Program-made: the position numbers and the translations under genes
Assembly: GCA_028714255.1 (NCBI GenBank)
Contig: JAQTMR010000001.1
Location: 310,001 to 374,000 of the forward strand
DNA from: Phycisphaerae bacterium
Lineage (GTDB): Bacteria > Planctomycetota > Phycisphaerae > Sedimentisphaerales > Anaerobacaceae
Direction of reading: 5' to 3'
Length of the DNA: 64,000 nt
Notes under the pieces: model-generated
What the model saw: only the letters and a program-made list of their open reading frames with translations
What the model was told of the DNA's origin: nothing
The model's database searches: none
Part shown: in pieces, positions 1 to 64,000 of the stretch
How the letters are laid out: each line of letters starts with the position of its first letter
Numbering within the stretch: the stretch's first letter is position 1

Positions 1-904
1 AAGTCGTGGTCGATGTCCCCATCACCGCGCCTATCATAGTCGCAATCGCGTCTATCCCCAGCAGCCTGTCCAGCCCCTTGATTTTCCCTTCTTTATCGAC
101 CATATTCGCCTGGTGACAGCACGCCACAAGCGTCCCGATACTGTCGAACATATCCATAAACATCAAAGTAAAGATACTTCCCCAAAAGCCCCATTTCAAA
201 GCGCCGAAAATTTTCAATTGCAGCGCAATCGCCGTTATATCAAAATGCAATGAGATAAACTTATCAGGCAAAACAGTTTCTTCATCGAACATAATCGCCA
301 GGGCCGTTGATGTCAGGATTCCGACAACGAGACCGCCGCTGATTTTTCTCATCTCGAAAAAAATCATAACCAGTAAACCCGCAAAACCGATAAGAACCGT
401 TTTTGTTAAAGGCCCCGCCTTTACAAGCGTATGCTCGTCGCCCACAACCACGCCCAATTTGACCAGCCCTATGAAAGTAATAAACAGCCCGATACCGACG
501 GCAATCGCCGAAATAATAGACGCCGGTATTGCCTCGACTATTCTCTTTCGCAGCCCCAGCAACGTCAGCAGCAGAAACAACAATCCCGACAGAAACACCG
601 CCCCCAGCGCCGTCTGCCAGTCCATTTTCTCCGACACTACCAGATAAGCGAAAAAAGCATTAAGCCCCATACCCGGAGCCATAGCTATCGGTGCGTTTGC
701 GAATATCCCAACGATGATAGTACCGATTGCGCTGACTATGCAGGTAACAGCGATTAGGGCCTCTTTGTCCATACCCGTTGAACTTAGAATCAGTGGATTG
801 GCAAAGATAATGTAGGCCATCGTAAGAAATGTCGTCAGCCCCGCCACAATCTCGACTTTTACGCTGGTTTGTCTCTGTTTCAGATGAAAAACAGAATCGC
901 CCAT
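1..904 (-). CDS. NCS2-family purine permease (AzgA/PbuG-like), 3' end beyond window
   Basis: Inner-membrane transporter of the nucleobase-cation symporter-2 family, AzgA/PbuG branch, which imports adenine, guanine or hypoxanthine by proton symport (family knowledge). The start ATG at 904 has a GGGAGG-type ribosome site a few bases upstream. Read on the minus strand it opens MGDSVFHLKQRQ, then GLTTFLTMAYI and APGMGLNAFFAY, both hallmarks of the AzgA branch. Several hydrophobic helices follow, with DMFDSIGTLV and VMGTSTTT near the window edge, matching the conserved family segments. About 301 codons are present; the family usually has 430-470 residues, so the last third is missing. Substrate specificity within purines cannot be read. 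It is divergent from typA. Confidence 0.9.
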   Translation of the reverse strand, partial: MGDSVFHLKQRQTSVKVEIVAGLTTFLTMAYIIFANPLILSSTGMDKEALIAVTCIVSAIGTIIVGIFANAPIAMAPGMGLNAFFAYLVVSEKMDWQTALGAVFLSGLLFLLLTLLGLRKRIVEAIPASIISAIAVGIGLFITFIGLVKLGVVVGDEHTLVKAGPLTKTVLIGFAGLLVMIFFEMRKISGGLVVGILTSTALAIMFDEETVLPDKFISLHFDITAIALQLKIFGALKWGFWGSIFTLMFMDMFDSIGTLVACCHQANMVDKEGKIKGLDRLLGIDAIATMIGAVMGTSTTT

Positions 905-989
905 AATGTTGCCTCCCTGAACGTCATTTTCCTTTAATGTCTCATTGCGTACCAAAGCATCAAATCGCAATTTTCCCTTATATCTTATC

Positions 990-1017
990 TTGACATCCGC
1001 AAAAAACAATGTAAAAT
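990..1017 (+). promoter_or_regulatory. Predicted sigma70-type promoter of typA
   Basis: TTGACA at 990-995, a 16-base spacer and TAAAAT at 1012-1017, about 75 bases before the typA start. The -35 box matches consensus exactly and the -10 box in five of six positions. No start-site data; inferred from sequence alone. Confidence 0.55.
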
Positions 1018-1090
1018 AGCTTCTTTCCGTAACAGGGATTAAAACCAATCCTGATTATATTCACTGTTAAGATTCTTTTTGGGATTTTTT

Positions 1091-2950
1091 ATGTATTCGA
1101 ATTATATTCGTAACGTAGCGATAATCGCTCATGTTGACCACGGCAAGACAACGCTGGTGGACCAGCTTCTATACCAGTCAGGAACATTTCGGACCGAGGA
1201 GCTTGACAAGCTCGCAGGCAGCAAGCACGACTTGATTATGGACTCCAACCCAATAGAGCGAGAGCGAGGCATAACAATCCTCAGTAAAAATTGTGCGATT
1301 TACTACACCGACGGCAACGGCGACGAATACAAAATCAACATAATCGACACGCCAGGCCATGCTGACTTCGGCGGAGAGGTCGAACGTGTTTTGAAGATGG
1401 CAGACGGTGCCCTGCTTTTGGTCGATGCATTTGAAGGTCCTATGCCGCAGACAAGATTTGTCCTCGCCAAGGCACTTGAAAACAAGTTAAGGCCTATACT
1501 TGTAGTCAATAAGATAGACCGCGAAAATAGTCGTCCCCATGATGTCGTCAATGAAGTATTCGATTTGCTTGTTCAGCTTGGTGCCGATGATAAGGCGCTC
1601 GATTTCCCTGTTGTTTACGCCTCTGCAAGACAGGGCTGGGCGACAACAGACCCAGACGAAAAAACAAACAATATGCAGGTGGTATTCAAAACCATCATAG
1701 ACAATGTCCCCCCGCCGGAGGTTATCCCTGACGCTCCGCTGCAAATGCTCGTAACCAGTCTTGAATATTCGGATTACGTGGGACGAATCGCGGTAGGCAG
1801 GATTTTTGCGGGACAAATAAAAGATGGACAGAACGTTACGGTAATCGACACCGAAAATGTACATACCCTGCAGAAGGTTATGCAGCTCCATCTCTTTGAC
1901 GGCCTCGGCCGAAAACAGGTCCCCGTCGTTCTTGCAGGCGATATATGCGCGGTATCAGGCCTTGACCCTGTCGATATCGGTAATACCATTGCCTGCGCGG
2001 ACAATCCTTCGAAAATCCCCGTCATCGCCGTCGATGAGCCGACAATGTCAATGACGTTCAGAGTTAACGATGGGCCTTTCGCAGGCAAAGACGGAAAATA
2101 TGTCACTAGCAGGCAAATCGGCGAAAGACTCGAAAAGGAGCTTCAGCACAATGTCGCGCTAAGGGTAGAGCCGGGCCTAACGCCAGAAGAATTCATCGTT
2201 TCGGGAAGGGGTCTGATGCATCTCGGAATCCTGCTCGAGAATATGAGACGCGAAGGATACGAAGTCTGCGTCGGCAAACCGGAAGTAATCTTGAAAATGG
2301 TCGATGGCATACACCATGAGCCGATAGAGTTGCTTGCCGTGGATTGCCCGCTGGATTGCCAGAACTCCATAATGAGTCTTATGGGCGAACGCCGAAGCGA
2401 AATAATTAAAATAGACGCCAAAAGCGGTTCGAATGATTTTATTCATATGGAATTTTATGTACCCTCGCGGGGCCTCTTCGGCCTTCACGCAAGGATGATG
2501 AACGCAACACAGGGCAAGGCCGTTATGCATCATTCGTTTGAAAGATACGAGCCAATGCGAGGTTCGATTCCTCAGCGAAAAGCCGGCGTTATGGTAGCGA
2601 CCAATATGGGTCAGGTAACAGCATACGCCCTTGATGCTTTATACGACCGCGGCATTTTCTTTGTTGAGCCAGGCGATCAGGTATATACCGGCCAGGTAGT
2701 CGGAGAACACTGCAAGGAAAACGATATACCCGTAAATCCGGTAAGACTAAAGCAGCTCACCAATGTTCGTGCGTCGAGTAAGGATGAAGCTGCACAAATT
2801 CGCCCCGCAAGAAAAATGAGCCTCGAGTTGGCAATGGAATATATCCAGGCCGATGAGCTTGTCGAAATTTGCCCCCATTCAATTCGAATGCGAAAACGCT
2901 TTCTCAAAGAAGAGCAAAGACGCAAAGCCGCACGCCAAACCTCCAAGTAA
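1091..2950 (+). CDS. typA: Ribosome-associated GTPase TypA/BipA
   Basis: Translational GTPase that binds the 70S ribosome and acts in ribosome assembly and stress adaptation (family knowledge). 619 residues, normal for the family. The G domain shows the P-loop AHVDHGKTT near residue 13, the switch region [18 protein letters not shown] and NKID. The EF-G-like domains and the BipA C-terminal domain follow ([32 protein letters not shown]), which separates it from LepA and EF-G. I chose ATG at 1091 with GGGA six bases upstream; an in-frame TTG at 1079 would add four residues. A single-gene unit behind a good promoter; the next feature downstream is tRNA-Leu on the other strand. Confidence 0.97.
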
Positions 2951-2970
2951 CACATCCCTGTCTTATAAAA

Positions 2971-3053
2971 TGCGAGCGATAGGAGTCGAACCTACACGTC
3001 CATAGGACACAAGGACCTAAACCTTGCGCGTCTGCCAGTTCCGCCACGCTCGC
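2971..3053 (-). tRNA. tRNA-Leu(UAG)
   Basis: Read on the minus strand, the ends GCGAGCG and CGCTCGC pair perfectly as the acceptor stem, followed by discriminator A at 2971. The anticodon arm is CAAGG-TTTAGGT-CCTTG, giving anticodon TAG (CUA codons, leucine). The T arm carries GGTTCGACTCC. There is a class II variable arm, as expected for leucine. CCA is not encoded. It lies between typA and xseB. Confidence 0.95.
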
Positions 3054-3059
3054 CTGTCC

Positions 3060-3305
3060 CTATTCTGATTTCTGTTTTCTGTCTTCTGAATTCTCTTCTT
3101 TGCTTATCTTCTCAATACGTTTCTCGGCTTTTACCAGTATGCTCTTGCACTGATTAATCAGGGCCATCCCCTTTTCATACTGTTCGAGACTGTCCTGCAG
3201 CGGTATTTCGCCCTGCTCGATTCTTTGGACAATACCGCCGAGCTCCTTGATTGCCTCTTCGAAGGTCATTTTGCTGATATCGGTTTTATTCTCGTTTTTT
3301 GCCAT
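3060..3305 (-). CDS. xseB: Exodeoxyribonuclease VII small subunit
   Basis: Small subunit of exonuclease VII, which binds several-fold to XseA and degrades single-stranded DNA to oligonucleotides in repair (family knowledge). 81 residues, typical size. The XseB signature MTFEEAIKELGGIV, then RIEQGEIPLQDSLEQYE and a charged helical end are all present. Two ATGs are close together; I chose 3305 because GAGG lies seven bases before it, whereas it would abut the ATG at 3311. It follows xseA on the same strand after about 140 bases occupied by a dispersed repeat. Confidence 0.93.
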   Translation of the reverse strand: MAKNENKTDISKMTFEEAIKELGGIVQRIEQGEIPLQDSLEQYEKGMALINQCKSILVKAEKRIEKISKEENSEDRKQKSE

Positions 3306-3340
3306 AATCATACCTCGGCCTAATTACTTTTCTATTTTTT

Positions 3341-3452
3341 ACCGCAGAGTTCGCAGAGACGCCTAATATTGTCATTCCTGCGAAATTTATCCCTGAGGGA
3401 GCAGGAATCCATCTTCTCTTTTTCTCAGCGGTCTTTGCGCTCTCTGCGGTTA
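3341..3452. repeat. Dispersed repeat between xseB and xseA (CGCAGAG type plus GTCATTCC type)
   Basis: Two repeat families are nested. The outer unit has CCGCAGAGTTCGCAGAG at the left and CTCTCTGCGGTTAA at the right. The inner unit runs 3371-3411 and begins GTCATTCCTGCG and ends GCAGGAATCCA. The same nested arrangement recurs at 42440-42560 upstream of pdxJ, and the outer unit again near 43590. The right edge contributes the TAA stop of xseA at 3450-3452. Confidence 0.8.
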
Positions 3453-4757
3453 ACCCCTTCTATTTTGCTTTTTTTTCACTTCACTTTCAATCAAATTCCC
3501 CCCTGCCAACTCGGTTATTATGCTGTCGGCGATTTGGACATCCGCTGAATTTTTCACCAAAAGGCCGGTCCTTTTATTAGTGGTGATGCTGTACCCCCGC
3601 TGCAAAACCGATTTCGGATTCAAACCGGCCAAACGATTCTTCTGCGCTTCAAATTGCATCCTGCACTTATTTATAACCGCCTGCAGCACTACACTTGCCC
3701 TGTTTTGCAAATTATTCAAATCATCCCTCATTTTCCCCATCAGCCGATGAGGCTCAATCCTGACAATCTGCTCGTAACTCTTGTATATTCGCTCACGTCT
3801 CTCGGCCAGAAACTGTTTTACCACATCTATGATATTGCCCGTTACCTCATCTAACTGCTGCTCTCCGCTGCGAAGGCAAAAAATTATATTATTGTTCAAA
3901 CTGCTTTGGTAATTTTCCAAATCGCTTAAAATCTTCTGCATATCCGGAACCGCCACAACGCCCGCCTTGGTAGGCGTCGATGCCCTCGCGTCAGCTACAA
4001 AATCCGCGATTGTGGTATCAACTTCGTGACCAACCGCGCTTATAATCGGTATCTTCGAGTCATAAATCGCCCGCGCCAGAACTTCTTCGTTGAACGCCCA
4101 CAAATCCTCCATCGACCCGCCGCCCCGCCCGACAATCAAAACATCGAGTTTAAGATTTTTATTGCGTCTGTTTATGTCCCGCAAACTTTTTGCTATTTTC
4201 TCCGCCGCCCCATCGCCCTGCACCGGAACCGGATATAAAAACAATTTTACGCAGGGCCAGCGGTTCCAGATACTGTCCTTAATATCCTCTATCGCCGCAC
4301 CCGATTCGCTCGTTAATATGCCAATCCGCTGCGGATACTGCGGCAACGCCTTTTTATGCGCCTCATCGAAAAGCCCCTCCGCCGCGAGCTTCTTCACCAT
4401 TTGTTCAAAAGCTAATTGCAATGCCCCCACCCCGGCAGGCTCCATCCTTTCGACATAAAATTGGAACTTGCCCTGAGGCTCATAAACATCGATAAATCCC
4501 GTACCGAAAACCGCCATACCATTTTCGGGCCTGAACTTGACCTTGCTGAAACTGCTTTTCCACATAACGCAGGGCAGCACCGCGTTTTCATCTTTCAGCG
4601 AAAAATAGCAATGCCCGCTATGGTGTAGTTTCCAGTCCGTCACCTCGCCTGCGATTGTCAGCCAACCGGGCAGATTATTTTCCAGCGCCGCCTTAATCAG
4701 CGTATTAACCTGACTGACCGTATATATCTTCGTCCCGTTCTTCATCTGTTCATCCAT
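3450..4757 (-). CDS. xseA: Exodeoxyribonuclease VII large subunit
   Basis: Catalytic subunit of exonuclease VII. 435 residues from the ATG at 4757, close to the E. coli size. N-terminal OB-fold (IYTVSQVNTLIK, WLTIAGEVTDWK, GHCYFSLKDE), then the catalytic domain with GRGGGSMEDLWAFN and SAVGHEVDTTIADFVAD, both diagnostic, and a coiled C-terminal part. An in-frame ATG pair at 4781 also has GGA upstream and would add eight residues. The reading frame remains open well beyond that, into the neighbouring secreted gene, but that stretch is clearly not XseA. xseB lies downstream, so the two probably share a transcript. The stop codon lies in a dispersed repeat. Confidence 0.95.
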   Translation of the reverse strand: MDEQMKNGTKIYTVSQVNTLIKAALENNLPGWLTIAGEVTDWKLHHSGHCYFSLKDENAVLPCVMWKSSFSKVKFRPENGMAVFGTGFIDVYEPQGKFQFYVERMEPAGVGALQLAFEQMVKKLAAEGLFDEAHKKALPQYPQRIGILTSESGAAIEDIKDSIWNRWPCVKLFLYPVPVQGDGAAEKIAKSLRDINRRNKNLKLDVLIVGRGGGSMEDLWAFNEEVLARAIYDSKIPIISAVGHEVDTTIADFVADARASTPTKAGVVAVPDMQKILSDLENYQSSLNNNIIFCLRSGEQQLDEVTGNIIDVVKQFLAERRERIYKSYEQIVRIEPHRLMGKMRDDLNNLQNRASVVLQAVINKCRMQFEAQKNRLAGLNPKSVLQRGYSITTNKRTGLLVKNSADVQIADSIITELAGGNLIESEVKKKQNRRG

Positions 4758-4789
4758 TATAAGTCCAAAAGCCTTCATCATCAATTTCC

Positions 4790-4828
4790 AAAAAGAAAAA
4801 GCTGCGAGCGACCTTCGCCACTCGCAGC
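4790..4828 (-). terminator. Rho-independent terminator of the large secreted protein gene
   Basis: On the minus strand GCTGCGAG pairs perfectly with CTCGCAGC across a 12-base loop (4801-4808 with 4821-4828) and is followed by TTTTTCTTTTT. It sits 36 bases past the stop of the 1386-codon gene and just before xseA, so it separates the two transcripts. Confidence 0.85.
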
Positions 4829-4863
4829 CTTTCAATTTAACAAATCCGATTGTCCCGGAACTT

Positions 4864-7800
4864 TTACGGACAATTATCAAGCCACTGGTCGGTAAATATC
4901 TTGAGGTCGTAGTAATCAACATCGCCGTCACAGTCAAGGTCCGAGTTGTTATAACCGCCCGCCGGACCGACCCAAAGCCAGTCATCCGCAAAGTCAGCAT
5001 AATCAAAGAAGTTAATTATATAATCTATGTTGTAATCGGCACAGTTGACACATTCACCGGGGTCGGTGAACAGCATAAACGACATATCCTCGCTTGCATC
5101 GGTCTGGTCAAAAAGCTCTTGCCATGACCACTCATTCGGTCCCGCTGGGATTCCGGCAACCGCGTCATCATTAAACATATGTTCATGGTTCGTCCAGCCC
5201 CAGTCATAGTTCGGCGTATTAACATCATACACCGCCATTACACTGAGCCAGAAAATACCGTTAACATCCGGCTGTCTGAACCATTCTTCCTCCGGCAGCC
5301 TGACAGAATAACGGAACACAGGTTCATTCGGCTCTCCATGTGGATGCTTGTCATAACCGACCAAAACCTCGTCGTAATCATAGGCCTTATACTCCCATAT
5401 TACTTCATCCGGATGACTATAGGGTACACACGGGTCCTCGCCTGCCGCTGTATCGGTCCAAATTTTCAATTGGAAATAATCCGGCTTCACCGGCAGAGGC
5501 ATAAATGAACTGCCGCTGCTGCTGCACGCCTCGTAACCATAGCCGATATACGAACCCCACCACGCCATCGCCGTTACAGGCGTCCTCCGCTCACAACGCC
5601 AATCGTCAGCAACCAACTGCTCAAGAACAAACTCTTCATGCTCCTGAGTCGTCGTAATTTCAAACGCCAGGTCAAGCGATAAGCTGGTCTCCGGGTGGAG
5701 CAGTTCTACCCATGGTTGATATGGGTCAAATTCGCCTATAGTCCAAACTGCATCATCATTCCACTGCATTAGCGATGTCTTCCACCCAAACCGGGATGGC
5801 CCGATGGGAATTGGCCGGGCCTGAACTGCCAGCCAGTAAATCACCGGCTCACAGGGGTCACCTTCCTGAATGAACGCTTGTGCAGGGTCGATGTTGAAAC
5901 TGTACTTCCACGCCAAAAAATGATTTTGTGGATAATATTGGGAAACACAGGGACTATAATAACCCTCCGGCCCTTCCCACACTGGCTCAACCATAAAGGC
6001 CCCCGCGGGAAAATCCATCCGCCAGAGCAGCATATTCGGTTCCGACCAGCCGGAAGGCCCCATAGGATTATCGCTGTAAATACTCAGCGTAAACTCGACA
6101 GCCATCGGGTCCATCATAGGCATCTCATCGTAGAACCATGAACCCCAGATGCTGATATCCGTAATCGGACCGGCCGTAGTGCAGAGGAAATCATCGGCAA
6201 GAATCTGTGGTGGAAATAATGGACTACCCGTTAATTCCATTGTTGCATCTACATCGATACCGCCTGGACTGAGGTCAGGCTCCTGAAGCCACTTCGTTAC
6301 TACTTCTGTCCATCTCTCCGTAGCACCCATAGACAGCTCGTCCTCGTAGTGCGGCCAGTGACGAATCCCGGTATAGAGCTGCTCCCACTTAATCCAGTTC
6401 GGTTCCGTATCAAGCTCAAAGGCCAAATCGTAGCTCTCTCCAGACTGTGGTTCTTCAATCGGCTCAACAACTGAAGGAATCAGGGTCGCACCCGGCTGAA
6501 GTGTCCCATTGAATGGAAACCTCACAGCATCGTCCATCCAGTGCCATGGTCTTGTATGCCAGCCCCACGGATATTCGACATTAACGCCGTCAGGATAAAC
6601 CGCCGCAATGCTCAGCCAGAAGGTACGGTCCTCTGTTACATCGTTATAATCATCCTGCCGGAAGTAATCATTCGGTTCCAGGTACAAGTTATACTGATAG
6701 CAGTCGCCATCCTTTACGACATCATAACCGGGCAAACCTCCCTGATAATGCTGTTTAATTTTATCTTCGCTAAGGTTTGTGTTGTAGATAACAACTTCGT
6801 CTATGGTTCCCAGGAAAGGCAGATAACCTCCCCATCCGTATAACCTCTTGCCGATTCCAAGGTCATTGGTTGTTGAAGCCGGACCAAAATTACAGTCCCT
6901 TTCTGCTTCAAGTTCACCGTCGATGTAAAGTTTAATATCATTACCGTCCCAAAGACCGGCAACATGGTGCCACGTATCGTCTCGAAGATCTATACCTGGC
7001 ACAGACGCATCTTTATTACCATTTGTTCCGCCGTAATTTGAAAACCTGAGAAATCCGTCTGTAAGGTAGAAAGAAAATCCATAAGAAATCGCTGCACTGC
7101 CATCATGTTTATCCACTATCATGTTATACTTATCGGTTCCGGTTGCCTTTATCCACGCCTCGACCGTAAATGGCCCTGTAATATCCAGGCTTGCCGAATA
7201 AGGAACCCTGACACTATCGCTGCTCGATGCCCATTGTCCACCGCCATGGAAGTACAAAGCTGAACCAACTTTACCACTCGTCCACGCTGCACCATATATT
7301 GTCCCATCATTACCGTTTACTGAATCGCCTGCTAAAGTCCCGGCCCCTTCATCAAACTTCCAATAAGAAATTGTCGAAGGCTCTACTGCCTGATTTGCGC
7401 CGGCCTCAACCTGCCAAAGCAATTCATCGGGGTAACTGAATGTATCAGGATTATATGGATTCGGGTCCGCAACATTGCTCCAGAAACCTATCCGCCAGCC
7501 GACCGGCAACACCGCCGGCGGCTCAATTCCTTCCCAGCCAGCGTATGAACCCCACCAGTGAATACTCGTAACTGGCATCCTGCCAAGACAGCGGAAATCG
7601 TCGGCCGCCATAATCCAGTTTTGAAGGTTACCTAAGTTGTGAGACGGCTCATCCCAGCCGCAGTACGTCGCCACTGCCGACATCGGGTCTGTCTCAATGA
7701 CTGGCTGTGACCATTTCGTATGCGGCTCCAATGGCTTCTCAACCTTATTCGGCTCTTCAATACTCGTAATCGCAAATGCCATATCGCTGAAAGAGCCGCC

Positions 7801-9024
7801 CCAGTCAATAGAGGACCATACATCCGGCATCGGCCAAAGCTTGTCCGCTGCCGGACAGAGAATTGGCATTGCGCTTCGGCCGGCTTCCTGCCATGTCCAC
7901 AAACAACTGTTCCGCGGGTCGTTCGATAACGCACAAACATTAAACCAGTAAGTGTTGCCTGCTTCCTGATAGAAATATTCTGATGGCGGAAGAACAAATT
8001 CGTATTTGATAATCTCCAGACCGATGCTGTTGAAAACACCGGTTGACGTTGCACTAATTGCCCCGATGGGAATATCTGCCTCCCACAACGCCGGTTCAAC
8101 AGGCAGACAATTCGAGCCGTCATTCGCGTGTGTACTCAAATGGAAGCCAGCAAGGCCGGAACCAACATCCTCAAACGCACCCCACCAGTGAAGGTCTGTA
8201 ACCACTCCGCCTTCGCACTGCCAGTCATCCGCAAGGATAAGACGTTCATAAGCAAACCCCAGGTCATAATCATGCGCATGCAAACCGCAATTATTTGGGT
8301 TGGGCTGCTGCTCCCACTTGATATCGTGTTCTTCACTACTCGTAATCACAAACGACAGGTCTATCGGCATAGGTTCAATAGGGTCATACAACGGCGCCCA
8401 CGGTATCGCTGCCCCCGCCATTCGCCAAACAGCATTATCCATAAATACCGGAGGCAAAGCCGTCTTCCAGCCTGCCATGCCGACTTCAGGTGGGGCTATT
8501 CTGATACCCAACCAGTAAATAGTACCCTCATCCTGAATAAACGGGTCGTTAATATCCGTGATATTTATCTGATAGTAATTGTAGTGGTCGGGCCTGTTCC
8601 AAAAACCTGTGTTAGGGTCATACCAGCCTTGCTCGCCGCTGCCATACTGACGTATGGTGTATGTCCCTGCCGGAAAGACACGGTCCCAAAGTAGCGCAGC
8701 AGGTTGACTGAAGAAACCACAGGGGTCGTTCGAATAAATGCATACCCTAATCGATGAGAGCTCACCAACATAATCATCCTGCCAGGAAGTCCAAAAATGA
8801 ATATCACTTACCGCCCCGGTCGCCGTGCACTGCCAGTCGTCGGCCAGCTCTAATTGCTGCACACCTCCGCTGAGAAACGCAATGTCCCAGCCAAACGGGT
8901 CGGGTAGTTGCGGAAAGTGCATCTTGTACGGCTCGCCCTCGTCCCAATCACCCAAAGCTGTAACTGAAAAACCAAAAAACAGCAAAACTACACTCAACAA
9001 TAATTTCTGCTCTTTTCCATTCAT
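4864..9024 (-). CDS. Very large secreted repeat protein with nested LamG domain and dockerin-like C-terminus
   Basis: 1386 residues. Signal peptide MNGKEQKLLLSVVLL...ALG, so exported. Five copies of a domain of roughly 200 residues follow, each marked by ADDWQC, ADDFRC, ADDFLC or ADDWRC near residues 61, 265, 475, 944 and 1138, then a WWGS-like motif, a Pro/Asp-rich part and FWL-V. Copy three is split by a LamG/concanavalin-type domain at about 551-762 (SYWKFDEGAG to QHYQGG). The C-terminus from about 1323 has two Asp-rich helices (CVNCADYNIDYI, DLDCDGDVDYYDL) like dockerin or planctomycete anchoring tails. Role unknown: a surface or exported adhesin or carbohydrate-binding protein is the likely reading. 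Start ATG at 9024. Own terminator downstream. The repeat domain is recurrent in planctomycetes in my memory, but I assign no enzymatic activity. Confidence 0.85.
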   Translation of the reverse strand: MNGKEQKLLLSVVLLFFGFSVTALGDWDEGEPYKMHFPQLPDPFGWDIAFLSGGVQQLELADDWQCTATGAVSDIHFWTSWQDDYVGELSSIRVCIYSNDPCGFFSQPAALLWDRVFPAGTYTIRQYGSGEQGWYDPNTGFWNRPDHYNYYQINITDINDPFIQDEGTIYWLGIRIAPPEVGMAGWKTALPPVFMDNAVWRMAGAAIPWAPLYDPIEPMPIDLSFVITSSEEHDIKWEQQPNPNNCGLHAHDYDLGFAYERLILADDWQCEGGVVTDLHWWGAFEDVGSGLAGFHLSTHANDGSNCLPVEPALWEADIPIGAISATSTGVFNSIGLEIIKYEFVLPPSEYFYQEAGNTYWFNVCALSNDPRNSCLWTWQEAGRSAMPILCPAADKLWPMPDVWSSIDWGGSFSDMAFAITSIEEPNKVEKPLEPHTKWSQPVIETDPMSAVATYCGWDEPSHNLGNLQNWIMAADDFRCLGRMPVTSIHWWGSYAGWEGIEPPAVLPVGWRIGFWSNVADPNPYNPDTFSYPDELLWQVEAGANQAVEPSTISYWKFDEGAGTLAGDSVNGNDGTIYGAAWTSGKVGSALYFHGGGQWASSSDSVRVPYSASLDITGPFTVEAWIKATGTDKYNMIVDKHDGSAAISYGFSFYLTDGFLRFSNYGGTNGNKDASVPGIDLRDDTWHHVAGLWDGNDIKLYIDGELEAERDCNFGPASTTNDLGIGKRLYGWGGYLPFLGTIDEVVIYNTNLSEDKIKQHYQGGLPGYDVVKDGDCYQYNLYLEPNDYFRQDDYNDVTEDRTFWLSIAAVYPDGVNVEYPWGWHTRPWHWMDDAVRFPFNGTLQPGATLIPSVVEPIEEPQSGESYDLAFELDTEPNWIKWEQLYTGIRHWPHYEDELSMGATERWTEVVTKWLQEPDLSPGGIDVDATMELTGSPLFPPQILADDFLCTTAGPITDISIWGSWFYDEMPMMDPMAVEFTLSIYSDNPMGPSGWSEPNMLLWRMDFPAGAFMVEPVWEGPEGYYSPCVSQYYPQNHFLAWKYSFNIDPAQAFIQEGDPCEPVIYWLAVQARPIPIGPSRFGWKTSLMQWNDDAVWTIGEFDPYQPWVELLHPETSLSLDLAFEITTTQEHEEFVLEQLVADDWRCERRTPVTAMAWWGSYIGYGYEACSSSGSSFMPLPVKPDYFQLKIWTDTAAGEDPCVPYSHPDEVIWEYKAYDYDEVLVGYDKHPHGEPNEPVFRYSVRLPEEEWFRQPDVNGIFWLSVMAVYDVNTPNYDWGWTNHEHMFNDDAVAGIPAGPNEWSWQELFDQTDASEDMSFMLFTDPGECVNCADYNIDYIINFFDYADFADDWLWVGPAGGYNNSDLDCDGDVDYYDLKIFTDQWLDNCP

Positions 9025-9338
9025 AATCGTATCCTCCCTAATTAAAAATATTGGTTAGAACGACTCCACTTTTTGCGCAGAAAAACGAATTGAAATAGAA
9101 GATGGCATTTAACTCCTCACGAATTCCTCGATTCCTTTATCAAGTCTATGCAGGCTCTAAATCAGCGTCAAGAATTTTTTTCGACTTATGCTATTTTTTT
9201 TATGTTGCGGCAGCCAATTGCCGTAACTGCTTTCGCAACAACCAGATACGTAAGCTTCCCCGATAATTTCCTTGATTCGGGGCCTGCGATTTGATACAAT
9301 AACTCTGTTTTAGGGGTGATTTAATTACAGGAGGGTGA
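9025..9338. other. Divergent intergenic region with predicted promoter at 9272-9300
   Basis: About 314 bases between two divergent genes. On the plus strand TTGATT (9272-9277), a 17-base spacer and TACAAT (9295-9300) form a good sigma70-type promoter for the peptidase gene, 38 bases before its start. I see no clear promoter for the secreted gene on the minus strand and no small gene. Confidence 0.5.
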
Positions 9339-10172
9339 ATGAACCCTTGGCTTGAAACCGTAGGTATAATCTTAATTGCTATGCTGGGTGTTTTTCTTGG
9401 GAAACTGTTCTCGCACCCGCGCAAGGCCTATTGGATAGTCGGCTATCTTTTCTCCGTTTTACTCATCGCATTTCTGCTGATAAGCGGATACTCTAATTCG
9501 CTGGCCTTTGCCCCGCCGTTCGCCTGGATTGCCGCGGGACGAATAAAGTTCGTCATTTTTTCTTTAGCCGTTACTATGGGTCTAACCACTCCGCTCTCCA
9601 GGCTGCCATACAAATTCGAGAAAGTCGTAATTTGCTTCCTGATGATTGTAGTTGTAGGCTGGTTTTCAGTTATGCCTTTTCTTGCCCCTGCTTTAATTGA
9701 GAATCATCTGGCAAATCTCAAAACACTGCTCGATTCCAACGGCATCTGCTTTCAGACAACCGCCTATACTTGCGCCCCTGCCGCGGCCGTAACTGCTCTG
9801 GGCAAATTAGGCCTGACCGCCGAAGAAGGAGAGCTTGCCATACTTGCTCACACAAGCCCCGTCGCAGGAACTCTGCCGGGCTGTCTCCGGACGGCACTTC
9901 AGAACCGCTACGGCAGCGAAGGACTAAGATGTCAGTATCGCCGATTTGATTCGATTGCCCAACTCAAAGATGCTGGCCTTACACTGGCTGTGGTTAAAAA
10001 CGCGCTCCTCTCGGACCACTGCATCGCCGTCCTCGAAGTCCGGGACAATACGGTCATTGTTGCCGACCCCGTCACGGGTAAAAGATCGCTCTCACACGAG
10101 CAGTTTGAGAAAATCTGGCGTTTTTCAGGCATCGTCCTCAAGCGAGACCTTGCGCAAAGCCCTGTAAGCTAA
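9339..10172 (+). CDS. Membrane-anchored C39-like cysteine peptidase
   Basis: 277 residues. Four hydrophobic segments in the first 115 residues are followed by a papain-like peptidase domain of the C39 type. The probable active site is Cys145 in FQTTAYTCAPAAAV, His227 in SDHCIAVLEV and Asp243 in VADPVTG, in the order and spacing of C39 peptidases. In bacteriocin exporters this domain cuts double-glycine leaders and is fused to an ABC transporter; here there is no ABC domain, so the substrate is unknown. Start ATG has AGGAGGG directly upstream, a very strong ribosome site. Stand-alone gene; the next gene runs the other way. Could be an inactive C39-like scaffold, but the triad is intact. Confidence 0.8.
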   Translation: MNPWLETVGIILIAMLGVFLGKLFSHPRKAYWIVGYLFSVLLIAFLLISGYSNSLAFAPPFAWIAAGRIKFVIFSLAVTMGLTTPLSRLPYKFEKVVICFLMIVVVGWFSVMPFLAPALIENHLANLKTLLDSNGICFQTTAYTCAPAAAVTALGKLGLTAEEGELAILAHTSPVAGTLPGCLRTALQNRYGSEGLRCQYRRFDSIAQLKDAGLTLAVVKNALLSDHCIAVLEVRDNTVIVADPVTGKRSLSHEQFEKIWRFSGIVLKRDLAQSPVS

Positions 10173-10482
10173 ATCTCCGCCTCACTGCACGAAACATCTA
10201 ATCCCCATTTTACCACCCAGAATCGCCAACAAACCCCCTATAGTAATATTTTCTTCACCAGCGGTGACATACTGTTGTCACCCCTAAGGGAAAAGTTGTG
10301 GCCAAATCTCCTCTAATCATCGATATTTCACATAGATTTATTCGTCTGCGGCGGGCATGGTGGAAAAAGCAGGGACAGCGGTAAAAATGTCATAAGAACC
10401 TAGCCGGGCTAACTCCCTTGGGGGGGGGTAGCCCGGCTGGGCTTGTTTCACGCCATTATTTATAATCGCCAAAGATGCTTTA
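10173..10482. other. Gene-free region with GC-rich hairpin at 10402-10438
   Basis: About 310 bases between convergent genes. AGCCGGGCTA (10402-10411) pairs perfectly with TAGCCCGGCT (10429-10438) around a loop containing a run of nine G. There is no clean T tract on either side, so it is a hairpin repeat or a weak bidirectional terminator. A smaller hairpin lies at about 10264-10282 (GGTGACA with TGTCACC). A 75-codon minus-strand frame here has no recognisable content. Confidence 0.5.
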
Positions 10483-11445
10483 TCACTCGATGCGTTTTCT
10501 GTAAAGCCGGGTTTCCAAATGTTTTCGGTAACCGGTCCAGTTCGAATCGCCCGGCTCATTGTCAATCGCCGACGTTACCTGATTTATCTTGGCGTCCAAA
10601 TCGTCGATATAATTAACCATAAAAGCTTCCGGTGTCGCGGGTAGCTTGGGAGAGCCGAATTCGTATTTGCCGTGGTGCGACAAAATAATATGCCCAAGTG
10701 AATCCAACACCGCATCATCAATCTTTGTCCCCTTCGCAGCCAGAGCCTCGGCCTTTTGGTTCAGTAAAAGATAGCTCTTGGCAATATGCCCGATTAGCTG
10801 TCCCGAATCGGTATATGAAAAGGCCATATCATACGAAAGTTCTTCCGTCTTACCTATATCATGAATCAATATCGCCGCAAGAACCAAATCGCCCTGCACC
10901 TGCGGATAGAAAGGCAGTATCGCAACAGCCACCCGCAGCATATTATGGGTATGTTCCAGCAGCCCGCCGAGATAGCCATGATGAAGAACAGTTGCAGCCG
11001 GGGCGGTGCAGAATCTCTCCATTAGTTCACCGTCAGCCAAAAATTCTTCGACTATTGCCTTTAACTGAGGATTGCTTACCTCCCCTGCGATTTTTTTAAC
11101 ATCTTCGAACATCTTCTTTACATCTTTGTCCGTCCGCGCCAAAAAGTCCTCAATCTGAACCTTGCTCGCGTCAACAACGCTTACGGTATTTAAAACTATC
11201 TGCAGATTATTTTGATAAACCTCGCCTCTTCCCTGTATATGAATAAAACCGGGCTTCGGCAGCGAGTTATAAACCGCCTCCGTCGCCTGCCACATCCGCC
11301 CGTTAAGCTGACCCGTGCGGTCACAAAGGAACATCGCTATATATAAATCCCCCCGCGTCGTGCTTCGCAAAACCGGCTCTTTCACCATATAAACATCATC
11401 GATTACCTGCCCCGGACCGATTTCATTGATAAATTTATGCGCCAT
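10483..11445 (-). CDS. 3'-5' exoribonuclease, YhaM family (OB-fold plus HD domain)
   Basis: 320 residues. YhaM-type enzymes are metal-dependent 3'-5' exonucleases acting on single-stranded RNA and DNA (family knowledge). N-terminal OB-fold (GDLYIAMFLCDRTGQ, GRGEVYQNNLQIV), then an HD domain with HHGYLGGLLEHTHNML, LIHDIGKTEEL and ILSHHGKYEFGSP, supplying the metal-binding His and Asp residues. I chose ATG at 11445, which has GGAG six bases upstream; an open frame to 11496 would add 17 residues of poor quality. Convergent with the C39-like gene and divergent from proS. Confidence 0.92.
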   Translation of the reverse strand: MAHKFINEIGPGQVIDDVYMVKEPVLRSTTRGDLYIAMFLCDRTGQLNGRMWQATEAVYNSLPKPGFIHIQGRGEVYQNNLQIVLNTVSVVDASKVQIEDFLARTDKDVKKMFEDVKKIAGEVSNPQLKAIVEEFLADGELMERFCTAPAATVLHHGYLGGLLEHTHNMLRVAVAILPFYPQVQGDLVLAAILIHDIGKTEELSYDMAFSYTDSGQLIGHIAKSYLLLNQKAEALAAKGTKIDDAVLDSLGHIILSHHGKYEFGSPKLPATPEAFMVNYIDDLDAKINQVTSAIDNEPGDSNWTGYRKHLETRLYRKRIE

Positions 11446-11565
11446 TGCCGTCTCCGTTAATTGATAATCTGTAATTGAAAAGCGATTATCAATCATCCGC
11501 TGCCAATTATCAATAAAAAAGCCGGGGTCTTACGAGAACAGCACATTTCAACACCAAATATAGTC

Positions 11566-11594
11566 TTGCAACTATGCGTATTTTGGGCTATATA
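11566..11594 (+). promoter_or_regulatory. Predicted sigma70-type promoter of proS
   Basis: TTGCAA at 11566-11571, a 17-base spacer and TATATA at 11589-11594, with TATAAT overlapping two bases later. The transcript would start about 30 bases before the proS ATG at 11631. Confidence 0.5.
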
Positions 11595-11630
11595 ATGAGC
11601 TTTTAATTAACGCAATACGGAATACGAATT

Positions 11631-13505
11631 ATGCGATACAGCCGAATGTTAATACCGACCATCAAGGAAGCCCCCGCCGACGCGGAAATTACCAGCCATA
11701 AACTAATGCTCCGTGCCGGCCTGATGCGAAAAATCGCCAGCGGAACATACACCTACCTGCCGCTCGGCTGGCGCAGCCTGCTCAAAGTAATAACAATCAT
11801 CCGCGACGAAATGAACAAGGCCGGCGCACAGGAAATCCTTATGCCCTCCGTCCAGCCGATAGAATTATGGCAAAAGACAGGCCGCAACATCGACTACGGC
11901 GAAACACTGGCGACCTTCAAAGACCGACACGGCCGGGAAAACGTACTCGCCCCCACCGCCGAGGAAGTCGTCACAAGCATCGCAGCCGGCGAAATAAACT
12001 CGTACAAACAACTGCCGCTCAACATCTACCAAATCAGCTTCAAGTTCCGCGATGAGTTTCGCCCGCGATTCGGCCCGCTCCGCTCACGCGAATTCCTAAT
12101 GAAAGACGCGTACAGCTTCCACGCCGACGAAACTTGCCTCGACAAAGAATACTGGAACATGTACGAAACCTATAAACGTATATTCGAACGCTGCGGCCTC
12201 GATTACGTAATCGTCGAAGCCGAGTCCGGCGAAATGGGCGGCTCAGGCTCACACCAGTTCACTATCCCCTGCGATTCAGGCGAAGACATCATCGTCTATA
12301 CCGAAGACTCCGCCTATGCCGCCAATATCGAAAAAGCCCCCGTTGACCCAATTCCGAAAAACATGGTTAGCCCCCAGGCCTGCCTGGGGGTAAATTCCCC
12401 CGCACCACAAGAAATCCACACCCCCAACGTCGGCTCCATCGATGCCGTCTGTGCCTTCCTGAAAACCCAACCGAAGGATATGATTAAGACCCTTATATAT
12501 ACATCACCACCACTCACCGCAGAATTGAAGAAAAGTATTAGCCGAGAGCAAGCAAAACATACTGGGGGGGCCGTAATAGTGGGAGAAGGGGTAGATTATC
12601 AACATGTTGCAGTTCTTGTGCGTGGTGACCATGAAATCAATCCTGAAAAGCTTAGGATAGTGTTGGGAGATTCTGCTGAATTAGCTGAGCCAGAAGAGAT
12701 ACAATTTATTACTAATGCAAAAGTTGGTTTCGCAGGACCTGTAGGATTGGCAGATAAGGTTGATAGAATAATTATCGACCACGCCGTCGCCGCAATGGCT
12801 ATTGGTGTCACCGGCGCAAACAAAACAGACTATCATATTAAAAACGTCGTCCCCGGCCGGGACTTCCCGCTCGAAGGCGACAATGTAACCATCGCAGACA
12901 TCCGCAACGCCGTCGAAGGCGATACATATAACGGAAAGAAACTACTCTTCAAGCATGGCATCGAAGTCGGACAGGTCTTCAAGCTCGGCACTAAATACAG
13001 CAAAAAACTCGACTGTAACTTCCTCGACGACTCCGGCAAAGAGAACCCCTGCCTTATGGGCTGCTATGGCATAGGCGTAAACCGTATCGTCGCATCCGCA
13101 ATCGAGCTTGGCAATGACGATAATGGTATCATTTGGCCGATTAGCATCGCACCATTCGAAGTCATCGTTACCAGCTTAAATCAGGACGATAAAGATGTAG
13201 TCGATACCGCCGAGAAAATCTATCAGCAACTGTTAGATAAAAATATCGACGCCCTGCTCGACGACCGCGACCTCCGCGCAGGCATAAAATTCAAAGACGC
13301 GGATTTAATCGGCATCCCCGTCCGCGTCACCGTCGGCAGTAAATCTGTAAAAGAGGGCAGCATCGAAATAAAACTCCGCAGCGAACAACAGAGCCAAAAA
13401 TTCCCCATCAATGACGCCGCGGACAAAACTATCGAAATAGTCGACTTACTGAAAAAGCAATTAATTCATCCTGTCATTCCTGCGCAAGCAGGAATCCAGG
13501 GATAG
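11631..13505 (+). CDS. proS: Prolyl-tRNA synthetase, bacterial type with editing insertion
   Basis: Charges tRNA-Pro and hydrolyses mischarged Ala-tRNA. 624 residues. Motif 2 FRDEFRPRFGPLRSREF and motif 3 CYGIGVNRIVASAIE of class II synthetases are present, with the YbaK-like editing insertion between them (about residues 240-400) and an anticodon-binding domain at the end (DLRAGIKFKDADLIGIPVR). Three oddities: a perfect palindrome at 12371-12390 adds residues SPQACLGVN between the core and the insertion; codons 283-380 prefer A/T-ending codons unlike the C-ending style on both sides; the last dozen residues (HPVIPAQAGIQG) are encoded by a dispersed repeat. None interrupts the frame. Confidence 0.96.
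   Translation: MRYSRMLIPTIKEAPADAEITSHKLMLRAGLMRKIASGTYTYLPLGWRSLLKVITIIRDEMNKAGAQEILMPSVQPIELWQKTGRNIDYGETLATFKDRHGRENVLAPTAEEVVTSIAAGEINSYKQLPLNIYQISFKFRDEFRPRFGPLRSREFLMKDAYSFHADETCLDKEYWNMYETYKRIFERCGLDYVIVEAESGEMGGSGSHQFTIPCDSGEDIIVYTEDSAYAANIEKAPVDPIPKNMVSPQACLGVNSPAPQEIHTPNVGSIDAVCAFLKTQPKDMIKTLIYTSPPLTAELKKSISREQAKHTGGAVIVGEGVDYQHVAVLVRGDHEINPEKLRIVLGDSAELAEPEEIQFITNAKVGFAGPVGLADKVDRIIIDHAVAAMAIGVTGANKTDYHIKNVVPGRDFPLEGDNVTIADIRNAVEGDTYNGKKLLFKHGIEVGQVFKLGTKYSKKLDCNFLDDSGKENPCLMGCYGIGVNRIVASAIELGNDDNGIIWPISIAPFEVIVTSLNQDDKDVVDTAEKIYQQLLDKNIDALLDDRDLRAGIKFKDADLIGIPVRVTVGSKSVKEGSIEIKLRSEQQSQKFPINDAADKTIEIVDLLKKQLIHPVIPAQAGIQG
12371..12390. repeat. In-frame palindrome inside proS
   Basis: CCCCCAGGC (12371-12379) and GCCTGGGGG (12382-12390) are perfect inverted repeats with a 2-base loop, translated as SPQACLG. 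Other synthetases have nothing here, so it looks like an insertion kept in frame. Related GC-rich hairpins with different stem sequences lie at 10402, 48754, 49662 and 49723. Confidence 0.7.
13473..13499 (+). repeat. GTCATTCC-type dispersed repeat forming the 3' end of proS
   Basis: A copy of the unit that begins GTCATTCCTGCG and ends GCAGGAATCCAG, a short palindrome found at least ten times in the window. Here it is translated as the end of ProS and runs to six bases before the stop codon. Confidence 0.85.
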
Positions 13506-13508
13506 AGA

Positions 13509-13799
13509 ATGAAGCAATATTTTGTTTATATATTGGCAAGTAATAGAAACGGGACTCTTTACACAGGTATAACAAGCAACTTGCTAAAAAGGGTTTATGA
13601 ACACAAAAATAACCTCGTAGAAGGATTTACGAAAAAATACAATGTCCACGACCTTGTGCACTATGAGACTTACAATTATGTTTATGACGCTATCGCCGGA
13701 GAGAAAACCATCAAAAAATGGAAAAGACAGTGGAAAATTGAATTGATAGAGAAGTCTAACCCAAAATGGGAAGACTTGTATTATAGTTTAAACGGTTAA
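13509..13799 (+). CDS. Small GIY-YIG nuclease-domain protein
   Basis: 96 residues, single-domain GIY-YIG family (UPF0213/YhbQ-like). The motif reads YFVYILASN then LYTGITSNLLKRVYEH, with the catalytic Tyr and Arg in place, and IKKWKRQWKIELIE near the end. Such short proteins are widespread and their substrate is mostly unknown. It starts 3 bases after the proS stop, next to a dispersed repeat that also supplies its GGGA ribosome site. A second member of the family lies at 61235. The A/T-rich codons differ from the proS core. Likely mobile or horizontally acquired (inference). Confidence 0.88.
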   Translation: MKQYFVYILASNRNGTLYTGITSNLLKRVYEHKNNLVEGFTKKYNVHDLVHYETYNYVYDAIAGEKTIKKWKRQWKIELIEKSNPKWEDLYYSLNG

Positions 13800-13846
13800 A
13801 GAAAACATGAAAAATTAGCTGGATTCAGCATCAAGTCTTGCCCCCT

Positions 13847-13997
13847 GTCATTCCTGCGAAAGCAGGAATCCAGGATAAGAAGAAGATATTTTTACTGTCA
13901 TTCCCGCGCAAGGTTGTCACCCCTGCGAAAGTAGGGGCAGAAATCCAGGATAAAAATAAGATGTTTTTACTGTCATTCCCGCGAAAGCGGGAATCCA
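13847..13997 (+). repeat. Cluster of three GTCATTCC-type repeats
   Basis: Three direct copies at 13847-13873, 13897-13949 and 13972-13997. The middle copy is interrupted by a shorter variant (GTTGTCACCCCTGCG). The 62-codon open frame across them (PVIPAKAGIQ, SFPRKRES) is only translated repeat and is not a gene. A further copy, inverted, lies at 14647-14673. Confidence 0.85.
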
Positions 13998-14025
13998 GAG
14001 TTTATTTAGGTGAAACAGCTGAATA

Positions 14026-14601
14026 ATGCTCTTGTGGACTTGGCAAAATCCGAACGTATCTCCGTTTAACGGTGAGTACGATAGTCTAAAACATTCATTT
14101 TACGTCAATAAAATGGCAAAAATAGACCGTGAAAGATTTATAAAGCCCTATAAGGAAATCTGGAAACGCCTTGGTAAAAAAGAAAATGAAAAGATAAAAA
14201 TACTATGGTGTTATACTGATGAGAAATACGCAAAGGAACAGAAATCTTCGTTCGATTACAAGAATAAGGTCTTATGGAAATTGGATGTTCCAGAAGAGAA
14301 TATACGCTATATCTGTAGTATTGCCTGGAATTGGATACTGTTTGGGAGAAGTGGGTGTACTTACCCAAGCAGGTTTGAGCACTTTTATAGAGCCTTGTAT
14401 AACGCGTCAAATAATCCTTCTCTCAAATACGAATTTTATGAAGCTTTCGATAGTGGGTGGCAAATGGTGAAGGAGAAGGGAACCTTATGGGATACATTAT
14501 TTTTCCCGAACGGTCTTGTAGAAGAATGCACTACTGCTATTGTCATTCATCCTGTTGAACAAACTTGGTTCAAAGAAAGCTTCGGTTTTGATGAGGTATA
14601 A
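14026..14601 (+). CDS. Hypothetical protein, A/T-rich orphan gene
   Basis: 191 residues; I recognise no family. It is rich in Trp, Tyr, Phe and Lys, with no signal peptide or membrane segment. Distinctive stretches are KIKILWCYTDEKYAKE, CSIAWNWILFGRSG and FFPNGLVEECTTAIVIHP. The start at 14026 has AGGTGA about 13 bases upstream; an in-frame ATG at 14113 is an alternative. The gene is bracketed by dispersed repeats (13972-13997 and the inverted copy at 14647-14673) and is lower in GC than its neighbours, which suggests an accessory gene gained between proS and the polysaccharide cluster. Confidence 0.6.
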   Translation: MLLWTWQNPNVSPFNGEYDSLKHSFYVNKMAKIDRERFIKPYKEIWKRLGKKENEKIKILWCYTDEKYAKEQKSSFDYKNKVLWKLDVPEENIRYICSIAWNWILFGRSGCTYPSRFEHFYRALYNASNNPSLKYEFYEAFDSGWQMVKEKGTLWDTLFFPNGLVEECTTAIVIHPVEQTWFKESFGFDEV

Positions 14602-14646
14602 AACCAAAGCCTTTTTAATTTGGTAATCTTAAGAATAATAGTTATT

Positions 14647-14673
14647 CTGGATTCCCGCTTTCGCGGGAATGAC
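14647..14673 (-). repeat. Inverted copy of the GTCATTCC-type repeat
   Basis: Begins CTGGATTCCCGC and ends GCGGGAATGAC, the reverse orientation of the copies at 13847-13997. Together they bracket the orphan gene at 14026-14601. Confidence 0.85.
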
Positions 14674-14696
14674 AAATGGTAAGAGAGTAAATACAA

Positions 14697-15239
14697 ATGT
14701 GGGAACTTCAAACCCCAAAACCTGTTAAACTCATAATCGCCGTCCTCGCCGCCGATGAAGATTGTCTAAAGGCCGCCCTTGAAGCGATAAACACCAGGTT
14801 CGGCAATGCCGATTTTCTAAGCGACGTCTGGCAGTTCAGCCAGACAGATTATTATAAGGACGAGATCGGCGAAAACATCTTAAGACAGTTCGTCAGCATC
14901 GAAAAACTAATTGACCCCGGCACACTCGCTCAAATAAAGCACGACGCCAATTCTCTCGAACAACAACTTGCCGATTCTCTAAAGCTTGCCCTGCCTCGGC
15001 CGGCAAACCTCGACCCGGGATTTATGGAACCGTCGAAACTGGTTCTCGCCTCGACAAAAAATTTCTCGCATCGCATCTACATCGGCAATAAAATGTTCGC
15101 AGAAGTAACCCTTGTGTATGAAAAAGGCAACTGGCGACATTTTGAATATACGTTCCCCGATTACAGACAGCAGTGTTACTTCGACTTTTTTAATAAGGTT
15201 CGTACCCGTCTATTGGAGCAGTTAAAATCGAAACATTAA
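14697..15239 (+). CDS. DUF4416 family protein
   Basis: 180 residues, about the full length of DUF4416, a family of unknown function found in deltaproteobacteria, planctomycetes and related groups. Recognised by the PVKLIIAVLAADE opening, FSQTDYYKDEIGENILRQFVS in the middle, IYIGNKMFAEVTLVYEKG and FPDYRQQCYFDFF at the end. No signal peptide. The start ATG at 14697 has AAGAGAG upstream. Its stop overlaps the apparent start of the next gene, so it is the first gene of a coupled unit with the glycosyl transferase and O-antigen ligase. Its role there is unknown. Confidence 0.85.
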   Translation: MWELQTPKPVKLIIAVLAADEDCLKAALEAINTRFGNADFLSDVWQFSQTDYYKDEIGENILRQFVSIEKLIDPGTLAQIKHDANSLEQQLADSLKLALPRPANLDPGFMEPSKLVLASTKNFSHRIYIGNKMFAEVTLVYEKGNWRHFEYTFPDYRQQCYFDFFNKVRTRLLEQLKSKH

Positions 15240-16336
15240 TCAGAGCATCTGTAATTTTACTCACCGGCTCATTCATACTGTCGGTCATCTTAACCGGCTT
15301 CGTAAAAAAGCTGGCCGAGCGCATCGGCTTCGTCGCTCATCCAGCCGCGGATAGATACCACCGCTCGACAGTCGCCCTCGGAGGCGGCATCGCCATCTTC
15401 GCAACAATAGCCTCTGCCATAATCACCGCCGTAGTCATAATAAAATTTCTGCTTGTCCCCGGCCGACTCTCCTGGCTCGTCGAATCCGCCAATATCAACC
15501 CTGCTGATTTTTTAGGCAAAACAAATCAGCTCGTCATTATTCTAATCTGCGCCCTTGTCTTGTTCCTGCTCGGCCTATGGGACGACAAAAAACACCTCGG
15601 CCCATTTTTCAAACTTATCGTCCAGTTCGCGGCCGCGATAACCGCCGCCGCCTTCGCCGATGTCAGGGTCGAATTCTTCATAGAAAATGAAATAATTACC
15701 ACTGCACTTTCGGCCTTCTGGATTGTCCTGATTATCAACGCTTTTAACTTCCTCGACAATATGGATGGCGCATCCGCAGGCATCGCCGTAATAGTATCTT
15801 CAATACTTTTCATCGCCGCCGCCGAAAGCGGACAGGTCTTCGTAGGAGGATTGGCCCTTGTCTTCACGGGGACATTGTTGGGCTTCTTGGTATTTAATTT
15901 CCCGCCCGCCAAAATCTTCGCAGGTGACGCAGGCTCGCTCGTAATCGGATTCTTCCTGGCGCTATTGTCCCTTCGCACAACATATTACCATCAGGCCCAG
16001 GCCGACCAGTGGTATCCGGTCTTTTTACCTCTTATCGTTATGGCAGTCCCGCTTTATGATTTTATCAGCGTAACGACCCTGCGAATAAAACAGGGCAAAA
16101 GCCCATTCGTCGGCGACACCCAGCATTTTTCTCATCGATTAAAAAAACGGGGCCTGACCGACACCCAAACAGTCCTGACCCTATACACAGCTACGCTTTG
16201 CACAGGCCTTGGCGCAACCTTCCTCTATCAGGTAAACCTCGCCGGAGCTTTTTTAATCTTCGCTCAAACGTTACTTGTTTTGGCTATTATCGCCATTCTC
16301 GAAACTACATCGGGAAATGAAAAAAATGCCGCTTGA
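15227..16336 (+). CDS. MraY/WecA-family undecaprenyl-phosphate sugar-1-phosphate transferase, apparent ATC start
   Basis: Inner-membrane enzyme that moves a HexNAc-1-phosphate from a UDP-sugar to undecaprenyl phosphate, the first step of surface glycan synthesis (family knowledge). About 369 residues with many membrane segments. Family motifs: LGGGIAIF, LLGLWDDKKHLGP, NAFNFLDNMDGASAG, FAGDAGSLVIGF and a late DTQHFSHRL of the WecA type. The frame opens after a stop at 15194 and contains no ATG, GTG or TTG before the conserved N-terminus. The best start is ATC at 15227 with GGAG eight bases before it, overlapping the DUF4416 stop; ATT at 15212 is less likely. The sugar is not determined. Confidence 0.88.
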   Translation: METLIRASVILLTGSFILSVILTGFVKKLAERIGFVAHPAADRYHRSTVALGGGIAIFATIASAIITAVVIIKFLLVPGRLSWLVESANINPADFLGKTNQLVIILICALVLFLLGLWDDKKHLGPFFKLIVQFAAAITAAAFADVRVEFFIENEIITTALSAFWIVLIINAFNFLDNMDGASAGIAVIVSSILFIAAAESGQVFVGGLALVFTGTLLGFLVFNFPPAKIFAGDAGSLVIGFFLALLSLRTTYYHQAQADQWYPVFLPLIVMAVPLYDFISVTTLRIKQGKSPFVGDTQHFSHRLKKRGLTDTQTVLTLYTATLCTGLGATFLYQVNLAGAFLIFAQTLLVLAIIAILETTSGNEKNAA

Positions 16337-18623
16337 TTCGAGCTCGTCAAAAACTAAAGGGCAGGTGATTTTAGAATACGTCCTGCTCGCTCTCTGCCTT
16401 TGCGTGATTGCGCTCCGGGCTACCGATACCGAAAATCCCGCTGCGCAATCTGCCTCTTTCACCACCCTAAGCGACAATCTTTATACTCTGTCCGTATCCG
16501 CTGTCCTTTTTTTCTCATTTGTATTATGGTTTATCTTTGCCCTTTGCAGTTCGAGATTTTCATATCGTTTCACCGCTTTGGAAATAGGCCTGTGCCTGCT
16601 CTGCATAGCCGCCGTAATCGCAGGTTTCGCCGCCTCGAACAAGCGGGCCGCAATTACAGATTCGCTTTGCCTTATCGCGCCGGTCCTGATGGCTGTCCTG
16701 CTAGTGCAAATTTTGGATTCACCGTCGAAAATAAAACTGGTGCTGACAGTCATTGCCGCTTTGGGAGTAGTCTCGGCCCATCAGTGCGTCGAACAGTTCT
16801 TCGTCAGCAACAAAGCTGTAATCGCTCAGTATGAACAGAACCCCCAAACTATGCTCCAAACCTTCGGAATCCAGCCCGGCTCCTTCCAGCAGTTCCTTTT
16901 CGAGCATCGCCTTTATTCGAAAGATGTCCGCGCCTTTTTCACTACCGGCAATTCCGCCGGCTCATTCGCAATATTGGCTTGCTTCGCCGCACTTGCCCTA
17001 TTCATCGACAAATTCAAAAATCGCCGCACCGGCCAATATACGCTTGTTTCTCTCATCACATCAGGCATCGTCGTCTCTGTCGTCATCTTCGGTCTTATCA
17101 TTACCCGCAGCAAAGGCGCCATCGCAGCATCTCTCATTGCCGCGGCTATGTTTGTCGCGTTTATTTACCTCGGCAACTGGCTAAACTCGCACAAAAAAGC
17201 AATACTGTTCGTCTGCTTAATATTTTTCATCGCCGCCGTCTTCGCAATCTCCGCCTACGGGCTGGCTCACGACCGACTGCCCGGCGGAAACTCGATGCTC
17301 GTCAGGTGGCAGTATTGGCACGCCTCTGCGAAAATGTATGCCGACCACTGGCGCACCGGCGTAGGCCCCGGAAACTTCGCGCATTTTTATACCCATTATA
17401 AACCCGCCGCCGCGATAGAGTCTGTTTCGGACCCGCACAACTTCCTGCTTTCTGTCCTCACCCAGTATGGCCCGCTTGGACTTATAGGTTTTTTAGCTTT
17501 GTTCATCCTGCCCTTATGGAAATCTTTTCCTGTGGTGAGCTTGTCGAACCCACCAGGCAAGCAAGATTCCCCCAGACAGCTTCAGCCACAGCCGAACTTC
17601 AGAACACTTGCTATAACTTATCTAACTATCGTATCCGCAGCACTGCTGTTTATCAGGCCGATGATTATGCCCTCCAACTATGGCGATACTCCCAACGTGA
17701 TAATTTACGTGGTGTTCACCTTATATGTCACGCCGGTGATTGCGTTTATTCTTGGTTCCTGGTTTTTAACGACAGGCACCAAACAAGCCGCAAGTAACGG
17801 GTCACGGGCCACGTATATTACTGCCGCTCTCTTCTGTGCCGCCATAGGCTTGCTTTTGCACAATCTGATAGACTTCGCCATTTTCGAACCGCCCGTATTC
17901 ACCGCCTTCTGCGCAATAATCGCTTGTCTCATCGCGGCAGACTTTAAACAAAAAGCATTCGCTCTGAAACCCGCCCTTCCCGCAAAAATAATTTTAACCT
18001 CGGCCGCTCTGGCATTAATTGCCGCTTATCTTTTTTACGCATGGGCCCCGGTCGCTAAAACCACAAAGATTCAAAGGCAAATGCACAGGTTTGGATATAG
18101 TTATGAGCTTCTCGATAAGGCAATTGAATACGACCGCATGGACCCAATCGCACCGAACCTGAACGGCAGGCTCTATCTACAGCGTTACAAAGAAACACCG
18201 AACGCACAAACGCTCCTGCTCGAAAAAGCTAAAACCTGTTTCCTCGCCGCCATTGACCGTGACAAGGCTGATTTCAGAAATTACGAAAAGCTAAGCGATG
18301 TTTACGCCCTGCTCGCGAAAAACCCATCATCGCAGGAAAAAAAATATTTACTGAATAAATCGCTCGACTACCTTAACTCTACCGTTGAGCGATACCCAGG
18401 CTCAAGTGATTTGCGAATCGAACTGGCCGAAGTCGCCGAACAGCTTGCCAAAAACGATGTCGCTATGGCTCAATACGAAAAAGCCGTCGAAATCGAAGAC
18501 GCCTATCGCAGCCAGTTTAAAATAATGTACCCGGGACGAAATGTTTTCAGCAGGCTCAGCCAGGAAAAATACGACACCGCCAAACAACGAATCAATGCCC
18601 TCTCCGAACAACCAACTCCCTGA
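16317..18623 (+). CDS. O-antigen ligase/polymerase (Wzy/WaaL type) with C-terminal TPR region
   Basis: 768 residues. About a dozen hydrophobic segments fill residues 20-580, including the O-antigen ligase hallmark SDPHNFLLSVLTQYGPLGLIGF and the upstream TGVGPGNFAHFY. A soluble C-terminus of about 170 residues has TPR-like helices (LLEKAKTCFLAAIDRD, LAKNDVAMAQYEKAVEIED). It polymerises or ligates lipid-linked glycan in the inner membrane (family knowledge). The start overlaps the transferase gene by 20 bases at ATG 16317; ATG 16326 is also possible. A repeat containing GGTGAGCTTGTCGAACC (17534-17550) is inserted in frame in a loop after the ligase motif. Ends two bases before the convergent yebC stop. 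Confidence 0.9.
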   Translation: MKKMPLDSSSSKTKGQVILEYVLLALCLCVIALRATDTENPAAQSASFTTLSDNLYTLSVSAVLFFSFVLWFIFALCSSRFSYRFTALEIGLCLLCIAAVIAGFAASNKRAAITDSLCLIAPVLMAVLLVQILDSPSKIKLVLTVIAALGVVSAHQCVEQFFVSNKAVIAQYEQNPQTMLQTFGIQPGSFQQFLFEHRLYSKDVRAFFTTGNSAGSFAILACFAALALFIDKFKNRRTGQYTLVSLITSGIVVSVVIFGLIITRSKGAIAASLIAAAMFVAFIYLGNWLNSHKKAILFVCLIFFIAAVFAISAYGLAHDRLPGGNSMLVRWQYWHASAKMYADHWRTGVGPGNFAHFYTHYKPAAAIESVSDPHNFLLSVLTQYGPLGLIGFLALFILPLWKSFPVVSLSNPPGKQDSPRQLQPQPNFRTLAITYLTIVSAALLFIRPMIMPSNYGDTPNVIIYVVFTLYVTPVIAFILGSWFLTTGTKQAASNGSRATYITAALFCAAIGLLLHNLIDFAIFEPPVFTAFCAIIACLIAADFKQKAFALKPALPAKIILTSAALALIAAYLFYAWAPVAKTTKIQRQMHRFGYSYELLDKAIEYDRMDPIAPNLNGRLYLQRYKETPNAQTLLLEKAKTCFLAAIDRDKADFRNYEKLSDVYALLAKNPSSQEKKYLLNKSLDYLNSTVERYPGSSDLRIELAEVAEQLAKNDVAMAQYEKAVEIEDAYRSQFKIMYPGRNVFSRLSQEKYDTAKQRINALSEQPTP

Positions 18624-18625
18624 CC

Positions 18626-19378
18626 CTATTCCTCTATCTTGCTCAATATCTCATCGGGTATGTCAAAATTAGAGTATGTGTTTTGAACGTCTTCGTGGTC
18701 CTCGAATGCTTCCATCAGTGAAATTATCTTTTTCGCCGTCTCAGCATCGCTGATTGGAATGGTATTTTGCGGAATCATCGAAATCTCACTCGACGCAATC
18801 GCCACCCCTTTTTCCGTCAGCGTATTCTTCAACTGTTCATAAACCGCTGCATCGCACGTTATCTCGAACAGCTCTCCGCTGTTTACCATGTCCTCTGCAC
18901 CTGCCGAAAGAACAATCTCCATAAGCTCGTCTTCGTTTGTATCAGCGGCCTTAACGGTAATCAGTCCCTTCTTATGGAACATCCAGTTAACGCATCCGCT
19001 TGCCCCGAACGAGCCGCCGCGCTTTTCGAATATCTTCTTTATTTCCGGCGCCGTCCGGTGAAGATTGTCCGTCAGTGCCTCGACAATTATGGCCACTCCC
19101 CCCGGCCCATAACCCTCATAGACCGCATCCACAAAACTTTCTCCGCCTATCTCCCCGGTGCCCTTTTTGATTGCCTTTTCAATTGTGTCTTTCGGCATAT
19201 TAACAGATTTGGCCTTGTCGATGGCATACCGCAAAGACAGATTCGCCCCTGGGTCGCCCCCGCCCGAACGGGCCGCCACGATTATCATTCGGGCTACCTT
19301 GCTCCACGCCTTGCCCCGTTTAGCGTCATTAGCTGCCTTCTTATGCTTTATACCTGACCAGTGAGAATGACCTGACAT
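18626..19378 (-). CDS. YebC/PmpR-family DNA-binding or translation factor
   Basis: 250 residues, the standard YebC size. The opening SGHSHWSGIKHKKAANDAKR is diagnostic, followed by SLRYAIDKAKSVNMPKDTI, YEGYGPGGVAIIVEALTDN and RTAPEIKKIFEKRGGS. YebC proteins are described as transcriptional regulators and more recently as helpers of translation through difficult motifs. I chose ATG at 19378 with AGGAG five bases upstream. The gene often neighbours ruvC; here it does not. Convergent with the O-antigen ligase gene. Confidence 0.96.
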   Translation of the reverse strand: MSGHSHWSGIKHKKAANDAKRGKAWSKVARMIIVAARSGGGDPGANLSLRYAIDKAKSVNMPKDTIEKAIKKGTGEIGGESFVDAVYEGYGPGGVAIIVEALTDNLHRTAPEIKKIFEKRGGSFGASGCVNWMFHKKGLITVKAADTNEDELMEIVLSAGAEDMVNSGELFEITCDAAVYEQLKNTLTEKGVAIASSEISMIPQNTIPISDAETAKKIISLMEAFEDHEDVQNTYSNFDIPDEILSKIEE

Positions 19379-19475
19379 ACCTGCTCCTGACAAAAAACAC
19401 AAAAATCCCCCTCATAACACAAAAAAATCAACAAAATGATTATAGCGTTTTTGCCGGCTAATGCAACCGTCGTCT

Positions 19476-20366
19476 CTACTGCTGCGCTCCTAATGTCGTC
19501 CGCATCTGAACCGAGTATAACGACGTCCGCGCCGTGATAAACAGCGTCTTTTTATCTTTGCCGCCGAAGCTCACATTGGATGGCTGCTCAGGGACCCTTA
19601 TCGACTCGATTTTTTCGCCGGCTTTATTGAAAACCGCCACAACACTGTTCGTCAGATAGATATTGCCCTCGTTATCTATCGTTAATCCATCAGAACCTTC
19701 CGCCGCAAAAAGCTTTTTATCTGCCAGCGTCCCGTCATCGTTTATTGTATATACGAACGTCTTACTGGCCCCGTGGTCGGCGACGTAAAGCGTCTTGCCG
19801 TCGGGTGTCCCTATAATCCCGTTAGGCCTGGCCATATCGTTAATTACGCGGATTACATTTGTACGGTCGGGAGTAAGATAATAAACACATTCCCTCTTCT
19901 GCTCCATACTCGCCCTGTCGCCGTATCGCGGGTCGGTAAAATAAATCCCGCCCTTGGCATCCACCCACAAATCGTTCGGACTGTTCAGCTTCTTGCCATC
20001 ATATTTATCCGCCAGCACCGTCTCCTTGCCGTCACTTCCGATTGAAACTAACTGCCGCCTGACCTCTTCACAGGCCAATAGGTTGCCGTTTTTGTCGAAG
20101 TATAAGCCGTTCGCGCCACCTGAATCCTCCATAAACGTTGACAGCTTGCCGTCCAGCGACCATTTGTGAATTCTATTATTGCGAATATCCGTAAAATAGA
20201 CATTACCCTCTTTATCAGCCATCGGCCCTTCCGTAAACTTGAACCCGCCGGCTAATTTCTCTACCTTAGCCCCTTCAGCTACCACGCTAACCTTCACAGC
20301 CCCACAGCTAACTGTTGCCGCCGCCATAATCACCAACGCCGTTAAAACATACCATTTACTGTTCAT
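19476..20366 (-). CDS. Exported SMP-30/gluconolactonase-family protein
   Basis: 296 residues. Hydrophobic export signal at the N-terminus (MNSKWYVLTALVIMAAATVS); the Cys after it could make it a lipoprotein, although the lipobox is weak. The rest is a six-bladed propeller of the SMP-30/LRE type, with the expected metal ligands in FKFTEGP (Glu), LNSPNDLWVD (Asn) and GSDGLTIDNEGN (Asp). Relatives hydrolyse sugar lactones such as gluconolactone in the periplasm. The substrate cannot be read. Single gene between yebC and the helicase, with A/T-rich sequence at its 5' side and no clear operon. Confidence 0.9.
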   Translation of the reverse strand: MNSKWYVLTALVIMAAATVSCGAVKVSVVAEGAKVEKLAGGFKFTEGPMADKEGNVYFTDIRNNRIHKWSLDGKLSTFMEDSGGANGLYFDKNGNLLACEEVRRQLVSIGSDGKETVLADKYDGKKLNSPNDLWVDAKGGIYFTDPRYGDRASMEQKRECVYYLTPDRTNVIRVINDMARPNGIIGTPDGKTLYVADHGASKTFVYTINDDGTLADKKLFAAEGSDGLTIDNEGNIYLTNSVVAVFNKAGEKIESIRVPEQPSNVSFGGKDKKTLFITARTSLYSVQMRTTLGAQQ

Positions 20367-20492
20367 CTCTTTATCCTTTCACTTATCAAGCCCCCAACAT
20401 CATCCAGAAGCGCTAAGTTTACCCCCGCACACTCCCCTTGGCAACCTCTTTTTCTCACACCGGCTGAAGTGGAAACCGCAAAAATTTTTCAT

Positions 20493-20522
20493 TTACTTCC
20501 TCGCTGAACTTTGTTGTATAAT
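20493..20522 (+). promoter_or_regulatory. Possible promoter of the DEAD-box helicase gene
   Basis: TATAAT at 20517-20522 with TTACTT at 20493-20498, spacer 18. The -10 box is perfect and the -35 box weak. It implies a leader of about 85 bases before the ATG at 20615. Confidence 0.4.
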
Positions 20523-20614
20523 CAGCTTGTATTCTTAACATGGGCGTGGTATTCTGTATGCAAACCCGGCGTGGCGGTAAAGCTGTGCCGGCTTAATTCT
20601 GATAGGATTATCTA

Positions 20615-21850
20615 ATGCCGTTTAATGCTTTTGGTCTTTCCGACCCGCTCGTACAGGGAATTCTTGCCGCAGGCTACACCGCCCCAACCGAAGTTCAGTC
20701 GCAGGCTATCCCCGCCGCAGTTGCCGGAAAAGACATCATCGGATGCGCACAGACCGGAACAGGAAAAACCGCAGCCTTCGTACTGCCAATCCTGAACCGC
20801 CTCTCGCACGAACCTTCGCCAAAAAAGAGAGTTATCCGCTCTCTCATCCTCACCCCTACACGTGAGCTGGCCGTACAAATCGAAAAGTCCATTCTCCGAT
20901 ACGGAAAGTTCCTGCATTTACGAACTCTCGCCGTTTACGGAGGTGTCAATATCAAGGGACAGTTCAAATCGCTTCGTAACGGCGTTGACATCGTTGTCGC
21001 GACTCCCGGCAGACTGCTCGACCATATGCGGCAGCGGACAATAGACCTTAGGTCTGTCGAGGTCCTCGTTCTCGATGAGGCCGACAGAATGTTCGATATG
21101 GGCTTCATCAGGGACGTCCAGAAAATCATCGCCGCTGTGCCAAAAAATCGCCAGACGATGCTCTTCTCAGCAACCGTAACTCCCGAAATAAGCTCACTCG
21201 CCGCCGGCGTCCAGAAATCGCCCGTAATGATTCAGATTGGAAGGCCCAGAAACCCAATCGAAACAATCACCCAGCATATTTATCTCGTCGAGAAGGAACA
21301 AAAAGTAAACCTTCTTCTGCACCTCCTGCAAAATGGCAAACTCTCGACCGTACTGGTCTTCTCCCGCACAAAGCATGGCGCAGACAAAATCCAGCGACAC
21401 CTTGAACGAGCCAATATCGTCTGCGTTGCAATCCACTCTGGACGTAACCAGGGCCAAAGACAGAAAGCTATGGACGGCTTCAAAAACGGTCAATACCGCG
21501 TTATGGTGGCTACCGATATCGCCGCCAGAGGTATCGATATCACTGGACTCTCGCACGTCATCAATTTCGATGTCCCCGCCTTCCCCGAAGATTACATTCA
21601 TCGCATCGGCCGAACGGGCCGCGCAGAAGCCGCTGGAGACGCGATTACCTTTGTATCGAGCGATGAACACAAGTATCTTATCAGGATTGAAAGATTCATC
21701 GGGCGCGAATTTACGCCCGTGGAATGTCCAGGCTTTACATACACTAAAATCCGAAAACCAAGACAGCCCGTCGGAATGCACAGAGGAAGATTCTCGACTG
21801 CGAAAAGAGGCTCGCGATTTGCCCCGCGCCGCCCGCGCAGAAGACGTTAA
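20615..21850 (+). CDS. DEAD-box ATP-dependent RNA helicase, RhlE type
   Basis: 411 residues. RhlE-like helicases remodel ribosomal RNA and help RNA decay (family knowledge). All motifs are visible: F at the Q motif (FNAFGLSDPLV, PTEVQSQAIP), AQTGTGKT (I), PTRELAVQ (Ia), TPGRL (Ib), VLDEADRMFDMGF (II), FSATV (III), VFSRTKHGAD (IV), VATDIAARGIDI (V) and HRIGRTGR (VI). The tail is basic (RFAPRRPRRRR), a typical RNA-binding end. The ATG at 20615 has AGGA about 7-10 bases upstream. Its 3' end overlaps by 107 bases the antisense open frame of the broken secreted gene. Confidence 0.96.
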   Translation: MPFNAFGLSDPLVQGILAAGYTAPTEVQSQAIPAAVAGKDIIGCAQTGTGKTAAFVLPILNRLSHEPSPKKRVIRSLILTPTRELAVQIEKSILRYGKFLHLRTLAVYGGVNIKGQFKSLRNGVDIVVATPGRLLDHMRQRTIDLRSVEVLVLDEADRMFDMGFIRDVQKIIAAVPKNRQTMLFSATVTPEISSLAAGVQKSPVMIQIGRPRNPIETITQHIYLVEKEQKVNLLLHLLQNGKLSTVLVFSRTKHGADKIQRHLERANIVCVAIHSGRNQGQRQKAMDGFKNGQYRVMVATDIAARGIDITGLSHVINFDVPAFPEDYIHRIGRTGRAEAAGDAITFVSSDEHKYLIRIERFIGREFTPVECPGFTYTKIRKPRQPVGMHRGRFSTAKRGSRFAPRRPRRRR

Positions 21851-23444
21851 GCGCCCAATCCGCCAGAACTTCCATGTCTCGATAATTAACCTTACAGTCA
21901 CCGGTTAGATCGGCTGTAGGCCTCTGAAAACATCTCGGCGGATATAGCCGAATATCGTCAAAATACACGGCACCTTCTATGTCCAGCCCGGTTTTGTCGC
22001 CGAAGCCGATGGTCATTCTTTTGATATTGTTCTGGTCCACACCGACAAAGTCTGCCAAGTCAATATTCCACTCGTGCCAGTTCGGGTCCTTCAGGTCGTT
22101 AATGTCTTCGCCGTAGTAGCCGTATGTTATCATCGCATTGCTGTCGCCATCGGCCAATCTCACATACATCGGCTCGTTGGCGTCGTTGTCTGTTTTGCCA
22201 TAGAAGTATAGTGTCAGTGCTTCAACTCCGCCGACGGTCCAGTCTGTTCCGACCCCGCTCGGCAACTCAAGAGTATTCACATCGACCTCTGAATAATAGC
22301 CGTAGTAACCAACATTCTGGAATACATACTTCATCGACTGACCAGAGCGAATCGTTGCTGTTTCGAGGGAAACATCCGCACCGCTATCATAGTCATGGTC
22401 ATACCATGTATTCAGCAAATCGTTGGGGTAGCCACTACCCGTGCCGCCGGTTTGCATATACGAGTCAAAATCTTCCACAACAATACAGTTGCAGCATACG
22501 GGCGTGTCTTCGTAAGCGATTTTTAAAGTCTCTTCGCCGCTTCTTATCTCACACTCGTTTGTGACTATAATACCCGCATCAACACACGGCTTCACATTTA
22601 CTTTCAGCGTGACATAACCTGTATTTCCGGGGTGGATAGTCCCGATATGCCAGGTATAGGTGTGGTCGCCAGAATTATAATTGGGATCGGAAGGATTGTT
22701 AGGTTCGACTTCCCCCGGCAGCTCGTCAATAATATTCACATCGTTAATATCCAGCAGGTTTGGCCCGGCTGGATAGTTGTAATCAATCCTGTAATTTATC
22801 TCGTCCCCAGGCCCGACACAATCACCATCATTGACATCATCAACTTTTTCGAGGAGTACAAGACTAACAAGATGAATAGCCTCATGCTCGTTGCAACAAT
22901 CTTCTGTTTTTGTCAGTGTACCACTGCTCGTCACTCTGAAAACAGTCCAATTAGTGCTATCTATACCTGTAACTTGGACATACGAGGGGGTCTCTTGAAC
23001 ATATCCTCCGCTAAAACTAAAATAACCTATGCTCCCATGCCCGGAGTCTTCATCCCATTCGATAAATACATCATCAGGTTCTAAGTCTGCTATGTATCCT
23101 GTCCCACCAGATTGGGCAGCGGTGTAAACAACCTATTCACTAACACTTGAGTCAAGCTCGACAGTCAGATGTCCACCGTCAGTGCCATCTCTATCAAGAA
23201 CTACGACCCATGAATAATCAGAGGCAACATCTATTGTCCCCGATATGATAGTATAAATTCCTTCAGGCCTGTTCCCGAATGTAAAATCTGGATTGTCGTT
23301 GCCGTAATCAAAACTTCCAGTGTCCGCGCCCTCGGCTGTCCCGCAAATGCCGATGAGCAAAATTAGTAATAAAATTAGAAATAACCTTCCCTTGATTTCG
23401 CTTGGGATGGTGAGCTTGTCGAACCATTCTTTTCCAGTCTCCAT
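21744..23444 (-). pseudogene. Secreted planctomycete-type protein interrupted by an in-frame amber codon
   Basis: A single reading frame runs from the ATG at 23444 to 21744, broken only by TAG at 23133-23135. The first part has a signal segment (GRLFLILLLILLIGICGTAEGA). After the stop, the same frame continues VVYTAAQSGGTGYIADL with no shift, through a DUF11-like region (GDEINYRIDYNYPAGPNLLD, ELPGEVEPNNP), a jelly-roll-like carbohydrate-binding part (VEDFDSYMQ, DPNWHEWNIDLADF, GAVYFDDIRLYPPR) and a dockerin-like start LTGDCKVNYRDMEVLADW. The natural C-terminus seems lost, since the frame then runs antisense into the helicase gene. Recent pseudogene, or amber read-through. Translation after the stop could restart at GTG 22932-22934. 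Confidence 0.7.
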
Positions 23445-24138
23445 TTTTCTCCCCTTTCAAAAAAGTTTTTATTTGTGTCTATTTGTGTTTATTCATGGTT
23501 AATTTTTCTCCCATTCAAATTAGCCGCAAAAAAGCTCAAAAATCACAAAAGAACTCTTATGTCTTTCATCTTGTTCATTTTGTGCCTTTTCGTAGCCTGC
23601 CCCAAAATTACTTCTGCGGCGCAGACCTTCTGCGCCGACATTCCCCAGTGAATTTTTGAAGACCCCAAATGATAATCCGCAATTTTCCAACACCACTTCC
23701 TGGTTTCAGAGGACAATTTGGAAAACAAATACCGCTACCGCATTAATCGTGATTCTATGCCGTCCCTTCCCGCTGTCAAGGACATTACTGAAAAACTCCG
23801 TGGAAAATCCGCAATTAATTTTTCTCCGTAAGGAACCCATGGGACTTCGCTCCGCCGCCGTAGCGCAAGCAAAGTCAGAAGCCTCGGCGAAGCTGTATAT
23901 TCTGTGCCTTTCCGGCCTCGCGAGCCCTAATCGGAATTTCACAGTTTTTTTCCCTCAATAGGTAAAGTCCGGAATTTATGGTTAACGTTACACACTTTTC
24001 AAAAAAATTTGATTCTATCGTTAAAACAACCCCAAAAAACATATCCATTGGCATTTATCTCGTATTTTTTGTAAAATTTCCGACAAATCACCCGAAAAAA
24101 TGTAACAAAGTCATCCGTTTTTGGACTATATAAAGTAG
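23445..24138. other. Gene-free region upstream of the sigma factor gene
   Basis: About 690 bases. It holds low-complexity fragments typical of this genome (TTTGTGTCTATTTGTG near 23471, GTAGCGCAAGCAAAG near 23861) but no frame I believe. The open frames at 23543-23728, 23656-23961 and 23999-24253 lack ribosome sites and recognisable content. Confidence 0.5.
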
Positions 24139-24990
24139 GTGGACTATAAAGATGACAATATTGCTGTGATTCAACTAATCGGGCAGGCCCAGCTTGGCGA
24201 CCAGCAGAGCATGAACGACCTCGCCCAGTTAGCAGAGGGCAGACTTTTCGCATATATTTATCGGCTTACTCTAAACTACGATTTGGCACAGGACCTTTTG
24301 CAGGAAACCCTCTTGAAAATGGTTGAATCTCTGAAAAATTTAAGACGCATTGACCGATTTTGGCCCTGGCTGTTCCGCATTGCGATGGGACAGGTTCAGC
24401 ACTATTTCAGAGACCGCGGGAAAAAACATATGGTACAAATATCAGACTTTAGCAAAGAATATTTATCCGAACACTCCTCACAGAACCGTAACGACGGGTT
24501 GGATTCCCTGATACGAAGGGAACTCTCGGATGCGGTATTTCAGGCGATGACAAACTTGAAGCTTGCCTATAGAAACGTCCTGGTTTTGCGATGTTTCGAA
24601 CAGATGTCCTATGCCGAGATTGCCGACCAGATGGACTGTAAGGAACTGCGGGCAAGGGTCTTGTTCTTCCGGGCAAAGCACTCGCTTAAAAAACAGTTAT
24701 CTCACCAGGGCTTTGGCAAAGAGTTACTGCTCGTAGCGCTGGGAATATTCGGACTGATGACCGCCCCTGCAAAAGCAGCCTCAAGCGCCGGCGCCGTCAG
24801 CGCCGCCTCCCTTGATGTCGGCTTTTTGGCCGCACTCGCCGGTGCCGCGGGAACCAAGCTGGGCATTACCATAATGTCAGCTATTGCCGCGATAACTTTT
24901 ACCTTAAGCCTTGAGAACTGCATATTCTGGTTTGTTCTCCTCTGCTATATTTCGGTTTGTCTCGCTGTCGTCATCTATACCCAGCTATAA
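24139..24990 (+). CDS. ECF-type RNA polymerase sigma factor with C-terminal membrane extension
   Basis: 283 residues. Sigma region 2 at about 30-95 (NYDLAQDLLQETLLKMVESL, RFWPWLFRIAMGQVQHYFRD) and region 4 at about 125-190 (LKLAYRNVLVLRCFEQMSYAEIAD). A tail of about 95 residues follows with three hydrophobic stretches (ELLLVALGIFGLMTAP, GFLAALAGAAGTKLG, FWFVLLCYISVCLAVVIY), unlike a plain ECF factor. Such fusions can tether the sigma factor to the membrane or act as a built-in anti-sigma device (inference). The start appears to be GTG at 24139; the next in-frame ATG at 24209 would delete part of region 2. No anti-sigma gene is adjacent. It stands just upstream of the large subtilase gene, which runs the other way. 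Confidence 0.85.
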   Translation: MDYKDDNIAVIQLIGQAQLGDQQSMNDLAQLAEGRLFAYIYRLTLNYDLAQDLLQETLLKMVESLKNLRRIDRFWPWLFRIAMGQVQHYFRDRGKKHMVQISDFSKEYLSEHSSQNRNDGLDSLIRRELSDAVFQAMTNLKLAYRNVLVLRCFEQMSYAEIADQMDCKELRARVLFFRAKHSLKKQLSHQGFGKELLLVALGIFGLMTAPAKAASSAGAVSAASLDVGFLAALAGAAGTKLGITIMSAIAAITFTLSLENCIFWFVLLCYISVCLAVVIYTQL

Positions 24991-25147
24991 AAAATCTCTG
25001 TCATCTTGATGGCTGGGTTTTGGTTAGCCCACCACTTGCTTGTGCCGCTTAGATATTTTTTTCTACTGCCCACCTGCCCCACTGTTCAACTGCTCTCCGC
25101 TTCGGTCAGCTTCCGAAAGCGACAGCAAATCAAAATCGCCCAACTCG

Positions 25148-25179
25148 CGTCCGCCATAGCCTTTTGGCTATGGCGGACG
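25148..25179. repeat. 14-bp perfect inverted repeat
   Basis: CGTCCGCCATAGCC (25148-25161) and GGCTATGGCGGACG (25166-25179) around TTTT. It belongs to the CCGCC-TAGCC-GGCGGA repeat family seen also near 30703, 33850, 36358 and 49680. It lies between convergent genes (sigma factor and subtilase) and may act as a bidirectional stop, although no T tract follows. Confidence 0.75.
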
Positions 25180-25225
25180 TTAAGTCGGAAGTTTTAACAA
25201 AAACAAATGGCCACATCAATTCTTC

Positions 25226-28200
25226 TTATTGGCCTCTCTGGTAAAGCTGCAAAACCTCTTCAGCCGATAGCTCTCTATCAAATATCATCACATCGTCAAT
25301 AGTGCCGTTGAAAGGCCCGCCTTTTAGAGCAGGCGTACCACCGTAACTCGCATACACGTAACTGCCGTCGCCAATCCGGAACTTTGTATTACTGCTAGGA
25401 TAGAAGTTTTCTTGGCTCGGCGTTCCATCCTGTACACCGTCCACATACAGAACCGCATTTGAGCTGCTTGTCGGGTAAACAAGTGCAAAGTGATGCCAGT
25501 TGGGGTCCACTACATCCTGTGTCCCTGTGATATCACTTCCGGTGTAAGAAGCCGCTCCGAACCTCGCCACGACTTTGTTATCTTCTACAAGAACCTGCCA
25601 ACCAAAATACATGGTAACATTAGATACTGGCATATAACTACCCCATGACCCCACAATCGTCTGCATTCCCGTTGACTGGGATGTCTTGAACCAGCCGGCT
25701 ACGCTAAAGGTGTCTCCGAAGTAGTAAGCGGTATCCAGAGTGGGAACGGAGAAGTAGTCATAGACGCCGTTAAAGTCAACCACGCCATTATTCCAGCAGG
25801 GGTCGTCGCCGTTAAACGTGCCGTCATCGTCACCAACACAATCGTACGCTGTTACCCCGCTGGTTTCGTTGAGGTTCCACCAGTGAGCATCGGGGTAATC
25901 TGCTTCGTCAGCGCCCATATCAACATATGTACCAAAAACACGCAACTCGTTGTCGATATCAATTTGGCCGGCGTAGTTGCCATCGGGATTGCCTTTATTA
26001 ATACAAGGCGAGTTAATACCGATATGATAAAGCTCGTCACCGGGAACAAAACACGGGTCAGAACTTATATTGCCCAGTCCTCCGTCGCCGTCCTCTACAC
26101 AATTGTAAGCACCGCCGCACATGTAAAGGTCGTCGCCATTACGCCAAAGGATACAGTTCAAAATAGCCGCGCTCGAATTCGAATATTGACTGCTCTTTGC
26201 AATGCCATAGCTGTTGTTATCAACAATAGTACAGTTATGAATTGTAGCAATGGAATCCTCATATATCATCACGCCGGAATCATGGCCATAGATAACACTG
26301 TTTTTGACAACAGGTCTTGCATTCTCTATCGATATTCCTTCGTCACCGTTGTTTTTAATAATGCAGTTTGAGATATCCCCGGCGCAGCCGTAAACCTTTA
26401 CGCCTATCTCAGCGTTGCCCTCGATGATACACTTGCTCAAGTCCATATTTGTGCCGTATCGAACGAAGGCACCGTGAGAGCCGCCTGTTACAGTAAATCC
26501 TTCGAACTTGCCATATAAACTGTTGCTCAACGTGACTGTGTTACCATCTCCATCACCATCTATTACCGTCGCTGCAACTACGTCCCAATCGTCGGGGTCT
26601 ATACTACGTACAATACAGTTCAAAGATGTCATTCTACCTCCTAATAGCAAACTTTCATAGTATGTACCCGGATACACCACAATCTCATCACCGTTTGAAG
26701 CTTCGTCTATCGCGTCCTGAATTCGCACATACCATTCGTCATCAGTAACGTTATGAACTCGCGGAACCTCATCAACACCAATATCCACTCTGACGCCGCT
26801 AATTCGTGGCTCGTCGTCCATATCGGTCTGCCCATCATAATCTCCATTCGGGTCGCCCCCATCAATGCAAGGCGAGTTAAGGGCGATGTGGAAATCATTG
26901 CTGTCGGCATCGACAAAACACGGGTCAGCATCGATGTTGCCGCCGAGGTCGGTACCAAGGTCGGTGTCCCAGTCTCCACTACCGCCGCTATCCTGGATAT
27001 TTGAATAACTGATACTCGGCTCAGCTACCCCGCCCGATATACCATTATTATATATCTGGTCGCCATCCACTGAGGCCGTATTGCCCCAAAACAAACAATT
27101 GACTATCTCTGGCGACGCGGGAGGGGTGCTACTTAAAGCAGAGGAATTGTATATGGCACCACCGTAAGCAGAGCTATTATTGTCTGCAAACGTACAGTTG
27201 ATAATCTCAGGCGCGGTACCGTAATTATTTATAGCACCGCCAGACTGGCTGTTATTGTTACCGTAGAACAGACAGTTACGAACACTTACTTCTAAGGGGG
27301 ACAAATTGTCGTACTTTATCCCAGTACCCATGTTGTCAGCGAAGATACAGCCCTCGATTGTTCCGGGAGTACCATAAAGCCAAATGCCATCGGAATAGTT
27401 ATTGGCGAAAATGCAGTTACTTATGGAGTGGGCGCTGGAAATTAAAAACAGGGGAGCGCCGCTGTTATTTTCGAACCTGCACCCAGTTGCTGTCACCATA
27501 CACGAATTGGAATATACGCCGCTTGAACCGGGCGAGGGAGGAGATGTTGTAGGATTGCTGAATTTACAACCGGTTAGGACAAGCCATGAACCCTCAGAAA
27601 AAATCGTAGAGGCATTGTCAATAAAATTGCAATCGATAAAACTTACAGGGTAACAGGATTGAAGGTATATTGTCCCGCCTGGGTAGTTTGTGGAGGAATT
27701 GTATTGGAATGTACAATTGGTTAGTGAGGATAGCCCTGGCCACATGGCTAACACAACCGTTACCGCTCCACCACGGTAGTTACTATCGTTGCTGATGAAG
27801 TCGCAGTTGTTAAACACGGTGGATTCATTATCGAAGGAGAAGACTGCCCCGCCGTATCTTTCAGCATTGTTTTCGGTAAATATACAATTCTCAAAAATTG
27901 CAGTGGAAACGGAATAAACTAACAAACCGCCACCGTAAGCTTCGGAGATGGGCGGAGTTAAAGAGGCATTTCCACCGGTTATTGTAAACCTCTCGATTAA
28001 GCTTGAGCCAACATAGTCACCAATTACAGTTAAGATATGGTAGCTGTTGTCATTAATGTCATCGGCGGTTCCAATATCACCGCTTAGAGTGGTAATATTA
28101 ACGCCCAGGTTGAGGTCGCGTTGATTCGCGTCCGTTTCTGTACCCGCAAAGCCACCTCTAATGGTAATGTCTTCTCTAACTGTAAAGCTGATATCGCGGT

Positions 28201-30229
28201 CATTCGAGTTGGTAGGTTTATATACACCTTCGGCGACCCATATCTCGTCACCCTCAAAGGCTTTACCAATCGCGCTTTGCAAATCAGTGAATGCGTCTTC
28301 CCACGAAGAACCGTCATCGTCACCGGTGGCATCTAAATCCACGTGGATGGTGCCCCCAACACCTGTTGTAAAGCTCCATACATCGCCCTTTGTCGTCGCC
28401 GATGGATTTTTCTCATCGATTCGCCAATAATATGTGGTGTTAGCCAAAAGCGTGTCAGGGTCAAATTCAGCGGGCCATACCTCTGCCTTGAATTCGTCGG
28501 ATGAAGTGTTCGCATTACTAACATCGTCGAAGTCTGTTCCGAGATAAACAAGATGCGTAGAAGCCAGGTTCGACTTCCAGCTTAGATGGACGTTGATGCT
28601 GATATTTGTCGAGGAACCGGCTGGATACGGATCTGTAGCTTTGTCGGGTTCCGGCATATCAGAAATGTAGTTAACCGTGTTGTATGCGTTGATTCGGCCG
28701 GCTCCAAAATACTGATCCCAGCCCGCATCGCCAATGTCGTCGGCACCGCTTTTGATGAGCATCCACAGGTCGAGCAAATTCAGGTCGGAGTTTTCGCTCA
28801 GACAAAGCGCTGCCAATCCTGCCACATGAGGACAAGCCATCGAGGTCCCCGACATTACTGCCGTTGAGCCGGATTTCGTCAGTGACAGAATATTAACACC
28901 CGGGGCTGCCACATCAATCCAGTCACCATAATTCGAGGATGACGCCTTATCATCATTATGGTCTGTCGACGCGACAGACATCACACTATCGAAGTAAGCC
29001 GGGAAGGATGGCCAGGAACCGTTATTATTTCCAGCAGCCGCCACGAGAAATACGCCCTCGCTAAACGCATAATCAAATGCTTCCTGCATGGTTATAGAGA
29101 AACCATTACCACCCCAACTGTTTGAAATAATATCAGCCCCATTATTGGTAGCATAGTAGATACCCCCAGTCAGTGAATCTATAGTAGCCCTCGTTCCAGA
29201 CCAATCGAACGATTTAATTGCCATAATCTTTGCTGTCCAGCAAACGCCGGCAACATCAATACCATTGTTTCCATTGGCGGCGATTGTCCCTGAACAATGC
29301 GTTCCGTGACCATTATCATCCATTGGGTCGTTGTCATCATAAAAAAAGTCATAACCATAAATGTCATCTATATAACCATTTTCGTCATCATCCTGATTGT
29401 TGTCGGGAATTTCATTAATATTGCCCCACATATTTCCCTGAAGGTCGAGGTGATCGTAGTCGACACCTGTGTCAACAACTGCAATAATAACATCGGAGCT
29501 GCCGGTGGTTATATCCCACGCTTCCGGTGCATCTATGTCAGCATCAGTCGTTCCGCCGGTCTGACCTGTGTTGTTCAGTGCCCACTGTTCCGGATACCTC
29601 GTATCATCTGGCTCGGTAACACAAATTGAAAAAATATAGTTTAGCTCAGCGTATTCAACTGCCGGGTCTTTGCTGTAATCGGCAACTGCCTGCTCTGCCG
29701 ACTGGCCCGGTTCAAGTGTAATCTTATATATCCTGTCAAGTTCAGGAACCTTGGCTCCTTTCGGAGCTCGCTGCCGTCGCTTCAATAGCCTTTTCTCCTG
29801 ATTGCTGAGCGAATTCATGTTTTTCTTGCGAAAATTCTTTACTTGTTCGCTTCGGGCTTTGAAATTCTTGAAGATTGGCTCGATACTTTTGGCCTTGTAT
29901 TTGCGATTAAGCTGGTCGATGGAAACCGATAGGCTTAGGCCCTCGGCGGATACCTTTTGGGTACGTTGTTGTTCCAAAGTATCAACTGCGGCCCTTTTAA
30001 ACTTTACGATTATCTCGCCAGGCTTATATTGGGGGCATTTAAACCCATCTAATACTCCCTCAGACTGCGGCCCGTTGACATCCGCCAACCCCGGCTCTAA
30101 ATTGCCCAAGGTTTGTCCTGCAAACACGGCCTCTTTGCCCGCGACAGCATGTGTCCTTTCGCCGGTAACCAGGCAAACACAAGCTGCCACAAAAACAACT
30201 ACTACAAATTTCATCATTCGCGTTGACAT
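25226..30229 (-). CDS. Giant secreted subtilisin-like protease with beta-helix and LamG domains
   Basis: 1667 residues. Signal peptide MSTRMMKFVVVVFVAACVCL, then a propeptide (PGEIIVKFK) and an S8 catalytic domain with Asp near 254 (AVVDTGVDYDHLDL), His near 306 (NGHGTHCSGTIAA), oxyanion Asn near 400 (AAAGNN) and Ser near 461 (GTSMACPHVAGLA). A fibronectin-like segment follows at about 525-620, then a long right-handed beta-helix at about 620-1440 with polymorphic-outer-membrane-type repeats (YGGAVF, NNSSAYGGAIYN), and a C-terminal LamG domain (WWNLNETSG to [13 protein letters not shown]). Complete and probably active at the cell surface on proteins, with glycan-binding modules. The ATG at 30229 has AAGGAGG upstream. 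No sorting tag at the end. Confidence 0.93.
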   Translation of the reverse strand: MSTRMMKFVVVVFVAACVCLVTGERTHAVAGKEAVFAGQTLGNLEPGLADVNGPQSEGVLDGFKCPQYKPGEIIVKFKRAAVDTLEQQRTQKVSAEGLSLSVSIDQLNRKYKAKSIEPIFKNFKARSEQVKNFRKKNMNSLSNQEKRLLKRRQRAPKGAKVPELDRIYKITLEPGQSAEQAVADYSKDPAVEYAELNYIFSICVTEPDDTRYPEQWALNNTGQTGGTTDADIDAPEAWDITTGSSDVIIAVVDTGVDYDHLDLQGNMWGNINEIPDNNQDDDENGYIDDIYGYDFFYDDNDPMDDNGHGTHCSGTIAANGNNGIDVAGVCWTAKIMAIKSFDWSGTRATIDSLTGGIYYATNNGADIISNSWGGNGFSITMQEAFDYAFSEGVFLVAAAGNNNGSWPSFPAYFDSVMSVASTDHNDDKASSSNYGDWIDVAAPGVNILSLTKSGSTAVMSGTSMACPHVAGLAALCLSENSDLNLLDLWMLIKSGADDIGDAGWDQYFGAGRINAYNTVNYISDMPEPDKATDPYPAGSSTNISINVHLSWKSNLASTHLVYLGTDFDDVSNANTSSDEFKAEVWPAEFDPDTLLANTTYYWRIDEKNPSATTKGDVWSFTTGVGGTIHVDLDATGDDDGSSWEDAFTDLQSAIGKAFEGDEIWVAEGVYKPTNSNDRDISFTVREDITIRGGFAGTETDANQRDLNLGVNITTLSGDIGTADDINDNSYHILTVIGDYVGSSLIERFTITGGNASLTPPISEAYGGGLLVYSVSTAIFENCIFTENNAERYGGAVFSFDNESTVFNNCDFISNDSNYRGGAVTVVLAMWPGLSSLTNCTFQYNSSTNYPGGTIYLQSCYPVSFIDCNFIDNASTIFSEGSWLVLTGCKFSNPTTSPPSPGSSGVYSNSCMVTATGCRFENNSGAPLFLISSAHSISNCIFANNYSDGIWLYGTPGTIEGCIFADNMGTGIKYDNLSPLEVSVRNCLFYGNNNSQSGGAINNYGTAPEIINCTFADNNSSAYGGAIYNSSALSSTPPASPEIVNCLFWGNTASVDGDQIYNNGISGGVAEPSISYSNIQDSGGSGDWDTDLGTDLGGNIDADPCFVDADSNDFHIALNSPCIDGGDPNGDYDGQTDMDDEPRISGVRVDIGVDEVPRVHNVTDDEWYVRIQDAIDEASNGDEIVVYPGTYYESLLLGGRMTSLNCIVRSIDPDDWDVVAATVIDGDGDGNTVTLSNSLYGKFEGFTVTGGSHGAFVRYGTNMDLSKCIIEGNAEIGVKVYGCAGDISNCIIKNNGDEGISIENARPVVKNSVIYGHDSGVMIYEDSIATIHNCTIVDNNSYGIAKSSQYSNSSAAILNCILWRNGDDLYMCGGAYNCVEDGDGGLGNISSDPCFVPGDELYHIGINSPCINKGNPDGNYAGQIDIDNELRVFGTYVDMGADEADYPDAHWWNLNETSGVTAYDCVGDDDGTFNGDDPCWNNGVVDFNGVYDYFSVPTLDTAYYFGDTFSVAGWFKTSQSTGMQTIVGSWGSYMPVSNVTMYFGWQVLVEDNKVVARFGAASYTGSDITGTQDVVDPNWHHFALVYPTSSSNAVLYVDGVQDGTPSQENFYPSSNTKFRIGDGSYVYASYGGTPALKGGPFNGTIDDVMIFDRELSAEEVLQLYQRGQ

Positions 30230-30568
30230 TTTTCGCCTCCTTTTAAAAATGTGTAAAAATTAACTCCTTCTGTGCCTACGCGGCATAGATAATTGCCTTA
30301 GAAATATCTAATGAAATGTCCCCTTTCTGCCCCTGCGACTAACGTTTCTTTCCCCAAAAAAAAAGTCTTACCGTTCCCCATTATCATAGGGACTATAAAA
30401 CCCTCATTTTTTTATGTCAAGAGGAAAAAATGTAAAAATCCTAAAAAAGTAAAATTTTTTTAGCCTGTCCCTGTCCCCTATCCCCTATCCCCTATTTGTT
30501 AACTTAGACAATTTCCCCTGTTATCTGTAGTCAGTCGTCTGCACTAATTGTTCGTTTCGAACAATTCA

Positions 30569-30777
30569 CGCAGGGGGGTGCAAAATTGGTGTAAATTTGG
30601 CATCAGTTTTTGCAAATTTACGCTTGTTTTTTTTAAGTTTTGTATAAGTTTGTGTAAATTTGTGTAAGTTTGCGCACGTCTAAAAACCAAAACTTGCGCG
30701 TTTTGTCCGTCCGTAGCCTTGGCGAAGGCGGATTGATGCTACCCCATTTTACTCATCTTCGCCATTTTACAAAAGGA
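30569..30777. repeat. Long interspersed repeat, copy A
   Basis: About 209 bases matching 63469-63636. Shared left end CGCAGGGGGGTGCAAAATTG, a middle of degenerate TAAGTTTG/GTAAATTTG units and a shared right end TGATGCTACCCCAT through ATTTTAC-AAAG. Copy A carries an extra piece at about 30703-30731 (GTCCGTAGCCTTGGCGAAGG), a member of another repeat family. Confidence 0.75.
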
Positions 30778-31165
30778 CTCACTCGCATTTACACCTTCCC
30801 TAAATCCCCCATCTTAACCATCCCCCAACCATTCTTTTTAACTCAAAACTAAAAACAAGGAACTCAAAATTCTTCCCATCCCATCTTGTCTAATCCCCCC
30901 ATTTTAATGTCACTACCCCTTGCAACTCTGTTCGTAACCATCCAATCACAAACAAATAACAGCAATTTGGTTAGAATCACCAGAACATAGTTGATTCAGC
31001 AAGCGTAAATTAATTGAGTTTTTTGGGGCCAAACCCAGCTATTTTTGAAAAAACAGTGGAAAATTCGCGATTCCACAACTAAAGACTTGATTCTTGGCAA
31101 AAAAAGTGCAGCTTTTCTTAAATTTCCCTAAAGATTCTTTTACCACCTATTCGATGAAATATAGA

Positions 31166-31268
31166 TAAAGAGGAGCAAAATAGTTGGAGTTTTAGGGTCA
31201 TTATTCTATTGCTTTTCATCACCCTCCTCCGAAGCCAGATTCTGTTGTACGAGAATCTGGCTTTTTTT
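31166..31268 (+). ncRNA. Candidate small RNA ending in an intrinsic terminator
   Basis: A perfect 11-bp stem (AGCCAGATTCT 31233-31243 with AGAATCTGGCT 31252-31262), an 8-base loop and seven T form a textbook terminator, but no gene lies upstream on this strand. The preceding 65 bases contain GAGGAG (31170-31175) that can pair with CTCCTC (31224-31229), the latter inside an anti-Shine-Dalgarno-like ACCCTCCTCC. TATAGAT at 31160-31166 could be a -10 box. Start uncertain; function unknown. Confidence 0.45.
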
Positions 31269-31439
31269 ATCTTTCCGCCCCCACCATTCAAAACAGGTAA
31301 TTGCGGAGATTTTGCCGGCGTTAAACTGGGAAACTAACTGGCAAAGCATGCCCTAACATCACTTCTCGTCTCATCGCAAGCGCCGTGGCAACCGGACAGG
31401 AAAATTGATATAGAGGGGTTTGTGCGAACGAAAGCTGCG

Positions 31440-31478
31440 CAAAAAGATGCACCAACGCATTTAAATGCGCTGGTGCAT
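31440..31478 (-). terminator. Rho-independent terminator of the PEP-CTERM gene
   Basis: On the minus strand ATGCACCAGCGCAT pairs with ATGCGTTGGTGCAT around TTAA (14 pairs, one G-U), followed by CTTTTT. It lies 31 bases past the stop at 31509. Confidence 0.85.
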
Positions 31479-31508
31479 AACTATTAATAGTAATTCATTA
31501 GTTGTAAA

Positions 31509-32177
31509 TTAGCGTTTCTTGCGAAGCAGAGTCAGTCCACCAAAGCCCAACAAAGCAATTGTCATTGGCTCGGGAATAGTCTCAAACCTTGCATTGTCAA
31601 GATACCATCTTCCACCGGCTGAATAACCTTCGACCGCTGTGGCTAAATGTATCTGGCACCACCAACCACCATCTGGTGTACCTGTCCATGAACCGCCATA
31701 GTATATGCAAATTGTCTGTGTGGCATCAGTGCCATCCCACGGACAAAGACCTGTTAATTCCCTTGCTACGGAACCATTAGGACCACCACCCTGAATCTTT
31801 ATCTGCATGTCATTCACGGTAGGAGTGCATGGATCAGTATCCTCTGTCCAATACTGCGCGGGCCGAGTAACGTCTATCAGCAGTGCGTTGTTCGCAGCCA
31901 TTGCAGCCCTTGCTGTCGGATTATCGGGAATCTGCAGATTAAGGGATATCTGCCAATACAATGTATTGGGTCCGATTGGCCCATAAACTAATAGGCTGCC
32001 TTCGTTCAATGTAACGCCAACATCCTGGCCAGGATACATCTGCGGATTACCAGCAGGACCCCAATCGGAAGCTGTCCAATCGTCCATGCTCTCACCTTCC
32101 CAGTCGCCTATTATATAGCCGTAACTGGTGGATGCCAAGGCTAACGCTAAAACAATAAAAGTCAACTTTTTACACAT
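31509..32177 (-). CDS. Exported PEP-CTERM protein
   Basis: 222 residues. Signal peptide MCKKLTFIVLALALASTSYG, a beta-rich domain (GDWEGESMDDWTASDWGP, YWQISLNLQIPDNP, GRWYLDNARFE) and the C-terminal sorting tag IPEPMTIALLGFGGLTLLRKKR: PEP motif, hydrophobic helix and basic end, as recognised by exosortase. The middle resembles carbohydrate-binding or LamG-like folds but I cannot name a family. I chose ATG at 32177, with GGAGGAG seven bases before it; the open frame upstream to 32315 has no signal-like start. Shares its general layout with the exported protein at 46208, which lacks the sorting tag. No exosortase gene lies in the window. Confidence 0.88.
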   Translation of the reverse strand: MCKKLTFIVLALALASTSYGYIIGDWEGESMDDWTASDWGPAGNPQMYPGQDVGVTLNEGSLLVYGPIGPNTLYWQISLNLQIPDNPTARAAMAANNALLIDVTRPAQYWTEDTDPCTPTVNDMQIKIQGGGPNGSVARELTGLCPWDGTDATQTICIYYGGSWTGTPDGGWWCQIHLATAVEGYSAGGRWYLDNARFETIPEPMTIALLGFGGLTLLRKKR

Positions 32178-32791
32178 ATCAACTCCTCCTTCTTCAAAAT
32201 TCAAATAACGTCTCTTCTTCTTTGATTCTTTTTGGCTACACGCCAAAAATAGGCCTCTCGTGATTCGACACGCGTTCACACACAGCACCGGGTGTGGATT
32301 CGCCCAGCAACACACCAGACGACCGTCACTATATTATGTAAGCCTGTCTGACACGATTCTTTCGGAGATTGAGTTTGTCCTCCTCCTTACAGGGGACTTG
32401 TCAAAACCCTAAAATCAGCCTCGTTCTTCAACTGTGATTCTATCAAATTACCCATTTACCCGTCAAGAAAATTTCCGCCCTATTACAGAAAAAAATAATC
32501 AAGCACATAACCTCTTTAATAACAAGCCGTTATGGGCGCCACAAACAGGCCTAAAGCAAATTCCCCCCTAAAAAACGCCTGTTTTGCAATCATCGTTCCT
32601 CAAGTTCTGCTGTTTTGGGTCTGTGCGGGAGCAAAACCGCTTTTTTACAATCACTCGATGCTTCACTTCGGACAAGAACCCAGCCTTGCAAAAAGACAGC
32701 TTTAAGGTATATTGTTTTTTGACAAAGCAGACCAAAATCGCTCCGGTGTTGGCAACAAATACCGGGACGCAGGACAGAAGAAAGGAATAGT
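32178..32791. other. Divergent intergenic region upstream of lsrF
   Basis: About 610 bases between the PEP-CTERM gene and lsrF. It contains a promoter candidate for lsrF (32686-32713) and small hairpins (GTCC...GGAC near 32389-32408). The overlapping frames at 32584-32965 on both strands lack recognisable content. Confidence 0.5.
32686..32713 (+). promoter_or_regulatory. Predicted promoter of the lsrF-SDR pair
   Basis: TTGCAA at 32686-32691, 16-base spacer and TATATT at 32708-32713, about 80 bases before the lsrF ATG. Confidence 0.45.
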
Positions 32792-33685
32792 ATGGCTGAC
32801 ACTGACGCCGTAAAACAGGCGAAAAGCTTTTATGAAGATATCCCTATGGAAACGCATGGCTTCTTTCTGAAGGGAGCAAGCTCTCTGGATTGGGGAATGA
32901 AGAATCGCTTGTCGCGGATATTCAGTCCCGACACTGGCCGAACGGTAATGCTCGCAATCGACCACGGATATTTCCAGGGGCCTACGACCGGCCTGGAGCG
33001 AATCGATTTGAATATCGTGCCGCTTATGCCTTATGCCGATGCCGTAATGCTGACCCGCGGAATCCTGCGAACCACGGTGCCGCCTTGGCTGACCAAACCG
33101 ATTGTGATGCGATGCAGCGGAGGACCGAGCATACTCAAAGAACTATCGGACGAACATCTGGCCGTTGACATCGAGGACGCTATCCGAATGAACGTCGCAG
33201 CAATTACACTTCAGGTGTTCATCGGCGGCAAATTTGAAAGCCGCTCCGTCCGCAATATGACCCGCCTGGTGGATATGGGTATGCGATACGGCATTCCAAC
33301 TATGGCGGTTACCGCGGTGGGCAAAGATATGGTTCGCGATGCAAAGTATTTCCGCCTGGCCTGCCGGATGTGTGCCGAGCTTGGCGCAAACTTCGTAAAG
33401 ACTTACTATGTCGAGGAAGGTTTCGAGACGGTTACCGCTTCATGCCCGGTTCCGATTGTAATGGCCGGCGGCAAAAAAATCCCCGAACTCGACGCCCTGA
33501 CGATGGCATATAAAGCAATCCAGGCAGGCGCTTCAGGCGTTGATATGGGCCGTAACATATTCCAGAGCGATGCTCCGAAAGCTATGATGCAGGCAGTCCG
33601 AAAGGTCGTGCACGAAAATCTAAAACCAAAAGAGGCCCTCGAACTATACAAAACCCTCAAGGCCAAAGAGCCAAAGAACAGATAA
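32792..33685 (+). CDS. lsrF: LsrF-like class I aldolase/thiolase
   Basis: 297 residues, very close to E. coli LsrF along the whole length: [59 protein letters not shown], the Schiff-base Lys segment [12 protein letters not shown], and [15 protein letters not shown]. In E. coli LsrF moves an acetyl group from the phosphorylated AI-2 breakdown product to CoA. Here no lsr transporter, kinase or LsrG gene is nearby; the partner is an SDR dehydrogenase whose start overlaps the stop by one base (TAATG). The real substrate may therefore be another sugar-derived ketose phosphate (inference). AAGGA precedes the ATG at the usual distance. Confidence 0.88.
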
Positions 33686-34539
33686 TGAACGAAAGACCAC
33701 TGCCTCTGAAAGATAAAGTCGCACTGATAACCGGCGCAGCCGGCGCTATCGGCTATGCGGTTGCGCAGACGCTTCTCGAAAACGGCTGCCGCGTGGCAGT
33801 GAGCGACCTGCCCGGCAAAAAACTCGATTGTCTTACAGCAGATTTAAAAGAACAGGCCCGCCTAAAGGCGAGGTCTCGCCAAAGGCGGACGCCCGAAAAG
33901 GTAATCGGCATTGCGCTCGATGTTACCGACAAGGCATCCGTAGCAAAAGGCTTTCAGTCGGTCATCGATACATGGGGCAAAATCAACATCGTAGTAATGA
34001 ACGCCGGCATCGCATTAGTTTCAACCTTAATAGAGATGGATATCGAGGCCTTTCGCAAGTTGGAAAAAGTAAATGTGGAAGGCACACTCCTTACGCTCGC
34101 CGAAGCCGGCAGACAATTTATAAAACAGGCAACCGGTGGTGACATAATCATTATGTCCACCAAAAATGTTCCCTCTCCCAGCGCAGGCTTCGGCGCCTAT
34201 AGCGCAACCAAAGCCGCCTGCCATCAATTGGGTCGAATCGCCAGCCTTGAATTTGCACAGTACGATGTCCGTGTGAATATGGTCGCACCTGATGCGGTAT
34301 TTTCAGAGGGTCAATATAAATCGGGCCTGTGGGAAACTGTCGGAGCCGACCGAATGAAAGCCAGAGGAATGGATGAAAAACAGCTTCAGGAATATTATCG
34401 CAGCAGGAACCTGCTCAAGACAAGCATCACCGGCCGGGATGTGGCAAACGCGGTATTGTTTTTTGCTACGCGCCAAACGCCCACTACCGGCGCTACAATT
34501 CCCGTGGACGGCGGCCTGCCCGATGCCGCACCACGATAA
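33685..34539 (+). CDS. SDR-family oxidoreductase
   Basis: 284 residues. Classical short-chain dehydrogenase with the nucleotide-binding motif TGAAGAIGYAVA near residue 16, NAGIALVSTL, the catalytic YSATKAA (Tyr-x3-Lys) and PVDGGLPDA at the end. It resembles the dehydrogenase half of rhamnulose-phosphate aldolase/alcohol dehydrogenase proteins, fitting a sugar-alcohol or aldehyde step next to the LsrF-like enzyme (inference). Coupled to lsrF by a TAATG overlap. Oddity: residues near 53-66 (ARLKARSRQRRTPEK) are encoded by a palindromic repeat of the CGCC-AAAGGCGA type at about 33858-33895, inserted in frame where related proteins have a short loop. Confidence 0.9.
   Translation: MNERPLPLKDKVALITGAAGAIGYAVAQTLLENGCRVAVSDLPGKKLDCLTADLKEQARLKARSRQRRTPEKVIGIALDVTDKASVAKGFQSVIDTWGKINIVVMNAGIALVSTLIEMDIEAFRKLEKVNVEGTLLTLAEAGRQFIKQATGGDIIIMSTKNVPSPSAGFGAYSATKAACHQLGRIASLEFAQYDVRVNMVAPDAVFSEGQYKSGLWETVGADRMKARGMDEKQLQEYYRSRNLLKTSITGRDVANAVLFFATRQTPTTGATIPVDGGLPDAAPR
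33858..33895. repeat. Palindromic repeat inserted in the SDR gene
   Basis: Reads CCCGCCTAAAGGCGAGG then TCTCGCCAAAGGCGGAC. Same family as GTCCGCCGGTAGGCGAG at about 36358 at the end of the MBL gene, and related to the copies at 25148, 30703 and 49680. In frame in the SDR gene, adding about a dozen mainly basic residues. Confidence 0.7.
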
Positions 34540-34552
34540 AGCATCGAAGGGA

Positions 34553-35512
34553 TTAGTCCTCCGCTTCCGGACAGGACATAACGTAGTCAATCAGCTCGCT
34601 TAAACGGGCTGTTGCTACCGCGACTGTGCAGTCGGCGGCGCCGTAGTAGAGATTTAGCTGGTCGGTTTCTTTGTGGATAGTAGCCCCGGTAGGAAAGACG
34701 ACATCGCCGACATCGCCGACCCGCTCATAAAACTCTCGCGGCCCAAGTATCCATTCATCGCTTCTCCGCAGAACCTTCCAAGGCTCTTCCAAATCCAGCA
34801 GGGCTACTCCAAGACGGTATATCTGTCCCGCAGTGGTACTGCGAACACCGTGATAGAATATCATCCAGCCCTGTGGTATTTCTATTGGCTGACAGGCCAG
34901 GCCTACTCTATGGCAGTCCCAGTAGGCGGACCTTGTCTTAATCAAAGGCCTGTGGTCGCCCCAGTGTTTCAAATCCGGAGAGAAACTAATCCACATATGC
35001 GCTTCGCCGCGGACGACCGGTCTATGAATTAACGCGAATCGTCCTTTGGCTCTGCGAGGAAGTAAACAAGCGTCTTTATCCTCCGGCGGCAAAAGAGCGC
35101 CGAGCCGGGCAAATGTCCTGAAATTTTTGGTAATCGCCAGTGAAACCACCGGGCCGCCTTCGCTGAATGAGGTATATGTAATGGCGAACTGCTTCTGCTC
35201 TTCCAGCCAGACAATACGCGGGTCTTCCAGCCCCCACTTTTCTTCGTGGGAATTTGTGTCGGCCTCCAGAGTCGGTGTCGAATCAATCTCCCAGTTAGTA
35301 AAACCATCGGCGCTGCGGGCCACTGTTAAATGTGAGAAGCCTCGCATATCCTCAACGCGAATCAGCAGCAGCACCTCCGAATTCAACTTGACCGCTCCGG
35401 GATTAAAGACCGCATTCGCCGGATAAGGCCAGTTCTCAGGCCTCAGTATCGGATTGCCTTCATACCTTGTGAAAAGTTCGTTCGCCTTTTTTTGTCGCGA
35501 AAGCTCGGCCAT
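34553..35512 (-). CDS. GH130-family glycoside phosphorylase
   Basis: 319 residues. GH130 enzymes phosphorolyse beta-mannosides such as mannosyl-glucose or mannooligosaccharides (family knowledge). A five-bladed propeller is indicated by TRYEGNPILRP, FNPGAVKL, LLIRVEDMRG, WGLEDPRIVWLE, LPPEDKDACLLPRR, FYHGVRST and GDVGDVVFPTGATI. The catalytic Asp is in the LEDPRI region, and the phosphate-binding basic residues appear present. Start ATG at 35512. Convergent with lsrF-SDR, 13 bases between stops. No sugar transporter or mannanase is nearby, so the exact substrate is open. Confidence 0.92.
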   Translation of the reverse strand: MAELSRQKKANELFTRYEGNPILRPENWPYPANAVFNPGAVKLNSEVLLLIRVEDMRGFSHLTVARSADGFTNWEIDSTPTLEADTNSHEEKWGLEDPRIVWLEEQKQFAITYTSFSEGGPVVSLAITKNFRTFARLGALLPPEDKDACLLPRRAKGRFALIHRPVVRGEAHMWISFSPDLKHWGDHRPLIKTRSAYWDCHRVGLACQPIEIPQGWMIFYHGVRSTTAGQIYRLGVALLDLEEPWKVLRRSDEWILGPREFYERVGDVGDVVFPTGATIHKETDQLNLYYGAADCTVAVATARLSELIDYVMSCPEAED

Positions 35513-35732
35513 AATCTCAACCCTAAAATATCAAGGTACTGTGTGTAATTGTCTTTCACGTTTTAATCGGCAAGATGAGCAGCCTACCGTAAATCAAAGT
35601 TCTAATTAATCCCTGCTGCACCAAAACTCAATTCTATTGACTCGGTATAATAACAGACCGAGAGCCACCCGGTCAAGCTTGACCTGTAAGAGTATTTCTG
35701 TTAACCTGCCCGGTCTTTAGGAGAACAATTAA

Positions 35733-36398
35733 ATGAAAATCGACCGGTTAATCCTCGGTGCCTACGAAACTAACTGCTATGTTCTTCGCAAAAGCGAGGC
35801 CGTCAAAGACTGCTTTATTATCGATACGGGCCTCGATGCACGCGAGCTTGTCGATTTTCTCGAAACGCACAAATTAAATCCCGCCGCCGTAGTTCTCACT
35901 CACGGCCACGTTGACCACATCGTAGGCCTGGCCGAATTGCAGGACCGATTTCCCGACATAAAGGTTTATATCCACAAGCTCGACGCCGGAATGCTCACAG
36001 GCGAAAAAAATAACCTCTCTGCTATGACGGGAATGCCATTTATCTCTAAGCCGGCTGATTTTTCTCTCGAACAAGGAGACGTAATCGAGCAGGCCGATAT
36101 AAAGCTGGACGTTATCCATACCCCAGGCCACACGCTGGGCGGTATTTGCCTGTATTCGAAAACCGATGGAATTGTTTTTGTGGGCGATACTTTGTTCGCA
36201 AACTCGGTTGGCCGAACGGATATGCCGGGCGGAAACTCAACGCAATTGCTCAAGAGCATAAAGCAAAAACTCTGCACCTTGCCCGATGAAACTATTTGTT
36301 ACCCCGGCCACGGCCCCGCAACAACAATAAAACAGGAAAAAGCAAACAACCCCTTCCTGTCCGCCGGTAGGCGAGATTTCGCTGAAGGCGAACAATAA
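35733..36398 (+). CDS. Metallo-beta-lactamase-fold hydrolase (glyoxalase II-like)
   Basis: 221 residues. The metal site motif THGHVDHIVG (H-x-H-x-D-H) is near residue 54, with HTPGHTLGGICLY, FVGDTLFANSVGRTDMPGG and CYPGHGPATT completing it. YcbL-like proteins of this type hydrolyse small thioesters such as S-lactoylglutathione or act on unknown substrates. The start has AGGAG upstream (35717-35721). The last dozen residues (SAGRRDFAEGEQ) come from a dispersed palindromic repeat at about 36358-36395, so the C-terminus is not ancestral. Convergent with ymdB, 27 bases between stops. Confidence 0.92.
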   Translation: MKIDRLILGAYETNCYVLRKSEAVKDCFIIDTGLDARELVDFLETHKLNPAAVVLTHGHVDHIVGLAELQDRFPDIKVYIHKLDAGMLTGEKNNLSAMTGMPFISKPADFSLEQGDVIEQADIKLDVIHTPGHTLGGICLYSKTDGIVFVGDTLFANSVGRTDMPGGNSTQLLKSIKQKLCTLPDETICYPGHGPATTIKQEKANNPFLSAGRRDFAEGEQ

Positions 36399-36425
36399 GC
36401 CCCCGTACCATCTTTATACGCCCCA

Positions 36426-37277
36426 TTAGAAGTTGTTGAAGTATTCCGGCTTGCCGTCGTCGCTGTCGTAACACGCGGTATCATCACGCCCATCCGCGTT
36501 AACCATAACTCGCTCGATGCGCTCGGCTTGTTTGCTGTTACTGTCAACGGTAACTAAAATCGCGCTCATTTTCACGTCACCGGTCGCTATATCGAACGGC
36601 AGCGGCATCTGCGTCCTGAACGCCTTCAAGACATTCTCAACGCCTCGCCCGATTACCGAATCATGAGAGCCGGTCATCCCGATATCGGTAATATACGCCG
36701 TGCCTTTACGCAGAATTTTTTCGTCGGCCGTTACAACATGGGTGTGAGTACCGAAACAGCAGCAAACCCTGCCGTCAAGATGATAACCCATCGCAATCTT
36801 TTCGCTCGTGGCCTCGGCGTGAAAGTCAACAAATATAACATCGGCTTGCTGCTGAATTTGAGGCAGGATTTTATCAATCACGTTATAAGGGCAATCCGCA
36901 GGCTTCATAAACAATCGGCCTATCAAAGAGATGACGCCTACGGTCGGCCCCTTGGCAGTCTTGTAAATCCCGAAGTACCTGCCCGAGGCAAATTCGGACA
37001 TATTCGCGGGCCGGGCGATATTCTCTTCCGTCTCCAGCGTCTGAACGATATCTCTTTTGCGGTAAGTATGGTCGCCTAACGTTATCAGGTTCACCCCGTA
37101 CCTCAGCAGCTTGGCATATATTTGCGGCGTCAGGCCCGAACCGCCCGCTGCGTTCTCCGCGTTGGCTATTACGCAATCGATATTCAGATTCTTAATTAGC
37201 GGCTTAAGCTTGTCGGCTATAACACTTCTGCCAGGCCGACCCACTATATCGCCTATACAAAGAACATTCAGTTTCAT
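36426..37277 (-). CDS. ymdB: YmdB-type metallophosphoesterase (TIGR00282)
   Basis: 283 residues. YmdB is a calcineurin-like phosphodiesterase active on cyclic nucleotides and linked to RNA turnover and multicellular behaviour in Bacillus. Motifs: CIGDIVGRPGRSVI, ANAENAAGGSGLT, TLGDHTYRKRDI, FVDFHAEATSEKIA, GTHTHVVTADE and DIGMTGSHDSVIG. It follows rny by 21 bases on the same strand, the conserved rny-ymdB order. The tail after IERVMVN carries a short Asp-rich extension (DGRDDTACYDSDDGKPEY) not usual for the family. Confidence 0.95.
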   Translation of the reverse strand: MKLNVLCIGDIVGRPGRSVIADKLKPLIKNLNIDCVIANAENAAGGSGLTPQIYAKLLRYGVNLITLGDHTYRKRDIVQTLETEENIARPANMSEFASGRYFGIYKTAKGPTVGVISLIGRLFMKPADCPYNVIDKILPQIQQQADVIFVDFHAEATSEKIAMGYHLDGRVCCCFGTHTHVVTADEKILRKGTAYITDIGMTGSHDSVIGRGVENVLKAFRTQMPLPFDIATGDVKMSAILVTVDSNSKQAERIERVMVNADGRDDTACYDSDDGKPEYFNNF

Positions 37278-37298
37278 AATTCGTCGCCCGTCATTCGA

Positions 37299-38879
37299 TT
37301 ATTTCGCGTACTCGATGCAGCGGACCTCTCGCAGCAGCGTTACCTGAATTTCACCCGGATATGCCATTTCGTTTTCAATCTTGTTGGCAATGTCACGCGC
37401 GACCTTCATCGCTGATTCGTCGTCAACTTTTTCAGCGTTCACGATTACGCGTATTTCCCTACCAGCCTGTATCGCGTAAGCGTTTTCAACACCTGAAAAA
37501 CTATTGGCGATTTCTTCGAGTTTTTCCAGACGTTTGATATATCTTTCGAGCGTTTCTCTTCTTGTCCCCGGCCGGGACGCGCTAATCGCGTCGGCTGCCG
37601 CAACCAGCGGCGTGTAAGGGTTGTCCGCGGGAATGTCCCCATGGTGTCCCGCAACGGCGTTCAGCACAATGGATGATTCGCTGAAACGCTTGAGATAATT
37701 CGCGCCTATATCAGGGTGAGTGCCTTCTACTTCGTGGTCAATCGCCTTGCCGATATCGTGAAGCAGCCCGGCTCGCCTGGCTATTGAGCCATCAAGGCCA
37801 AGCTCATCTGCCATAATCTGCGCCAGAAACGCCACTTCAATGCTGTGCCGAAGCACATTTTGCCCATAGCTTGTCCGGTAACTCAAAGCCCCTATCAAAC
37901 TCAGAACTTTATTGTTCAGCCCTCTGACATTGACTTCGACCGAGGCGTCTTTGCCAAGCTGCAGCACCTTCTGATTAACTTCCTTCTTGGTGTTTGCGAC
38001 AAGCTCCTCAATCCGTGACGGATGAATTCGTCCGTCCTGTATCAGCCGTTCCATCGCAAGACGGGCAACTTCGCGCCTGACGGGACTAAAGCCGCTAACG
38101 ACAATCATCCCGGGAGTGTCATCGACAATCACATCGACACCCGTGGCTTTTTCGAATGCGCGAATATTCCGGCCCTCTCTGCCGATGATTCGACCCTTCA
38201 TATCGTCATTCGGTATTTCCACCGTTGATACGGATATTTCGCACGTATGCTCCGCGGCATAACGCTGAATGGCAGTGCTGATTATTTCCCGGCTCTTTTC
38301 GTCGGCGATTTCTGTGCTTTCTTCGACCTTGCGTGTAATCAAAGCCGACATCTCGTGTTCGCACTCGTCTTCCAGCCGTTTCAGCAGCAAATCTTTGGCT
38401 TCTTCGACCTTCATCGCCGTAATTTTAAGCAACTGGTTCTTCTGCTGAACCATCAAACCGGAAAGCTGCTTATCCTTGCTGTCGACATTTTGTAATCTTC
38501 TTTCGACTTCCTTTTCCTTCCGCTTTAATTCCACATCCTGCTGCCGAAGCAGTTCCGCCTGACGGTCGAGAGCGTCCTCGTGCTTGCTTAATCGCATTTC
38601 AGTCTCGTGCAGCTCGCCGCGAACTCGGCTGGTCTCGGATGTAAATTGTTCCTTCTTTTTGATACTCTCCGCCGCAGCTTCAATTTGTGCAGTTTTAATT
38701 ATATTCTCGGCTTCCTTTTCGGCGCCCTCAATTTGCCGTTGCAGATTTTGTTCCAGGGTTTTGGCCTTTGCTCTGGTAATCATCTGAACAACTATAGCAG
38801 CTAAGCCAATACCCAGAAGAAACGTGGCAATCGGAACAAGGACAGCAGGCAGGCCGATTTGCACCATTATAGAATCCAT
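37299..38879 (-). CDS. rny: Ribonuclease Y
   Basis: 526 residues. Membrane-anchored endoribonuclease that starts mRNA decay (family knowledge). N-terminal membrane segment (ATFLLGIGLAAIVVQMI), a long coiled coil at about 35-200 (LHETEMRLSKHEDALDRQ), a KH domain (DDMKGRIIGREGRNIRAFE), an HD domain (HSIEVAFLAQIMA, RAGLLHDIGKAID, AGHHGD) and the terminal YPGEIQVTLLREVR. All family landmarks are present and the length is normal. First gene of the rny-ymdB unit; a long non-coding stretch lies upstream. Confidence 0.97.
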   Translation of the reverse strand: MDSIMVQIGLPAVLVPIATFLLGIGLAAIVVQMITRAKAKTLEQNLQRQIEGAEKEAENIIKTAQIEAAAESIKKKEQFTSETSRVRGELHETEMRLSKHEDALDRQAELLRQQDVELKRKEKEVERRLQNVDSKDKQLSGLMVQQKNQLLKITAMKVEEAKDLLLKRLEDECEHEMSALITRKVEESTEIADEKSREIISTAIQRYAAEHTCEISVSTVEIPNDDMKGRIIGREGRNIRAFEKATGVDVIVDDTPGMIVVSGFSPVRREVARLAMERLIQDGRIHPSRIEELVANTKKEVNQKVLQLGKDASVEVNVRGLNNKVLSLIGALSYRTSYGQNVLRHSIEVAFLAQIMADELGLDGSIARRAGLLHDIGKAIDHEVEGTHPDIGANYLKRFSESSIVLNAVAGHHGDIPADNPYTPLVAAADAISASRPGTRRETLERYIKRLEKLEEIANSFSGVENAYAIQAGREIRVIVNAEKVDDESAMKVARDIANKIENEMAYPGEIQVTLLREVRCIEYAK

Positions 38880-39671
38880 ATTTCCTACCTTTCACTCACA
38901 GTTACAATAAATCTTTAAAAACAGTCCGATTGTGAATTTCCCGGCAGTCTGCAGTCCTATGGACTTTCTACGGAGGACAACACTACTACGGTGGAAAGTT
39001 ACAAAGAAATGACTATGAGCTACGAAATCCTTTTCGATGGAGCGTAAAATCAATCAATCGGGGTCAAAACTGCCTCTATTTGCGGCATTTTTTGCGTTAA
39101 CAAATTCCTTTTTCTTCTAAAATCCCCGATTTTATGCTCAATACCGGCAACACTCAGCCGGCAAGCAAAAGTTTTTTCTAACAGATTTCGTTTCACTTTG
39201 AATTCGCTCTTTTTCCGTCGCGCCCAGAATCCATGTCTGCTTTCTTCTTCGTTCCATGCCACGGTTACTAAATGCATCTTTGTAACTTAACAACCGCTTG
39301 AGAAAGGACTTATACACACTTCCTCTTCCGTTTGTCCCACTACTTAGTACCGATAAACTGCCGTTATTACGGGACAATTCACAATCCTGTTCATCATCGG
39401 TATATTAGGCATTATGCTAAAGTATTTTGGGAAACCGGTCAAGAAAAAACAATAAGTGATTTTACGGTTTGATGAAAATTTTTACAAAACCCGTAAATAA
39501 AAGCAGTTACGTGATTTTAGCCGTCCGGGCCATTGATTGTTTCAAACAACTTTGCAATGGCCGAAAGCCCGACTTTGCGATAATATACTGCAAACTTTAA
39601 TCGCCAGCACAATCTAATGCCGCTCCCGGCAACTTCGGAACGGCTCGAAGAAACTGGGATTGGATAAGTAG
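38880..39671. other. 790-bp gene-free region with a paired element
   Basis: Contains the 12-bp inverted repeat element 38996-39288, described separately. Flanking sequence includes GTCCTATGGAC (38954-38964) followed by a second GGAC, able to form a small hairpin. The frames at 39050-39377 on the minus strand are basic and unrecognised. Confidence 0.5.
38996..39288. repeat. Element with 12-bp inverted ends and internal stems (MITE-like or structured RNA)
   Basis: AAGTTACAAAGA (38996-39007) and TCTTTGTAACTT (39277-39288) are perfect inverted repeats about 270 bases apart. Inside, GAGCGTAAA (39040-39048) faces TTTATGCTC (39131-39139, one G-U), ATCGGGG (39057-39063) faces CCCCGAT (39124-39130), and CCGGC/GCCGG forms a hairpin (39144-39161). 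No clear target-site duplication. Confidence 0.5.
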
Positions 39672-40799
39672 ATGAACGAAGAACAAAAAAATTCGGAAAC
39701 AAAAACTGCCAGAAAGAAACTGCCCCGGCCGGCTTTAATCGTCTCGGCGGAGATGCTCGCCGAGTATTCGATTTTCCTCGAACATTTGCTGGTCGGCCTG
39801 GCTGATGAATCAATCCCCACGACCCTCGTTTGCCCGGCGAACTGTTCCCTCGGCTCCATCGTTCCGACCTCGGTTCAGGTTATCAAACACCCGGCTTTCG
39901 ATTTGCCTTTTCTAAAGGGCCAAAACAGGAAAAGACTCGTCGAGCAGCTCGGCAATTTTAAGCCGACCGTTCTGCACTGCTTGTGTCAGAGCGAAGCGCC
40001 TCTTGCCAGACAATTAGCATGGCAACTGAATTTGCCTTACCTGTTAATGGTCAATTCGCTGCAGAAACGTTTTGGTAAGCTTTTTATCTCCACGAGCCGT
40101 TGCGCTAAAATCATCGTCCCTGCCGAAACTATCGCTGCTAATGTCGCCAAACTTTATCCCGCCTTTACCGACCGAATTGAGCAGATAAATGCCGGTACTT
40201 TCACTTCAGAAACCAGCCGATGTTTTAATCAGCCCAACTGGCTCGCAAGTATGGTAACAACACATCCGCTGAATAATGAAAATGATTTTGCGAAACTATT
40301 CGCTGCGATAAAGCATCTCGCAATTGACGGATATGAATTTATGTTAGTGATGACAGGAGGCGGACGGGCGGAAAAACAGGTGTGGAGAATGATGACCGCA
40401 CTCGGTATTTCCCAGATTGTTACAATTGTTCCTGGACTGGAGATGCTCCGGCCGGTTCTCGCCGCCGGGGACATCTTCGTCCAGCCTCAGCCGAACAATT
40501 CTTTTAACCCATTATTGTTGGAGGCAATGGGTGTCGGCGCCGCCGTCGCTGCCTGTAAAGGGGGAGTCGATGATTTGATTATTGAGGATAAAACTGCCTT
40601 TGTCTTCGACCCAACCGATGAGTTTAGTATATATAGCGCCTTGCAGAAACTCTTCGACAGGCGGGAACTCGCTCAACAAATCGCCGCCACGGCTCAACAG
40701 CATTTAAGAGAAAATTACACCGTCAGCAATATGATTTCTTTTACTATCAAGGCCTATTACGACGCGCAGAACTGGTTTAAAAACAAAGGCCGGTCCTAA
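39672..40799 (+). CDS. Glycosyltransferase family 4 protein
   Basis: 375 residues, GT-B fold retaining glycosyltransferase. The C-terminal nucleotide-sugar domain shows MLVMTGGGRAEKQV, IVTIVPGLEMLRPVLAAGD, the acceptor/donor loop FVQPQPNNSFNPLLLEAMGVG (E-x7-E-like) and GGVDDLIIEDKTAFVF. The N-terminal half is weaker but has the FLEHLLVGLADESIPTTLV helix typical of GT4. Sugar and acceptor are unknown; no polysaccharide genes adjoin it. Ends with a 4-base antisense overlap with dapA. Confidence 0.88.
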   Translation: MNEEQKNSETKTARKKLPRPALIVSAEMLAEYSIFLEHLLVGLADESIPTTLVCPANCSLGSIVPTSVQVIKHPAFDLPFLKGQNRKRLVEQLGNFKPTVLHCLCQSEAPLARQLAWQLNLPYLLMVNSLQKRFGKLFISTSRCAKIIVPAETIAANVAKLYPAFTDRIEQINAGTFTSETSRCFNQPNWLASMVTTHPLNNENDFAKLFAAIKHLAIDGYEFMLVMTGGGRAEKQVWRMMTALGISQIVTIVPGLEMLRPVLAAGDIFVQPQPNNSFNPLLLEAMGVGAAVAACKGGVDDLIIEDKTAFVFDPTDEFSIYSALQKLFDRRELAQQIAATAQQHLRENYTVSNMISFTIKAYYDAQNWFKNKGRS

Positions 40800-41671
40800 T
40801 CCAGCAGGCCGTAGTCTTTCAGCGTTTGTCTCAGTGCGACTTTTCCTTTTTCCTCCAACGGAGTCATCGGCAACCGCAGTTCTTCAGGAGCCATATCCAG
40901 CATAGACATTGCCGCCTTGACCGGTATCGGGTTGGTCGCCAGGCCAAGCATGTCCCTGCACAGTGCAAAAAGTTTCTTGTGCCACTTCAGCGCCGAGGTA
41001 AAATCACCTTCTAAGATTAAATCCGTCATCGCCTTGACGTCGGCGGGGACAATATTCGCAACTACGCTGATAACCCCCTTGCCGCCGACCGAAGCAATCG
41101 GCAGTGTAAGAGAATCATCGCCCGAGATAATGGTCATATCACAGCGAGTTACAATCTCGCTGACCATATCCAGCCTGCCGGTAGATTCTTTGATTCCGAC
41201 TATGTTTTCAATTCCAGCCAGCCGCACAACAGTCTCCGACGTCAGCCCCGTTCCGCCGCATCGGCCGGGTATGTTGTACAACACTATCGGCAAATCGACT
41301 TCTTCAGCTATCATTTTGAAATGCTGATAAAAGCCTTCCTGCGTCGGCTTGTTATAGTAGGGACATACCTGCAATGAGGCATCGGCGCCGACCTTTTTTG
41401 CGAACGCCGTCAGCTCGATTGCCTCGGCGGTTGAGTTCGAGCCGGTGCCTGCGATTACCGGCACCCTGCCGCCAACTGCCTTAACCACCCTTTCGATGAC
41501 CTCTTTGTGCTCGGAGTGAGTTAGCGTCGGCGACTCACCCGTCGTCCCGCACGGAGATATCGCGTCTATCCCGTTCTCCAACTGAAAATCAATAAGCTCA
41601 TCGAGCGTTTGAAAATCAACCTTACCGTCCTGAAATGGCGTTATCAGCGCCACCATTGCTCCTGTGAACAT
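40796..41671 (-). CDS. dapA: 4-hydroxy-tetrahydrodipicolinate synthase
   Basis: 291 residues. Condenses pyruvate and aspartate semialdehyde in lysine and diaminopimelate synthesis. The DapA/NAL aldolase landmarks are clear: MVALITPFQDGKVD, PCGTTGESPTL, AGTGSNSTAEAIELT, the Tyr region VCPYYNKPTQEGFYQHF, VLYNIPGRCGG, the Schiff-base Lys in NIVGIKESTG and the GDDSLTLPIASVGGKGVISV segment. It follows pdxJ by 28 bases on the same strand. Confidence 0.96.
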   Translation of the reverse strand: MFTGAMVALITPFQDGKVDFQTLDELIDFQLENGIDAISPCGTTGESPTLTHSEHKEVIERVVKAVGGRVPVIAGTGSNSTAEAIELTAFAKKVGADASLQVCPYYNKPTQEGFYQHFKMIAEEVDLPIVLYNIPGRCGGTGLTSETVVRLAGIENIVGIKESTGRLDMVSEIVTRCDMTIISGDDSLTLPIASVGGKGVISVVANIVPADVKAMTDLILEGDFTSALKWHKKLFALCRDMLGLATNPIPVKAAMSMLDMAPEELRLPMTPLEEKGKVALRQTLKDYGLLD

Positions 41672-41699
41672 CGTTATCTCCTAATTTTTTCCTTTTTTC

Positions 41700-42425
41700 T
41701 TACACAATAACTTTCAAGTATTCTTTCACGGCGTTATAAAGCCCCATCTCAAGGGCATCAGCTATAAGAGCATGACCGATGGAAACTTCGAGCACGCCGG
41801 GTACACCTGCGAGAAACTTCCCGAGGTTATCAAGATTCAAATCGTGCCCGGCATTTACTCCCAGCCCGGCCTCCGTCGCGGCACGCGCCGAATCTGCATA
41901 TCGCCCTAAAACTTCGTCAACACCTTCGCCGACCCGAAATGCCCCGGCGTATGGTTCAGTATAAAGCTCAACGCGGTCTGCTCCGACCTCCCCGGCTCCT
42001 GCAATACCGCCGGCGTCGGCATCCATAAAAAGACTAACACGGATACCCATCGCCTTCAACTTTTTAATAATAGGGGCAAGTTTTTCCCCGTCGGCTTTCA
42101 GGTCCCAGCCGTGGTCGGAAGTATTCGCTTCCGGCGTATCCGGCACTAATGTGGCCTGGCTCGGCCTGACCTCGCTGACAATCTCCATATATCTGCCCAG
42201 AAAAGGATTGCCTTCGATATTGAATTCGACCGTCGTTACTATTTCAGCCAACTCATAAACATCGGCATACTTTATATGCCGCTCATCAGGACGAGGATGA
42301 ACTGTTATCCCGTACGCCCCTGCTCTGATTACGGCTTCTGCCGCCTGCAAAACATTCGGAACACCAATATCCCGCTGGTTGCGCAGCAATGCTACCTTAT
42401 TTAGATTAACGCTGAGTTTTGTCAT
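41700..42425 (-). CDS. pdxJ: Pyridoxine 5'-phosphate synthase
   Basis: 241 residues, TIM barrel that makes PNP from 1-deoxyxylulose 5-phosphate and an aminoacetone phosphate. Motifs: KLSVNLNKVALLRNQR (with the expected N and R), GAYGITVHPRPDERHI, EFNIEGNPF, ATLVPDTPEANTSDHGWDL, RVSLFMDAD, RVELYTEPYA, GLGVNAGHDLNLDNL and VSIGHALIADAL. I chose ATG at 42425 where homology begins; the open frame to 42488 runs into a dispersed repeat. No strong ribosome site. Probably cotranscribed with dapA. Confidence 0.96.
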   Translation of the reverse strand: MTKLSVNLNKVALLRNQRDIGVPNVLQAAEAVIRAGAYGITVHPRPDERHIKYADVYELAEIVTTVEFNIEGNPFLGRYMEIVSEVRPSQATLVPDTPEANTSDHGWDLKADGEKLAPIIKKLKAMGIRVSLFMDADAGGIAGAGEVGADRVELYTEPYAGAFRVGEGVDEVLGRYADSARAATEAGLGVNAGHDLNLDNLGKFLAGVPGVLEVSIGHALIADALEMGLYNAVKEYLKVIV

Positions 42426-42767
42426 TTGTGTTATTTTACTACTTACCGCAGAGCACGCCGAGCTCGCAGAGATTTCTAATACTGTCATTCCTGCGGAAGC
42501 AGGAATCCATCTTCTCTTTTTTCTCCGCGGTCTTTGCGCTCTCGGCGGTTAATTCTTATTTTCACCGCAGAGTTCACCGAGCACACAGAGATACGCTTTT
42601 GCTTTTTAATTCACTTTTCTCTGCGGTAAGATAATCCTCCGCAATTATATCGCTACGACAAGCTAACACAAGGAAATTTCATAGTTGGTAATTCACAGTT
42701 TTTGTTTTGAACTGGAGTAAAAAGATGTTATAATTCTTCCGTATTTATTTTTTAGGAGGAAAAAGAA
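42426..42767. other. Repeat-filled divergent region with promoter at 42707-42734
   Basis: About 340 bases. The nested CGCAGAG/GTCATTCC repeat occupies 42440-42560 (inner copy 42484-42509), followed by another CGCAGAG-type fragment to about 42630. TTGAAC (42707-42712), a 16-base spacer and a perfect TATAAT (42729-42734) form a strong promoter for the leader ORF and HEPN-like gene. Confidence 0.6.
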
Positions 42768-42809
42768 ATGAAAAGACAATCAATTCTTGTACCGGATGAA
42801 TTATGGTAA
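42768..42809 (+). CDS. 13-codon leader ORF in front of the HEPN-like gene
   Basis: ATG to TAA encoding MKRQSILVPDELW, with a near-perfect AGGAGGA ribosome site seven bases upstream and a good promoter before it. Its TAA overlaps the second codon of the next gene, whose own ATG (42803) lies inside the leader ORF in another frame. It looks like a coupling leader, or the stump of a deleted gene whose signals now serve the HEPN-like gene. Confidence 0.45.
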   Translation: MKRQSILVPDELW

Positions 42810-43423
42810 GCGAAGAGAAAAGCGAATGCGCGAAACTCAAGCTCGATAGCTATTTCTACTTTACGGTCTGCAGGGATAACTACAAGCAACTCAAAGAATA
42901 TGAGCAGAAGGTTTCCTTAATATTAACAAAAGAATCTGAAAGCCTTACATCAAAATTGGAAGCGTTTAAGCTACAAAAAGAAATGGCTAAATATGCCACA
43001 AGTGTGGTTGTATTTGCCGTGTTTTCCTTAGAAGCATGGATTTATGAATACGCTGTAAGAAAACTTTCTAAGTCATTCTTTGATAATCATATAGATAAAT
43101 TACGTCCCGCTTCCAAGTGGGTAATTGTAACCCGACTTGTTACAGGCAGAGACTTCCCTACTGATTCTCAGGCGTTCGAACACCTAAAAAATCTATACAA
43201 GGCCAGGAATGACCTTGTTCATCCGAAACCATCTGCTCAGCCGGAGGACACCAAGGATAGTTTGGAGAAAGAAGAAAAAGAACGAGAACTATTGATAAAA
43301 AATGCACACGAAGCTTATCGAACCTGTAAAGAGGCCATACTTGAACTTGATAAGGTCGAGAACAACGGTAAGAAATCTAAATGGGCCAAACAATTTGAAG
43401 CAATTCTTTTTGGGGATGTTTGA
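42803..43423 (+). CDS. HEPN-like hypothetical protein
   Basis: 206 residues, mostly helical and Lys/Glu-rich, no signal or membrane segment. The stretch LYKARNDLVHPKPS (about 132-145) has the R-N-x3-H signature of HEPN domains, which in many cases are RNases in defence and toxin systems. The preceding helix VFAVFSLEAWIYEYAV and the long charged tail fit HEPN folds too. Translated from an ATG overlapping the leader ORF. The A/T-rich codons and the repeat-bounded position suggest an accessory gene. No antitoxin-like partner is adjacent, so a toxin role is only a possibility. Confidence 0.65.
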   Translation: MVSEEKSECAKLKLDSYFYFTVCRDNYKQLKEYEQKVSLILTKESESLTSKLEAFKLQKEMAKYATSVVVFAVFSLEAWIYEYAVRKLSKSFFDNHIDKLRPASKWVIVTRLVTGRDFPTDSQAFEHLKNLYKARNDLVHPKPSAQPEDTKDSLEKEEKERELLIKNAHEAYRTCKEAILELDKVENNGKKSKWAKQFEAILFGDV

Positions 43424-43631
43424 CAAATCCCCCCCCTCTCACGGCATCACCACGTTAACGTATTGCCCAGCCAATTTTCTTGCTAAATGAGGGTTTTTCA
43501 GTTATAAATCGGCTATGGAATTGAAGGGAACGCCTGTTGCTATCGCAATTTAGATTTGACAGCTTGTTGAAAAAATACTTATTTTGTCTCTGCGGCCTCT
43601 GCGTTCTCTGCGGTAAAAAATAAGGGAATTT

Positions 43632-44261
43632 ATGAAATTGGGTTGGGCCAATCGCATTACGATTGTTCGGATACTGCTTATAGTGCCGTTCGTCAGTTGT
43701 ATGCTGAAGATAAATGACGCTGCGCTTAGTGAATCAATGCAAAATGCGATGCGCCACATCGCGACCTTTATCTTCCTGCTCATGGCGGCCAGTGATGCAA
43801 TCGACGGCTTCTTCGCACGAATAAAAAAACAGGTTACAAAACTCGGCTCCTTTCTCGACCCGACGGCAGACAAGCTGCTTATAACCTGTGCCTGCCTCCT
43901 GTTGGCCTCACAGCGGGGCCGAGTGGATGGTTTCCTGCTCCCATCAACTGTTGTCGTTTTGATAATCGGAAAAGACCTGTTCTTGTCGATCGGGTTTGTG
44001 ATTATTTATTTTATCACTTCGAGGATTTTTATTGTCCCGGAGTTAATCGGAAAAATCGCCACAACACTCCAACTGTCAATGGTAACAGGAATTCTGATTG
44101 CCCCCGAGCTCTCCCGCTTTTTACCAGGATGGGTTTGGTTTCTCCGGAGCCTATGGTGGTCGGCGGCCGCAACTGCTATCCTCGCAACGCTTATTTACAT
44201 TCGCAACGGAATTCGCTATATTGAGCAGTACGAACAGAAAAACGCATCTGGCGCACTGTGA
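43632..44261 (+). CDS. pgsA: CDP-diacylglycerol-glycerol-3-phosphate phosphatidyltransferase
   Basis: 209 residues, inner-membrane enzyme of phosphatidylglycerol synthesis. The CDP-alcohol phosphotransferase motif is intact: [19 protein letters not shown] then SFLDPTADK, giving D-x2-D-G-x2-A-R-x8-G-x3-D-x3-D. Opening [19 protein letters not shown] and four to five more hydrophobic helices fit PgsA. Other CDP-alcohol transferases are possible but the opening favours PgsA. The region before the start carries a CGCAGAG-type repeat (43579-43618), which leaves only a GGGAA ribosome site. Followed closely by ribBA. Confidence 0.92.
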
Positions 44262-44295
44262 AGCGAAATACCGATGTGCTTCACGAGATACGAAT

Positions 44296-45537
44296 ATGGC
44301 GACAAAATTTAGTGAAATACCGGAAATCCTCGAAGAACTTCGTAACGGCAAAATGGTTGTCCTCGTTGACGCCGAAGACCGTGAGAACGAAGGCGACCTG
44401 GTTTGCGCCGCCGAGAAGGTAACGCCCGAGATTATCAACTTTATGGCCAAATTCGGCCGAGGACTTATCTGTCTGCCCCTGACCGCGGAGAAATGCGTTT
44501 CGCTCGGCCTTTACCCGCAGACAATGGAAAACACCGCCCGTTTCGAAACAGCCTTTACCGTCAGCATCGATGCCGCCGATGGGATAAGCACCGGCATCAG
44601 CGCAGCCGACAGAGCAAGAACCATTCAAATCGCAATCTCTGACGAACCGAAACCCGCTGACCTTGTTCGCCCCGGCCATATATTTCCGCTCCGTGCGCGT
44701 AAGGGAGGAGTATTGGTCCGCGCAGGCCAAACAGAAGGAGCAGTTGACCTCGCTCGGCTGGCAGACTTGAAACCGGCAGGCGTTATCTGCGAAATTATGA
44801 ACGAAGACGGCTCGATGGCACGTGTCCCGCAACTGCTCAAATTCTGCGAAAAGCACAATCTTAAAATCGCTTCAATTGAAAAACTTATTGAATACCGTAT
44901 CCAGCGCGAAAGTCAAATCAAACGAATCGAGAGCGTAATTTTACCCACCGACTACGGCGAATTTAAGCTCATCGCTTACCAGAGCATAACTTCTCCGGAG
45001 CCGCACCTCGCATTGTGCAAAGGCAGCATCGGAGAGCTTGACAAAACCGGCTCACCCATCGAACACGAAGAACCGGTACTCGTAAGGGTACACTCGGAAT
45101 GTATGACCGGCGATTTATTCCATTCGCAGAGGTGCGAATGCGGCTGTCAAATGATAACCGCGATGGAGATGATTGAAAAAACTGGCGCAGGGGCATTGAT
45201 TTATCTCCGGCAGGAAGGAAGAGGCATCGGCCTGGCCAATAAGCTCCGGGCATATAAACTTCAGGAGCAGGGACTCGATACCGTCCAGGCCAATCTGAAA
45301 TTGGGCTTCCTGCCTGATAAACGGGACTATGGAATCGGCGCACAAATCTGCCGTGACCTCGGCCTTAGGAATATCCGAATACTGACCAATAATCCGAAGA
45401 AGATAAACCGTCTCGAAGTTTACGGCATAAAAATTGTTGAGCAGGTGCCGTTAAAGGCCAAACCCGGCAAGCACAACATCGACTATCTCAAAACAAAAAA
45501 GTATTATTTCGGCCATATGCTTGATGAGGACCTCTAA
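44296..45537 (+). CDS. ribBA: Bifunctional DHBP synthase / GTP cyclohydrolase II
   Basis: 413 residues. Makes both precursors of the riboflavin ring. The N-terminal RibB half has [41 protein letters not shown] and [15 protein letters not shown]. The C-terminal RibA half has [21 protein letters not shown] with the three zinc cysteines, [11 protein letters not shown] and [14 protein letters not shown] chose ATG 44296 at the start of homology. 34 bases after pgsA; the next gene begins immediately after. Confidence 0.97.
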
Positions 45538-45541
45538 TCTT

Positions 45542-46030
45542 ATGAAAATAGTCGTCAAAACAACTTACGCTATAGCTGTAATGTTTTTATTGCTTTTGGG
45601 AGGTGTTGGTTGTGAATCAACCGGCGCAAAATTGCCGCAGAGGACAGATAACGGTTTGAATCGGCCCTGCGAATATGACCCCGCGAAAGTCGATATTATG
45701 CCGTTGACTGAATTTGCCGGCGCCGGCAAAATAAAGGTTTATGTAAGCCTGCTCGATGCGTTTGATTGTCAGATAAAAGCACCGGCAATATTCCGCTTCG
45801 AATTATACGACAAAGTTCCCCGCTCCGCAGAGCCGAAGGGCAAAAGAATCTTCATTTGGCCTGACATCGATTTGAAAGACTCGGCCAAAAATAACGAGCA
45901 CTGGAAGGACTTCTTAAGGACCTACGAATTCGAACTGTCCTCCGTGCCTAAAAACAACAGCTGCATACTGCAGGTAACCGCCCTGTGCCCGAACGGCAAA
46001 AGGCTCTCGGCTGAATTTGCCCTAAAATAA
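45542..46030 (+). CDS. Hypothetical lipoprotein
   Basis: 162 residues. Lipoprotein signal MKIVVKTTYAIAVMFLLLLG ending in a lipobox-like GGVGC, then a beta-rich domain (IKVYVSLLDAFDCQIKAPAI, RTYEFELSSVPKNNSCIL). No named family recognised; similar small lipoproteins occur in planctomycetes. I chose ATG at 45542, four bases after the ribBA stop, so probably cotranscribed with it. The longer open frame from 45521 overlaps ribBA and lacks a proper signal start. Confidence 0.75.
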   Translation: MKIVVKTTYAIAVMFLLLLGGVGCESTGAKLPQRTDNGLNRPCEYDPAKVDIMPLTEFAGAGKIKVYVSLLDAFDCQIKAPAIFRFELYDKVPRSAEPKGKRIFIWPDIDLKDSAKNNEHWKDFLRTYEFELSSVPKNNSCILQVTALCPNGKRLSAEFALK

Positions 46031-46095
46031 GCGAATTAACACACTTCAGGACACCGACGCGAAAAAAAATATGTGCAGTCCTGTCTATGTTTTTC

Positions 46096-46124
46096 TTGAC
46101 ATTAAACCGGCTGATTGATATAGA
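46096..46124 (+). promoter_or_regulatory. Predicted promoter of the exported protein gene at 46208
   Basis: TTGACA (46096-46101), a 17-base spacer and TATAGA (46119-46124), close to consensus. Implies a leader of about 77 bases. Confidence 0.6.
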
Positions 46125-46207
46125 ATCAGCGAAATATGGATTTTCTGCCTTTGGTCTGTAACCAAAGCATAGCCATTTTAACCCTTTTATTTTTAAGGAG
46201 TAATGTC

Positions 46208-46858
46208 ATGTCTAAAAAGTTATCTCTCATACTCTCCCTCGTTTTAGTGCTGGCTCTGGCCGTTTCCGCATCCGCTGAAGAAACCTTGCTCGCCAGCTAC
46301 GAAAAGTCCGATGCTGCTGCGGGTCTAAAAGTCGGTATCAACAAAGCCTCGAACAGCCCCTCTGATTTGGTCATTTGGCCTATGCTGCAGGGCAAGGACG
46401 CAAGCTCATACAACACCAAAGTAGGGCCAGGCGTTATCGTACCCTCCGCAACCGACGGCAACAGCGTCCTCGGATTATTCTGGACAGACGAAAGTAGCGG
46501 CAGAGTTGACCTGCAACATAACTGGACCACTCCCGCTGATTTAGTCAAAAATGATAAAATCCTGATTGATGTTTACATCCCCGGCCCTAACGGCATACCG
46601 GGTACCATCGAATTATGGGATGGTGACCTGGCCTGGCTGCTCGGACACCACGACCTGATAGAAACTGGTAAATGGTTCACGGTTACATTTGACCTCAACG
46701 AGCTTCAGGATATAGGCAAACGAAAAACCGACCAGCTCCAATTTACAACCATCTATTTCATGGGTGTGCCGACAAAAGACGGAAAAGCATTCTTTGATAA
46801 CCTCCGACTCGAGAGCGCCCCGCCGGCAGAACCTGCTGCCACAGAGGAGAAACAATAA
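46208..46858 (+). CDS. Exported protein with carbohydrate-binding-like fold
   Basis: 216 residues. Signal peptide SKKLSLILSLVLVLALAVSAS, then a beta-sandwich-like domain (ILIDVYIPGPNGIPGTIELW, LIETGKWFTVTFDLNELQ, GKAFFDNLRLESAP). The FFDNLRLE ending resembles carbohydrate-binding jelly rolls, in line with YFDDIRLY in the broken gene at 21744. The tail is Pro/Ala/Glu-rich and lacks a PEP-CTERM tag. AAGGAG lies seven bases before the ATG at 46208. Own promoter; an imperfect GC hairpin at 46899-46931 follows. Exact function unknown. Confidence 0.8.
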   Translation: MSKKLSLILSLVLVLALAVSASAEETLLASYEKSDAAAGLKVGINKASNSPSDLVIWPMLQGKDASSYNTKVGPGVIVPSATDGNSVLGLFWTDESSGRVDLQHNWTTPADLVKNDKILIDVYIPGPNGIPGTIELWDGDLAWLLGHHDLIETGKWFTVTFDLNELQDIGKRKTDQLQFTTIYFMGVPTKDGKAFFDNLRLESAPPAEPAATEEKQ

Positions 46859-46898
46859 CTCAATAAGGCTGCGGTAAGTACATCTTAACCTGTTATTC

Positions 46899-46931
46899 GG
46901 GGCCTATACTGATTAATTCGGTACAGGCCCC
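46899..46931 (+). terminator. Possible terminator hairpin after the exported protein gene
   Basis: GGGGCCT (46899-46905) with AGGCCCC (46925-46931) around a 19-base loop, followed by GGTTGCTTACTTT. The tail is only moderately T-rich, so termination is uncertain. Confidence 0.4.
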
Positions 46932-46985
46932 GGTTGCTTACTTTACAATTCAACAGATACTTTTCGCCCGACCGGCTAAATTAAA

Positions 46986-47014
46986 TTGACCAAAAACCTG
47001 CTTTCTGCGATTAT
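46986..47014 (+). promoter_or_regulatory. Possible promoter of the sigma/anti-sigma operon
   Basis: TTGACC (46986-46991), 17-base spacer, GATTAT (47009-47014). The -10 box is weak; the operon may instead be autoregulated by its own sigma factor. Confidence 0.3.
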
Positions 47015-47116
47015 GTCCTGCACTGGCGCCAGCCATATTGGCGTTTAGGCCCCATTTTTGTTTGTTTTTTAGAGGAACCTTTCAGGCCGATGTTGGTCTA
47101 ATTAAGGAGAAAAGGC

Positions 47117-47719
47117 GTGACCGAAGCTGCAAATATCAGCATTGACGATACTATCCTGCTCCAGCAGTGCCGACAGGGCAACGCTGCAGCGACCGAAAGG
47201 CTGATTCTTAAATATCAGAGTCGAATATATAACGCCATTTTAAGAATATGCGCGAATCCTGATGATGCCGCGGAACTTACACAGGACACGTTTGTCAAAG
47301 TAATAGAGAACATTGATAAATTCCAGGGCAGAAGCACCTTTTACACCTGGGCGTTCAGAATCGGCATTAATCTGACTCTGAACCGCTGCCAGAGAAGCGC
47401 AAAACTCGGACTCCAAAGCCTCGACGCCGGCGACAGTGAAGACAACAACGAGGCCAAAAAGGCGCTGAAGAAAATTTTGACCGATGACAGCTTGCCCGAC
47501 CCTGCTATCGTGGCACAGAACAAGGAATTATACGAATTAGTCGTAAAAGCACTGATGAAACTCGATGACGCGCAGCGGGCTGTTATTATTTTGAGAGATA
47601 TTGAAGGTATGAATTACGCTCAGATTGCCGAAGTGCTCGATATCGAATTAGGTACGGTTAGAAGCAGGCTCAGCAGAGCCAGAACCAATCTGAAAGAAAT
47701 TATGGAGACGCTTTTGTAA
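47117..47719 (+). CDS. ECF RNA polymerase sigma factor (RpoE-like)
   Basis: 200 residues, standard ECF layout. Region 2 (LILKYQSRIYNAILRICAN, DDAAELTQDTFVKVIENIDK, STFYTWAFRIGINLTLN) and region 4 (LMKLDDAQRAVIILRDIEG, MNYAQIAEVLDIELGTVRSR). It starts at GTG 47117 with AAGGAG eight bases upstream. The stop overlaps the ATG of the next gene by one base (TAATG), so the pair is translationally coupled, and that gene is the likely anti-sigma factor. The signal it answers to is unknown. Confidence 0.95.
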   Translation: MTEAANISIDDTILLQQCRQGNAAATERLILKYQSRIYNAILRICANPDDAAELTQDTFVKVIENIDKFQGRSTFYTWAFRIGINLTLNRCQRSAKLGLQSLDAGDSEDNNEAKKALKKILTDDSLPDPAIVAQNKELYELVVKALMKLDDAQRAVIILRDIEGMNYAQIAEVLDIELGTVRSRLSRARTNLKEIMETLL

Positions 47720-48729
47720 TGGACCATGAAATTCCAAATATCGACGAATTACTGAATAGCTTTATCGATGGGGAGCTGGACGCCAGACATCAGACCGAGG
47801 TCCAGAGATTGATAAATCACGATAAGAAAATTGCCGAACGTCTGCTCGAACTGCAGAAGTGCAAAAGATTAGTTAGTTCGCTGCCTTACGCCGAGGCTCC
47901 TGACAGGATGCTGGAGAACATTAAAACTTCATTGAAGGAGCAAACTTCCCCTATCGGCCCTGCACATCGTGTCCAGCAAATCCACGGACACAAAGGGGCA
48001 AGGCATTTGCTGGTTCGCAGGCTAACCGCCGCCGCCGCTATGTTCGGACTTGTAGCCGTTTTAGGTGTAGTGATTTACTCGATACTTGCACCGGAGCCTG
48101 TTGTTGATACGCAGGTTGCCGTTGCACCAGCGATGAAAAAAACCGAACCCGCTGTAATAGTAGCGACCGCTGAAAAACCAGTCGAACCTGTCCAGCGTAG
48201 CCTCGAATTTACGGGCAGACTCGAATTGAAAACCAGCAGCCCTTCTGAAGTCGCTGCTTTTATTAACAAAGCGATTGAACTCAATATCCCTTCGGGCCAA
48301 AGCGCCGCTATCGGCCCCAAGCTGAAAGATTCGCACGTTATTACTTGCAGCAGGCAGAATTTAAGGTTGTTCATAGACGATTTGGCGACTATTTGGGACA
48401 AATTCGATTCAGCTAAATTAGTTATCCAGACCGGCCAGCCGGAAGGACAAATAGTAATTGACGCCGTCGCCCCGGAACAGATTATTGAAACTGCCAAACA
48501 GGCCTATTTCCAGTCGCAGTTAAAAACCGCCAAGTTCTTCGCCGCGATGAATAATATAACCGAACTATCGCCCGGCAAAGAAGTTCGCGTTGCGATTAAC
48601 GACAGCGCCCCGCGTATGATAACTATCCCCAAGCCGGTCCTGACTTCGAATGAAAAACCTATTACAAAAGCTGCTGGTGAAATCGAAGACACCCAAAAAG
48701 TCCACCTGACTATTATGGTTGTAGAATAG
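47719..48729 (+). CDS. Membrane-spanning putative anti-sigma factor
   Basis: 336 residues. The N-terminus (NIDELLNSFIDGELDARHQTE, then LEHDKKIAERL-like helices) matches the anti-sigma domain of FecR/RsiW-type proteins, without the full His-x3-Cys-x2-Cys zinc motif. One membrane helix at about 104-126 (AAAAMFGLVAVLGVVIYSIL) and an exported part of about 200 residues with no family I can name (LRLFIDDLATIWDKFDSAKL, GKEVRVAINDSAPR). Coupled to the ECF sigma gene by a one-base overlap, hence the call. Sensory input unknown. Confidence 0.8.
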   Translation: MDHEIPNIDELLNSFIDGELDARHQTEVQRLINHDKKIAERLLELQKCKRLVSSLPYAEAPDRMLENIKTSLKEQTSPIGPAHRVQQIHGHKGARHLLVRRLTAAAAMFGLVAVLGVVIYSILAPEPVVDTQVAVAPAMKKTEPAVIVATAEKPVEPVQRSLEFTGRLELKTSSPSEVAAFINKAIELNIPSGQSAAIGPKLKDSHVITCSRQNLRLFIDDLATIWDKFDSAKLVIQTGQPEGQIVIDAVAPEQIIETAKQAYFQSQLKTAKFFAAMNNITELSPGKEVRVAINDSAPRMITIPKPVLTSNEKPITKAAGEIEDTQKVHLTIMVVE

Positions 48730-48753
48730 TCCGACGGTACTCCAAAAATATTT

Positions 48754-48776
48754 AACCCCCTGCACCGCAGGGGGTT
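48754..48776. repeat. Perfect 10-bp GC-rich hairpin after the anti-sigma gene
   Basis: AACCCCCTGC (48754-48763) and GCAGGGGGTT (48767-48776) with loop ACC. On the minus strand an A/T-rich TAAATATTTTTGG follows; on the plus strand no T tract. Either a hairpin repeat or a weak terminator. Confidence 0.6.
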
Positions 48777-48793
48777 ACTCTGATTGTGCTCTT

Positions 48794-48895
48794 GTCATTC
48801 CCGCGGAAGCGGGAATCCAGTCATTGTCATTGCGAGCCCCTGTGTTTTCTGTCGAAGACAGAAACGGCGACGTGGCAATCTACTTACTTCTTCCC
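48794..48895 (+). repeat. GTCATTCC-type repeat followed by GTCATTGCGAG-type repeat
   Basis: First unit 48794-48820 (GTCATTCCCGCG...GCGGGAATCCAG). The second starts GTCATTGCGAGC near 48826 and ends GGCGACGTGGCAATCT near 48888, with an internal hairpin TTCTGTC/GACAGAA. Both are familiar dispersed repeat types of many bacteria. Confidence 0.75.
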
Positions 48896-48939
48896 TCTTT
48901 CCACCTGTTTTATTAATACTTACCACGCCGTTTTTCTGC

Positions 48940-48968
48940 TTTCACAAAAAGCTATTTTGATGTATAAT
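48940..48968 (+). promoter_or_regulatory. Promoter giving a probable leaderless transcript
   Basis: TTTCAC (48940-48945), 17-base spacer, perfect TATAAT (48963-48968). The ATG of the following gene is at 48976, seven bases after the -10 box, so transcription would begin at or next to the start codon. Confidence 0.55.
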
Positions 48969-48975
48969 AAATCTT

Positions 48976-49164
48976 ATGATTAGGAAAATAGTCGCCAAAC
49001 ATCGTATGGATAATTTCTCCGAAGTCAGGCAGAACCTTCAATACTGGCTAACCAAAACGCCGCAGGAGCGCATCGCTGCCGTCGATTCCTTAAGAGCACA
49101 GGTATATGGAAATACAGAAAGACTTCAAAGAACTGCTCGGGTTATTCAACGCCCACAAAGTTGA
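48976..49164 (+). CDS. Small protein partnered with a nucleotidyltransferase
   Basis: 62 residues. The stretch YWLTKTPQERIAAVDSLRAQVYGNTERLQRTARVIQ matches the short proteins usually found directly in front of this kind of nucleotidyltransferase gene. Probably an antitoxin or partner subunit (inference). It appears leaderless. Its last 59 bases overlap the next gene in another frame. Surrounded by dispersed repeats on both sides. Confidence 0.7.
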   Translation: MIRKIVAKHRMDNFSEVRQNLQYWLTKTPQERIAAVDSLRAQVYGNTERLQRTARVIQRPQS

Positions 49165-49552
49165 ATACATGGTTGTCGGCGGGTATGCGCTGGCTTTTCA
49201 CGGCGCCCCGCGATTTACCGGCGATATCGATTTGCTGGTAAAACCCGACAGCAAAAACGCCCGCCGTATTCTTGCCGCTTTGAACGATTTTGGTTTTGGT
49301 TCGTTAAACCTTAGCGAATCGGATTTCACCCGTCAGGATAGCATCGTTCAGCTTGGTGTTCCGCCAGTACGTGTCGATATTATAACATCGATAAGTGGAG
49401 TTGACTGGGATAAAGCACACGCCGGTAAGGTCGCCGGCGATTATGACGGGGTAGCAACCTCTTTTCTCGGCAAAAAGGAATTTATCTTAAACAAAAAGGC
49501 AACTGGCCGAAAAAAAGACCTCGCAGACCTCGAAGCACTCGATGAAAACTAA
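49106..49552 (+). CDS. Nucleotidyltransferase-fold protein (MNT/AbiEii-like)
   Basis: 148 residues. The minimal nucleotidyltransferase motif is seen as VGGYALAFHGAPRFTGDIDLLV, with GG then D-x-D, and a later Asp in VRVDIITS. Relatives belong to the MNT/AbiEii/DUF6036 group, several of which act as toxins or antitoxins by adding nucleotides or AMP to RNA or proteins. The ATG at 49106 lies inside the preceding small gene. It has no HEPN partner next to it. Likely an accessory two-gene module, consistent with the repeats around it. Confidence 0.8.
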   Translation: MEIQKDFKELLGLFNAHKVEYMVVGGYALAFHGAPRFTGDIDLLVKPDSKNARRILAALNDFGFGSLNLSESDFTRQDSIVQLGVPPVRVDIITSISGVDWDKAHAGKVAGDYDGVATSFLGKKEFILNKKATGRKKDLADLEALDEN

Positions 49553-49880
49553 TTAAGTTTGTCATTCCCGCGAAACTTATCCACGATTTATTCTTTGTCA
49601 TTCCGCACTTGCCCGCCCCAGCACTCTGTTGGCCGGGGATGCGGAATCCAGAAATGTTTAGCCCCGTCATCTTGCTTGTCGCGGCGTAGCTTTAGCGAAG
49701 ACGGATGACGGGGTTCGGTTAGCCCTGCCATCACTATGGCAGGGTTTGTCATTCCCGCGAACGCGGGAATCCAGTCATGTAGGGTGGGGCTTGCCCCACC
49801 AATTTCTCTCAATCCATCACCCCGCCAACGCTTTTGATTGAAAAATTGTCCCAGATACCTTTAATTTCACCCAGATCGTT
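49553..49880. repeat. Cluster of five or more dispersed repeats
   Basis: About 330 bases of repeats: GTCATTCC types at 49561-49583, 49597-49651 and 49748-49774; a stem CCCCGTCATC (49662-49671) with GATGACGGGG (49704-49713) whose loop holds a GGCGTAGCTTTAGCGAAG unit; CCCTGCCAT/ATGGCAGGG (49723-49744); and a GGTGGGGCTTGCCCCACC palindrome (49783-49800). No gene. Confidence 0.75.
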
Positions 49881-51968
49881 TTAGAGTTCTTCTGGTTTGT
49901 CTTTAATTAATTCCTGCATATCACATATCACATATCCATTGACCAACTTGCCATTCTTGTCACAAAGAGGGTCTATGATTACATTTAAATTATTCTTAAA
50001 CGCCTGTGTAACGATTTCATCAAATTCAACATCGCTCGGAATAATGCGCATCTCATAATTCTTTAAGTCAGCTCCAGCTTGTTTAGCATTTTCGAGAAAC
50101 TTATCCATCTCCATTGGGCGAGAAATCATAACAATGGTATTACCTATCACAATTGTTTCTTCAGTTTCGGTGTCGACAAGATAACAAAGCGGCGTATAAA
50201 ATTCTCCATCGTCAGGATAGAGTTTGGCGATATGCTCTGAATACTTAACAACCTCTGCATTAAGGCATTCCAAGCACTCCTCTTCTGGTTCTTTTAAGGC
50301 TAATAAGGTTGAATACCTGCCATGCATCCAATTTATTGACGTATAGCAAGCAGGATCTTTTTTGTCCCGAGCCTTCTTTAAGTGTGTATTAAATTCCTTA
50401 GCACGTTGTTCTGCTATATTCTTTGGATATCTATCGAGTTTGCCTCTGGAATCTATAAAACGAAACAAGCCTCCTTTGAGATCAACACGAATACAATACT
50501 TGTAATTTCGATACGATGAATTCTCGGGGTTCCAGGCGACTTGGCAAATAGGTTGAGGTTTTTTTCCGCGTAGTAGCGTTTGCCCTTTTACTATAAGTTT
50601 TGCCCACTGGCAAAGGTCAAAATTCTTAAGAAAATCTTTCTTTTTGAATATGGGGCACTCAAGTTGTCCCAATACTCGATCAATATTTCTGCGGCATTCA
50701 TCATGCACGCACCCAATCTGGTGTGCAGTTTCTTCATCATCAAGTTCTACTATCATAACAAACCCTTGCGAAATGGCTTTCCCACAATGTAAACATATTA
50801 GCATGTCCTTGCGTTCTTCAAGCATTTTTTGACACAACTCTGAATGTGCCTTTGCAAAAGGCGCATTATCTGCTGTCTCCGCCCCATTAGCCCCAACAAT
50901 ACATACTTTCTTATCTTTTACTAATTCAAGGTGATCTTCTATAAATCTCTCGACCCCTGAATAAGTAGCTGCGCGAAAATAAACTTTAGAGGTCGTGGTA
51001 GAATCCTTTTGCCACATTACTCTATCTTTCGAAAAACGAAGTCTCTTCGCACCTATGTCGGCAAACCGGAAGAACTCCGCAATAACCATTGAGTCGCCAA
51101 AAATGTCAGGAGACTCCATTAATAAAACTTCACGCCCAGAAGAAAGCACCCCATGTTCCTTTGCTAAAAGCTTCAATATTTCATCAGAAGTTGTCGTAGA
51201 TTTTCCCAAAGAGTTCGAAATCCTATACCTACCAGCAATTGCATTTAATCCTGAAATATCTATTACATGTCGCTTTGCACCGTTGCTCAAGCAAGTTTTT
51301 ATAAACATCGACCATATAAAATGAGGTTCTAACATAACTGCTGGTGTGAGCAACGCAATGGCAGCAACCTCATGCGGCATACCAGATTCCACATCTATAA
51401 CACAAACATAAGACCGCTGTGCAAAAACATGAAACTCCTCTTTTGACATTTCACATCCGTACTCATCTTTAAACGTATCAGTCACAATATCATGAAACTT
51501 ATTGTAATAATCTTTCTCTGCTTCCGAAAAAGTTCTAATATCTGGCCCATCGGAACTCATACGATAAGCATCAAGTATTTTCTTCAAAGTCACCTTGATT
51601 GGTCCACTAGATTCCGAAGTAGTTGCTATAGCATAAACAGCATCTCCATAAGGTTCATTGTGGCTCTGTTTAATGAACTGTTTGATTACGCTGTTGAAGT
51701 CAGATCCTTTTTTTGTTGATAGGCTAAGCTTTCTTTTTGCTTGAATATAGATAGTTTTGTCATTATTGCATTTTATTACTATATCATCGATAGCCTCTGC
51801 TGCTTCTATTGCCAATGACACCGGTATTGCGTCAACATCAATGCCAAATAGAATAGACACCGAATTCTCTGTAAAGACACAAACGAGTGCTAGAGCAGCA
51901 ATACGTTCTTGAAAGTCGATCCCAGCATTTACCGCTGCACCGCCAGCCTTTTTACAATCTTTAATCAA
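49881..51968 (-). CDS. Cap4/DUF4297-like nuclease protein with zinc-knuckle segment, putative defence protein
   Basis: 695 residues. The N-terminus resembles the dsDNA nuclease domain of Cap4/DUF4297 proteins: GIDFQERIAALALV, then AIDDIVIKCNNDKTIYIQAK, giving a D-x(n)-Q-x-K site near residues 59-77, and AVYAIATTSE. A helical middle follows, then a possible zinc site near 389-425 (CLHCGKAIS ... CVHDECRR). The remaining 270 residues are not recognised (WNPENSSYRNYKYCIRVD, WMHGRYSTLLAL). Its A/T-rich codons stand out from the neighbouring chaperone genes. The start seems to be TTG at 51968 with AGGA upstream, as the next in-frame ATG is far inside. It stands alone, so it would have to sense and act by itself. 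A defence role is inference. Confidence 0.6.
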   Translation of the reverse strand: MIKDCKKAGGAAVNAGIDFQERIAALALVCVFTENSVSILFGIDVDAIPVSLAIEAAEAIDDIVIKCNNDKTIYIQAKRKLSLSTKKGSDFNSVIKQFIKQSHNEPYGDAVYAIATTSESSGPIKVTLKKILDAYRMSSDGPDIRTFSEAEKDYYNKFHDIVTDTFKDEYGCEMSKEEFHVFAQRSYVCVIDVESGMPHEVAAIALLTPAVMLEPHFIWSMFIKTCLSNGAKRHVIDISGLNAIAGRYRISNSLGKSTTTSDEILKLLAKEHGVLSSGREVLLMESPDIFGDSMVIAEFFRFADIGAKRLRFSKDRVMWQKDSTTTSKVYFRAATYSGVERFIEDHLELVKDKKVCIVGANGAETADNAPFAKAHSELCQKMLEERKDMLICLHCGKAISQGFVMIVELDDEETAHQIGCVHDECRRNIDRVLGQLECPIFKKKDFLKNFDLCQWAKLIVKGQTLLRGKKPQPICQVAWNPENSSYRNYKYCIRVDLKGGLFRFIDSRGKLDRYPKNIAEQRAKEFNTHLKKARDKKDPACYTSINWMHGRYSTLLALKEPEEECLECLNAEVVKYSEHIAKLYPDDGEFYTPLCYLVDTETEETIVIGNTIVMISRPMEMDKFLENAKQAGADLKNYEMRIIPSDVEFDEIVTQAFKNNLNVIIDPLCDKNGKLVNGYVICDMQELIKDKPEEL

Positions 51969-52120
51969 GGCTTATCCTGTCAAAAATTAATCTGTACTAC
52001 AATCATTCATACGCCTATTTTTATGCACCTTTTTTTGAAATAATGTTCCTATATTATTCTGGCGCCTTCAAGGCGGTATGACCTTACCCTATTTTAACCT
52101 CAAAAAACTCGAAGAATCTC

Positions 52121-52459
52121 CTATTTTTTCTCGCCCGGAGTAGATTTGTCTTTTTTAACAGGCTTGGAATCTTTGGTTTCTGTTTTCTTTGTCTCTGTCT
52201 TTTTCTCACCAGTATCCTTAGCGGCAGTAGTGGTCGTTTTCTCGCTGGCGGTTTTTTCGCCCTTTTTGTAATTTTCGCTTCTGTAATCGGTTTGGTAAAA
52301 ACCGGAGCCTTTGAAAATCACACCTGCCCCTGCGCCGATGAGCCTTTTCAATTTGAGCTTACCGCACTTGGGGCACTTGCGAAGTAACTTGGCTTTCATC
52401 GACTGGAACTGCTCGAACTCGTGTCCGCAACCGCCGCATAGGTAATCATAAGTCGGCAT
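52121..52459 (-). CDS. FmdB-type zinc ribbon protein
   Basis: 112 residues. MPTYDYLCGGCGHEFEQFQ and LLRKCPKCGKLKLKRLIGAG give the two Cys pairs of the FmdB regulatory-protein zinc ribbon; the second half is a Lys/Thr-rich low-complexity tail. Function of the family is not well defined; it may regulate or stabilise. The ATG touches the grpE stop directly, so it is the last gene of the chaperone run. Confidence 0.9.
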   Translation of the reverse strand: MPTYDYLCGGCGHEFEQFQSMKAKLLRKCPKCGKLKLKRLIGAGAGVIFKGSGFYQTDYRSENYKKGEKTASEKTTTTAAKDTGEKKTETKKTETKDSKPVKKDKSTPGEKK

Positions 52460-53065
52460 TTATTCGTCTCTCGTTTCTCGTCGCTCGTCGCTCGTATCGG
52501 TTTTATCGTCTTCTACGTCTGTTCGTTCTGGTTCTATCTGTTGTTCAGCCGGCAGCTTGTTAACAATCACCCTGCTTGGCCGAATGACCCTGCCGTTAAG
52601 CTTGTACCCTTTTTGGAACTCTTCGAGTACTATGTTTTCCTCTTTTTCGGGTTCCGCCTTTTGAACTATCGCCTCATGCAAAGCGGGGTCGAACTCCTCC
52701 CCTACCGCAGCTATCCGCTCTATGCCGTGCGCTTTTAGAATATCGAGTATCTGGTCGTAAATAATCCGCACGCCTTTGACAAGAACTTCCGTGCTTTCCG
52801 CCGATTGCGCGTTCTGAAGTGTATGCTCGAAATTATCCAGCGCAGGCAAAATCGTCTTTATTATTCTTTCCTTTTCGTATGCGATTGTATCTGTGGTTTG
52901 TTTGGCTGTTCGTTTCTGGAAATTCGCATAGTCGGCGCTGACGCGCTGCAATTTACCGAAAAGCTCGTCCTTTTCTTTCTGTAAATCTTCTATCTGCCGA
53001 AGAAGTTCTTCAGGCTCGTGCTGGTCTTTGGATTTATCTTTATGTTTCATCCTGGCCCTTGCCAT
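52460..53065 (-). CDS. grpE: Nucleotide exchange factor GrpE
   Basis: 201 residues. Releases ADP from DnaK. Long N-terminal coiled coil ([20 protein letters not shown]), [28 protein letters not shown] and the beta-domain [24 protein letters not shown] identify it. The end, DERRETRDE, is read from a repeated CTCGTCGCTCGTCGCTCG stretch (52471-52496), so the terminus was added by a dispersed repeat. Two bases after dnaJ; no dnaK is present in the window. Confidence 0.96.
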
Positions 53066-53067
53066 CC

Positions 53068-54216
53068 CTAACGGGAGTGGTTACCAAAATATTTCTTCAG
53101 TTTATCCAAGAACCCCTGCGACTGGGGATAAACACTTTTATCTTCGGTCTTGGCGAATTCTTCCAGCAGCTCCCGCTGTTTCGCGTTTAGCTTTGCCGGT
53201 GTTTCGATAATAACCTGAACGAGCTGGTCGCCGCTTCTGCCGCTGCGAACATCAGGCAGTCCCTGCCCTTTTATCCTGAATACGCTGCCGTACTGCGTCC
53301 CCGCCGGTATCTTTAACTGTGCTGCTCCGTTCAGGCTCGGCACTTCCACCTTTGTCCCCAGAGCTGCCTGTGTTATGCTTATTGGTATAACAGCAATAAT
53401 ATTATTACCGTCACGCTGCAAAAACTCGTGAGGCTTTATCCTGACATAGCAATATAAATTCCCTCTCGGCCCGCCGCCCCTGCCCGGCTCGCCCTCGCCG
53501 GCAACTCGTATTCCCTGGCCCTCGTGAACACCAGCCGGGATTTTGATATTAACGATTCGTTTCTTCGGCACCCTTCCGGTACCTTTGCATTTTTTACAGG
53601 GGTTGGTAACTATCTTGCCGCTGCCCCTGCACTTGGGACATGTCGAGACCATCTGGAAAAATCCGCCCCTGCTCGCCACCTGCCCGCTTCCCTTGCAACT
53701 CGGACAGATTCCCGGACTTGTCCCCTTCGCACAAGCTGTCCCGTTGCATTCCGCGCACGTATCCTGCCGCGTAAATTCGATGGTCTTTTCAACACCCTTG
53801 GCTATATCGCTAAGTGACAGCTCGACAGAAGTCTCAAGGTCATATCCGCGTGCGGGCCCTGCATGGCCGCTTCTTCTGCCGCGACTGCCGAAAATATCGC
53901 CGAAGAAATCTTCGAACCCAACAGCGTCTTCGAAGATACTGCCGATGTCCTGCCACTTCATATGCGAATAATCCCGCATCCCGACTCCGCGCAGACCTTC
54001 GTGGCCGAACTGGTCGTAACGCTGACGCTTATCCGTATCGTTCAGGACTTCGTAGGCCTCGGCGCACTCCTTGAATTTGGCCTCGGCCTCGGCCTTATTA
54101 TCCGGGTTCTTGTCCGGATGATGCTTCATCGCCATTCTGCGGTATGCGCGTTTAATCTCTTCAGCAGAAGCGTTCTTGCCTACACCCAGAACTTCATAAT
54201 AATCCCGCTTTGCCAT
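53068..54216 (-). CDS. dnaJ: Chaperone DnaJ
   Basis: 382 residues. J domain with [18 protein letters not shown] (HPD), a G/F-rich linker, and four zinc-binding repeats: [29 protein letters not shown] and [10 protein letters not shown]-terminal substrate domain [21 protein letters not shown]. Full length. The first repeat has C-x-x-C-x-G-x-A instead of the usual C-x-G-x-G, but both cysteines are kept. Followed by grpE and fmdB. Confidence 0.97.
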
Positions 54217-54219
54217 ATT

Positions 54220-54257
54220 ATTCTAAAATTCGAAATTCGAATATCGAAGTCCGAAAC
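54220..54257 (-). repeat. TTCGATATTCG-type repeat, left flank of the inserted gene pair
   Basis: On the minus strand it reads GTTTCGGACTTCGATATTCG then AATTTCGAATTTTAG. A related unit in the opposite orientation lies at 55563-55595, so the two bracket the genes 54295-55543. Confidence 0.65.
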
Positions 54258-54294
54258 AATATCAAAACCCAAATGTTAAAATGTTCCAAAATTA

Positions 54295-54660
54295 TCACTC
54301 ACTTTTATGTAATATCGAACCGAAAATCTTCATTAGTTCGGTCGCTTCCTGTATCAGTTCATCTCGCTCACACTCAGGGTTAGGGTCGCCGTTTAAATCC
54401 ACCAGTCTGAGCCAGTATCCGCTTTCTTTTGATTCTTTGCGACATATCTTTATGCGCATTACAAAGTCCTTCTTGCTCAATGCCTCATTGGCTTCTATGT
54501 AGTTCGCCCCAACCGAACCGGAAGCATTAACCAATTGCCTTGAATCTTCGATGTTTGTTATAGTCTTCGGCAGTGTCTTAACAAACTCTCTCACCCTCTG
54601 AGCAAACCGAAATGTTCGCTCTTCGAGGTCATATTGCTTTGAGCCTTGCTTTTCGGCCAT
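54295..54660 (-). CDS. Four-helix bundle protein (S23/IVP-like)
   Basis: 121 residues. Belongs to the four-helix-bundle family first seen in 23S rRNA intervening sequences: LEERTFRFAQRVREFVKTLP, RQLVNASGSVGANYIEANEA and FVMRIKICRKESKESGYWLR are the family landmarks. Function unknown; often next to repeats and selfish DNA. It lies 10 bases after the PD-(D/E)XK-like gene, so they are likely cotranscribed, and both are inserted between groEL and dnaJ. Confidence 0.9.
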   Translation of the reverse strand: MAEKQGSKQYDLEERTFRFAQRVREFVKTLPKTITNIEDSRQLVNASGSVGANYIEANEALSKKDFVMRIKICRKESKESGYWLRLVDLNGDPNPECERDELIQEATELMKIFGSILHKSE

Positions 54661-54670
54661 TGGAATTTCT

Positions 54671-55543
54671 CTATTCCTTATTCTTTAGCTCCTCTAATTC
54701 TTCCAACTTGTTTCCGACAAAAACCTTTTCTACCTCTCCACCTTCTTTTACCCAACGCCAACGTTCATCAAATGGGCCAACAAACAAACCCTCAGGAAGT
54801 GGCTTTCGTGCAAAAGGATTTTCAATCACAACGACCCTTGGCACGCTATTTACGGAATATTTCTTTTGGAGATCCTCTCTATTCTGCCATGCTTCTGTTG
54901 CTGTGAACTTTCTGCCCTGCCTTCTTTCTTCCTCTCTAAAAGCCCTTTCTATCTCGACATTATCAAGAAACTCCTCCAAAACAACAATGGCACTTATAGT
55001 CGTGTTTTGGGGCTGTTTCCTTTTGGCATCAATCATTTTGCCACCGCTAAGAAATACAGTTCTTTCGGTTCCTTCAACTGCTTTACCTTCAGCAACATTA
55101 ATGTCCATTGAAATACCCAAGTTCCCCAACATTGCACCCAAGACAGTTTGAGGATCAAGTCTGGCTTGTCTGTCATCGATATTGAACACTACAAGTGAGC
55201 ACGAGTAGTCCTTAAATTGCTTACATTGTTTTCTTGCCTCGTTTATTTCATCTCGCAGGCCTGTGTATGGATCTATCCAAGCAGGCCGCTTAGTGGGCTC
55301 GTTACCCTTTTTTCTCAGTTCCTTGACTTCAAAAAAGCACTTCTGGCCATTGTAGTCTAAAGAGTAGTCCAGCTTTCTGGATTTTCCGGCTACTGGTAGT
55401 TCATAAATCCATTTGCCTCGAAATCTATTTGAATTCAAGTATTGCTCAAAAATCTTTTCCGATTTATTTTTGTGTTCTCGTTTTAACACGTTCAACGAAT
55501 TCAAAATTTTCACAATACAAGCCAGTATTGTTTTGAATTTCAT
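54671..55543 (-). CDS. PD-(D/E)XK-like putative nuclease
   Basis: 290 residues. The stretch KLDYSLDYNGQKCFFEVKEL fits a D-x(n)-E-x-K nuclease site (about residues 58-77), and WIDPYTGLRDEINEARKQCKQF is a helix like those after the site in restriction-type nucleases. The rest (NTTISAIVVLEEFLDNVEI, VVVIENPFARKPLPEGLFVGPF) recurs in hypothetical proteins I cannot name. Starts at ATG 55543. Lower GC than groEL and dnaJ. It sits with a four-helix-bundle gene inside the chaperone run between inverted repeats, so it is likely an acquired accessory gene. Activity unproven. Confidence 0.6.
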   Translation of the reverse strand: MKFKTILACIVKILNSLNVLKREHKNKSEKIFEQYLNSNRFRGKWIYELPVAGKSRKLDYSLDYNGQKCFFEVKELRKKGNEPTKRPAWIDPYTGLRDEINEARKQCKQFKDYSCSLVVFNIDDRQARLDPQTVLGAMLGNLGISMDINVAEGKAVEGTERTVFLSGGKMIDAKRKQPQNTTISAIVVLEEFLDNVEIERAFREEERRQGRKFTATEAWQNREDLQKKYSVNSVPRVVVIENPFARKPLPEGLFVGPFDERWRWVKEGGEVEKVFVGNKLEELEELKNKE

Positions 55544-55562
55544 ATTTTTGTCATTCGTATTT

Positions 55563-55595
55563 GTTTCGTATTTCGGATTTCGATATTCGGATTTT
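55563..55595 (+). repeat. TTCGATATTCG-type repeat, right flank of the inserted gene pair
   Basis: Reads GTTTCGTATTTCGGATTTCG then ATATTCGGATTTT, inverted relative to 54220-54257. It overlaps the stop codon of groEL1 (55594-55596). Confidence 0.65.
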
Positions 55596-57216
55596 ATCTT
55601 ACTGCTCCTGGTATGGGCTCTTCGTCTTTATCTTTCAAATCGGTTATCAGCACGTTCGTCGTCAGCATCAATCCCGCCACCGATGCCGCGCTTTGCAATG
55701 CGGTCCTCGCAACTTTTGCCGGGTCGATAATCCCTGCCTTGAACATATTAACGAACTGTCCGGTGTTCGCGTCATAACCGGCGTTTTCATCTTTCTCCAG
55801 CTTCTCGAGCAATTGTGCGACAACCACATCGCCATGCTCGCCGGAGTTATCGACTATCTGTTTCGTCGGCGCTTTAAGGGCGTCAATTACAATATCGAAA
55901 CCGATTTTCTCATCGCCTTTTGCTTTTGCCTTGGCTTTTTCCACGCTGCTGATGGCGCGAAGGAACACAACACCGCCGCCAGCGACAACGCCTTCTTCCG
56001 TTGCCGCCCTCGTGGCGTGAAGCGCATCTTCAAGAAGGTCCTTGCGTTCCTTCATTTCTGTTTCTGTCGCTGCGCCAGCTTTTATAATCGCAACTCCGCC
56101 GCTCAGCTTCGCAAGACGTTCCTGCAATTTCTCTTTGTCGTAGCTGCTGGTCGTTTTTTCTATCTGGTTGCGAATCTGGTCGCAGCGCGATTTCATATCC
56201 TGTTTTCTTCCGCCGCCCTCGACTATCGTGGTCGTTTCCTTGCCCACGATAATCTTCCTTGCCTGGCCTAATTGCGAAAGCTCGATTTTCTCAAGCTTAG
56301 TACCCAAATCTTCGGTAATTACCTCTCCGCCCGTCAGTGCAGCTATATCAGCTAACATCGCTTTTCTGCGGTCGCCGAATCCCGGTGCCTTGACGGCACA
56401 GACCTTCAACACGCCTTGCAAACGATTAATTACCAGAGCCGCCAAAGCCTCGCCCTCGACATCTTCTGCGATAATCAACAAGGGCTTGGCAACCTGCGCG
56501 GTTTTTTCCAACAGCGGTATAATCTCGCGGATACTGGCTATTTTCTTTTCGTGCAGCAGTATATATGCGTCTTCTAAAATCGCTTCGAGCGTTTCCGGAT
56601 TAGTCATAAAATATGGAGATATATACCCCTTGTCGAACTGCATACCTTCGACAACGGTCAGCTCGTTTTCCATCCCTTTGCCTTCCTCGACCTCTATGAC
56701 GCCTTCCTTGCCGACCTTATCGATTGCCTTAGCTAATATTTCCCCGACCTGCGCGTTATTGTTCGCGCTGATAGTCGCAACTTTCGCTATATCGGCATGG
56801 CCCTTGACTTCCACGCTCGCGTCTTCGATAAATTTCGTTACCACTTCGGCAGCCTTGTTGATTCCCCTCTGGATGGCTGTCGGATTCACGCCCGAAGTAA
56901 CATATTTCAGCCCCTCGGTATAAATCGCTTCCGCCAGAACCGTTGAAGTCGTCGTCCCGTCGCCCACTGCGTCGGATGTTTTGTTGGCGACCTGGTTGAC
57001 CATCTTGGCGCCCATATTCTTAAATGGTTCGGGCAACTCGATTTCCTTACTGACGGTCACGCCGTCCTTCGTCACCTTCGGCGAACCCCAGCTCTTATGC
57101 AAAATAACATTTCTCCCCGTCGGGCCGAGCGTAACCTTCACCGCTTCCGCTAATTGTGAAAGCCCGTCTTTAAGATGCGCCCGGGCCGTATTATCGAACA
57201 TTAATTGTTTTGCCAT
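55594..57216 (-). CDS. groEL: Chaperonin GroEL, paralogue 1 (without Gly/Met tail)
   Basis: 540 residues. 60-kDa chaperonin that folds proteins inside a cage closed by GroES. Landmarks: [21 protein letters not shown], the ATP site [48 protein letters not shown] and [13 protein letters not shown]. The end is [14 protein letters not shown], without the Gly-Gly-Met tail, which may alter cage behaviour (inference). It is cotranscribed with groES 33 bases upstream. Sequence differs widely from paralogue 2 at 59285. Confidence 0.97.
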
Positions 57217-57248
57217 TTTTTATCGTCCTTTATAAACTCTTGCCTTGT

Positions 57249-57539
57249 TCACTTTTCAATAATTCCCAGAATATCACCCTCATGCAGAATCACAAATTTG
57301 TCCCCGTCAATCTCAATTTCATTTCCTATGTACTTGGCATAGATGACCTCGTCATTTTTCTTCACGCTCATCCTGCCTCGTTTGCCGTCATCGAGAATTT
57401 TGCCCGGCCCGACCGCTACTACTTTTCCCATTTGCGGCTTTTCTTTTGCTGCATCCGGCAGAATAATACCGCCGGCGGTTTTTCCTTCTGCTTCAGATTG
57501 TTTTATTACAACTCTGTCATCCAAAGGTCTTAGTTTCAT
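57249..57539 (-). CDS. groES: Co-chaperonin GroES
   Basis: 96 residues, standard size. KLRPLDDRVVIKQSEAEGKT, the mobile loop TAGGIILPDAAKEKP and VILHEGDILGIIE confirm it. The only groES in the window, so it presumably serves both GroEL paralogues. No CIRCE-type operator (TTAGCACTC-N9-GAGTGCTAA) lies before it; the 40-base gap to the S41 gene upstream suggests read-through from that side. Confidence 0.97.
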   Translation of the reverse strand: MKLRPLDDRVVIKQSEAEGKTAGGIILPDAAKEKPQMGKVVAVGPGKILDDGKRGRMSVKKNDEVIYAKYIGNEIEIDGDKFVILHEGDILGIIEK

Positions 57540-57578
57540 AATTCACTCCTTGTTTATTCCTGTCCCAGTTTTATTTTC

Positions 57579-59258
57579 TCATTTACGGTTTTGTAATTCT
57601 GTTGTTAATTCATTGACGGCCTGCTCAAGAGTTTCTTCCGAAGAAAGTTTCGTGTCCAGCTCCCTGTCGGGGCTGATGCCGCTGCCGCTAATAATTTGCT
57701 TGTCAGCGGTGGTAAATCGGCCAATGGGGACCTTCCGGCTTGAGCCATCGGGTTGTTTTTCAAGCCTGTAGATAAAGCCCTCCCCAAAGGTTTTTTGGCC
57801 GAGCAGCTTGCCGCCGGCTTTTGATTTTATTGCAGATGCGAGCAATTCCCCGCCGCACATAGTTTCAGAGTTAATAAGCACGACGGTCGGCCACTGCACC
57901 ATTTTGGGAACAATCCCTTTTTCCGGCGTGCTCTCAGCTTGGCCGGCATATTGTGCATACCACATAATCTGGTCGGGACCAGTAAACATGCTGGTAACCT
58001 CTTTGACTGCCGGGGAAAAACCACCTTTGTTGTTTCGCAGGTCGAGCACAAGACCCTTTATCTTCTGCTGTTGAAAATGCGTAAGGACATCCCTGACTTT
58101 TGTCGGCGTTTCTTCGCTGAAACCGGAAATAGCCAATAAACCGATGTTCGGCTCAAGAACACGATTTTCAACGCCCGTGGCCAAAACAATCCCTCTGACA
58201 ACGCTTACATCCCGAAGTGTGCCGTTGTCCGAAAGCACTTTCAGATTGACGCTTGTTCCTTCAGGCCCCTTAAGAAGTGAAACCGCTCGTTCCAAAGGCA
58301 TACCGACCGTAGATTCTCCGTTGACGGCGGTAATGACCTCGCCATCTTTTAAACCGGCGCTGCCGGCGGGACCTTCAGGGAAGACTTTTTTGATATGAAT
58401 TCCGTCTGGATGGGTGCCAATATCCGCACCGATTCCTGAAAATGAACCGCGGAGGAACTCATCCAGATTTTTGGTTTGTTCGGGCGATAGTTTTATTGTT
58501 TCAGGCACAGCCGCTTCGTTCAGTCCTTTGTCGTTGGAATCGGAAGTAGAGGGCGGTTTATTGCCATCACCCGATGTTCTTTTGGCACCGACGCCGAAAC
58601 CGATATATGGACTGCGGCTGTGCTCCTCAGTCCGGTTCGTCTCTTCGGCGACAGGTTTCTCATTTTTTGGGGCTTCCTGTTGTGCTTTGGGTGGTTTGGG
58701 CACGATAGATAGTTCTTCAACCAGATACCACCTGCCGTCGATTTTCTGAAAAACAAGGATTTCCCAAAAACTACCTTTGTCGGGTTTTGGATTATTCTTC
58801 CACCACTTTTCTCCTTCAACTTTGCCGAAAACAACCGCAAGGTAAGGGGACATCCTGACTGAGTTAATGTTATATTGGACAGTGCGGCTTCGTAAATTTT
58901 TCTGGGCCTTTTCCTGCCGAGAACGATAAAAAGACAGATTGTCCGGTTTTCCTTGTATGATGTCGCCATCCGTTGTTCTTTGGCAAAAATCATCGGCGAA
59001 GATTTCTTCCAGTCTTGCGATAGGTGTAGGGCTTTCCAAACGGAAAGCAGCAGTAAATTCGTTCGCAAGCTGGCGAACCGTTTTTTCATCCTCCGCTCTT
59101 GCGGCAACACTGTAAGCATGCGAGACTTCTGCTGTCGGCACAGCCGGTGGCGGGGCAGGTTCTGTTTTCTTCCGGCAACCGCCGGCTACAAACAGGCATA
59201 TCACTATCAGGCCTACTACCAACAGAAATATGTTTTTGTGCTTTCTACAGTTCACCAT
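57579..59258 (-). CDS. S41/PDZ-family lipoprotein with altered catalytic residues
   Basis: 559 residues. Lipoprotein signal (IVICLFVAGGC), a SnoaL-like domain around 70-200 (RQLANEFTAAFRLES, FWEILVFQKIDGRWYLVEE), a Pro/Glu linker, a PDZ domain near 290-370 (IGADIGTHPDGIHIKKVFPE, LKDGEVITAVNGES) and a C-terminal-processing-peptidase (S41) domain (IGLLAISGFSEETP, GLVLDLRNNKGG). Where active enzymes have T-A-Ser-A-S-E this has TMCGGE (Cys at the nucleophile position), and the Lys of TFGKG is Glu (KTFGEG). Classical Ser-Lys activity is therefore unlikely. It lies between groEL2 and groES on the same strand. Confidence 0.85.
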   Translation of the reverse strand: MVNCRKHKNIFLLVVGLIVICLFVAGGCRKKTEPAPPPAVPTAEVSHAYSVAARAEDEKTVRQLANEFTAAFRLESPTPIARLEEIFADDFCQRTTDGDIIQGKPDNLSFYRSRQEKAQKNLRSRTVQYNINSVRMSPYLAVVFGKVEGEKWWKNNPKPDKGSFWEILVFQKIDGRWYLVEELSIVPKPPKAQQEAPKNEKPVAEETNRTEEHSRSPYIGFGVGAKRTSGDGNKPPSTSDSNDKGLNEAAVPETIKLSPEQTKNLDEFLRGSFSGIGADIGTHPDGIHIKKVFPEGPAGSAGLKDGEVITAVNGESTVGMPLERAVSLLKGPEGTSVNLKVLSDNGTLRDVSVVRGIVLATGVENRVLEPNIGLLAISGFSEETPTKVRDVLTHFQQQKIKGLVLDLRNNKGGFSPAVKEVTSMFTGPDQIMWYAQYAGQAESTPEKGIVPKMVQWPTVVLINSETMCGGELLASAIKSKAGGKLLGQKTFGEGFIYRLEKQPDGSSRKVPIGRFTTADKQIISGSGISPDRELDTKLSSEETLEQAVNELTTELQNRK

Positions 59259-59284
59259 ATCATGTCCTTGTTTTGACTTATAAA

Positions 59285-60958
59285 TTACATCATATCCATG
59301 CCGCCCATACCCATTCCTCCCATTCCTCCCATGCCGCCCATGCCGCCCGGAGGCATCGCAGGAGCATCTCCTTTTTCTTTGGGCTTTTCGGTAATAAGGC
59401 AGTCGGTAGTCAGCAGCAGCACTGCTATACTCACTGCGTTCTCCAACGCTGTGCGTGTCACCTTCGCCGGGTCAACTATACCGCTCTTGAACAGGTCTTC
59501 ATATTGGTCCGTGTTGGCGTTGTACCCGAAGCCGTCTTTACCTTCGGCAACTTTATTAACTACCAGGTTCGCCGTTACCCCTGCGTTGGCAGCTATCCAG
59601 TAGCAAGGCATCGTAAGTGACTTCGCCACGATATCTGCTCCGGTCTTTTCGTCGCCTTCGAGTTTCAATTTTTTAACCGCCTCGATACATCGAATAAGCG
59701 CAACTCCGCCGCCAGGTACAATACCTTCTTCGATTGCCGCCCTGGTCGCGTGAAGTGCGTCTTCTATACGCGCCTTGATTTCTTTCATTTCCGCTTCGCT
59801 CGCCGCGCCGACATTGATTTGAGCAACGCCGCCCGTCAGCTTCGCAAGCCGTTCCTGCAATTTCTCACGGTCGTAATCGCTGGTTGTAATTGCTATTTCG
59901 TTTTGAATTTGCGAAATCCTGCCGCTGATTGCTTCCTTGCTGCCGGCCCCTTCAACTATGATTGTATTGTCATTATCGATAGTTACCTTCTTGGCCTGAC
60001 CGAGCTGTTTGATGCCGATACTTTCCATCTCGATTCCTAAATCCTTGAAAATCGGCTCGGCCCCCGTCAGCGCCGCGATATCCTGCATCATCGCTTTTCT
60101 GCGGTCGCCATAACCCGGCGCCTTTACCGCTGCGACCTGCAATATTCCTTTTAGTTTATTAACTACTAATGTCGCAAGCGCTTCGCCCTCGACATCCTCT
60201 GCGATAATCAGCAAAGGCTTTTTGCTCTTCGCTATCTTCTCCAGCAAAGGCACAAGCTTGCCAACATTGCTTATCTTCTCTTCGTAAACCAATATATAAG
60301 GCTTCTCCAGCTCGCAGACCATATTGTCCGCATCGGTTACGAAATGAGGCGAAAGATAACCGCGGTCGAACTGCATACCCTCGACGAAATCGACCGTCGT
60401 ATCCAGGCTCTTGCCCTCTTCAACGGTAATCACGCCGTCCTTGCCGACCTGCTGAAACGCCTTTGCCATAATCTTTCCGATTTCCGCATCGTTATTCGCC
60501 GACACCGAAGCGATATTGATTATGTCATCAGCCTTGGCAGCATCTACAGGCTTGGCCAGCGCCTTGAGTTTTTCGATTACTGCCTTGGAGCACTTCTGCA
60601 TACCCCGTGCCAGCGACATCGCATCCGCGCCGGCCGCTAAGTTTCGATATGCCTCTTTGAACATCGCTTCCGCAAGAACCGTCGCCGTTGTTGTCCCGTC
60701 GCCCGCTACTTTCGATGTTCTGCTCGCCGCTTCTCTTACTAACTTTGCGCCGAGGTTTTCGCCCTTGTCTATAAGTTCGATTTCTTCAGCTACCGTTACA
60801 CCGTCTTTGGTTACAGTTGGTCCGCCCCAGCCTTTATCTAAGATTGCGCATCGGCCTCTCGGACCGAGTGTTGATTTGACTGCCGCCGCCAGTTTTTCCG
60901 CCCCTGCCAGCAGCGCCGCCCTTGCTTCGGATTCGAACTTCAATTCTTTAACTGCCAT
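59285..60958 (-). CDS. groEL: Chaperonin GroEL, paralogue 2 (with Gly/Met tail)
   Basis: 557 residues. Same family landmarks as paralogue 1 ([64 protein letters not shown]), ending in a long Gly/Met-rich tail ([20 protein letters not shown]). First gene of the minus-strand chaperone run. Upstream, TTGACA on the minus strand (61009-61014) could be a -35 box, but the matching -10 is weak. The tail and the divergence suggest the two paralogues have different clients (inference). Confidence 0.97.
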
Positions 60959-61234
60959 AATTGCTTCCCTTCTTAATCTGTCTAAACTTAAAACTCACAG
61001 TTCAAAACTGTCAATCTCCCCCTGAACTTTCGTAATTTATAACAGATATGCAAAAAACATACCAGCTTTTAACTAAACCGCGCCCCATTTTGCTTTTCTT
61101 TGTCTTAACTGGCCTGTGCGTAAATGATTACGCCATATAAGAATTGCAATCCCCGGCAAATGACAACCGCCTATTTATACTGAAAATACACATTTTGGCA
61201 CAAACCCAATCCCCCACCCCGCCATCTTGACAGG

Positions 61235-61513
61235 TCAGACCGTCGGGGCTTGACCTTCGATGTATTCTTTTAATCTGCTCTTTATATATCTCTTGCCCCA
61301 TGCCGTCTTTAGATACCTTTCTCGATTGGCTGCATCTCGCTGATTTAGACATCCTTCCCAGTAAATCAATTTCAAAGGCCGCCTGTTTTTTGTTGTCGAA
61401 ACTTTGCCGCTGTTATGTTCCTCTAACCTTTTTTTGATATCGCTTGTACAACCAACATAAAATTTATGGTCCTTCTCCGATTGCAGAATATACACATAAT
61501 AAAACTTATTCAT
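61235..61513 (-). CDS. Small GIY-YIG nuclease-domain protein
   Basis: 92 residues. YYVYILQSEKDHKFYVGCTS carries the GIY-YIG motif, followed by IKKRLEEH and NRERYLKTAWGKRYIKSRL. Same family as the gene at 13509 but a different subgroup, with the longer C-terminal TAWGK block common in candidate-phylum and planctomycete copies. Function unknown; probably a selfish or DNA-processing protein. Upstream of it on the same strand is the HEPN-like gene. Confidence 0.88.
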   Translation of the reverse strand: MNKFYYVYILQSEKDHKFYVGCTSDIKKRLEEHNSGKVSTTKNRRPLKLIYWEGCLNQRDAANRERYLKTAWGKRYIKSRLKEYIEGQAPTV

Positions 61514-61530
61514 AAAATTATCTTACCAAT

Positions 61531-61749
61531 CTATATAATGAGATGCGATAGTTCACCCCGTGGGATGCGCCGTTTGCTATCCCACCGGGGCATCTCTTCA
61601 AGGCTACAAACACCATCCGTGTAATAATCTTGGCGGAATAAATTAAATATAGCATTGTCTTCGCACCCCTCATCAGCATAAACTTTTACTCTTTTTTGAT
61701 AATGCTCTACTATTTTTATATATTTTCCACGAGACACGTTACCCCTCAA
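61531..61749 (-). CDS. Possible small gene downstream of the HEPN-like gene
   Basis: 72 codons overlapping the end of the next gene by 11 bases. KIVEHYQKRVKVYADEGCED and FNLFRQDYYTDG have coding-like composition, but the end, MPRWDSKRRIPRGEL, is translated from an imperfect palindrome at 61556-61590 (CCCCGTGGGAT with ATCCCACCGGGG). No family recognised. May be spurious. Confidence 0.3.
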   Translation of the reverse strand: MRGNVSRGKYIKIVEHYQKRVKVYADEGCEDNAIFNLFRQDYYTDGVCSLEEMPRWDSKRRIPRGELSHLII

Positions 61750-62872
61750 AACAAGCGTCGAATCGTATTTTGCTCAGTGTCTCCAGCCATAGACTTTTTC
61801 GTCCTTTTTGATCGTAGAATTCATTTAAGTCCAGCAAATTATCTATTGCCAAAAGCTTGTACTTATCTTCCTCGCTAAGTTCGTACCTTCCTTCCTTTGA
61901 CATTATAACTTTCAGCAACAGCGGGAAAACATAAGCACCCATAAGCAGGTGCTCGTGAGGTATCCAGCCCCATTTAAGTTGTGTAACATCGCCCCCATGA
62001 ACGTAACTATTCCTAAGGACATATAATTCTAATATCCAAAACTGTACAATGTCCCATCCTCCTGAATACTTGGGGCCTAATTGTGAAGACACAATCTGCC
62101 TTGCCGCCAACCTCTTGCTATCCTCTACCCTGATGTTTACCCAATTCTTCAATTCTTTTGATATCGCCTTACTTAATTGGTACCTATCTTTAGCACTTGG
62201 GAACAACCTGTCAAATGCATTTGCCAGCATCACAACCTCGGTTATTTGAAGCACACTGGGTGAATCTGTATTCGCTTGGCGGAATAAATCCGACGCCTCA
62301 ATAACGAGTCTGTCCAGAGGAGTACTCTTTTCTATCGTTTTTCCGAGTGCCCCCAACCATGCCTTTTCAACTTTTCCGCATCCACCACGCATTCGGCATC
62401 CTGGTGGTGTTGACACTGTTATCTCGTCAAACGTGTATCCCATATCGCTTGTATATCCATCCCTCTTATAAGATGTGAAAGCGACCCAATCCTCCCCAAT
62501 ACTAAAATTCTGATAATGAAGCTCTGTTAATGAAGAATTCACATAGTTTCCCAAAGATCTGAAGAACTCGTTTTCTCCAATAAGCGCAGTAGTCAGCAGA
62601 GTAACCGCCTCTTGAAATGCCTGCCTGTCTTGTTCTTCAACCCGCTCAAAAAGATCGCGTGATTTATCTATCATTATAGTCTGCGGGCTTTCCACATCAC
62701 CATCGAGATACTTATACATCCCGCAGATACTATTCAACGACTCCGTAAACTCACCAAACTTGTTGTCTTTCCGCGGCCATCTGAGGAATAGGTATTTACC
62801 CATCTCAAGATCTGTACCAAGCTTGAGCCATGGTAACAAAACAACAGTATGTACTTTTTTGTCTTTCCCCAT
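61739..62872 (-). CDS. ApeA-like HEPN-domain hypothetical protein
   Basis: 377 residues. N-terminal part is beta/alpha with no named family (VVLLPWLKLGTDLEMGKYLF). The C-terminal third is helical and contains ELYVLRNSYVHGGD near residue 287: the R-N-x3-H motif of HEPN RNases, in the setting seen in ApeA-like C-terminal domains. ApeA proteins are tRNA-cleaving abortive-infection effectors; the match here is only to the motif and helix pattern. Conserved Cys near GCRMRGGCGK. AGGAAAT precedes the ATG at 62872. Neighbour of GIY-YIG gene and repeats: an accessory island. Confidence 0.65.
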   Translation of the reverse strand: MGKDKKVHTVVLLPWLKLGTDLEMGKYLFLRWPRKDNKFGEFTESLNSICGMYKYLDGDVESPQTIMIDKSRDLFERVEEQDRQAFQEAVTLLTTALIGENEFFRSLGNYVNSSLTELHYQNFSIGEDWVAFTSYKRDGYTSDMGYTFDEITVSTPPGCRMRGGCGKVEKAWLGALGKTIEKSTPLDRLVIEASDLFRQANTDSPSVLQITEVVMLANAFDRLFPSAKDRYQLSKAISKELKNWVNIRVEDSKRLAARQIVSSQLGPKYSGGWDIVQFWILELYVLRNSYVHGGDVTQLKWGWIPHEHLLMGAYVFPLLLKVIMSKEGRYELSEEDKYKLLAIDNLLDLNEFYDQKGRKSLWLETLSKIRFDACFEG

Positions 62873-63723
62873 CTTATTTCCTACTTATTGGTAAAAAGTC
62901 GTACAGAATTATCTCCCCAATTCTCGCCAAACACAAACCGTAAATTTACTAACCCCAATGATGCTTCTCATAGTGAAACGAAGACGGGCCTCCGCCCATG
63001 CTCACCCAATTCTACCCCCTTTTCTGTCCCCGTCAACACCAAAAATTTGCTTGTGCTGCCTACTGCTCGGAGACTGTCCTACTGGTATGCCTTCGGCATA
63101 TCCGCTGTTCGTTTCCTCGTAATCCCTCCGGCTGCACCTCGCAATTTTTGCTGTTGTGCGAAGCATGCCATAGGTAAGTCCTCCAGTCTTTATGGTGAGC
63201 CTGTCGAACCGTTCGGCCCCTGTTCCTATTTTACTGCGTGGCTTCGCCCCTGCGTAATACTAACGTTCCTCATTCCGGCTTCCGGAAATTTATCCTGTGG
63301 ACAACAGCAAAAAAATCTATTTCCCAAACCTCTGACTTAAAAAAACTACGTTCTAAAAACCTTTGAGTTTTTTCGCGCTATGTGGCATTGAGACCTACTG
63401 AAAAAAAACATCTAAAATCTCTGTGTTCTCCGCGGAAACTTATCACCCTTAAGGGTGTCAATCAAATGCGCAGGGGGGGTGCAAAATTGGTGAATATTTG
63501 GCCTCACTTTTGGCAAATTTTGTATAAGTTTGGCTAAGTTTGGCTATGGTTTTTGTAAGTTTTGGCACGTTTTGGAACACCAACATGCGCAAATGATGCT
63601 ACCCCATATTACCTATTTCTGCTATTTTACTAAAGAACTTCACAGCTAAATCCGTGTGAATCTGTGTAAATCCGTGGTTAATTTTTTTCGTGTCTTAGTG
63701 ACTTAGTGGCTGGAAGTAATGAA
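62873..63723. other. 850-bp gene-free region holding repeats
   Basis: Includes a GGTGAGCCTGTCGAACC unit (63194-63210), a degenerate ATTCCGG...CCGGAA fragment near 63270-63290 and the long repeat copy B (63469-63636). The 163-codon plus frame at 62849-63340 is not convincing: it has repeat-derived stretches and no ribosome site. Confidence 0.55.
63469..63636. repeat. Long interspersed repeat, copy B
   Basis: About 168 bases matching 30569-30777: left end CGCAGGGGGGGTGCAAAATT, TAAGTTTGGC units in the middle, right end TGATGCTACCCCATATTACC to ATTTTACTAAAG. It lacks the extra GTCCGTAGCC unit of copy A. Confidence 0.75.
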
Positions 63724-64000
63724 TTACGGTGCGAGGAAAGCGTCTGCTTCGCAGGAGGGTACTTCGTTACCATCGTATTTATTAGCGCCCTGCAGAGTGA
63801 ATATATCGTCGCTGGAAGTATCTATTTGGCGAGTCTTTACGAACTCCGCGCTGCCGTCGCAGAACATAACGTTTTGGCCTCGTCGGCTGTGATTAACGCT
63901 GTTGAGATTCAACAAATCCTTGTCTGGCTGACAATTCAAAGGCTTGGAGTAATCGCTGGGTAGTTTTTCAAAAAGCGGGCTCATATCCGCTATTAATACT
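63724..64000 (-). CDS. Pseudopilin-like protein with H-x9-DG tail, 5' end beyond window
   Basis: C-terminal 92 codons of a type II secretion-type pseudopilin of the planctomycete DUF1559/H-X9-DG group. VNHSRRGQNVMFCDGSAEFV shows His, nine residues, then Asp-Gly, the signature of this group; the tail is TLQGANKYDGNEVPSCEAD. The frame is still open at the window edge (VLIADMSPLF), and the N-terminal methylation helix would lie beyond. The ATG at 63984 is internal, not the start. Confidence 0.85.
   Translation of the reverse strand, partial: VLIADMSPLFEKLPSDYSKPLNCQPDKDLLNLNSVNHSRRGQNVMFCDGSAEFVKTRQIDTSSDDIFTLQGANKYDGNEVPSCEADAFLAP

Follow-up and report, generated by a model that had tools for sequence, protein, structure and literature searches.

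A putative conserved AUH start codon that may limit translation of a membrane glycosyl-1-phosphate transferase in planctomycetes

To our knowledge, AUU, AUC and AUA (AUH) start codons are known in few bacterial genes outside infC. The infC gene resembles the glycosyl transferase gene described here, a member of the Glycos_transf_4 (GT4) family, in that its near-cognate AUH start is conserved across the clade with the codon free among AUU, AUC and AUA. In infC, unlike GT4, the gene product itself inspects the start codon, an autoregulatory loop that GT4 lacks, and GT4 differs in turn by using ATG, TTG or CTG in part of the clade. Conserved near-cognate starts with a strong Shine-Dalgarno (SD) sequence have also been described for genes that do not encode IF3, namely ccpN of Staphylococcus aureus and Bacillus subtilis (AUA) and cvfC1 of S. 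aureus (AUU), and near-cognate starts with an extended SD in S. aureus lowered expression in poor medium to about 10% of that from AUG (PMC13009471). These Firmicutes genes encode a regulator and a small protein, however, whereas GT4 is a planctomycete membrane enzyme whose start is often buried in the upstream gene. Escherichia coli pcnB (AUU) is reported to encode, like GT4 as we read it, an enzyme limited by its start codon, and pcnB is not known to us to overlap an upstream gene. The odd start codon of Streptomyces sigR is reported to be repressed by IF3 (PMC5472188), but it is GTC rather than AUH and belongs to a sigma factor kept in balance with its anti-sigma factor. A survey of codon-anticodon pairing states that the first two bases tolerate only Watson-Crick pairs and that IF3 excludes weaker third-base pairs (PMC10158994).

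The gene studied here lies in a 64,000-nucleotide stretch of a Phycisphaerae bacterium contig (the window). This gene, encoding a MraY/WecA-type polyprenyl-phosphate glycosyl-1-phosphate transferase (GT4; 15227..16336, forward strand, 369 codons plus stop), was assigned from PF00953, an AlphaFold2 model and a PDB fold match. It follows a forward-strand DUF4416 gene (14697..15239; Pfam PF14385, E 4.4e-53) that starts with ATG and stops at TAA 15237-15239, and it precedes a forward-strand Wzy_C/O-antigen-ligase-like gene (16317..18623; Pfam PF04932, E 7.3e-15) that begins at ATG 16317 or 16326 and overlaps the GT4 stop. An initial annotation had claimed that GT4 lacks ATG, GTG or TTG between an in-frame stop at 15194 and its first helix, and that it appears to start instead at an ATC with GGAG eight bases upstream, overlapping the end of DUF4416. 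The sequence bears out both statements. The open GT4 frame is bounded by two forward-strand TAA stops (15191-15193 and 15194-15196), and from the second of these no ATG, GTG or TTG occurs in frame up to TTG 15560, the first standard codon, which lies within the protein. The proposed start, ATC 15227..15229 on the forward strand, would be read as fMet and is the one near-cognate codon constant in all 27 aligned overlap-type junctions. It is preceded by a forward-strand GGAG SD core (15215..15218), which recurs in every one of these 27 junctions and also encodes DUF4416 residues, with a spacer of 8 nt (15219-15226), and it sits 7 nt before the DUF4416 stop, such that the ribosome-binding site and start of GT4 are inside the DUF4416 3' end. 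The open stretch reads GSYPS-ATT-GAVK-ATC-ETL-ATC-RASV-ATT-LLTGSF, and while ATT 15212 and ATC 15239 are further near-cognate codons within it, only the codon at 15227 is constant in the aligned overlap-type junctions. A scan of the 49 long ORFs kept in the window returned, besides GT4, one ORF whose first 80 codons include no standard start, the unverified ORF 117-647. Further near-cognate candidates at 54295-54684 and 54671-55627 were rejected, as both have plausible ATG starts, and a search of 13400-19500 against Rfam gave three matches only, all under gathering scores.

The GT4 protein scores above the PF00953 cut-off (113.4 bits, cut-off 27, E 1.3e-32) and far under the NCBIfam equivalog cut-offs for WecA (ECA_wecA, 125.3 vs 326.05 bits) and MraY (mraY, 32.4 vs 192.05 bits). 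The protein has the fold, the GT4 domain and the acidic and His motifs in common with WecA, TagO and MraY of the PNPT superfamily. The same genome carries a separate true mraY (locus L161) and a further GT4 paralogue (L002) with an ATG available. An AlphaFold2 model built from 26 sequences (mean pLDDT 82.1, pTM 0.86) places helix 1 at residues 2 to 33, numbered from the ATC, and a Foldseek search of the PDB returned 37 hits at an E value of 0.001 or lower, the best being MraY 6oyh_D (E 3.3e-9, TM 0.66/0.72). Because the modelled first helix spans these residues and MraY structures match, a start at ATC would yield a complete first membrane helix, and the earlier proposal that this codon gives the normal length for the family remains the best reading. 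Residues D119, D120, N174, D177, D180, G233-D234, H300 and H303, which we take to be catalytic-type residues of the GT4 family, are invariant in the 26 aligned sequences, and the frame is intact.

A census of start junctions was made in relatives of the window. A protein search found the GT4 family in 98 of 99 relatives, and the best 80 of 537 confirmed genome-contig stretches with the family, drawn from Phycisphaerae, Sedimentisphaerales and other Planctomycetota assemblies, were kept. After removal of duplicate junctions and of those lying close to the end of a contig, 88 junctions remained, and 40 more stretches from relatives contributed 14 new junctions for a total of 102 distinct junctions (L007, L092 and L100 were left out of the junction table, the contig or match ending too near). 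Start states, assigned by hand with ATG as the default class, were ATC overlapping DUF4416 in 30, ATT, ATA or ATC clear of every detected DUF4416 gene in 17, TTG in 8, CTG in 1, GTG in 3 and ATG in 43; L216, although it gave no DUF4416 match, was assigned to the overlap class because its sequence resembles that class, and L112 was counted as ATG for its ATG at +6 behind AAGGAG. The start column thus holds ATC, ATT or ATA in 47 of 102 junctions, compared with a background frequency of 5.3% for these triplets over the preceding 60 nt, and by this count AUH is more frequent there than chance. An SD of at least four bases accompanies 43 of the 44 scored AUH junctions. On a tree of the junctions, made by a quick method and with many weak branches, a minimum of 14 switches between AUH and non-AUH starts is needed over the whole tree.

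Both same-genus relatives (L004 and L016) fall with the window in the overlap-ATC class, and the window's ATC is common to them and 27 other junctions. The initial annotation had proposed checking whether close homologues all lack a standard start, and the outcome favors its reading, as these junctions share ATC and 17 additional ones keep ATT, ATA or ATC outside any detected DUF4416 gene. Its refuting condition applies in part, among more distant relatives: 46 of 102 junctions, including clades nested within the group, start with ATG or GTG at this position or close to it, and a weak start is therefore not indispensable. The window's assembly is a draft of 39 contigs, which could suggest a 5'-truncated or mis-assembled pseudogene, or an ATC that is a base error for ATG or GTG. 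The intact frame, the invariant catalytic-type residues and the wide sharing of ATC make such an artefact extremely improbable, and so many separate assemblies carry the codon that a base error concealing ATG or GTG is excluded.

The overlap form accounts for 30 of 102 junctions, one of them inferred. Here the ribosome-binding site and start of GT4 coincide with the DUF4416 codons for LLEQLKS, and all 27 aligned junctions have GGA, GCA and ATC at codons -4, -3 and 0 (pattern GGA GCA NNN NNN ATC), with ATC overlapping the AAA TCN of the Lys-Ser pair. DUF4416 codons alone can account for the constancy of ATC in this group, and the same AAA TC codons are kept in non-overlapping L010, L017, L019, L028 and L030, whose GT4 begins elsewhere. 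For this reason the constancy of ATC in the overlap form is by itself no proof of use, and junctions separated from DUF4416 provide the stronger evidence. A wobble test, which expected the DUF4416 Lys codon AAA to be kept only with GT4 overlap, gave no support, as AAA also occurs in the non-overlapping relatives.

If ATC were merely DUF4416 coding sequence, GT4 would have to start elsewhere, at the ATT at -6, at the GTG at +1 or TTG/GTG at +3 of its relatives, or at a further inner codon, and TTG or GTG does occur at one of the latter two positions in several relatives. However, 12 of the 27 overlap-type junctions, the window included, have no ATG, GTG or TTG from the upstream stop through codon +8, and only 20 of 27 retain ATT at -6. 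Non-overlap relatives hold ATT or ATA with an SD at the ATC column, and variation across codons 5-12 of the overlap group peaks at the third position (0.364/0.246/0.445 for the three positions), as it does in translated sequence. A start elsewhere is on these grounds unlikely. Counting against ATC as the start, GTG directly follows the ATC column in L008, L055 and L068, and in three of L008, L055, L068 and L206 the GTG after the start column overlaps the DUF4416 TGA. L206 has AAC in place of ATC and retains the adjacent GTG one codon later; it is possibly a step from ATC to GTG.

The geometry of the overlap also raises programmed -1 frameshifting, in which ribosomes would leave DUF4416 at G TTA AAA, enter the GT4 frame and yield a fusion protein, GT4 having no start of its own. 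In favor of this, GT4 lies in the -1 frame relative to DUF4416 and overlaps it, GGAG lies just upstream of the heptamer, and G UUA AAA is similar to known slippery heptamers. The heptamer varies among relatives, however, with GCTAAAA, GTTGAAA, GCTAAGA, ACTTAAA, ACTCAAA and ATTGAAA in its place in other junctions (seven different in all), and in L068 an in-frame TAA directly precedes the ATC. For the 17 separated junctions, which still hold the column, frameshifting out of DUF4416 is ruled out because the start lies outside any detected DUF4416 gene. We consider this mechanism very unlikely for GT4, and return to ATC as a start codon.

In the separated form, the AUH codon is ATT in 15 junctions, ATA in one and ATC in one, none of them within a detected DUF4416 gene, and for four (L021, L026, L062 and L077) DUF4416 was not found anywhere in the locus. 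The SD comprises at least four bases in 16 of these 17 junctions, at least five in 12 and at least six in 10, with strong examples in L018, L021, L050, L062 and L077. In L066, L076 and L077 a single codon separates ATT from an in-frame stop, and the near-cognate codon can hence hardly be an inner Ile codon. No standard start is present from the stop through codon +8 in four of the 17 (L018, L021, L026 and L080), while each of the other 13 has a standard codon somewhere in this interval, in most cases lacking an SD at suitable spacing. Separated ATT or ATA forms are nested among ATC-overlap relatives at five places on the tree (L021 with L026; L018; L032; L025; and L076 with L050 and L062), from which it follows that the near-cognate codon outlived replacement of everything upstream, and a deeper group also has ATT or ATC at the start column (L066, L077, L080, L084, L087, L088, L090, L099 and L101). 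Comparison thus shows that the putative AUC/AUU/AUA start column is held across much of the clade, including lineages with replaced upstream sequence and no overlap.

SD use within GT4 differs with the type of start. A match of at least four bases is found in 27 of 27 overlap junctions, 16 of 17 separated AUH junctions and 23 of 35 ATG/GTG starts, and a match of at least five in 12 of 17 separated AUH junctions vs 13 of 35 ATG/GTG starts (Fisher p 0.038, relatedness ignored). The longer SD at separated AUH starts agrees with the extended SDs reported at near-cognate starts of S. aureus (PMC13009471). Among 27 strong-SD non-overlap junctions, the codon 6-8 nt downstream is ATT, ATA or ATC in 12, ATG in 3, TTG in 2, CTG in 2, GTG in 1 and another in 7, counts that are descriptive only, as this SD-anchored test is poorly calibrated and often missed the known starts of control genes (the yebC spacing is shorter, and 58 of 74 DUF4416 copies have no SD). 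Against the near-cognate start, an in-frame ATG occurs two codons before ATT or ATC in L032, L084, L087 and L088, only 1 nt past the SD core in L032, L087 and L088. L018 has an out-of-frame ATG-TGA minimal ORF between SD and ATT.

Control genes of the same clade place the GT4 codon in context. The infC start is ATT, ATC or ATA in 29 of 29 loci, at the aligned codon in 26 and one codon earlier in three, with some standard codon within 8 codons in 8 of the 29; infC of the window's own genome (L123) starts with ATT, and that of its closest kin sits behind a motif like AAAGGYAAGGTGGTNNACA (loci L123 and L113-L141). DUF4416, by contrast, starts with ATG in 91 of 91 scored copies (5 more are not aligned at the N-terminus) and yebC with ATG in 30 of 30 loci, while 30 mraY loci (L142-L171) have ATG in 24, TTG in 3 and GTG in 2, with one not aligned to its start. 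It follows that ribosomes of this clade use AUH in the textbook case and not in these ordinary genes. An SD of at least four bases was found in 7 of 74 DUF4416, 9 of 29 mraY, 29 of 30 yebC and 27 of 28 infC genes; most DUF4416 and mraY genes are without an SD, and yebC, infC and near-cognate GT4 genes have one. The yebC-like ORF of the window, on the reverse strand, was listed from TTG 19402, and the column of ATG 19378 is ATG in 30 of 30 loci scored, making ATG 19378 its most likely start.

The reading that we favor, and consider likely, is that GT4 is translated from a true near-cognate ATC start that limits enzyme synthesis, is probably IF3-sensitive, and is coupled to DUF4416 where the two genes overlap. 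Initiator tRNA would read ATC 15227 as Met, the codon being selected by GGAG eight bases upstream, and IF3 would reject most initiation attempts, such that little enzyme would be made for the first committed, lipid-carrier-consuming membrane step of a glycan pathway. In the overlap form, GT4 would be made mainly by ribosomes finishing DUF4416, through coupling or re-initiation, and in the separated form the stronger SD would partly offset the weak codon. As with infC, GT4 output would be predicted to increase under a shortage of IF3. The initial annotation suggested that the amount of enzyme could be held down, or linked to the upstream gene, in this way, which fits the pattern and is plausible.

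The start could instead be real and its weakness incidental, with ATC captured when the two genes came to overlap and retained, without any regulatory function, by drift and by the constraint from DUF4416. The 46 of 102 junctions that use ATG or GTG agree with this, as does the constraint that the overlap places on the third base, where a change from C to G would alter a Ser in DUF4416. Five separated lineages free of that constraint nevertheless kept ATT or ATA, and SD matches at separated AUH starts are longer than at ATG/GTG starts in the comparison above, in which relatedness was ignored; we hold incidental weakness to be possible rather than probable. The GT4 start looks like a lasting way to hold back production rather than a sequencing error. 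More tentatively, and with considerable doubt, we hypothesize that a surface-glycan entry step is under IF3-style start-codon control, its AUH start having been kept through repeated loss of the DUF4416 overlap. If so, glycan priming would follow the IF3:ribosome ratio, the same signal that sets IF3, and envelope synthesis would be linked to translation capacity.

No earlier report of an AUH start in this GT4 family was found among the matches listed in open-access literature for GT4 or undecaprenyl with start codon, or among those listed for planctomycetes and start codons, and an open-access search found no literature on DUF4416. As read here, the GT4 start joins the few near-cognate starts known to be conserved (infC, pcnB, sigR, ccpN), and its putative features are unusual: the product is a membrane glycosyl-1-phosphate transferase, and the start is embedded in an upstream gene and survives the loss of that embedding. 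Gene callers limited to ATG, GTG and TTG would miss the true N-terminus of this membrane enzyme in dozens of genomes. The retention of AUH in several lineages with replaced upstream DNA makes the family a good natural test of selection on weak starts, whether for dosage or for IF3-linked control.

The window also contains a palindromic repeat, GGATTCC(C/T)GC....GC(A/G)GGAATGAC, in seven copies (13473, 13847, 13972, 14649, 42484, 48794 and 49748) vs 0.01 expected in shuffles. The copy at 13473 sits within the 3' end of ORF 11631-13505, presumably a prolyl-tRNA synthetase, to which it would add a C-terminal VIPAQAGIQG. The small ORF that follows (13509-13799) encodes what we take, from its motif, to be a GIY-YIG nuclease-type protein.

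Follow-up and report, generated by a model that had tools for sequence, protein, structure and literature searches.

The 695-residue gene and its surroundings

In the window, that is, the whole stretch of 64,000 nucleotides analyzed here, positions 49881 to 51968 (minus strand) hold a gene for a 695-residue protein with a predicted N-terminal nuclease domain of the Cap4/LmuA type and a C-terminal module of unnamed family. Its limits were drawn from the open reading frame (ORF), its translation, and a full-length Agrobacterium homolog. The start codon is TTG, with a Shine-Dalgarno-like AGGA about 8 nt upstream, and the gene is present as a single copy in its own genome. A tblastn search recovered the full-length relative (L002) on plasmid pAt of Agrobacterium tumefaciens, with 26% identity and 97% coverage (E = 4e-55). 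Since a full-length relative is found at this level, a chance ORF is ruled out, and the reading frame described in the first-pass annotation proved to be a real gene at that position on the minus strand.

The gene lies in a chaperone region, with FmdB-like, GrpE, DnaJ, GroEL, and GroES genes as neighbors, as had been noted earlier, and its base composition was indeed found to be foreign to that of most of them. Its GC content is 38.9% and its GC3 is 0.335, compared with 44 to 53% and 0.48 to 0.59, respectively, in most neighbor genes; lower GC3 values were obtained for GroES (0.42) and for a gene of a separate insert at 54671 (0.40). Synteny with a genome of the same family (G005), in which the anti-sigma and FmdB-like genes are about 100 bp apart, delimits an insert of 3.39 kb (48730 to 52120) between these two genes in the window, and this insert holds the 695-residue gene along with an AbiEii-like nucleotidyltransferase gene. 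In a genome of the same genus (G001), other genes come after FmdB, namely, two small genes (L091:2593-3985) with no match in Pfam, NCBIfam, or PADLOC, the first of which looks, from its sequence, like a SLATT-like membrane protein with two helices.

The AbiEii/DUF6036-like nucleotidyltransferase gene of the insert (49106 to 49552, plus strand) is preceded by a short ORF (MIRKIVAKHRMDNFSEVRQNLQYWL...), and the two (48970 to 49552) possibly form a toxin-antitoxin-like pair. Near-identical 33-bp palindromes (TTGTCATTCCCGCG..CGCGGGAATCCAGTCAT), REP-like in character, occupy intergenic positions around this gene (48792 to 48824 and 49746 to 49778). A second insert (54295 to 55543) separates dnaJ from groEL, which are adjacent in the same-genus genome G001, and carries genes for a 23S-rRNA-intervening-sequence-type protein and a low-GC 290-residue protein without family.

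Among the neighboring ORFs of the window, no cyclase/CD-NTase, STAND or SMC ATPase, or CBASS partner was seen, in agreement with the earlier description of a stand-alone gene without cyclase or ATPase. The window copy thus described sits beside housekeeping genes and outside any dense defense island, its sole suspicious neighbor being the AbiEii-like nucleotidyltransferase. The neighborhoods of homologs were also checked and are not always of the housekeeping kind, the Agrobacterium copy being located in a defense island. There, the gene lies 210 bp upstream of hamA/hamB (Hachiman) on the same strand (HamB, 1517 bits), and BovA (618 bits) and an ApeA_NTD1 protein are encoded further on in the locus.

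The predicted N-terminal nuclease domain

PADLOC matches, sequence alignment, and hhalign point to a PD-(D/E)xK nuclease domain of the Cap4/LmuA/PDC-M54A type at residues 1 to 235 (51264 to 51968, minus strand), with a boundary at about residue 235 to 240 of the 695-residue protein. Residues 8 to 239 match the front of the PADLOC candidate family PDC-M54A (E = 1e-28) and residues 8 to 166 match LmuA (E = 2.2e-5). The PDC-M54A match stops at profile position 251 of 1657, the protein itself being 695 residues long. The Agrobacterium protein independently matches both PDC-M54A and LmuA with PADLOC. The same nuclease domain heads a large Streptomyces "ATP-binding protein" (L003), itself a full-length match to PDC-M54A, and fronts two other proteins (L004 and L005) in genomes of the window's phylum.

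Alignment of five nuclease-domain sequences (those of the window, Agrobacterium, Streptomyces, and two further homologs) predicts an active site composed of E55...D61-D62...Q76-x-K78 (51735 to 51806, minus strand), all of which are invariant in five of five sequences; a GxxFQ motif is nearly invariant in the same set. The E..DD..QxK order matches that in six proteins found by the Pfam Cap4_nuclease model (PF14130), and hhalign of the nuclease-domain family against these proteins gave P = 0.0085 over the motif region in one comparison. At the curated cutoff of PF14130, the 695-residue protein and its aligned nuclease-domain homologs all remained below threshold, Pfam and NCBIfam scans of the N-terminal domain returned no match, and a PDB profile search with this domain gave chance-level matches only. 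An AlphaFold model of the full-length protein, built from a three-sequence alignment, had a pLDDT of 38.6, which is too low for fold calls. The PADLOC matches, the invariant motif, and the hhalign comparison support the Cap4/DUF4297-type N terminus proposed in the first-pass annotation, and the domain is likely a Cap4-type nuclease with predicted activity.

Cap4, a CBASS protein combining Cap4_nuclease/DUF4297 with SAVED, resembles the 695-residue protein in its N-terminal G-x-x-[FY]-Q, E..DD, and QxK motifs and in its plan of an effector followed by a C-terminal sensor. Unlike Cap4, the 695-residue protein has no detectable SAVED domain or cyclase, and a module of about 425 residues with a CxxC-HxxC motif is found instead. 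The proteins of PDC-M54A (about 1600 residues, annotated as ATP-binding, such as the Streptomyces one) carry the same N-terminal domain, whereas the 695-residue protein lacks their remainder and has the zinc module in its place. As for Lamassu, the likeness to LmuA is one of nuclease domains, but the C terminus is different and no LmuB SMC-like gene lies among the neighboring ORFs of the window.

The C-terminal module and its fusion partners

The C-terminal module extends from about residue 270 to residue 695 (49884 to 51161, minus strand) and is common, by blastp, to proteins with a caspase-like head. Members were collected by scanning 84,980 species genomes for the CLHCG... motif, together with genome and plasmid searches. 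Four further members were found, giving a family of five, one of which is broken. The Agrobacterium protein has the nuclease head and the module, while a sequence from Brucella rhizosphaerae (L069), 55% identical to it, is truncated on both sides beside IS/Tn-type genes. In the other two, from Mucilaginibacter (L019) and from a genome of the same class of Bacteroidota (L081), the nuclease is replaced and the module lies behind a caspase-like protease. By blastp, residues 270 to 689 share 33% identity with L081 (1e-68), residues 241 to 691 share 28% with L019 (2e-44), and residues 19 to 693 share 27% with L002; between nuclease-headed and caspase-headed proteins, similarity begins near residue 270 and continues to the end.

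The caspase heads of L019 and L081 match the PADLOC caspase profile (3.5e-12 and 2.5e-13, respectively) and the NCBIfam EACC1-associated caspase model (7.1e-17 and 1.9e-18, both below the model's cutoff), and that of L019 also matches metacaspase-4 structures (1e-5). The YFAGHG and DSC(F/Y)SG motifs are invariant in both proteins, leaving the caspase His and Cys intact. These heads resemble those of EACC1-type conflict-system caspases, but the C-terminal part is the module of the 695-residue protein, unlike in EACC1 or Canu caspase effectors. CanA of Canu differs from the two proteins in having an Ig-like fold and partner genes (PMC12799240). The module is coupled to a nuclease in some proteins and to a caspase in others, which is direct evidence that it is a separate, portable unit whose killing domains can be exchanged, a property that a sensor or switch would be expected to have. 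With five members found, the effector exchange reflects at least one event.

The Mucilaginibacter gene is near a tyrosine integrase and mobilization-like genes (functions partly read by eye). Directly after it, on the same strand, is a nuclease-like ORF with a weak PD-T7-5 match (L019:4742-5920), a possible caspase substrate. A sce7726-family gene (PADLOC "cll"; L081:6799-7596) lies about 730 bp from the other caspase-headed member and may encode a partner or substrate.

Within the module, a predicted zinc site, C392-x2-C395...H422-x2-C425 (CLHCG...GxVHxxC; 50694 to 50795, minus strand), is invariant in five of five members. The zinc knuckle of the first-pass annotation therefore stands as to its CxxC (392 and 395) and falls as to its CxxxC, which is not conserved, the conserved second pair being HxxC (422 and 425). 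Residues invariant in the four complete modules include R332-x-A334-T335, G338, R341, C392-L-H-C395-G, E408, G419, V421-H422, C425, D430-R431, G434, N449-F450, W455, G462-Q463, W479-N480, R513, and D646-x-E648, among others. No meaningful match to the module was obtained with Pfam, PHROGs, or PDB profiles (chance-level only for PDB), and in full-length members the regions matched by NCBIfam and PADLOC end at the effector domains, with none within the module; the earlier statement that this part has no family holds for Pfam, NCBIfam, PADLOC, and PHROGs. A model of residues 322 to 450 (pLDDT 57) had a weak LIM/ZZ-finger likeness (best Z, 4.0; rmsd, 2.1 to 3.0 over 43 to 47 residues), and Foldseek returned no significant E value for it. 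Such a likeness is too slight to name the fold of the zinc region. The secondary structure had prompted the guess that the last 120 residues might be SseB-like in fold; this was rejected, as hhalign against E. coli SseB scored at the level of shuffled sequences.

The nuclease- or caspase-module family is very rare. Within the Brucella order, 1 genome out of 347 had the module, and within the Bacteroidota class the figure was 2 out of 345; both figures include the genome from which the search started. The full-length gene was absent from the 98 relatives searched and from all other genomes of the phylum sample. No homolog of the 695-residue protein was found in several scans of viral contigs or in phage records, and L084 held no module homolog. 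Twelve motif matches in viral contigs were discarded as short or unrelated ORFs, apart from one with faint HNH-like similarity (L015).

A candidate one-gene defense protein

We infer activity, zinc binding, sensing, assembly, and defense for the 695-residue protein, which is probably a single-gene, horizontally acquired abortive-infection protein. The conservation of the motif and of the zinc ligands, the effector exchange, the defense island of one relative, the foreign composition, and the sporadic distribution support a role in defense. The C-terminal module, with its structural CxxC-HxxC zinc finger, would recognize a sign of infection and change its assembly, thereby bringing together or unlocking the N-terminal Cap4-type nuclease. 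The unlocked nuclease would then cut double-stranded DNA (dsDNA) indiscriminately and stop the infected cell, through growth arrest or death, and the same switch would drive the caspase-like protease in relatives. By analogy, a switch that detects infection and releases the nuclease or caspase is the most likely role of the module. There is precedent in DUF4297-HerA and Avs3, whose Cap4-type nucleases become active on assembly and go on to degrade dsDNA (PMC11291478); the 695-residue protein has neither a HerA partner nor a STAND NTPase. More tentatively, the module could be a new infection-sensing domain, a receptor that contains zinc, has no relation to SAVED, CARF, STAND, or EAD modules, and directly recognizes a conserved component of phages; it would be combined with different death effectors, nuclease or caspase, in single-gene defense proteins.

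A nuclease joined to a zinc-finger module is also a common layout of DNA-targeting enzymes, and no partner is evident for the window gene. The module might bind particular (e.g., modified) DNA for the nuclease to cut, as a restriction-like enzyme would, without cell suicide. The zinc region is faintly similar to that same phage HNH-like sequence, L015 (29% over 58 residues; E = 0.03), but the would-be HNH catalytic His, after E408, is missing. In addition, two genomes join this module to a caspase-like protease, for which DNA targeting would have no evident use, and this speaks against a simple restriction enzyme; we regard this explanation as unlikely.

The exchange of effectors would also fit a CBASS-like protein, given that Cap4 is a nuclease-SAVED fusion and that SAVED modules are likewise found with proteases of the caspase/CHAT type. 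The module would in that case be a very divergent SAVED-type receptor for the cyclic nucleotide of a distant or unlinked cyclase, and the low-confidence full-length model does alternate strands and helices. However, neither Pfam nor PADLOC matched the protein to SAVED or Cap4, the surroundings of the window, Agrobacterium, L019, and L081 genes contained no annotated or recognized cyclase, and the neighboring nucleotidyltransferase is of the AbiEii/DUF6036 type, which leaves this explanation improbable. It seems very improbable that the nuclease serves a partner system, such as Hachiman, as an accessory rather than acting alone: in Agrobacterium, hamA does follow the gene closely in the same orientation, and nuclease or protease add-ons to Hachiman are documented (PMC12799240), but no Hachiman gene was recognized in the vicinity of the window, L019, or L081 genes.

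The defense reading of the 695-residue protein makes it likely an undescribed single-gene defense protein that follows the known effector-plus-sensor plan. The caspase-headed relatives and the Agrobacterium defense island lend independent support to the one-gene effector with its own sensor put forward in the first-pass annotation. A search by term of open-licence papers in PMC found none on the architecture of a nuclease with a zinc module, and "undescribed" here refers to the library versions searched and to these papers rather than to all literature. In bacterial immunity, killing domains are well catalogued, more so than those that sense infection. Occurring with a nuclease in some proteins and with a caspase in others, and missing from the libraries searched, the module is a compact new sensor candidate that can be tested directly, and its one-gene format could be transferred to a laboratory strain for immediate challenge.
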